23,457 bases of DNA from a virus, in IMG/VR virus record IMGVR_UViG_3300025107_000015, positions 1-23,457 of that record. The stretch is one strand, 5' to 3'. Positions 1 through 23,457 of this stretch are shown here, one piece after another. Position 1 is the stretch's first letter, and each line of letters begins with the position of its first letter. A model generated the notes under the pieces. That model ran no database searches and was not told the origin of the DNA. It saw only the letters and a list, made by a program, of their open reading frames with translations. A program made the translations under genes and the position numbers.

Positions 1-530
1 AGTGCCGTGCGTAGCGCGTTAAGCGAGGACAGCGGATTCGCAGCATGCAACCGGTCAATCAGTGAGCTGTGTGCTTCTGTCGCAGCTGCCGTAGCCAGTG
101 AGCCATGCTGGGATATCGTTTCAGCAAGTTGCACAGGCAACGTGCGGTTGAAAAATGGCTCGCCAGGTGTGGATTCGACAAACTCAATGCTGACAGTCGC
201 CTGGTCAACATTGTCGGCATCATGGTGGACGGCGTAGCGCGCGACTTGCGCTGTCTTGAAAGACCCAAAGACAGGATGAACCAGCTCGCCACTACCAGGT
301 AGATCAAGTTGACCTAAAAACCACTGTAGCTGTATTTCATAATCAACACCATAAAATACCGCCTCGACGCTGATATGCCGCGCGCCGCGCCCCATATCTT
401 CAACATCAGCGCCGTCCCTGTACGGACAACTATGCTCGGCAAGGGCGCGATCCGCCGTATCGTCCGTTTTAACGATATCGAAAACGGTGCCGCGAAATGA
501 AGCATCTTGTAGTGTTTGCGCCCAAGCCAT
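1..530 (-). CDS. Mu gpN-like DNA circularisation / tail protein, N-terminal part (cut by window edge)
   Basis: The reading frame is open from an ATG at 530 down to base 1 with no stop, giving about 176 residues. It starts MAWAQTLQDASFRGTVFDIV and contains the stretch GRGARHISVEAVFYG followed by GSGELVHPVFGSF. This is the pattern of the DNA-circularisation N-terminal domain of Mu gpN (gp43), a structural protein of the contractile tail and baseplate needed for virion infectivity. Its place downstream of the tape measure fits Mu tail order. No clear Shine-Dalgarno sequence precedes the ATG, and the bases just upstream belong to the control region of the oppositely oriented DUF2513 gene. That is consistent with an insertion having displaced the original leader. 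The C-terminal part is outside the window. The family call is confident; the exact function is inferred from Mu. Confidence 0.85.
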   Translation of the reverse strand, partial: MAWAQTLQDASFRGTVFDIVKTDDTADRALAEHSCPYRDGADVEDMGRGARHISVEAVFYGVDYEIQLQWFLGQLDLPGSGELVHPVFGSFKTAQVARYAVHHDADNVDQATVSIEFVESTPGEPFFNRTLPVQLAETISQHGSLATAAATEAHSSLIDRLHAANPLSSLNALRTA

Positions 531-565
531 ATCAGGTAAACTCTGCAAAAAACAAAGGGACCAAT

Positions 566-922
566 ATGAAACGTGATTTCGACCTCATTCGTAAAATATT
601 GCTAGACATACAGGCGATGCCAGCAAATAGCCAGCCCGTAACAATTTCATATTCGGGAGAATATGAGCAGGCAGTCGTCAATGAACATTTAGTGCTTTTG
701 ATTGATGCCGAACTTATTGTTGGCAGGCCATTGCGCACCATGTCAGGTCTCGCGCAGGTTGTAGTGCGCGGCCTGACATGGCAAGGCCATGACTTCATCC
801 AGGCTGCCGAAAAGGATTCAATTTGGAACAAGGCCAAAGAGACTATTCTAAGCAAAGGCGGGGCAATCACTTTTGATGTCCTGAAGGAGCTACTGAAACG
901 TTTGGCACTTGCGGCCGTATGA
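566..922 (+). CDS. DUF2513 family protein, probable moron
   Basis: This 118-residue protein begins MKRDFDLIRKILLDIQAMPA and contains ISYSGEYEQAVVNEHLVLLIDAEL-type text broken by a GLTWQGHDFIQAA motif, the signature of DUF2513. That small helical, winged-helix-like family is common in prophages and its function is unknown. I chose the ATG at 566 because AAAGGGA lies just upstream at 554-560; an in-frame ATG at 497 would overlap gpN and has no ribosome site. It is one of very few plus-strand genes in the window. It sits between the 72-residue gene and gpN, and looks more A+T-rich than the tail genes around it. A weak promoter may lie at 507-535 (TTGTAG, 17 bases, TATCAG). Orientation and position suggest expression in the lysogen, independent of the late operon. 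Its last 56 bases overlap tail-to-tail with the gene at 867-1085. Confidence 0.85.
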   Translation: MKRDFDLIRKILLDIQAMPANSQPVTISYSGEYEQAVVNEHLVLLIDAELIVGRPLRTMSGLAQVVVRGLTWQGHDFIQAAEKDSIWNKAKETILSKGGAITFDVLKELLKRLALAAV

Positions 923-1085
923 CTTCCTTAAGTGATTGCGCGCAATTGAAATAGACCATTGCACCATGTTCAATAAGCAGCTTCCCCATAGGGTTAGCTT
1001 CAATCTCTGCATCAAAAAATGCACGACGGGATTTTGCTTCCCATTCGGATATTAATTGATTCAATGAGGTATTTATTGTGTCCAT
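867..1085 (-). CDS. Hypothetical late phage protein, 72 aa
   Basis: This 72-residue ORF begins MDTINTSLNQLISEWEAKSR and contains IEHGAMVYFNCAQSLKEVI. It is mostly helical and polar, with one Cys in the FNCA motif. Small proteins with this general shape (an N-terminal Leu/Trp helix, then a G-x-M-x-Y-F-N-C segment) are familiar to me from other Mu-like phages, but no function is known. It is the first gene after the conserved late-promoter element at 1119-1143, with 39 bases between the dyad and the ATG and no obvious Shine-Dalgarno sequence. Its 3' end overlaps the 3' end of the DUF2513 gene by 56 bases on the other strand. The position behind a late promoter makes a real late gene likely. Confidence 0.65.
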   Translation of the reverse strand: MDTINTSLNQLISEWEAKSRRAFFDAEIEANPMGKLLIEHGAMVYFNCAQSLKEVIRPQVPNVSVAPSGHQK

Positions 1086-1118
1086 GCACGCAGTTTACAC
1101 GCGTACATGGGTGGTCTT

Positions 1119-1143
1119 AAATAACGGAAAGCGTTCCGGGGTA
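1119..1143 (-). promoter_or_regulatory. Putative late promoter, copy A (Mu PP-like)
   Basis: On the minus strand TACCCCGGAAC (1143-1133) overlaps a perfect dyad CGGAA-CGCT-TTCCG (1138-1125), followed at once by TTATTT (1124-1119) as a candidate -10 box. It begins 5 bases after the tape-measure stop codon and 39 bases separate the dyad from the next ATG at 1085. The same element occurs at 9639-9649 and 17891-17901. It probably drives the distal tail genes under the Mor-family activator; activator binding is inferred. Confidence 0.6.
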
Positions 1144-1147
1144 GGGT

Positions 1148-3088
1148 TCAGTTACGTCGCGCTGCGCTGGCGTTTCGACGGTTAACGACAGTGGCGATCT
1201 GTTCGCCATCGAGGTGCAGGTTAACTTCAAGTGCTTGCTTAGCCTCTTGATTGCCCCATCCGGCAAGAATAGTGGCGATCATCCCACCGATGCGATCTTC
1301 GTACTCACTACCCTTGACTGCGCCGTGATAAATACCCGTGCCGATTAATCCACCAGTTGCAGCGGCACCAGCGACAGCCAGACCAGCAGTGCTACCAAGC
1401 GCAGTTCCAGCAGCTAGCGCACCACGACCCAATGCAGCTGGGGCTCCTTTAGTCTTAGTCAAAATAGTTTCGAGAATTCCGCCGCCTTTTCCGCCGCCTA
1501 TCAGACTGACAAGACCTGCTGCTCCAGCTGCTGCTGCAAGTGCGGCCAAGGCTGTAGTTGCAGCAACTGTGGCAGCAGTCAGATTAGGGTATTCCTGGGC
1601 GATGGAAGCAAATCCATCGGCAACCGATCCGATTAGCGGTGTCAGATTTTCAAAAGCATTTTGCGTGGCAAAAATCTTCTCATTGGCCGCTTGTTGGGTT
1701 TTGAATCCAGCCTCCTGCGCGATGACGGCAAAGTTTTTATCAGCGGAACCTTGTCCAGGCTGCGCGCTGAACTGGGCAAGAGATTTCTTTTCCACGCCAG
1801 ACATATAGTCCCGATTACCCCTTATACCGACCAGCGCCATCAATGCCTCTCGATCCTGCACGATCTGACCAATGGCTGACCCTTGCAGGATATCAACCTG
1901 AGACTCCAGAATAGATTTACGCTCTGCACCGGTTGCAGTTTTAAGCTTTGCCTGTAATGCCTGGTAGTTTTTGTCCTTGCCAACAATATGATCAACGATG
2001 CCGCCAAATGCATCTAGCGAATCAATCCCCTTGCCGCGTGCTGCGGCCAAGGTTCCGGACAGGTTAATACCTAATTTTTGTGCATCCCTTGCCGTGTCCT
2101 GGCTATTTATTTTAAGTAGTAAGTTTTTCAGATTATTACCCGCTGCGTCCTTTGATCCAGCGGTGATCATCGATGCCTGATTAGCAGCGAGCAGCTTGGC
2201 CATACCCGATACTCCAGACATCCCAGACATTTTTGCTGCCGCCATTTGCTCTGGTAACCACTTAGCCATATCCTTCAGTTCGAATCCTCCTGCCTGACCG
2301 GCGGTAATGGCCATGTCGATGACCTTGCCCATTTCGCCAGATTTAATGCCGAAGGTTTGCATACCACGTATGCCGATCTGCGCGAGCTGACTGGAGTCCG
2401 CACCAGATGCTGTAGCGGCTTTGGTTAAAGTCGGCAGCATTCCCATTGCGTCCTTGCCGGACATCGCTCCGGATGCGATCAATGTATCCAGCGTCTCTGC
2501 GGTACTTTCGCGCGTTCCCCCGCCGATCCGCGTCGCATTAACGATGGCAGTATTCAATTCGCGCTTGCCTGCGACTCTTCCAATGGTGTCGCGCTCATTG
2601 AAGGCGGTATTCGACATCTGTGCCAGGCGCATGCCGTAATCCATCGTCTGACCGATCGGCTTGGACAGCACATAACCGGCAGCGGCGGCCCCGCCTGCGA
2701 CCATAGCGCCAGTCTGCAAGCCACGTGCGGTCTTTTGCGCCAGCGTGAACTTACCCATCTCGTTGTTCAGTTCCCGCACCTTATTACGTGCCACTTCAGC
2801 TGCTCGCGCCTGTTCTCGCATGGACATCGAGCCAGACCGTGCAAGCCGGTTATAGGCGGCTTCGGTACGCTGGATTTCGCGCTGAATATTTTGTTCGGTG
2901 CGTAGTCCAAGCACCTCTGCAGCAGAGCGAACCTTGCCAAGATTGACAACCGTGCGTGTCAGGTCACCGGTCGCTTTTTCAGTCTTGGCAATGCCTGACT
3001 GGATGTCGCGCTGCGAACGCGTAAACGCGCTAGAAGCGAGATCACGCAATCGCATCACCAGGGAAAGTTCGAGATTTTTACCGCTCAT
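1148..3088 (-). CDS. Tail tape measure protein (Mu gp42-like)
   Basis: This 646-residue protein is Ala- and Gly-rich. It has a helical, coiled-coil-prone N-terminus (residues about 1-115), a central region with repeated TMDYGMRLAQMSNTAF and MAKWLPEQMAAAKMSG type segments typical of the TP901/Mu tape-measure family, and a strongly hydrophobic Ala-rich stretch near residues 500-540 (ATTALAALAAAAGAAG). Tape measures fix tail length and thread through the tube during assembly and DNA ejection. At about 0.15 nm per residue the protein predicts a tail near 97 nm. Its ATG overlaps the stop of the frameshifted chaperone as ATGA, a translational coupling usual for this gene pair. It is followed by late promoter A. 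The family is clear from composition, length and position. Confidence 0.92.
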   Translation of the reverse strand: MSGKNLELSLVMRLRDLASSAFTRSQRDIQSGIAKTEKATGDLTRTVVNLGKVRSAAEVLGLRTEQNIQREIQRTEAAYNRLARSGSMSMREQARAAEVARNKVRELNNEMGKFTLAQKTARGLQTGAMVAGGAAAAGYVLSKPIGQTMDYGMRLAQMSNTAFNERDTIGRVAGKRELNTAIVNATRIGGGTRESTAETLDTLIASGAMSGKDAMGMLPTLTKAATASGADSSQLAQIGIRGMQTFGIKSGEMGKVIDMAITAGQAGGFELKDMAKWLPEQMAAAKMSGMSGVSGMAKLLAANQASMITAGSKDAAGNNLKNLLLKINSQDTARDAQKLGINLSGTLAAARGKGIDSLDAFGGIVDHIVGKDKNYQALQAKLKTATGAERKSILESQVDILQGSAIGQIVQDREALMALVGIRGNRDYMSGVEKKSLAQFSAQPGQGSADKNFAVIAQEAGFKTQQAANEKIFATQNAFENLTPLIGSVADGFASIAQEYPNLTAATVAATTALAALAAAAGAAGLVSLIGGGKGGGILETILTKTKGAPAALGRGALAAGTALGSTAGLAVAGAAATGGLIGTGIYHGAVKGSEYEDRIGGMIATILAGWGNQEAKQALEVNLHLDGEQIATVVNRRNASAARRN

Positions 3089-3575
3089 GACTTCGCCTTT
3101 CGATGGCCTTTGAAACGATGAGTGTTAGATTCGCCCTTGGTTTTAACACCAGAGAGCTGTTTGATGACGGACAGGTGTGATTCGATTTCCGCCTCAGACA
3201 TATCCAATACCTGAAGCGGATCAAATCCGGCACGGGCGAGCAGCGCCTGCACCAGACGGACGCTGTTTAGCTGCTGCTCAGCGCGTCGAGCTTTTTTTCG
3301 ACTTCATCCGATGCCTGTTCGAGTGCGACGGCATCGCGGTCATACATCCCCATCAGCAAATCAACGGTGACTTGATCTTGCGGCAAGCCGTCGAAACTGA
3401 CGCGCTGCGCCATCGTTGCGTAGCGTAAGGTATTAGGCGATGCATCAGCCCCAACGGCTTCCACGGCAGCGCAGGAATCACGCAGCGTGGCAGGACGTAT
3501 GGAAAAGGATTTCAGCAACTTATCCGCAACATCGATTCCGACCGGCAAAACTCTTGAAACAGTAATTTTGCTCAT
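3085..3575 (-). CDS. Frameshifted long form of the tail assembly chaperone (gp41-gp41' fusion)
   Basis: Ribosomes that slip back one base on A-AAA-AAG (3297-3291) leave the short frame after Lys95 and read GCT CGA CGC and onward to a TGA at 3087-3085. This adds 68 residues beginning ARRAEQQLNSVRLVQALLAR and ending KGHRKAKS, for about 163 residues in total. The extension has no start codon of its own with a ribosome site. Its stop overlaps the tape-measure ATG. This is the arrangement of lambda G/GT and its counterparts in many long-tailed phages, where the long form binds the tape measure and the short form recruits tube subunits. A fixed ratio is set by slippage efficiency. The slip is inferred from the sequence, not shown. 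Confidence 0.8.
3267..3575 (-). CDS. Tail assembly chaperone, short form (Mu gp41-like)
   Basis: This 102-residue protein begins MSKITVSRVLPVGIDVADKL and ends in a charged helix VEKKLDALSSS. It matches the short tail-assembly (TAC/gp41) proteins found between the tail tube and tape measure of Mu-like phages. Mu gp41 is thought to chaperone tape-measure and tube assembly and is absent from the virion. The start at 3575 lies four bases after the tube gene and behind a GGAAGG ribosome site inside the tube gene's end. The gene carries seven consecutive A's near its 3' end, which form the slippery heptamer of the frameshifted product. Family assignment rests on size, position and the frameshift. 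Confidence 0.85.
   Translation of the reverse strand: MSKITVSRVLPVGIDVADKLLKSFSIRPATLRDSCAAVEAVGADASPNTLRYATMAQRVSFDGLPQDQVTVDLLMGMYDRDAVALEQASDEVEKKLDALSSS
3291..3298 (-). promoter_or_regulatory. Programmed -1 ribosomal frameshift site, A-AAA-AAG
   Basis: The minus strand reads GTC GAA AAA AAG CTC in the short frame, so the last A of GAA plus AAA AAG forms the classic bacterial slippery heptamer A-AAA-AAG. After a -1 slip both tRNAs re-pair with AAA. The zero frame stops only a few codons later, at 3269-3267. Confidence 0.82.
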
Positions 3576-3578
3576 CGC

Positions 3579-3944
3579 TTAAACCTTCCGCAAACAATAC
3601 AGACTGATATCGCGAACCGCTTCGCCTTCCAGCTGATACTTAGACCCGACACTAGTCACATTGCTATCTGAAAATGTCGTACGTTTACCCGGATTCCCAA
3701 CTGGATAGATCACGATCTGCGCATCCTTCATCGCACGCCAGTCAAACTCGCCAACCGATGGCGCCGGGGCGGTAATCTTCATCTCGATGGATTCAGCGCC
3801 ACTCACGCTTCCTTTCGGACGCCCCGTTCGGTTCATGGTTTTAACGGGTTTTCGTCCGGTATTAACGGTATCGTCAAACGAAACAACATCAACTTCCTGT
3901 CCGTTGATCTCAACGACGATCTCACCATCATATTCAAGTGCCAT
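3579..3944 (-). CDS. Tail tube protein (Mu gpM-like)
   Basis: This 121-residue protein begins MALEYDGEIVVEINGQEVDV and contains NTGRKPVKTMNRTGRPKGSVSG then EFDWRAMKDAQIVIYP in its middle part. This is the layout of the Mu-type tail tube family, whose subunits stack as hexameric rings inside the contractile sheath and carry DNA. A GGGAG ribosome site precedes the ATG at 3944. It follows the sheath gene directly, the order sheath, tube, chaperone, tape measure being universal in this group. The family is confident from length, sequence pattern and position. Confidence 0.9.
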   Translation of the reverse strand: MALEYDGEIVVEINGQEVDVVSFDDTVNTGRKPVKTMNRTGRPKGSVSGAESIEMKITAPAPSVGEFDWRAMKDAQIVIYPVGNPGKRTTFSDSNVTSVGSKYQLEGEAVRDISLYCLRKV

Positions 3945-3959
3945 ATCTTTTCTCCCTGG

Positions 3960-5381
3960 TTATAGAATCAGATCAATGCGCCCGGCAAATACATGCAGGC
4001 CATTGACTACGTTGGTTGGAATCTTTGCATCCAGCCGGTTCGGGTCTTGCAGGTCACGTTCAACGATCAGGCCGGACTTCCACTGATCCACGTTCTGCAC
4101 GATCTCCAGCTCCTCCAGCTTGTACAGTACGTCAAGCAGCTCCGATCGCACCTTATCTGCGGTACGTGCCGACAATTTGTCGCGCGGGAAACGCAGGCTG
4201 ATACGCTCGCGGCACGCTTTACGCACATAGTCCAGCGTGCGGATCGTAGTCAGGTCGAGCATCGAGATATCCGGCACACCCTGCGGATCCAGCATGTAGG
4301 TGGTGATGGCACGCACGATCTGCACCTTTTCACCGGGGCCAACTTCGGAAGGCGATACGCCGTTGTACAGGCAGTTTTCCTGCTCGACTCGTCCCAGACG
4401 GTTGACCAAAGGTATCGCCATGATGCCGGTCAGCGGCAAGGTGTTGAGCGGACGCGCCGGATCCTCTTCGCTGGCCACCACTGCGCCATAAGCGGCAGCG
4501 ACCTCATAGCTTTGCTCATAGGCCGACGGCAGCAAATAACCGCTGATGCGACCACTGTTGATGCTGGCGGCCAGCGTAGTGGCTTGCGCCAGCGTTCCGA
4601 CGTGTGCATAAATACCGATTGCGCCGCGTTGCTCCAGCGGGCCGGATACATTGTCCAGGTGCGTGCGAAGTGCGGTCAGATTGACCGTATCGTTCCACGC
4701 GGCAATGATGACATTGTGTCCGGCGGAAAATACCGTGGCCAGCGCAGTCGCGATGGCGGGGTCAGTTGCTCCGCCAGCCATTGCTACCACCGCAGCTGTC
4801 ACGCCAGCAGCCGTGGTGCTTGCACTGAACTTAATCGCATTGCCCAGCGTTCCCTTGTTTTTCGCAGTCAGGGTAACCACACCGGCCACAGCGCTGGCGG
4901 TTACCGGCAGGTCTGGCTGTTTACCGATCTGTGCCACCAGAGCCGCTGCGATAATAGTTGGTGTATCCGCTGCCGACACCGCAATCACAACCTGCTGATC
5001 GCCTACAGGCAGCACCAGGGAACCGCCACCTGTTGCGGGGCCAGTGAGCGTCACCGTACCGTTTGCCGCGATAGAGCCGCCTGCATCATCCAGCGCGATC
5101 ATGGTCAGCGCCAGATAGTTGTTGGCCTGCAAGGCCGAACGCGCCATCAAGTGCGCAATCGAGCCGCGACCGAAGAACGTAGCGGCGTCCACGTCAGAGA
5201 ATACGTCTACCGGCGTGTTGGCCACGACTAAACCTGTCGCCAGCCGTTGGCCGACGATCAAAGTCTTTTGCAGATTACCCGGCAGCGTACGTACCGCCGT
5301 TGAGGTATTAAATTCGAAGTATTTCCCCGGCTTGCGGATTGAGCCAGGCAGGTTGTTGAATGTGATATTGGCGCTGGGCAT
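3960..5381 (-). CDS. Contractile tail sheath protein (Mu gpL-like)
   Basis: This 473-residue protein begins MPSANITFNNLPGSIRKPGK and has the sheath pattern: a short N-terminal linker arm, a variable β-rich insertion rich in Thr, Ala and Val (residues about 100-210), the SINSGRISGYLLPSAYE region, and a conserved C-terminal segment with LTTIRTLDYVRKACRERISL. Sheath subunits surround the tube and contract on infection, so the virion is a myovirus. The ATG shares one base with the stop of the DUF2635 gene (TAATG), indicating translational coupling. The family is unmistakable. The only long open frame opposite it, on the plus strand at 3993-5231, is a composition shadow. Confidence 0.95.
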   Translation of the reverse strand: MPSANITFNNLPGSIRKPGKYFEFNTSTAVRTLPGNLQKTLIVGQRLATGLVVANTPVDVFSDVDAATFFGRGSIAHLMARSALQANNYLALTMIALDDAGGSIAANGTVTLTGPATGGGSLVLPVGDQQVVIAVSAADTPTIIAAALVAQIGKQPDLPVTASAVAGVVTLTAKNKGTLGNAIKFSASTTAAGVTAAVVAMAGGATDPAIATALATVFSAGHNVIIAAWNDTVNLTALRTHLDNVSGPLEQRGAIGIYAHVGTLAQATTLAASINSGRISGYLLPSAYEQSYEVAAAYGAVVASEEDPARPLNTLPLTGIMAIPLVNRLGRVEQENCLYNGVSPSEVGPGEKVQIVRAITTYMLDPQGVPDISMLDLTTIRTLDYVRKACRERISLRFPRDKLSARTADKVRSELLDVLYKLEELEIVQNVDQWKSGLIVERDLQDPNRLDAKIPTNVVNGLHVFAGRIDLIL

Positions 5382-5548
5382 TATGCAGCTCCTTTCTTGT
5401 TGGTAGTCACTTCAACCAGATCGCCATCAGTGACACGGCGCTGGTAATACGCGGTATCTGGCACATCAACCGCCTCAGCATCTGTGATGTAATCGTGCGG
5501 TTTGTCTTCCTTTGGGACATTCAATCCCGGTGCAGCTTTAACTTTCAT
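5381..5548 (-). CDS. DUF2635 small tail-region protein (Mu gp38-like)
   Basis: A 55-residue ORF runs from an ATG at 5548 to a TAA at 5381-5383 and begins MKVKAAPGLNVPKEDKP. The K-P-A-P-G-x-x-V-P start, followed by a charged region and VPDTAYYQRRVTDGDLV, matches DUF2635, the tiny protein encoded immediately upstream of the sheath gene in Mu-like phages. Its role is unknown; its constant place suggests a part in connector or sheath assembly. An AGGAG ribosome site sits seven bases ahead of the ATG, and the stop overlaps the sheath ATG. Confidence 0.88.
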   Translation of the reverse strand: MKVKAAPGLNVPKEDKPHDYITDAEAVDVPDTAYYQRRVTDGDLVEVTTNKKGAA

Positions 5549-5556
5549 GACAGCTC

Positions 5557-6159
5557 CTATCGTAACGTTGTCAGATCTGATGCATCAGCGACATCGTCGC
5601 CGGGCTTCAGGTAATAGTTGATTCCTATCTTGAACCACATCGGATCCGTCAGATCGACCGGTTCGCGTGGTTGCGTCTCAACAAACTCGGTATGCCATTC
5701 GCGGGCTAATACCGACAGTGCCTGACCACTCAGTTTGGTGTTGTATAAAGTTCGGATCGCCCCCGGCTTTAGATAATCAATCGGTAGCCCTAAATCGGAA
5801 TTGACCAGCAGCAGGCTGACATCCTTCATTATCTGATAGGAACCGACCTCCCTGATCACCCCGTTCACTGTCAAACCATGCCGCGTATCCCGTTCACCGC
5901 GTACATTGCGCGCCGCCACCATCGTCACGAACGTCGCCGGGGTCAGCCATTTGGTACGCGAAGTACCCATCGGCTTTGATTTTCCAGCGCCGCCAAACGT
6001 CACCCATACCGCAGGGAAGGAACGAACTACCCGCGCCAGATCATCATCCAGTTCACCACCGTAGCTGGTGACCTCATGCAGCTTGTAACCCAGTCCTGGC
6101 GTTGCAGCTTCCGCCGCCTTGATGCGGGCAATGATGGCGTCTTCAATCTCGGCGATCAT
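5557..6159 (-). CDS. DUF1834 protein (Mu gp37-like), head-tail connection or tail terminator region
   Basis: This 200-residue protein begins MIAEIEDAIIARIKAAEAAT and contains VRSFPAVWVTFGGAGKSKPM and WLTPATFVTMVAARNVRGER, the pattern of DUF1834. Proteins of this family occupy the position just before the tail sheath genes in Mu-like phages and are considered tail-terminator or connector components by position. Its ATG at 6159 coincides with the end of the DUF1320 gene, so the two are translationally coupled. Family confidence is high; the structural role is inferred. Confidence 0.88.
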   Translation of the reverse strand: MIAEIEDAIIARIKAAEAATPGLGYKLHEVTSYGGELDDDLARVVRSFPAVWVTFGGAGKSKPMGTSRTKWLTPATFVTMVAARNVRGERDTRHGLTVNGVIREVGSYQIMKDVSLLLVNSDLGLPIDYLKPGAIRTLYNTKLSGQALSVLAREWHTEFVETQPREPVDLTDPMWFKIGINYYLKPGDDVADASDLTTLR

Positions 6160-6584
6160 CAGTAATCACTCAGGCTTGCGCGATCGAACTTACGCCCGCC
6201 ACCGATAGTTTTTATCGATGCGCTTTCGGCAGGTGCTAGGCCTGCAACTGACAATCCGATATCGATCTTGCCGTCACGAATATGCTCCAAGGTACGCAGT
6301 GCATCCTTGTAGCGATATCGTGCCGGATCGGTTTCAGTAACATCGCTACCTAACAGCTTGTAACGGGCGATGTCACAGCACAGATCCACCAGTTGATGCG
6401 GCACGACAGACAGTGGAAGCGGGTAACGAGCCGCCAGATAACTGTCTATCGTAGCGCTGGCACGTTGCAGCGCTCCGTCAGCCACGACTGTATCCACCAC
6501 ACCGATACGGCTTCGGTCAGTGATGGCGACCACTTCGCTTTCACCGAACTGAGTAATTAAATCGCTGATGGTGGCGTAAGGCAC
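6159..6584 (-). CDS. DUF1320 protein (Mu gp36-like), head-tail connector component
   Basis: This 141-residue protein begins MPYATISDLITQFGESEVVA and contains ALQRASATIDSYLAARYPLPL and LVDLCCDIARYKLLG. These are the hallmark segments of DUF1320, a helical family that resembles head-completion connector proteins. It lies directly downstream of the capsid module and is coupled to the DUF1834 gene. The C-terminus carries a Gly/Arg-rich tail, GGGRKFDRASLSDY. The family assignment is firm; the connector role is inferred from fold and position. Confidence 0.9.
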   Translation of the reverse strand: MPYATISDLITQFGESEVVAITDRSRIGVVDTVVADGALQRASATIDSYLAARYPLPLSVVPHQLVDLCCDIARYKLLGSDVTETDPARYRYKDALRTLEHIRDGKIDIGLSVAGLAPAESASIKTIGGGRKFDRASLSDY

Positions 6585-6599
6585 TTAACGACTCCCGGC

Positions 6600-6941
6600 C
6601 TAAACCTGACCGGCGCCGGATGCCCAGGCGGCATCGCGATCGGCCGCAGTGACGGGCCAGCCTGTAATCGCCGACAGTGCATCGCTCTTGGGTTTGCCAT
6701 CCTTCAGCCATTGGCCCGGATTAGCGGTATCCAGCTGACCAATCGCGGCTACGACAGCGGAAAGGCGTGCGACCTCATCCGCAGGGGCTGTTCGGATGGC
6801 AATCACTTCCGGTGTCGCATCAATGGCCCCCGCTTCATGCAGGCCATCGGCATCGGTATCATCAAGATCGATCTTCGATCCGATGGGGTAATCCTTTCCA
6901 TTAAAACGGACAGGACTCAGTACGGTGTAACGATTTTTCAT
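6600..6941 (-). CDS. Mu gp35-like hypothetical head protein
   Basis: The ATG at 6941 is preceded by AGGAGAACACT, so I chose it over an upstream in-frame ATG at 6992 that would lie across a strong hairpin. The 113-residue product begins MKNRYTVLSPVRFNGKDYPI, a short β-rich domain for small phage proteins that reads P-I-G-S-K-I-D-L-D. It continues with a second segment TANPGQWLKDGKPKSDALSA and ITAADRDAAW-like text. Both parts recur in proteins encoded between the major capsid and DUF1320 genes of Mu-like phages. The function is not known; a minor head or connector role is suggested by position only. Confidence 0.75.
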   Translation of the reverse strand: MKNRYTVLSPVRFNGKDYPIGSKIDLDDTDADGLHEAGAIDATPEVIAIRTAPADEVARLSAVVAAIGQLDTANPGQWLKDGKPKSDALSAITGWPVTAADRDAAWASGAGQV

Positions 6942-6958
6942 AGTGTTCTCCTGGATAA

Positions 6959-6981
6959 CCCGCCCGGCATTCCGGGCGGGG
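6959..6981 (-). terminator. Strong hairpin after the major capsid gene
   Basis: On the minus strand CCCGCCCGG, a four-base loop AATG and CCGGGCGGG form a perfect 9-bp G+C-rich stem. It is followed by TTAT rather than a long U run. It lies between the capsid stop (7007) and the next start (6941). It may act as a leaky terminator or as an mRNA 3'-end stabiliser that favours capsid expression over the genes downstream. Confidence 0.6.
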
Positions 6982-7006
6982 TTACATGCCACGCTGGTGG
7001 TATGGA

Positions 7007-8074
7007 TTAAGAGACGACGGTCTGGAGCAGATAACCGGCTGCAGCGGCGGAGATCACCGGCGCACGTTCATCGTTCACCGGATAGAGCCAGCTGTTCTTT
7101 TTGCGATCTTGGAATGGAACCTCTACCATCGGATAGTTGCGCAACCGGTAGGTGTAGCCGTAGCTGGGTAGGCCGCCATCGTCGGCTGTGGCAATTTCGG
7201 TGTATGCCACGATCACATCCTTGCCCCACACATCCGTCATGGTGCCGTTCGCGTTATAGATTGCATCGCCGCTCACCACTCGCTCGACATCGAACAGGTC
7301 AGCCAGCAGCTCCAGCGTCAGGCTGTCGCGACTGGTGTACTTGATACGGTCGATCAGTTTTGGGTGACGCTTGGCAGCCTTGTATGCCTTGGGTGACAAC
7401 ACTACGGTGTTAGGACGCATGCCAACCTGTGCGCGGATCGACTCGACGGCAGCATCGATGTCAGCAGCCGGGTCGGATACGCCGGATGCGTAATCATCCC
7501 AGCGAGAGGTTCCAGCCAGCGTTGCTTTGTTGGCGGCCGCATAATTTGCCGCATTACGGGCGATGCCTGCTGCCTGGTATTCGTTGGAGAGCAAGATGAT
7601 GTTCTGCGTTTTGGTCACCGCGCCGCGACCGAGATCGATGCCCGGCACTTGAGCAGCTTCCTGCAAATGTTCGAACGGCACCTTACCCATCAGGCGATGC
7701 TGTTCCAGCGCATAAGGATTGCCGAGGTGACCGAACTGCACTTCTTTGGTATCAGCGCCAGGTGCTCGTGCTGTGTTGTACAGCTCGAAGTCTTCCTTGC
7801 CGAATTCCAGAATCTTGCCGCCGCGAGCATCGACAGGGACGACCGGAAATAAAAAGTCAGCAACCATGCGTCCGTTTTTGTAGCCTTTTGCGACCGTGGT
7901 CAAGATCGGATCGATCACACGCGCTTGCGCATTGCTCATGCTGCCGATCAAACCCAGTGCCATTGCTGCATTCGGGTCGATCCAGCTTGGATCAATCACA
8001 CCGGCGTGAGCCAGTGCGGTATAGGCCAGCCAACCGGCCAGTACAGCGAAAAATTTCAGGAAGTTAGATTTCAT
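7007..8074 (-). CDS. Major capsid protein (Mu-like)
   Basis: The 355-residue product from the ATG at 8074, with GGAG nine bases upstream, contains ARVIDPILTTVAKGYKNG, ADFLFPVVPVDARGGKI and FGKEDFELYNT. It later has VRAQVGMRPNTVVLSPKAYK and ends with YTYRLRNYPMVEVPFQDRKK. This is the HK97-fold major capsid protein pattern of a Mu-like group. It follows the protease/scaffold and DUF2190 genes, the normal head order. An in-frame ATG at 8089 is possible but has no ribosome site. Unusually, the first 25 residues (MKSNFLKFFAVLAGWLAYTA and LAHAG) look like a secretion signal with a hydrophobic core and an A-x-A end. In phage heads this region is more likely a scaffold-like N-terminal arm removed by the protease. 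Confidence 0.93.
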   Translation of the reverse strand: MKSNFLKFFAVLAGWLAYTALAHAGVIDPSWIDPNAAMALGLIGSMSNAQARVIDPILTTVAKGYKNGRMVADFLFPVVPVDARGGKILEFGKEDFELYNTARAPGADTKEVQFGHLGNPYALEQHRLMGKVPFEHLQEAAQVPGIDLGRGAVTKTQNIILLSNEYQAAGIARNAANYAAANKATLAGTSRWDDYASGVSDPAADIDAAVESIRAQVGMRPNTVVLSPKAYKAAKRHPKLIDRIKYTSRDSLTLELLADLFDVERVVSGDAIYNANGTMTDVWGKDVIVAYTEIATADDGGLPSYGYTYRLRNYPMVEVPFQDRKKNSWLYPVNDERAPVISAAAAGYLLQTVVS

Positions 8075-8110
8075 GTTGTAGCGCTCCATATTTAAAAAGG
8101 GTTGTATCGT

Positions 8111-8452
8111 CTAGTTGGGCAACAGGATGACTTCGACGAACTGTCCGGCAGCGGTCGCCACTTCGCCGGGTGCCAAACGCGCCACCGTGACACCTGCCGC
8201 CTTGGTGATAGCCCGTCCCGTTGCATCGGTCTCGATCAACGCACCGGCAGAGATGGCGGCACCTGTCTCGACGATGGCGGTACCGAGCGCATGCACAGCA
8301 AACTTGTCGCCGATGGCAGCATCGGTGTCGGACACCCCTTGGGCGTTTACCCCGGCACCAGCCAAAGCAGCGGCAGGTGTAACGAAACGGCTGGCGGTGA
8401 TCGCGGCGCTGGCGGTCATGGTCAGCACCAGCAAACTGATTGCATTTTTCAT
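8111..8452 (-). CDS. DUF2190 capsid decoration / cement protein
   Basis: This 113-residue protein has a hydrophobic N-terminus (MKNAISLLVLTMTASAAITA), then SRFVTPAAALAGAG and a small-residue-rich β domain with GDKFAVHALGTAIVETGAAI and ending GQFVEVILLPN. That is the DUF2190 pattern, small trimeric β-proteins that sit on or reinforce the capsid and are encoded next to the major capsid gene. An AAAGGAG ribosome site precedes the ATG. The family is confident; a decoration role is inferred from the family. Confidence 0.85.
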   Translation of the reverse strand: MKNAISLLVLTMTASAAITASRFVTPAAALAGAGVNAQGVSDTDAAIGDKFAVHALGTAIVETGAAISAGALIETDATGRAITKAAGVTVARLAPGEVATAAGQFVEVILLPN

Positions 8453-8480
8453 CTTGATTCTCCTTTATGGTGGATAAGGG

Positions 8481-9593
8481 TTACGCGCTTACGGCAGTCA
8501 GCGCAGCCTCGTAAGTCGTCTTGTTGGCCGACTGATATGCCAGCGCCTTGTGGTGCAGTTCCAGACGCTCGCCGTCTACGGCATATCCGGCAGGCGCTGC
8601 AAAATCAACCATGCCTTGTGATGCGTTTTCAGCACCGGCCGCTACACCGAAGTTCACCAGCTTTGGCATGTCGGTCAACATGGTTTTCAACGCATCGACC
8701 AACGGTTTTTTGGTATCACCTTCGCCGAACTCGACCACTTGCTCACCTGCGCCCAATTGATCAAGCGAGGCTACGATCACATCCTTGTGCGCAGGGAGTA
8801 ACGTGCCGGCCTTCGCCAGACCCTCTGCAAAGCTGGAATTTTCGGCGTGACGCGTGGCATCTTTGGTGGCTTTGTCGCGGACAGCTGCATCGGCCAATTG
8901 TTTTTTCATCTGGGCGTTTTCTGCCTCCAGCGCGGCTTTTTCTTCGAGTGTCACTTGGGATGATCCTTTCTCAATAAATGCCGGAGCGGGTACTTCGGCG
9001 GTTTGTGATTTCTTCAATTCATCCTGGGCGGATTGCTCAAGATTTTTAACGGTGTAACCAGGAACAGCCGTATCGGCATCGGCCTGACCGAACTTACCGA
9101 GGATCCAGTCGCGCATGCTGCGCCACAGACCCGCGTTGTCCACGTCGTCCCATTCGGCGAACTCGACGATGCCTTGCTCGGCATCTGCAAATGAGGGATT
9201 GCGCAATCCCTTCACGCTGGGCGGCATCGCACCGAGAAAACCCACATGGCGCAGGTAATACACACCGGGGACAGGATTGCTGGGGGAATCTGGGGCATAA
9301 AAGGAGGCAGAGATTTTCTTGAACGAACCCTTGCCGATCATCTCAGCAAAGGCTGTATCCACCTGGGTGGGGTTCGCTTCGAGTGCGCCATCGGAAAAAC
9401 TCAGCGCGCCGACCCAGCCGTAAGCGGGATCGTCATGCTTAGGGTGACCACATACCAGCGGCGCTTCATGCTTAGCCGGATCGTAGGCGGCAGCAGTTGC
9501 CGACAGGTCGGTTTCGGAAAACGACAATGCAGCACCACTCATCGCGGTGTGCTTGCCGGGCTTGAAGATCTGGATTGGTTTATTCGTTTTCAT
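8481..9593 (-). CDS. Head maturation protease with C-terminal scaffold (Mu gpI/Z-like)
   Basis: I chose the ATG at 9593 (MKTNKPIQIFKPGKHTAMSG), since it lies 37 bases after a conserved promoter dyad; an upstream in-frame start at 9740 would run through that promoter. The 370-residue product has the Mu protease I motifs: an N-terminal PGKHTAMSGAALSFSETDL, then APLVCGHPKHDDPAYGWVGAL, and KISASFYAPDSPSNPVPGVYYLRHVGFLG. The second half (about 230-340) is a charged coiled coil, EEKAALEAENAQMKKQLADA, typical of an assembly scaffold. In Mu an in-frame internal product of this gene (Z) is the scaffold; here Met candidates exist within the coiled coil. The enzyme would cleave the scaffold and capsid arms. 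No Shine-Dalgarno sequence is visible before the ATG. Confidence 0.9.
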   Translation of the reverse strand: MKTNKPIQIFKPGKHTAMSGAALSFSETDLSATAAAYDPAKHEAPLVCGHPKHDDPAYGWVGALSFSDGALEANPTQVDTAFAEMIGKGSFKKISASFYAPDSPSNPVPGVYYLRHVGFLGAMPPSVKGLRNPSFADAEQGIVEFAEWDDVDNAGLWRSMRDWILGKFGQADADTAVPGYTVKNLEQSAQDELKKSQTAEVPAPAFIEKGSSQVTLEEKAALEAENAQMKKQLADAAVRDKATKDATRHAENSSFAEGLAKAGTLLPAHKDVIVASLDQLGAGEQVVEFGEGDTKKPLVDALKTMLTDMPKLVNFGVAAGAENASQGMVDFAAPAGYAVDGERLELHHKALAYQSANKTTYEAALTAVSA

Positions 9594-9624
9594 GACCGCA
9601 TTTTGAGCGGCACGAAGCGGGGTG

Positions 9625-9649
9625 TTAAGACGGATTGGGTTCCGGGGTA
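9625..9649 (-). promoter_or_regulatory. Putative late promoter, copy B (Mu PI-like)
   Basis: The minus strand has TACCCCGGAAC (9649-9639) overlapping the dyad CGGAA-CCCA-ATCCG (9644-9631, one mismatch). TCTTAA (9630-9625) follows directly as a candidate -10 box. The dyad is 37 bases from the protease ATG. This is the position of the Mu PI late promoter. The gap 9594-9858 otherwise holds the hairpin at 9824-9841, a small dyad TTAAC-TATAC-GTTAA at 9760-9774, and no gene. Confidence 0.62.
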
Positions 9650-9823
9650 GATCGGTCAGGTGTATTTTTAGACTACCCAGATTTTGGCAAAACAGCAAAC
9701 TGATTGCGCATACTGAAAGTGTGACGGCAAACTTTAGCAATGAATGCGCAAGAAGGCCGTTAACTATACGTTAAAAAACCGCTGTGATTTATTTTGATAC
9801 ATCCGCCGCACTCATGGTCGATA

Positions 9824-9841
9824 AGCGCGTTAAATCGCGCT
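9824..9841 (-). terminator. Hairpin downstream of the gpG-like gene, possible terminator
   Basis: AGCGCG-ATTTAA-CGCGCT on the minus strand makes a perfect 6-bp stem 18 bases after the gpG-like stop codon, and is followed by only a short T-rich tail. Its location at the end of the packaging block and before late promoter B suggests it ends that transcript. The lack of a U run keeps confidence low. Confidence 0.4.
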
Positions 9842-9858
9842 GTGTTCGATTTGTGCTT

Positions 9859-10398
9859 TTACCCAACGATCCTACTCAAGTAGTCATTGACTAGACCGAG
9901 AATATTTTCTTCAGCCTCGGGTTGCAGTTGGCCTTGCGCATCGATCGGCAGGAATGGGCGGGCGGGCATGGTTACTTTGTGCCCGTGTCCGGTTTTACCG
10001 CCGAGCTGATGAATGGCAGCATAGACTTTATTGCTGCCTACTGTGGCACTGCTGGCATCATGGCTGGTCGTGATCGAGGCAGCAAGCTGTCCGGTATCCT
10101 GCAATATCTGTCCACCAACTCTCGATCCAATTGATTTGCTGACACGCCCATCCTTGCGGATTGCGCCTTTTTTAATCGCACCATCTCGAGTCTTGGCGCG
10201 AGCCATCACGCGACCCTCCAGTGTGGCGCGGCTAATGCCCAGCCACTTCGGACGACCTTCTGCAGCAAAATTCTTTTCTGTCTGTCTGGCCAACTCTTGG
10301 GAGACGATGCGCATTACTGGTGACATGTTATGCGCAGTCGCGGCAAGCCTATCCAGCGAACTCATCACCGCTTTGTCATCTACCTTGATTTCAAACAT
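9859..10398 (-). CDS. Virion morphogenesis / tail completion protein (Mu gpG-like)
   Basis: This 179-residue protein begins MFEIKVDDKAVMSSLDRLAA and contains FAAEGRPKWLGISRATLEGR, ILQDTGQLAASITTSHD and AAIHQLGGKTG then MPARPFLPID. These are the diagnostic segments of the phage virion morphogenesis (gpG / tail S) family, thought to complete the head-tail joint. GAGGT precedes the ATG. The gene is separated from the MuF-like gene by a 104-base gap that contains the tRNA-like element, whereas most other neighbours in this block overlap. The family is firm. Confidence 0.92.
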   Translation of the reverse strand: MFEIKVDDKAVMSSLDRLAATAHNMSPVMRIVSQELARQTEKNFAAEGRPKWLGISRATLEGRVMARAKTRDGAIKKGAIRKDGRVSKSIGSRVGGQILQDTGQLAASITTSHDASSATVGSNKVYAAIHQLGGKTGHGHKVTMPARPFLPIDAQGQLQPEAEENILGLVNDYLSRIVG

Positions 10399-10414
10399 GA
10401 CTACCTCTTATAAT
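10385..10414 (+). promoter_or_regulatory. Promoter-like boxes upstream of the tRNA-like element
   Basis: The plus strand has TTGATT (10385-10390), an 18-base spacer and a perfect TATAAT (10409-10414), placing a start near 10421, just ahead of the tRNA-like sequence. The same bases on the minus strand include the gpG leader and ribosome site, so a chance match is possible. Confidence 0.4.
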
Positions 10415-10423
10415 CGTTTCAGC

Positions 10424-10503
10424 AAGGTCGGTTGTCCGCCGATGGGTAATGGCTAACTGCTCAAGCAGCGAAGTATGCAGGTTCAAGTCCCGCCACCGAC
10501 CTT
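10424..10503 (+). other. tRNA-like element (degenerate tRNA or structured RNA)
   Basis: Ends pair perfectly over nine bases, AAGGTCGGT (10424-10432) with ACCGACCTT (10495-10503), like an extended acceptor stem. A D-arm-like GCC-GATGGGTAAT-GGC lies at 10438-10453 and a T-arm-like GCAGG-TTCAAGT-CCCGC at 10477-10493, with the invariant TTCAAG loop and one A-C mismatch in the stem. I cannot draw a normal anticodon arm: the middle folds best as CTGC-TCAA-GCAG with a four-base loop. There is no encoded CCA, and the acceptor-to-D spacing is too long. It is therefore probably a tRNA relic or a tRNA mimic. It lies in the gap between the F-like and G-like genes and its last base touches the F-like stop codon. 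Confidence 0.5.
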
Positions 10504-11828
10504 CACTCCATTTTCACGAATCGATTCCCGTCTTTTAATCTTCCCGTCCCGTCATTCGTTGGCGGCAGCCGGTACGCGTTCACAACGGCATCGAGTTTGC
10601 CGTGATGCTTGACGTTGGTTGCGGCGTCGACCGGAACATAGATCAAGCCGCCATCCCCATCGTTTGCAACATAGACCAGATTCTTGTGCAACTTATCCCA
10701 GTACACCGCCTCTGGTTCGGCGACGACTTGAGGCAATGCCTGATATTGCGCCAGCGTGAGCGTGATGCCATCACCTTGATGTTTTACACTATCTGCATGT
10801 ACCAGGCGTTTTTCAGGCAAAGCCAGCACGCGAGCCGGATCCACGCCGTCATTATTCTTCCTAGCAAAGTCGGCAATCTCTTCGGATACGAAACCCACCA
10901 CCTGCGCCTCATGCCCTGGCGCTCGCTTGGTCAGCGCCGTGCTGACCCAGTCGGAAAACACCTGATGACGTAGCTCTGAATTATTGATCGCCTGCACGGC
11001 CTGTACGCGGATGGCGCGGTCTTTCACTGCACTGATCTTGCGCATCACCTCAACATCGTTGCCGAATACGGCGCGGCCAGGGTTGTAGCTCCAGCCGGCA
11101 TCCGGTGCGAATAGCTTATCTTGACCATCCACTTTGATGCGTAGCGCCTTGACCTGAACCGTGCTGCCATCCTTCATGCGAATGTCATGATCGATCAGGC
11201 GGCCTTCTGATGAGTCAATGGGAATGCCATCACGCTTGACCTCAACAGCGCTGATCGCACTCACACGGCAGCGACAGTTAAAACCATTCGGTGGATACAT
11301 TGCGCCCCATAGCGGATCATCATACCGAAACACTCTTCCATTCATTGCACGGTGCGCCGGGCGCGTGCGGCCATCCAGTATTGCGACATATTGCCAGTAG
11401 GGGTGACTATCTACGCTTTCCATCATGCTGCGATAGCGTCCAGCCATATAGGCAGTTTGCATGTTGGTCTGGTAGATTGTTTTCAGGCGGCGAGGGCTGC
11501 CGAGCTGCACAGTGCTCACCTCTCCGGTCAGGGTGTCAACATGCTCGGCTTTTCCCCACCAGCCTTTGGCCTGTAGGGTGGGCGTTAACTTTTTCTCAAA
11601 ATCACGCAAGGTGGTGCCGCTGTTTAACGCTTCATCCAGTGCGCCGCGAATATCTTTGAGGATATCGGTGTTCATGACCTTGGCTACAGTGAACGCTTTT
11701 GCCTGAGTCTCCTGCCACATTTCCTTCTCTCTCCAGCTCCAGGTGATTGCATACCCCTTAGATTGAAAGTATTCGATCGCCTTTTCAGGCGGCATACCGA
11801 AGACGGCAGATAGATCAATCTTGTTCAT
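10503..11828 (-). CDS. MuF-type head morphogenesis protein with C-terminal nuclease-like domain
   Basis: This 441-residue protein is the Mu F (gp30) homologue. The MuF/SPP1 gp7 domain is seen as QTNMQTAYMAGRYRSM (residues 120-135), LDGRTRPAHRAMNGRVF (151-167) and PPNGFNCRCRVSAIS with Cys185 and Cys187. F-type proteins sit at the portal and enter the head with the DNA. Residues about 300-441 (RLVHADSVKHQG, QYQALPQVVAEPEAVYWDK, LVYVANDGDGGLIYVPVD and VNAYRLPP) resemble the Barnase/EndoU/colicin-like nuclease domains (PBECR group) often fused to MuF proteins. This could be an injected effector. Its start overlaps the portal gene by 14 bases. The MuF part is firm; the nuclease assignment is by pattern only. 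Confidence 0.9.
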   Translation of the reverse strand: MNKIDLSAVFGMPPEKAIEYFQSKGYAITWSWREKEMWQETQAKAFTVAKVMNTDILKDIRGALDEALNSGTTLRDFEKKLTPTLQAKGWWGKAEHVDTLTGEVSTVQLGSPRRLKTIYQTNMQTAYMAGRYRSMMESVDSHPYWQYVAILDGRTRPAHRAMNGRVFRYDDPLWGAMYPPNGFNCRCRVSAISAVEVKRDGIPIDSSEGRLIDHDIRMKDGSTVQVKALRIKVDGQDKLFAPDAGWSYNPGRAVFGNDVEVMRKISAVKDRAIRVQAVQAINNSELRHQVFSDWVSTALTKRAPGHEAQVVGFVSEEIADFARKNNDGVDPARVLALPEKRLVHADSVKHQGDGITLTLAQYQALPQVVAEPEAVYWDKLHKNLVYVANDGDGGLIYVPVDAATNVKHHGKLDAVVNAYRLPPTNDGTGRLKDGNRFVKME

Positions 11829-13287
11829 TTTGCGCGCTTAATTTACCCCATACATCGGCCACAAACATAGCTCTGGCCAGCGCCTGTTCGAGCTGCTGCG
11901 TATTCATTGCCGGAAACGTTTCGGCCAGTTTATCGAACACCTCGGCGTAGTCGGTCGATTGCGCAATCAGATCCAGCACGGGCTTGAGCGCCGCTTGAGC
12001 TTGCGCCGTCAATTTGTCTGGATTGATTCCCTCAATCCCGCTATCCAATGCCGTCTGGTCTGGAAAAAGCTCACCTTCGGCGAACGCTGCTGGCGCACCA
12101 TCCCCTTGGATTTTGTTTTTCGGCTGCGCCTGAAACTTCCAGCCGGGGTAATTCTCAGCCTGGTAAACATCGTCTGGACGCATCCCCATATTGAACAGTA
12201 TTTGATCGCGCTCGGCGCGCAGCTTGATATCCTCTGCCTCGACGATCTTGCGCCATACGGTGGGCGGCTTTGCACCTGGCACGTTGTATTCGGTGATCCA
12301 TTTGACCAGTGTGTTGTTGAGCGTGGCTGACAGCATGTCAGCATCGAACTGAACCAGTTCCAGACGCACCTCATTGCGCGTGATCGCGGCAGACGCCATT
12401 GCGCCGCCGGAGTTCTTTGCTCCCGCCGACTCACCCAGAACGCAGTAGGATATTTGCTCGTCCATGTAACGGCACATCTGCTCATAGCCAGCATTACCGC
12501 CGCGTGAGGCCTCCAGCAACTTGATCTCCATGCCTTCCGGAACCGTTACCCCCGCATCTTGTGAGATGGCCGATAAGGCATCCAGCAGCTTCTGCTGATC
12601 GGGCGGCTGTGTTCCCTGCGGGTATGTTCCGATAGCCGTCGGGCTGCCAAACTTATCCAGAAAGGTCAGCCAGAAGGTGATGCCTTGGCGCTTAAACCAG
12701 ACCAGCCAGAACAGTTTGCTGCCAAGCCCTAGGCCATAAGGGCTTCCGTCTTTTGCCCCCAGAGAATGAACGATGAACTTGCGCTCGGGCAACGCTTCAC
12801 CAGTCAGCATGTTGGCGAGGGTTTTCAGGCGAAGTTCATAGTCTTCACCAAACCAGAAACGGCGCTGATCGCGTGCGCGGACCTCGCTGACAACGATCTC
12901 ACTGCCCGTGGTTGCCCATAAAATTTCACCTACCGAAAACCCCTTATTAATCGCGTCCAGCAGATTCAGGCAGAGGTGATCAAAACCGATATTGCCCAGC
13001 TGTGTGCGCACGACCTCGGCGGCACGCTGATCCAGTGCGGATTCGCTGGCAGGCGTGACTTCCCAAGGCCGGGAGACAACCGCCATCTTGCGCTTGTGCA
13101 GACAGGCAAAGGCATGCGCATCGCGCTCGATCTCTTCATACAGCTTGATTCCCTTGCCCTGACCGCGTGTCGCTAGCGTGTCATCGTTTTGCTGCAACAG
13201 GCCGCTAAACAGCGGTAAAAAAGGGTCTCGTTTAACACTGGCGATTTCATTGGTGTCAGCCGGCGGTGTTTTCTTGATTTCACTCAT
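11815..13287 (-). CDS. Portal protein, DUF935 family (Mu gp29-like)
   Basis: This 490-residue protein shows DUF935 portal features: LYEEIERDAHAFACLHKRKM then VVSRPWEVTPAS near residues 48-80, GFSVGEILWATTGSEIVVSE, a WLVWFKRQGITFWLTFLDKF core near 190, and QISYCVLGESAGAKNSGGAM near 275. A dodecameric portal forms the DNA entry pore and docks the terminase. It begins 12 bases after the large terminase gene and ends inside the start of the MuF-like gene, the invariant order terminase, portal, MuF. The C-terminal 100 residues, with NPDKLTAQAQAALKPVLDLI, are typical for the family. Confidence 0.95.
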   Translation of the reverse strand: MSEIKKTPPADTNEIASVKRDPFLPLFSGLLQQNDDTLATRGQGKGIKLYEEIERDAHAFACLHKRKMAVVSRPWEVTPASESALDQRAAEVVRTQLGNIGFDHLCLNLLDAINKGFSVGEILWATTGSEIVVSEVRARDQRRFWFGEDYELRLKTLANMLTGEALPERKFIVHSLGAKDGSPYGLGLGSKLFWLVWFKRQGITFWLTFLDKFGSPTAIGTYPQGTQPPDQQKLLDALSAISQDAGVTVPEGMEIKLLEASRGGNAGYEQMCRYMDEQISYCVLGESAGAKNSGGAMASAAITRNEVRLELVQFDADMLSATLNNTLVKWITEYNVPGAKPPTVWRKIVEAEDIKLRAERDQILFNMGMRPDDVYQAENYPGWKFQAQPKNKIQGDGAPAAFAEGELFPDQTALDSGIEGINPDKLTAQAQAALKPVLDLIAQSTDYAEVFDKLAETFPAMNTQQLEQALARAMFVADVWGKLSAQNEQD

Positions 13288-13299
13288 GTTGTATCAGCC

Positions 13300-14925
13300 T
13301 TAATAATCGTTCATTCGTGTCGAGACGCGGCGCTGTCCCAACGATTGGAATTCCATCGGGCCGCCACCCGATAATGCTGCAGCCCAGAGCATGTGCAGGG
13401 CATCAGGACCATCATCGTGATCCGCCTTAGGGAAGTGACGCAGCTGGTCAATCAGTGTGGTCTGCGATGGATGTAGACGAATCAGACCATTGGCGAAATG
13501 CGGTTGCAGCGTCTCGATGCGTAGCAGCTTATCTGCCGTTGGCTTGACTGCGCGAGCAGGGACGGGGATGCCTTGCGCCGCACTGCGCTTCACCAGCTCG
13601 GTATAAAGAAACTCCTGAAATTGCACCGCTTCGACCACCCACAATACACACTTGAATTCGCGCTGAAGTGCAATCACGTCTTCTATAATCCTGTCAGGCA
13701 AGCGCTTCTTAATCGGTGCAGCCACAACATATAGCTTTCCCGTCAAACGCTCATAACCACCTACCAGCAAGGCTGACGGGTCACGCGATGCGCCCGCCTT
13801 CCCAAGAGAGGGGTCGCATGCGCCAAAGTAGATCAGATTGGGCGGCAAGGATGTCCACCAGCAGCCGTCTAGGATATGTGCGAACGGCGCATCGTCACCT
13901 GATACAGGATCGTTCTGTTGTTCGGAATCGAATGCCGGACGGCCATCACGGGCGCGTTTGACCATCAACTTGTAGAGCGGCTGCCCATCCGGCCAGCAGA
14001 TAATCGCACCAGCCTCCATCTCCTCTTTACACCTAGTGTAAAGCTGTAATGCGGCCTCTGGTCCTTCGTTGAGCAGCCGTTCTTCCCACTTCTCCCACAG
14101 ATGCATGTTGTCCGGCCAGCGCTCGATGGAGCGGAATTTCTTCGATGACCAGAGTGGGTTTTTGAGCAGGCGAGACAGCACTGAGTCGTAGTGCAGGATG
14201 GTGCCGATGATGATCACATCCATCGTATCATCCGCTTCGCCCAGGGAAAGTACCGTTTTTTTCAGCCAATTTTCCAGCTTATCGCGCTGCTCAGGGCTGC
14301 GCACGTTCTCATCATTTTCCAGATCGTCGCCGATCACCAGATCAGGGCGATGCGGGCCGTGACGCAGGCCGCGCATCCGCTTACCTGAACCGAATGCCTG
14401 TATCTTGGCATCGTTGGCGGTGATGATGGTGCCGACATTCCAAACTCTGCCGCCGCCGCACGCCTCCGGAAAGTCCATTTTCAGACGCGGATTGAATGCC
14501 AGCTCAGCCTTGATCGCCTCCAGCATGGTTGCCGCCTGATCCAGCGCATCCATGACGATCACCGGATAATGCTTACGGCCTGTGACGACGCACCAGATTA
14601 CGAAGATCTGGGTAACCAGGGTGGATTTTGCATTACCGCGCGGTGCGGCAATCGCTTCATGATCGCCTGTGCCGTTATCGACAATCTCAGGCAAGCGGTC
14701 ATAGAGGTAGGTATGTAACGCCGCTTCGCCCTTTTTAACGTAGTGCGGAAAGTAGGTGCGCGCAAAAAAGCGATAGTCACCCATCGCCCGTGCACGTCGT
14801 TCAGCGAGCGCAGCCGGATCCGGATCGAAGCCGTCCACCTCCGCTTCGATCTGCATGCGGAAGTTCTGGGCTAGCTTGCCTATCTCTTCAAGGAATGCGC
14901 GTTTTGAGGTTTGGTTACTTGCCAT
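13300..14925 (-). CDS. Terminase large subunit (Mu gp28-like)
   Basis: I chose the ATG at 14925 (MASNQTSKRAFLEEIGKLAQ), behind a GAAGACG ribosome site, giving 541 residues. The ATPase domain has a Walker A-like AIAAPRGNAKSTLVTQ (residues 91-106) and Walker B PDLVIGDDLEND (194-205). The C-terminal RNase H-like nuclease shows Asp371 in FGACDPSLG, Glu432 in VVEAVQ and Asp508 in DDGPDALHML, consistent with a metal-binding acidic triad. It drives DNA packaging and makes headful cuts. It overlaps the preceding 56-residue gene by 11 bases and precedes the portal gene. All key residues appear present. Confidence 0.95.
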   Translation of the reverse strand: MASNQTSKRAFLEEIGKLAQNFRMQIEAEVDGFDPDPAALAERRARAMGDYRFFARTYFPHYVKKGEAALHTYLYDRLPEIVDNGTGDHEAIAAPRGNAKSTLVTQIFVIWCVVTGRKHYPVIVMDALDQAATMLEAIKAELAFNPRLKMDFPEACGGGRVWNVGTIITANDAKIQAFGSGKRMRGLRHGPHRPDLVIGDDLENDENVRSPEQRDKLENWLKKTVLSLGEADDTMDVIIIGTILHYDSVLSRLLKNPLWSSKKFRSIERWPDNMHLWEKWEERLLNEGPEAALQLYTRCKEEMEAGAIICWPDGQPLYKLMVKRARDGRPAFDSEQQNDPVSGDDAPFAHILDGCWWTSLPPNLIYFGACDPSLGKAGASRDPSALLVGGYERLTGKLYVVAAPIKKRLPDRIIEDVIALQREFKCVLWVVEAVQFQEFLYTELVKRSAAQGIPVPARAVKPTADKLLRIETLQPHFANGLIRLHPSQTTLIDQLRHFPKADHDDGPDALHMLWAAALSGGGPMEFQSLGQRRVSTRMNDY

Positions 14926-15085
14926 CGTCTTCAAACTGCTCTCGCAGCACCTTGTACATCTCCATATCGGCACTCACTGGATCGAATAACGTGACCAGCG
15001 CCATGAGCAGATACCCAAAACAGCCCGATACACGTTTTCTTAGCGAAGACGCGCGAGCCCATTCACAGTCTTTTACTTTAACCAT
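14915..15085 (-). CDS. Small hypothetical protein between terminase subunits, 56 aa
   Basis: An ORF from an ATG at 15085 to a stop at 14915 encodes MVKVKDCEWARASSLRKRVS, then a hydrophobic segment GCFGYLLMALVTLFDPVSAD and a charged end KVLREQFEDDGK. It overlaps the DUF1804 gene by 8 bases and the large terminase by 11. That tight packing supports a real gene, since otherwise about 150 bases of this dense block would be unused. The ribosome site is a modest GCGAGAG. One short membrane-prone helix is possible. I do not recognise a family. Confidence 0.6.
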   Translation of the reverse strand: MVKVKDCEWARASSLRKRVSGCFGYLLMALVTLFDPVSADMEMYKVLREQFEDDGK

Positions 15086-15578
15086 ACGCTCTCGCCAGTT
15101 CGTCACCGAACGGCTCCATCGTCTCAATCACAACCAGCATGTGTTTTGGATACTTGACCCGGACAAACTCGGCATAACGCTTGACCACATCCGTGGCCAC
15201 GGCAAGCTTGTCGGTCTCCGGCATCAGCTTGCGACTGGCGGCCATCAGCTTGTTATAGGCGTCGGCCAGACTGCACAGCATCTGCACCTTGTCGCCCGGT
15301 GCCATATCAGGTGCTTGCTGGATGGATTCGACGGTGGCTTGAACTTGCTGTACCACCACAGCTAGTGTCTGGCGTACCACGTCCTCAATGCCGCCACCGG
15401 CGATCATCTGCGCGCCGCGTGCCTTGTCCCAGTCGTCACCCAGTTCTTTACCTGTGCGCTTCCAGTTACGTGCCGTGGCATACGGAACACCTAACTTGGC
15501 AGCAGCAACTTCCAGCGACAACTGGTCAAACACATAGGCCGCACGAACTGAGCGGCGAGCATCTTCACCGTGTGCCAT
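15078..15578 (-). CDS. DUF1804 protein, probable terminase small subunit
   Basis: This 166-residue protein begins MAHGEDARRSVRAAYVFDQL and has a helix-turn-helix LSLEVAAAKLGVPYATARNW (residues 21-40), followed by KELGDDWDKARGAQMIAGGG. That is the DUF1804 signature. In Mu-like phages the protein at this position recognises DNA ends for packaging, so a small-terminase role is likely, though it is assigned by family and synteny. Its ATG shares one base with the stop of the upstream gene (TGATG). The long C-terminal helices fit oligomerisation of small terminases. Confidence 0.85.
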   Translation of the reverse strand: MAHGEDARRSVRAAYVFDQLSLEVAAAKLGVPYATARNWKRTGKELGDDWDKARGAQMIAGGGIEDVVRQTLAVVVQQVQATVESIQQAPDMAPGDKVQMLCSLADAYNKLMAASRKLMPETDKLAVATDVVKRYAEFVRVKYPKHMLVVIETMEPFGDELARAYG

Positions 15579-15907
15579 CAGATCAGACTCAGTGGTTTAG
15601 CGGCGGGCTTGCTTTGCGGCACCACAGGAGAAGGGCGGCGCACACCGTCAATCTGGCTGCGACCCAGCGCGATATCTTCACCGCGATAGGTGAGTCGCAC
15701 TACATCCATCGCCAGCAATTCAATCAGATCAATGCTGACCAGCCATTCAAGATCAGCCATCATTTCATCCATGCTTGTCACGTATCCGGTGCGTCCGACC
15801 TGATCGCGCAACACAGCGCGATTCATTGTGAAGGCATTCGCAAAGTACAGCGCCAGAAGGATAGACAGGCGGCGTGATGCGGTTATTTCTTCGGCGTAAG
15901 TAGTCAC
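15578..15907 (-). CDS. Conserved Mu-like phage protein (gp26-like), winged-helix-like
   Basis: This 109-residue protein begins MTTYAEEITASRRLSILLAL and has a helical N-terminal part followed by LRDQVGRTGYVTSMDEMMAD, LEWLVSIDLIELLAMDVVRL and TYRGEDIALGRS. The pattern of three helices then a β-wing suggests a winged-helix fold. Proteins of this size and look are encoded just upstream of the small terminase in many Mu-like phages. Function is unknown; DNA binding linked to packaging or late control is plausible. It overlaps the DUF2730 gene by four bases (ATGA-type) and is coupled to the DUF1804 gene. The C-terminus is a Pro-rich tail. Confidence 0.75.
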   Translation of the reverse strand: MTTYAEEITASRRLSILLALYFANAFTMNRAVLRDQVGRTGYVTSMDEMMADLEWLVSIDLIELLAMDVVRLTYRGEDIALGRSQIDGVRRPSPVVPQSKPAAKPLSLI

Positions 15908-16251
15908 TTTTTACCTCCAGTCAGTAAGTGTTGATGGATGGTGTTGAGTAGATTACGAACACCGATGAACTCTCCCGATAGATGACCGACTTCTGCCCTC
16001 AGCTGGTTTATTTTTTCGTGAATACCGCCTAGATCTGCATGCGTAGGGGAGTTTTCAGCGCTAGTTTCAAGTCGGGTAATACGCTCTGATTGTCCATCCA
16101 GCTTTTCGTCCAGATCGGTTTCCATTTTTTCAATCTGATCTTTTGTGGCCTTGTCTTTATTCGACGATCTGACGTACATAAATGACGCTACATTGACCAG
16201 TAATCCCAGCAATACGACGCCCAACTTCATCCACTCAATAACTGAATCCAT
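15904..16251 (-). CDS. DUF2730 protein (Mu gp25-like), membrane-anchored coiled coil
   Basis: This 115-residue protein has an N-terminal membrane segment (MKLGVVLLGLLVNVASFMYV from about residue 7). A long charged coiled coil follows, with QIEKMETDLDEKLDGQSERI, TRLETSAENSPTHADLGGIH and KINQLRAEVGHLSGEFIG. That is the DUF2730 layout. The family is found between lysis and packaging genes of Mu-like phages. Its role is unknown; a membrane-tethered helper of lysis or superinfection control has been imagined but not shown. It is packed three bases from the zinc-ribbon gene. Confidence 0.85.
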   Translation of the reverse strand: MDSVIEWMKLGVVLLGLLVNVASFMYVRSSNKDKATKDQIEKMETDLDEKLDGQSERITRLETSAENSPTHADLGGIHEKINQLRAEVGHLSGEFIGVRNLLNTIHQHLLTGGKK

Positions 16252-16253
16252 GC

Positions 16254-16460
16254 TTACACCCTTTGTTTATTCTGCTTTTCACGCAGATCGTAATCATCCC
16301 GACAATCGACATCACAGAAACTGCCGGAATCAATCGTTAATTCACAGTTGTAGCATTGACCAGTGAACGGCATGGCATCCGCCATTACCTGCCGGTTATC
16401 CAGCGCCTGGCTGCGAAACCACTCTTCAGCCTCGCAGGCGCGATCAATTTCATCAGTCAT
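16254..16460 (-). CDS. Small zinc-ribbon protein, 68 aa
   Basis: This 68-residue protein has an acidic helix MTDEIDRACEAEEWFRSQAL and then a four-Cys cluster CYNC-x10-C-x3-C (FCDVDCRDDYDLREKQ). The cluster resembles the DUF2116/DksA-TraR-like short zinc ribbons found at this place in Mu-like phages. The spacing is shorter than in true TraR/DksA, so I would not call it a DksA homologue. It may bind RNA polymerase or another partner, but there is no direct evidence. Its start overlaps the end of the i-spanin gene by eight bases. Confidence 0.75.
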   Translation of the reverse strand: MTDEIDRACEAEEWFRSQALDNRQVMADAMPFTGQCYNCELTIDSGSFCDVDCRDDYDLREKQNKQRV

Positions 16461-16959
16461 AAATCACTCCCGTGCGCACTCTGCCAGTTTCGCCAGCTGA
16501 TCCCGGCATTGTGCTGCCAGCTCCATCGACTCGACGTGATTCGCCAGCAGATCCGCCAAACTGCCTGATTTCGCTGGTGGCGGCACGGTGCATGGATACG
16601 TAAGGTTCGCTGGGCACGGGCGCGGCTTCACCGCTATTGGCGGCGTTCCAGAGGCGCAGCCCGTCAGCATCAAGGCCGCAATCGTTAAACTCAGGATGAT
16701 TATTAACAGTTTCACGCGCCTGCTCCTTGATGGTTTTGTAAACGATACGGATCTGGTCGCGTGTAGTCTCTCGCGCTGTACCAACAGCTTCCCGGCGTAG
16801 ATCTTCTTTTGTTGCTTCCGCCACTGCTGCGCGTTGCGCCTCGACCTGTCCCGCCATACACTCTGTTTTTGCATGCTTCGCCCCTAATCCATAACCGCCA
16901 AAAAATAGCGCCAGTGCGATGACCAGCCCGCCTAATAAACGCCAAGGCAGCGGGATCAT
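16453..16959 (-). CDS. Rz: Inner-membrane spanin (Rz-like)
   Basis: This 168-residue protein starts MIPLPWRLLGGLVIALALFF, an N-terminal signal-anchor helix (residues about 7-26). A periplasmic helical region follows, with VEAQRAAVAEATKEDLRREA and DQIRIVYKTIKEQARETV, then a Gly/Ser-rich tail. That is the topology of Rz-type i-spanins, which span the periplasm with an outer-membrane lipoprotein partner and fuse the two membranes in the last lysis step. The partner Rz1 is encoded inside it in another frame. It overlaps the holin gene by four bases. The assignment rests on topology, position and the nested partner. Confidence 0.85.
   Translation of the reverse strand: MIPLPWRLLGGLVIALALFFGGYGLGAKHAKTECMAGQVEAQRAAVAEATKEDLRREAVGTARETTRDQIRIVYKTIKEQARETVNNHPEFNDCGLDADGLRLWNAANSGEAAPVPSEPYVSMHRAATSEIRQFGGSAGESRRVDGAGSTMPGSAGETGRVRTGVIYD
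16464..16715 (-). CDS. Rz1: Outer-membrane spanin lipoprotein (Rz1-like), nested in Rz
   Basis: A GTG at 16715, with AAGGAG eight bases upstream, opens an 83-residue frame entirely inside the Rz gene in a different frame. It encodes VKLLIIILSLTIAALMLTGC, a lipoprotein signal whose lipobox is LTGC, and then a Pro-rich mature part (TPPIAVKPRPCPA and TYPCTVPPPAK). These are the hallmarks of Rz1 o-spanins. The mature protein would be lipidated and sorted to the outer membrane, where it pairs with Rz. The longer open frame extending to 16874 is only the untranslated part of the same frame. Confidence 0.85.
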   Translation of the reverse strand: MKLLIIILSLTIAALMLTGCASGTPPIAVKPRPCPANLTYPCTVPPPAKSGSLADLLANHVESMELAAQCRDQLAKLAECARE

Positions 16960-17192
16960 GGTTTTACCTCCGCATTCGCAGACATGCCGTAACGGAGCGA
17001 GAGCAGCTTGGAAAGGGTTGACGATGCACCGATACTAGCCAGATAAATCAACCAGATTTCAGACGTTGCAGTGTTCATATAAACCATATAGCCAAAGGCG
17101 ATGGTCGCGGCGCAGTAAGCGATATTTGCCCATAGCTTAGTGTGCGACAGCATGCCGGTACCGGAATCGGTAATCAGGTCAGTGATCGTCAT
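16956..17192 (-). CDS. Holin-like protein (DUF2644-type)
   Basis: This 78-residue protein has two membrane segments, WANIAYCAATIAFGYMVYM (residues about 22-40) and IWLIYLASIGASSTLSKLL (about 47-65), and short polar ends. Size and topology match the DUF2644 holin-like proteins of Mu-like phages, which would release or activate the endolysin by permeabilising the inner membrane. It is coupled by four-base overlaps to the endolysin upstream and the i-spanin downstream, forming a compact lysis cassette. The call rests on topology and position. Confidence 0.8.
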   Translation of the reverse strand: MTITDLITDSGTGMLSHTKLWANIAYCAATIAFGYMVYMNTATSEIWLIYLASIGASSTLSKLLSLRYGMSANAEVKP

Positions 17193-17638
17193 ACCAACCC
17201 ATCCAGATAGCGAGTTTTACGACCCGGTTCAAACACAGCGGTCAATACCTGATTGCGCAGCGGCCGACCTGCAACATCCAGCGACAGATGCACCCAGGTG
17301 CCTTCGCAGATCATCTGGTCGAACTTCAGACCGGAGGCCAGTAATGTCTGGCAAATCTCTTTGGGCGTGCCGTAGCCAGGGCAGATGAAATCTACTGCCA
17401 GTCCCAGCACATGCTGGCTATTTTTTGCGCCGCCTATCAGGGTATTGAGCTTGGTGCAGCGGAAGCCACTGCTGATCTGAATGGGGTTGCCGAGCAACTG
17501 GCGCACTTCCTCCAATAGGTTAGCGATGAGTTCCAGACAAGCACGTTGCGGTGTATTCGGCGTGTTATCTATTCTGGCGCGTACCGCTTGCTGCGAATGC
17601 GTCAGTTCTTCCAGCGTGAAATGTGGGGATAGGTTCAT
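17189..17638 (-). CDS. Endolysin, M15-family D,D-/L,D-peptidase
   Basis: This 149-residue protein begins MNLSPHFTLEELTHSQQAVR and carries the M15 (VanY/M15_3) zinc peptidase motifs: SSGFRC-x-x-LN (residues 56-65), S74-x-H76-x-x-G-x-A-x-D83 in NSQHVLGLAVDF, and W115-V-H117. His76, Asp83 and His117 would bind zinc. It cleaves peptidoglycan stem peptides at lysis. There is no signal peptide, so export needs the holin. It is coupled by four bases to the genes on both sides. The family call is firm. Confidence 0.93.
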   Translation of the reverse strand: MNLSPHFTLEELTHSQQAVRARIDNTPNTPQRACLELIANLLEEVRQLLGNPIQISSGFRCTKLNTLIGGAKNSQHVLGLAVDFICPGYGTPKEICQTLLASGLKFDQMICEGTWVHLSLDVAGRPLRNQVLTAVFEPGRKTRYLDGLV

Positions 17639-17844
17639 GGATTTCCTTTGAATTTGGCTGGAATAATGGGAAGAAATCGAACCAACGTACCTGCGCCGAT
17701 CGCAGCAATGCAGCGCCCGAACTCCTTGGGCGGATGGGCGATATGCAGACGTGCCGTGGTGCTGGTGAGTTTTGTGCAGACGCGGTCATCCTGATCGACA
17801 AAGCGGTCGCCGGGATTCAGGTCATAGAATTTGGTTGTTTGCAT
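17635..17844 (-). CDS. Hypothetical first gene of the lysis operon, 69 aa
   Basis: This 69-residue protein begins MQTTKFYDLNPGDRFVDQDD, followed by VCTKLTSTTARLHIAHPPKE and a hydrophobic end TLVRFLPIIPAKFKGNP. It looks like a small β-barrel: the L-x-P-G-D-R-F start is common in short phage proteins of unknown role. It is the first gene after late promoter C, with 38 bases from the dyad to the ATG and no visible Shine-Dalgarno sequence. It overlaps the endolysin start by four bases. No function can be given. Confidence 0.7.
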   Translation of the reverse strand: MQTTKFYDLNPGDRFVDQDDRVCTKLTSTTARLHIAHPPKEFGRCIAAIGAGTLVRFLPIIPAKFKGNP

Positions 17845-17876
17845 GACGCGTAATGTACGCGTGCGCGCGAGGCGGG

Positions 17877-17901
17877 ATAAGACAGAAGGGGTTCCGGGGT
17901 A
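17877..17901 (-). promoter_or_regulatory. Putative late promoter, copy C (Mu Plys-like)
   Basis: The minus strand has TACCCCGGAAC (17901-17891) overlapping the dyad CGGAA-CCCC-TTCTG (17896-17883, one mismatch). TCTTAT (17882-17877) follows as a -10 candidate, and the dyad is 38 bases from the next ATG. It lies between the upstream terminator and the lysis operon, the position of Plys in Mu. Confidence 0.65.
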
Positions 17902-17905
17902 AATG

Positions 17906-17928
17906 AAAAACCCCGCAGAGCGGGGCTT
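17906..17928 (-). terminator. Rho-independent terminator after the lipoprotein gene
   Basis: On the minus strand GCCCCGC-TCT-GCGGGG followed by TTTTT (17910-17906) forms a G+C-rich stem with a U run. The plus strand also has a short T run after the stem, so it may work weakly both ways. It separates the middle transcript from late promoter C, which begins only five bases further on. Confidence 0.88.
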
Positions 17929-17982
17929 TGATGGATTCTCGTTAATGGCTAAGCTTTTATTGAATACTATTTGTCACAACAG

Positions 17983-18534
17983 TCAACGCTTTTGATCGGC
18001 TACAAAGAGCAATCCAGTTCCTTTGGAAAATATAGCTGCATATCGGATGCCATTACGAACATCCTCCTGAACCTCCTCCATATGATTCACAGCATTCTGA
18101 AACAATGTAAGTGCGAGTAGTGCTGTTTCATTAGCCGGCAATCCGCTATTTGTTGCCCTGATGATGTCATGCATCAAAATTGGCATTCTTGCAGCAGAAT
18201 CCGAAGTTCCATCTGATTGAGCCAACATGGTTATTGACCTCATCATGTGGTCACTAGAATTAAATGCCCCAACCATAGCTATATTTTTATTGAAAGAAAA
18301 CTTGAAAGTAGAATTTTTTTCCAATGTTATTGCCGGAATCTTGAATCCAGACTGATTTACTTGAGCGGCTTCATTGAATGAAGCGGAAAATTCATCCACT
18401 TTAATTCCGATTGACATGTAATCGGGAGGTTGTACAACGGCAGGTTTAATAATTTCAATTGTCTGCGTTTTTGATTCTTCTCCGCATCCGCCAAGCATCA
18501 GTCCAACTACAAGCGCTGCAATTAGCTTTTTCAT
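17983..18534 (-). CDS. Putative lipoprotein, probable moron
   Basis: From the ATG at 18534, behind AAGGGGG, the 183-residue product starts MKKLIAALVVGLMLGGCGEE, a lipoprotein signal with lipobox LGGC (Cys17). The mature part is soluble-looking, with KVDEFSASFNEAAQVNQSGF, FKFSFNKNIAMVGAFNSSDH and a helical Leu-rich end ALLALTLFQNAVNHMEEVQE. I recognise no domain. The gene is clearly more A+T-rich than Mor or the lysis genes, sits alone between them, and is closed by its own terminator. Phages often carry such acquired genes, and some lipoproteins block superinfection, but that role here is only a suggestion. The long upstream in-frame extension to 18594 has no ribosome site. Confidence 0.8.
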   Translation of the reverse strand: MKKLIAALVVGLMLGGCGEESKTQTIEIIKPAVVQPPDYMSIGIKVDEFSASFNEAAQVNQSGFKIPAITLEKNSTFKFSFNKNIAMVGAFNSSDHMMRSITMLAQSDGTSDSAARMPILMHDIIRATNSGLPANETALLALTLFQNAVNHMEEVQEDVRNGIRYAAIFSKGTGLLFVADQKR

Positions 18535-18562
18535 ATCATCCCCCTTGATTAAGTACCACACC

Positions 18563-18958
18563 TTAAAACAACCCGACCTGCATGTCATCTTCAATTTCGC
18601 TATTCAGAATGTCACGGATGTGCCGGGTAGTGAACTCGTATTTCAGCGCCAGGGTATTTTGTGGCGTCCCTTCGGCATATTCGCGGCGAATTTCACGATA
18701 GATCAACACCCGAGCCGCTTTTTCACAGCGTGCAATTTCCAGTTGGTCGCCACCATATTCCGCCACCAGAGCCGTAAAGGCTTCCATCCCGATCAGATAC
18801 AGCAAGCGGTGATCCAGTTGCACAGTCATCGGAATGTAAATCGGCGTTCCGCCGCCATGCATCTTGACCAGCTTCAGCGTAGCCGTCAGGCCGATGGCCT
18901 TGGCCAGCCATTGCATAGAGGGCGGCAATAGGTGCAAATCAGATTCGTCCAGATTCAT
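18563..18958 (-). CDS. mor: Mor-family transcription activator
   Basis: This 131-residue protein has the Mor/C family features: an N-terminal dimerisation region with QWLAKAIGLTATLKLVKMHG and GTPIYIPMTVQ (residues 16-46), and a C-terminal helix-turn-helix AEGTPQNTLALKYEFTTRHI (about 95-114). In Mu, Mor activates the middle promoter and its relative C activates the four late promoters. Only one such gene is visible here, so it may do both jobs and is the best candidate to bind the three dyads at 1125-1138, 9631-9644 and 17883-17896. Its start overlaps the GemA-like gene by four bases. Confidence 0.92.
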   Translation of the reverse strand: MNLDESDLHLLPPSMQWLAKAIGLTATLKLVKMHGGGTPIYIPMTVQLDHRLLYLIGMEAFTALVAEYGGDQLEIARCEKAARVLIYREIRREYAEGTPQNTLALKYEFTTRHIRDILNSEIEDDMQVGLF

Positions 18959-19386
18959 TTTATTTCTGCCTTATTTTTTGCGTATTCCAGAGCGGCGATG
19001 ATCTTGCCGAGCTGTGCGCCGCTACACCATTCGAAGCGATCAATCTTGAACATATGCTTCGACATGCCGTCGGCGTAGGCATCCGGTTTGTTGTCCAGGG
19101 CAATCAGCAAGGCGCGGATTTTACTGACCTGTTTGGCTTTTTCCTTAGCTGGGGTAGGGCGCGTTGATGCCGTCGATTTGAAGCCCAATGTCTTGAAGTG
19201 ATCAAGCAGCTCTTTGCGCTGCCTCCAATCCATATCCTTGCTGCTGGATACGCCGAAACGGTCATGCAGCAACGCGCGGTAGGTATCCTCATCCATGCTG
19301 ATCTTCTGGCGGGCGACGTGGATCAACTGGATCTCACGCCGGGCTAGGTCGGCGGCTTTGAATTTAGATAGCTGGTAGTTGGCCAT
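18955..19386 (-). CDS. GemA/gp16-like regulatory protein (DUF1018)
   Basis: This 143-residue protein begins MANYQLSKFKAADLARREIQ and contains KISMDEDTYRALLHDRFGVS, a linker with KSTASTRPTPAKEKAKQVSK, and a C-terminal half with DKPDAYADGMSKHMFKIDR-type text and LGKIIAALEYAKN. This is the gp16/GemA family. Mu GemA is reported to alter host gene expression and DNA topology. The gene precedes mor as in Mu and is coupled to it. The family is firm; the role is taken from Mu. Confidence 0.9.
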   Translation of the reverse strand: MANYQLSKFKAADLARREIQLIHVARQKISMDEDTYRALLHDRFGVSSSKDMDWRQRKELLDHFKTLGFKSTASTRPTPAKEKAKQVSKIRALLIALDNKPDAYADGMSKHMFKIDRFEWCSGAQLGKIIAALEYAKNKAEIK

Positions 19387-19387
19387 A

Positions 19388-19816
19388 CTAGTATCCGATC
19401 TTCACAATATCGATGGAGGTACATGTCTTTCGGATGTGACGGCAGAAAGACTTTGCATTAGGCCAGTGCGGCCACCAGTGCGAATTTACTTTTTTTGCAT
19501 CAGCAGCAGCCTTTTCGCGTTCTTCTTTGCTGAAGAATCTACTCTTTGCCTGTTTTGTCAGTAATGCACGATACTTTTCGGTAAAAACAAAGCTTTTCTT
19601 CTCTTGGTGGAATTTCAGCGGGATATCACTAGCTTCCTTGTTAAATATCCATTCTCCCTTGATGCATCCATCGACATAGACAGACACGACTAGCTTCATT
19701 TTATTGTGCTCAATGACAGCATTAATTTTGTACCCGTCACATATAAGCTTGACGCGCCCCATTGGGCCGATGAGTTGATCCTCAATATCTGCCCATTGTT
19801 CTTTACTGATTGTCAT
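19388..19816 (-). CDS. Hypothetical phage protein, 142 aa
   Basis: This 142-residue protein begins MTISKEQWADIEDQLIGPMG and contains CDGYKINAVIEHNKMKLVVS, VYVDGCIKGEWI and a very basic C-terminus with RFFSKEEREKAAADAKKVNS and SHWWPHWPNAKSF. Similar-looking proteins occur just before gp16 in other Mu-like phages, so it belongs to the normal gene set, but I know of no function. It is more A+T-rich than gp16. AGGGAC precedes the ATG. Upstream is a roughly 200-base gap that holds the plus-strand micropeptide ORF. Confidence 0.75.
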   Translation of the reverse strand: MTISKEQWADIEDQLIGPMGRVKLICDGYKINAVIEHNKMKLVVSVYVDGCIKGEWIFNKEASDIPLKFHQEKKSFVFTEKYRALLTKQAKSRFFSKEEREKAAADAKKVNSHWWPHWPNAKSFCRHIRKTCTSIDIVKIGY

Positions 19817-19882
19817 ATTCGTCCCTGTTTCTGTCCTGTTATTACAATTAAATTTGGGTTCTGAAAAATACCGGAGCCCTCT

Positions 19883-19963
19883 ATGAAAAATCTGATCGAT
19901 CTGATGAAAATCGTTAAGCTGGCCCTGGATATATTTAAGATCCTGCGTGATTTATTTATCTGA
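19883..19963 (+). CDS. Putative 26-residue amphipathic peptide
   Basis: A plus-strand ORF encodes 26 residues, MKNLIDLMKIVKLALDIFKI then LRDLFI. GGAG (19873-19876) lies six bases before the ATG. The polar residues fall at 2, 3, 6, 9, 12, 16, 19, 22 and 23, a 3-4 spacing that puts them on one helix face; the other face is all Leu, Ile, Val, Met and Phe. Net charge is about +2. This resembles type I toxin peptides such as TisB in size and design, or other membrane-active peptides. A TACAAT box at 19843-19848 could be its -10, but no good -35 is seen. It runs against the lytic operon and sits in the only sizeable gap of the early region. No homology can be claimed; chance cannot be excluded. Confidence 0.5.
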   Translation: MKNLIDLMKIVKLALDIFKILRDLFI

Positions 19964-20004
19964 CCGTTAAACCATCTCTCGCAGCCCGCTATGTTTAACG
20001 GGCT
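19964..20004 (+). repeat. Competing inverted repeats downstream of the micropeptide ORF
   Basis: CCGTTAAAC (19964-19972) and GTTTAACGG (19993-20001) are a perfect 9-bp inverted repeat with a 20-base loop, starting right after the peptide stop codon. Inside it AGCCCG (19983-19988) can pair with CGGGCT (19999-20004). The two stems share bases 19999-20001, so they exclude each other. This could be a 3' structure of the peptide mRNA, an operator, or a weak terminator; no U run follows on either strand. Confidence 0.5.
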
Positions 20005-20016
20005 GGAAGCGAAGGT

Positions 20017-20310
20017 TTAGTTAGACATTGCCGCGTCTTTCAACGCCTTAGCTGCGCTGAAATGCGGCTTATTTCTGGCTGGGATTGATATTTCTGCACC
20101 GGTGGCCGGATTGCGACCGATGCGCGCCGTACTCTGCTTGACGCTGATTTTCCCGATGCCTGGCAAAGTCACTTCAGCGCCTTCGCCTTTCTGCATTTCG
20201 CGAGAGACGACTTCTGCCTGCACCTCCAGCACCCACTTGATGACAACCTTGGATACACCGGTATTACTGGATTGTGCTGCGATTGCGTCGATCAGTTCTT
20301 TTTGGTTCAT
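20017..20310 (-). CDS. HU-family DNA-binding protein
   Basis: From the ATG at 20310 with AAAGGAG upstream, the 97-residue product begins MNQKELIDAIAAQSSNTGVS. It has the HU/IHF β-arm core GEGAEVTLPGIGKISVKQST and ARIGRNPATGAEISIPARNK, ending FSAAKALKDAAMSN. HU-like proteins bend DNA. Mu transposition needs host HU and IHF, so a phage-encoded copy may help transpososome assembly or replace the host factor. A longer in-frame start at 20367 lacks a ribosome site. Length is typical of HU (about 90). Confidence 0.93.
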   Translation of the reverse strand: MNQKELIDAIAAQSSNTGVSKVVIKWVLEVQAEVVSREMQKGEGAEVTLPGIGKISVKQSTARIGRNPATGAEISIPARNKPHFSAAKALKDAAMSN

Positions 20311-20388
20311 TTGAAACTCCTTTGGTGGGTAAATTGTTAATCTGAAACAGGTAATAGCGTTGACCACGATTGGGCGGTAAACGGGTTC

Positions 20389-21015
20389 TTAAAGCGCTGC
20401 AATATCCAGGCTGATAGACCGATACTGGTCGGTATCGCCGATGCGTTCATACACACGGAAGTAGGTTTTACTACCTGCGACCTGAATGCTCTCTCCGATG
20501 GCCTGCATCGCTGTCGCCCACTTTTCATCGGCGATATCCAGACGGCGTAGGCTCAAGATACGTGCCACATTGACGCGCCCCTCCTTGTCGACCTGAAATG
20601 CGTCATTGATGAGCGCACGTATTTCAGAGCTGGATCCTGCTGACCACAGATGAATGCACTCGCTGACCAGCTCTTTAGCGATCTGCAGGCGTTCATCAAA
20701 GGCCAGTGATTCAGCGACTGCGCGCTGAACCTTGTAGCGTCCATCGAACGACAGCAGGCTGACGTTGCCCTTTTTTCCGCCCATATTCACGCCGTATTTC
20801 TCGCCGCTCAACTGGATGAAGGACTCGATATCGCCAAACACGCTTGCTTTGAACTTCGCCAGCACCTCTGACTGCACACGTGCATTTTTTGCAATCTCAC
20901 GGACAAGCTCATCACGCAGCCGGTCTATTTCACGAACCTTCTCGACAGGCCATAAAGCGCCTTTGGCATCAGACATATAGCCGTCTGGTATCGGTTTAAT
21001 TTCAACTTGTTGCAT
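20389..21015 (-). CDS. DUF3164 protein
   Basis: This 208-residue protein begins MQQVEIKPIPDGYMSDAKGA and then LWPVEKVREIDRLRDELVRE, followed by GVNMGGKKGNVSLLSFDGRY, KVQRAVAESLAFDERLQIAK and VNVARILSLRRLDIADEKW. This is the DUF3164 signature, a family widespread in early regions of Mu-like phages. Its biochemical function is unknown. AAAGGAT precedes the ATG. It stands between the small early genes and HU, which suggests a role in replication or transposition. Confidence 0.9.
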   Translation of the reverse strand: MQQVEIKPIPDGYMSDAKGALWPVEKVREIDRLRDELVREIAKNARVQSEVLAKFKASVFGDIESFIQLSGEKYGVNMGGKKGNVSLLSFDGRYKVQRAVAESLAFDERLQIAKELVSECIHLWSAGSSSEIRALINDAFQVDKEGRVNVARILSLRRLDIADEKWATAMQAIGESIQVAGSKTYFRVYERIGDTDQYRSISLDIAAL

Positions 21016-21056
21016 GGTTAAATCCTTTCTGGTTGAGGTAATAAAAAATCAGTTGT

Positions 21057-21650
21057 CTACGCTTCCGGGATTGCCGGTGGCGCTTGTGGTGCTTGCTCAT
21101 AGGTGCGTGTTTTCAGGCGTTGTAAATCTTGTTTAACGGAGTCGGGTATTACGCTGCGTGGCTTATCTTCAGTGACATAAAGCGCCGCATTATTTTTTTG
21201 ATAGGCGGCAGGTGCGGCGGTCGGAGTTCTTCCAGCCAGCCTGTCTTCATGCTGTTGCTCTTTGCGCGCCTCACCCTTGTTGATGTGCTTGCTCATCACC
21301 GCCAGCAACAGGTTGTGCGACTGGAGCGGCAGTTCCAGCGATCCGGTATCACGCATGAATTGCAATGTTTCAAAGCCGACACGCCAGTATTCCAGTGGCG
21401 CGACATAGCTAATGCGCTTGAATTCAAACCGGGCGGCTTTAATCATCTGCACCAGCTCCGCAGTGATTCGGGCTTTTTTAGTTCCAGACAAAGCTTTTTT
21501 GGCCGGTGCAAACAGACGGATATAGCCAGGTAGTAGTTCAGGAAACGGGGTGAGTGCGAGCAACTCGGTATAGGCCTGACGTTGCGCATTTACCTCCAGC
21601 GCAGCATCGAGCGGGAATGCTGCAAAACAGCATGGACAGGTCAGATTCAT
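21057..21650 (-). CDS. Early hypothetical protein with N-terminal Cys-x-Cys-Cys motif
   Basis: I chose the ATG at 21650 (MNLTCPCCFAAFPLDAALEV), preceded by AGGTGG and overlapping the upstream stop as ATGA; an in-frame start at 21686 is less likely. The 197-residue protein has a CPCC half-ribbon at its N-terminus. A region with YTELLALTPFPELLPGYIRL, FAPAKKALSGTKKARITAEL and APLEYWRVGFETLQFMRDTG follows, with a disordered Pro-rich end EQAPQAPPAIPEA. Proteins with the L-L-P-G-Y-I-R-L-F and P-x-x-Y-W segments recur in early regions of Mu-like phages, perhaps in DNA handling, but no function is established. Confidence 0.75.
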   Translation of the reverse strand: MNLTCPCCFAAFPLDAALEVNAQRQAYTELLALTPFPELLPGYIRLFAPAKKALSGTKKARITAELVQMIKAARFEFKRISYVAPLEYWRVGFETLQFMRDTGSLELPLQSHNLLLAVMSKHINKGEARKEQQHEDRLAGRTPTAAPAAYQKNNAALYVTEDKPRSVIPDSVKQDLQRLKTRTYEQAPQAPPAIPEA

Positions 21651-21922
21651 GCCGCCACCTTGTTTTTCATATCTTCCAAAACACAACGGGCCGCACCAGG
21701 TGCTGTTTTTCCAGCCTCAATTACGCTCATCTTGCCGATGTTTTCGAGTACGGTTCCGAAGACGTTAGCGCGCAACGTCAGAGCCTTTGCACCCTGGTAT
21801 ATTTCAGGAAACAACTGGTAAATTTTTATGCAGAACTGTTGCCCGTCACGGCTTGTGATACCTCCAGTTCCGCAAGCACCTTTATGCAGTTTAATCAGCT
21901 CATCCATGTTGATAGGGCTCAT
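21647..21922 (-). CDS. Early hypothetical protein, 91 aa
   Basis: This 91-residue protein begins MSPINMDELIKLHKGACGTG and contains SRDGQQFCIKIYQLFPEIYQ and KALTLRANVFGTVLENIGKM. It is largely helical with three Cys that do not form a clear metal site. I do not recognise a family. It is tightly coupled to its neighbours: its ATG overlaps the upstream stop and its stop overlaps the next ATG, both as ATGA. This supports a real gene in the early operon. Confidence 0.65.
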   Translation of the reverse strand: MSPINMDELIKLHKGACGTGGITSRDGQQFCIKIYQLFPEIYQGAKALTLRANVFGTVLENIGKMSVIEAGKTAPGAARCVLEDMKNKVAA

Positions 21923-22188
21923 GCTGATGCTCCCTGCTGTGCTGGTGATGGTTTTTTGAAGTGCATGGGTGTCATCTGTGCGTCACGACGGTTCGGGCAA
22001 ACCGCCCGACCAGCTGGAGTGATGCTCCAAACCATATCTTCATTTCTTTCGATGAGTCCCTCTGCGTTCATGCGATGAAGCCATCCGCTTGCGAATGAAA
22101 ATCTCTCAGATAGATGAGTTGATTCCATCCGACCAGCACGTAATGCAAGCAATATCTGACCAGGCTGATTGATAGGCGTAATTTTCAT
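21919..22188 (-). CDS. Early winged-helix-like protein, 89 aa
   Basis: This 89-residue protein begins MKITPINQPGQILLALRAGR and has MESTHLSERFSFASGWLHRM and NAEGLIERNEDMVWSITPAG, a compact helix-turn-helix plus wing pattern ending in TPAGR as in many small phage regulators. DNA binding is likely by pattern only. It overlaps genes on both sides by four bases. The target is unknown. Confidence 0.7.
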   Translation of the reverse strand: MKITPINQPGQILLALRAGRMESTHLSERFSFASGWLHRMNAEGLIERNEDMVWSITPAGRAVCPNRRDAQMTPMHFKKPSPAQQGASA

Positions 22189-22493
22189 GACTGTACCTCT
22201 GCATCATTCCAACGCACTTCGCAGTTATGGCGGATAGCAAACCAGTAGCGAGACTCACCCTGCTGGGTTCGCTCAAATCGGTGAATTGCCCCATCAAGCG
22301 TTTTGCACAGCGGGCTGTTACGGATGAATACACGAGGTTTATCTAACCCTTTTGTTACTTGCATCACCTCAAATCCACTGACAAAAAGCCAGTCAACACA
22401 CTGTTTAGCTTGCTTCCCCAGTGTCAGACGCTCGGCAGGATTAAGGCGCAGAGTGAGTGGCGAAAACGTAGGGTTACGTTGCAAATTTCTCAT
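22185..22493 (-). CDS. Early hypothetical protein, 102 aa
   Basis: This 102-residue protein begins MRNLQRNPTFSPLTLRLNPA and includes ERLTLGKQAKQCVDWLFVSG, FEVMQVTKGLDKPRVFIRNS and ESRYWFAIRHNCEVRW. It reads as a small α/β protein with two β-strands near the C-terminus. No family is recognised. Four-base overlaps with both neighbours (ATGA) mark it as a member of the early operon. Confidence 0.65.
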   Translation of the reverse strand: MRNLQRNPTFSPLTLRLNPAERLTLGKQAKQCVDWLFVSGFEVMQVTKGLDKPRVFIRNSPLCKTLDGAIHRFERTQQGESRYWFAIRHNCEVRWNDAEVQS

Positions 22494-22813
22494 GATTTAT
22501 CTCCAGACTTGTTGTGTGGGCATACCTGACAGGCCAGCCAGTGCGCTTCCTTGGCACGACCGCCAAAGGGACGTGGCGCAGTAGCGCGGCGCTGGCAGTC
22601 TGGGCCACTGATTTCAACGTTGTTATGCGTGCATGGGTAGATGTCGTAACGCGCCAGAATGGCCGCTTCCAGTTTTTCCACACCGGCGCCGTACTTGCCG
22701 GACAGATACAGTGAAATCGCTGTGCGCGAGTAGCCAATTGCTTCAGCGACAGCGGTCATGCTGCTGGCATCAACCGCCACCCGGCAAAGATCAAAAGTGT
22801 GAGCGTCATTCAT
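22490..22813 (-). CDS. Early helix-turn-helix protein with C-terminal Cys cluster
   Basis: The ATG at 22813 has GGAG upstream and overlaps the preceding gene by eight bases. The 107-residue product starts MNDAHTFDLCRVAVDASSMT and has a Cro/LacI-like helix-turn-helix TAVAEAIGYSRTAISLYLSG (residues about 20-39). A C-terminal set of Cys follows: Y-P-C, P-D-C-Q-R-R, and C-Q-V-C-P-H-N, which could form a zinc site. Such a pairing suggests a DNA-binding regulator of early transcription, but its operator and partner are unknown. Longer upstream starts (22903) lack a ribosome site. Confidence 0.75.
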   Translation of the reverse strand: MNDAHTFDLCRVAVDASSMTAVAEAIGYSRTAISLYLSGKYGAGVEKLEAAILARYDIYPCTHNNVEISGPDCQRRATAPRPFGGRAKEAHWLACQVCPHNKSGDKS

Positions 22814-23168
22814 TGCATAGCTCCATTGGGTACACCGTATCGCTGTTTGGGTCATACACCGTGTTGTTTTTGGCACGCCATACCGGGGCTTTACGACCGG
22901 CATTGATGACGAGCTGGTAGCGCAGCATGCCTGGGCTGGTTAGGGCGGTGCCTGCTTGCCGATTGGCTTCGCGTTTAACGATTCCGGCTTTTTCCAATGC
23001 ACGGATGTACTTGCACAAGTTGCCTAATGCATCACGTTCTGTCCCGTCTGCCAGCGTGGCCAGCAGCTCCTGCACCGTAAAGCTGATACGGCGACGCATC
23101 ACCCACCAGGCGCGCGGACGTAGTCCGATCGTGACTGTGCGTGGGGAGATTTGACCTTTACGGGACAT
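22806..23168 (-). CDS. Early hypothetical protein, winged-helix-like, 120 aa
   Basis: This 120-residue protein begins MSRKGQISPRTVTIGLRPRA and contains FTVQELLATLADGTERDALG, NLCKYIRALEKAGIVKREAN and a C-terminal β region LRYQLVINAGRKAPVWRAKN. The helix-helix-wing run fits a winged-helix DNA-binding fold. Its ATG overlaps the stop of the upstream B-like gene (TAATG) and is preceded by GGGAGG. Such genes commonly follow the B gene in Mu-like phages; the function is unknown. Confidence 0.72.
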   Translation of the reverse strand: MSRKGQISPRTVTIGLRPRAWWVMRRRISFTVQELLATLADGTERDALGNLCKYIRALEKAGIVKREANRQAGTALTSPGMLRYQLVINAGRKAPVWRAKNNTVYDPNSDTVYPMELCNE

Positions 23169-23457
23169 TACTTCGCCTCCCGTTTCAGTGACTTCATCGC
23201 GTCTTCACACAGCCGGATTCCCTTGATGTCGCTGGCGATCAGCTCGACTTTTCCCTTCTTTTCGCCGATCACTTCCAGCGTGCGGCAGGCGTTGCTCATC
23301 AGGCGATAACGACCTCGTGACTGCTCAAATACCTGCTGGGCGATACCTTGATCAGTGCGCACTTCGCACAGTTCGGTGAGGTATGCGGCGCAGTCGGCCA
23401 CCGTGGCAGGTTTGAGTTCAGGTGCTGCCGATACTCGGGTGGCAACATGTGCCAGAC
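23168..23457 (-). CDS. Probable transposition protein B-like ATPase, C-terminal end (cut by window edge)
   Basis: The frame is open from the right edge of the window to a stop at 23168. About 95 residues are visible, including CAAYLTELCEVRTDQGIAQQ, VFEQSRGRYRLMSNACRTLE and VIGEKKGKVELIASDIKGIR. The G-R-Y-R-L-M-S-N-A-C-R segment resembles the lid or sensor-2 end of MuB/TniB/ExeA-type AAA ATPases, and the position at the head of the early operon is where Mu B lies. Mu B binds target DNA and activates the MuA transposase. A GTG at 23401 could be a start of a shorter ORF, but the frame continues upstream of it. The ATPase motifs themselves are outside the window. Confidence 0.6.
   Translation of the reverse strand, partial: LAHVATRVSAAPELKPATVADCAAYLTELCEVRTDQGIAQQVFEQSRGRYRLMSNACRTLEVIGEKKGKVELIASDIKGIRLCEDAMKSLKREAK

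Follow-up and report, generated by a model that had tools for sequence, protein, structure and literature searches.

Three copies of a short dyad element in the viral contig analysed here are, with high confidence, the operators of late promoters, and we find it reasonably probable, judging from comparative sequence analysis, that a Mor-type promoter and a leaderless start, combined with the regulatory logic of T4 gene e, explain all three. The window (the whole stretch of DNA that was analysed, 23,457 bp, which is the entire viral record) carries genes that match those of Mu-type (B3-like) transposable phages. Its protease matches B3 and also Mu-like phages, those of Klebsiella and Rhodobacter among them, and a tape measure gene (phrog_794) is also present. 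The genes that bear on the three elements are as follows:

867-1085, minus strand: 72-aa ORF with no family, first gene of the site 1 transcript; its ATG is the predicted mRNA 5′ end
8481-9593, minus strand: head maturation protease (phrog_976), first gene of the site 2 transcript
17189-17638, minus strand: endolysin (phrog_894)
17635-17844, minus strand: 69-aa ORF, first gene of the site 3 transcript, overlapping the endolysin start
18563-18958, minus strand: Mor-family activator (PF08765, phrog_836), the sole such gene and the candidate activator of all three promoters

Exact copies of the 11-mer TACCCCGGAAC occur on the minus strand only, at 1133-1143, 9639-9649 and 17891-17901, and no fourth copy was found in the 23,457-bp record, as the original prediction had stated for the elements at 1119-1143, 9625-9649 and 17877-17901. 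Its description of the dyad CGGAA-N4-TTCCG, perfect at one site and with one mismatch at each of the other two, likewise agrees with the sequence. The dyad centres lie 44-47 bp upstream of the first ATG of each late block at the three sites:

1125-1138, minus strand: site 1 operator dyad, perfect, with a TACCCC lead-in to 1143; centre at -46.5 from the predicted start
9631-9644, minus strand: site 2 operator dyad, one mismatch; centre at -44.5
17883-17896, minus strand: site 3 operator dyad, one mismatch; centre at -45.5

A slightly relaxed pattern of the element matched 14 stretches among 2.9 million viral contigs, and in the close relatives among these matches the copies sit at the same late-gene starts; two such relatives (IMGVR_UViG_3300045994_000413 and 3300045995_000500) have all three sites, at the corresponding late genes. 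A pattern search of relatives of this kind had been suggested at the outset. The proposal of a three-promoter late regulon with an operator of its own is supported. The sites had been described as preceding the distal tail, protease and lysis blocks; site 1, however, does not stand directly before a tail gene here, its first gene being the 72-aa ORF. Downstream of site 1 lie this ORF, a convergent DUF2513 gene (497-922, plus strand) and then a baseplate-hub gene that starts near 530 (MAWAQTLQDA...), so that the DUF2513 gene and the 72-aa ORF on the minus strand (window positions 497-1085) separate site 1 from the hub gene. In a relative (L014) the site 1 promoter stands directly before the hub gene with nothing between them, and because of this arrangement the DUF2513/72-aa pair looks like a moron insertion that retained the promoter and the start-codon hairpin.

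We located the -10 elements from protease-upstream regions of the viral collection and of B3, YPCBV-1, RcapMu, RR1-B and phiSHP3, with positional counts taken over 108 non-redundant relatives with protease homologues, nothing being selected. A NANNNT hexamer ends 6 nt before the protease start in 43 of the 108 and 7 nt before it in 23 (66 together), while every other offset holds 0-9 of 108. Dyads that form 5 or more pairs out of 6 are centred 42-45 bp upstream of the ATG in 36 of 108, against about one per position elsewhere. Dyad sequences among the relatives are diverse (GCGGAA-N4-TTCCGC, ACCGAA-N4-TTCGGT, TTTAA-N6-TTAAA, and TTTCGG-N4-CCGAAA in B3) and the spacing is constant; the same geometry accompanies operators of unrelated sequence and recurs at other late operons of the same phages. 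The -10 lies 22-24 bp past the 16-bp element in the relatives and at sites 2 and 3, and 26 bp past it at site 1. The window promoters read TTAAGA-N17-TAAACT-N6-ATG at site 1, TTATCC-N17-TACATT-N7-ATG at site 3 and, in minus-strand order, CCGGAACCCAATCCGT - CTTAACACCCCGCTTCGTGCCGCT - CAAAAT - GCGGTC - ATG at site 2, where the pair TTAACA-N17-CAAAAT was also recovered independently:

1092-1097, minus strand: site 1 predicted -10, TAAACT, 6 bp before the ATG and 2 bp farther from the dyad than usual
9623-9628, minus strand: site 2 -35 region, TTAACA, N17 to the -10; it overlaps the TCTTAA earlier proposed as a -10
9600-9605, minus strand: site 2 predicted -10, CAAAAT, 6 bp before the ATG
17852-17857, minus strand: site 3 predicted -10, TACATT, 7 bp before the ATG

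The original prediction had instead put the -10 right after the dyad (TTATTT, TCTTAA and TCTTAT), which would give a leader of about 25 nt. Hexamers of this kind do exist at all three sites, but relatives with other operators have TATCGC, TTATCT or AGACCG there, a NANNNT 26-33 nt before the start is found in only 4-8 of 108 per offset as against the counts at 6 and 7, and the implied leader lacks a Shine-Dalgarno sequence; we consider this placement very improbable. The hexamers are not conserved as a -10 and belong to the -35 region, because both the dyad-to -10 distance and the position of the dyad centre, near -44, agree with what is known of the Mor site in Mu Pm. A dyad adjoining the -10 had also been called unusual by comparison with Mu; with the true -10 ending 6-7 bp before the ATG, the dyad falls near -45, much where Mor binds Mu Pm, and the oddity disappears. 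Separately, we considered whether the element's right half is the conserved late -35 of Mu and dropped this equation, the distance to the -10 being about 5 bp different.

The protease promoters among the 69 class A relatives have C or G as the first base of the -10 in 67 of 69, which makes this hexamer weak, and other late promoters of the same phages have a -10 that mostly starts with T (TAACCT, TACACT); going by these sequences, the protease promoters may be kept weak. In B3 (NC_006548.1, 19857-19893) the annotated protease start, a CTG at 19857, lies upstream of the predicted -10, and by the conserved pattern the start would be the ATG at about 19890.

Could the dyads be intrinsic terminators of the upstream block, or sites for a regulator other than Mor? 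The site 1 dyad does score as terminator-like, and RcapMu and RR1-B have long dyads at the same places, followed by T runs. However, sites 2 and 3 gave no terminator-like match on the minus strand, the dyad keeps a fixed distance to the -10 and the ATG across diverse sequences, the copies are tied to late-operon starts, and both geometry and position are those of the Mor site (PMC4390567), all of which leaves this alternative improbable. The long dyads of RcapMu (13949 and 22370) and of RR1-B (upstream of 11615, 19069 and 26149) are identical ahead of the late blocks of these phages, and may serve as terminators and activator sites both.

A sigma-70 polymerase is expected to initiate at or next to the A of the ATG when the -10 ends 6-7 bp upstream of it. 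Because this is the distance seen here, a start at that A is predicted; it is quite likely that transcription of these promoters starts at or next to the ATG, and the late mRNA of the first genes is probably leaderless. The start codon is ATG in 69 of 69 class A protease genes. A Shine-Dalgarno pairing of -4.4 kcal/mol is reached by 3% of 69 starts as compared with 48% of 535 other (control) ORFs (p 4e-13); window sites 1, 2 and 3 score -1.9, -1.4 and +0.5 kcal/mol, and many of their neighbours are strong. The original prediction missed this predicted absence of a leader, as well as a second inverted repeat at the start codon.

This second repeat encloses the -10 in most relatives, with a right arm that ends at or covers the ATG, and at all three window sites its 5′ arm lies upstream of the predicted late start:

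1082-1110, minus strand: site 1 hairpin, CATGTACGC / GCGTGCATG (in full CATGTACGC GTGTAAACT GCGTGCATG); start codon (1085-1083) within the right arm; -18.3 kcal/mol, z -4.7
9589-9616, minus strand: site 2 hairpin, TTCGTG-CCGC / GCGG-T-CATGAA (in full TTCGTG-CCGC TCAAAAT GCGG-T-CATGAA), start codon (9593-9591) paired; -13.9 kcal/mol, z -3.6
17841-17868, minus strand: site 3 hairpin, ACGCGTA-CAT-TACGCGT; -12.4 kcal/mol, z -1.8, weak against shuffles

Predicted folds of read-through RNA have the start codon all or mostly paired at the three window sites, whereas in the leaderless RNA it is free. Across the class A relatives overall the shift is modest, with a start-codon median unpaired value of 0.45 as against 0.54-0.62 in controls. 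The arms differ from promoter to promoter within one phage, yet match within each promoter: the class A stem score is 6.16 for own arms and 4.91 (sd 0.13) for permuted ones (0 of 400 permutations), the mean folding energy is -11.31 against -8.97 (sd 0.31; 0 of 2000), and a restricted permutation of arms, in which the grouping was coarse, also gave 0 of 2000. The 69 class A promoters have 42 distinct right arms, and it is thus the complementarity that is kept and not the sequence. Stems of at least 5 pairs reach the start codon in 30 of 69, the extremes being AACATGCCACCC/GGGTGGCATGTT (L076) and CGCATGCCGCC/GGCGGCATGCG (L069). The L014 orthologue of site 1 is CATGCGCGC ... GCGCGCATG where the window has CATGTACGC ... 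GCGTGCATG; going from L014 to the window, one G-C pair becomes A-T, with both of its bases changed, and one C-G pair becomes T-G. On balance we lean slightly towards a hairpin that would act as a translational gate.

A further set of relatives has the -10 about 22-36 nt before the start, which makes them variants with a leader. In these variants the stretch from the -10 to -1 holds the left arm, and the right arm again ends within a few nt of the start codon or is placed over the Shine-Dalgarno sequence, as in YPCBV-1 (GGCCTCC ACGAACAC GGGAGGCC GCC ATG). Read-through RNA of these variants, whose start site is buried in the predicted fold, folds mostly at about -20 to -32 kcal/mol and RNA from the predicted +1 at -1 to -3, and matched arms beat permuted ones (0 of 2000, several of the sequences being related). 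The repeat thus keeps to the start codon and not to the promoter, a behaviour in favour of a translational role. In four of the leader variants (L099, L103, L097 and L110), the region upstream of the protease has an extra inverted repeat between operator and -10, for example GGGCC...GGCCC.

The Mu oligonucleotides for late promoters extend 20 nt past the start (PMC4461284), and we placed the starts of Mu lys and PI from the published oligonucleotides (PMC4461284 Table 1). Upstream of 10480 and 18056 in Mu, the lys and I promoters lie inside inverted repeats. The left arm of each ends near the start so placed; the right arm lies over the start codon in lys and adjoins the Shine-Dalgarno sequence in I. 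At lys, GCCATCA at about -6 to +1 pairs with TGATGGC over the ATG; at PI, read-through RNA folds at -14.7 as against -1.5 for RNA from its start. With these starts, both late transcripts lose the 5′ arm of the repeat. The start-codon hairpin rule does not extend to Mu PP, since that promoter is situated within gene N, about 300 bp ahead of gene P.

The promoter and operator might be as described and the second repeat still act on DNA, as a cruciform that helps -10 melting or as the site of another protein. The enclosure of the -10 in most relatives fits such a role, and wobble counts do not clearly favour RNA: stems hold 12 G.U and 6 A.C (7.2 and 5.0 when permuted), with no excess at stem ends, and the difference between sense and antisense folding energies departs from that of shuffles, a comparison confounded by strong Watson-Crick stems. 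Against it, arms that differ between promoters of one phage offer no common protein site, the right arm in the leader variants stays at the start codon or Shine-Dalgarno sequence even when up to about 30 bp from the -10, and in Mu lys and PI it is the left arm that adjoins +1, with the right arm over the start region. We regard this DNA-level role as unlikely.

PF08765 genes number one in the window, in agreement with the single Mor-family gene reported from the sequence, one in the 38-kb close relative, one in B3 and two in Mu (Mor and C). B3 has the operator TTTCG-N6-CGAAA before its holin, protease and tape-measure genes, a placement that accords with the three late clusters found by RNA-seq in the B3-like phage Fc02 (PMC9936078). 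Mor probably drives the late genes directly; the single PF08765 gene and the B3 operators support the earlier suggestion of a Mor-family late activator, and Mor is likely to be that putative activator. Mor recognition helices differ among phages with different operators, in a comparison that comprises few operator-helix pairs.

In the mechanism we propose, a Mor dimer would bind the dyad at about -45 and recruit sigma-70 RNA polymerase to a weak -10, which, ending 6-7 bp before the start codon, would direct transcription from or next to the A of the ATG and yield a leaderless first-gene mRNA. In read-through RNA from upstream, the repeat would fold against or over the start codon and block initiation, while the late promoter's own transcript would begin inside the hairpin, without the 5′ arm, and be translated. 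The gain is clear for the lysis block, because early genes lie upstream of it on the same strand; it is less obvious at the other blocks, which receive from upstream a transcript that is late as well. More tentatively, at somewhat less than even chances, late promoters would be built inside start-site hairpins throughout the Mu-type transposable phages, Mu itself among them, with the first late protein of each block translated only from late-promoter transcripts and the B3-like branch leaderless. If this is true, one short stretch of DNA would control the first genes of the lysis, protease and distal tail blocks twice, through the Mor activator and through a hairpin that only the right transcript escapes. 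A design of the T4 type would then extend to a large unrelated phage group, leaderless translation would be predicted for the late stage of infection in Gram-negative hosts, and a directly testable function would fall to the start regions of Mu lys and I.

Among known systems, the Mor site of Mu Pm is a 16-bp element with 5-bp arms, centred at -43.5 in place of a -35 (PMC4390567). The sites described here share with it a dyad of about 16 bp near that position (-44.5 to -46.5), a -10, a weak or absent -35 and an activator (here a candidate) of the PF08765 family; however, Pm drives gene C and the present sites would drive late operons directly, the operator sequence is another, and a leaderless start and an embedding second inverted repeat are predicted here. 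The C-dependent promoters of Mu (Plys, PI, PP and Pmom; PMC4461284) occupy the same genomic places for the lysis and protease blocks, and lys and PI also lie within start-site hairpins, but the Mu C site has another sequence and position, the lys and I mRNAs have a short leader, and Mu uses a separate second activator. The window falls outside this C-dependent class: its operator differs from the Mu C site, as had been predicted and as sequence comparison bears out, and the window and its 38-kb relative have one Mor-family gene each. A literature search that covered a minority of the subscription journals gave no published case, for Mu-like phages, of late mRNA without a leader or of late promoters gated by a hairpin, and older Mu work may already have noted the lys or I repeats. 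Leaderless mRNAs such as those of mycobacteria (PMC4633059) similarly have the start codon at the (here predicted) 5′ end and no Shine-Dalgarno sequence, but the leaderless starts proposed here belong to the genes that open the late blocks, and elsewhere in these phages a Shine-Dalgarno sequence is often present. In T4, the long early RNAs of e, soc, 49 and I-TevI hide the start codon, and a late promoter inside the hairpin gives RNA without the 5′ arm (PMC3014915, PMC2988022). The present sites resemble this e-type arrangement in their self-complementary arms around the start and in a 5′ arm upstream of the predicted late start; T4 late promoters, in contrast, need gp55 and give mRNAs with a leader, whereas here the promoter is of the Mor type and most relatives are predicted to have no leader.
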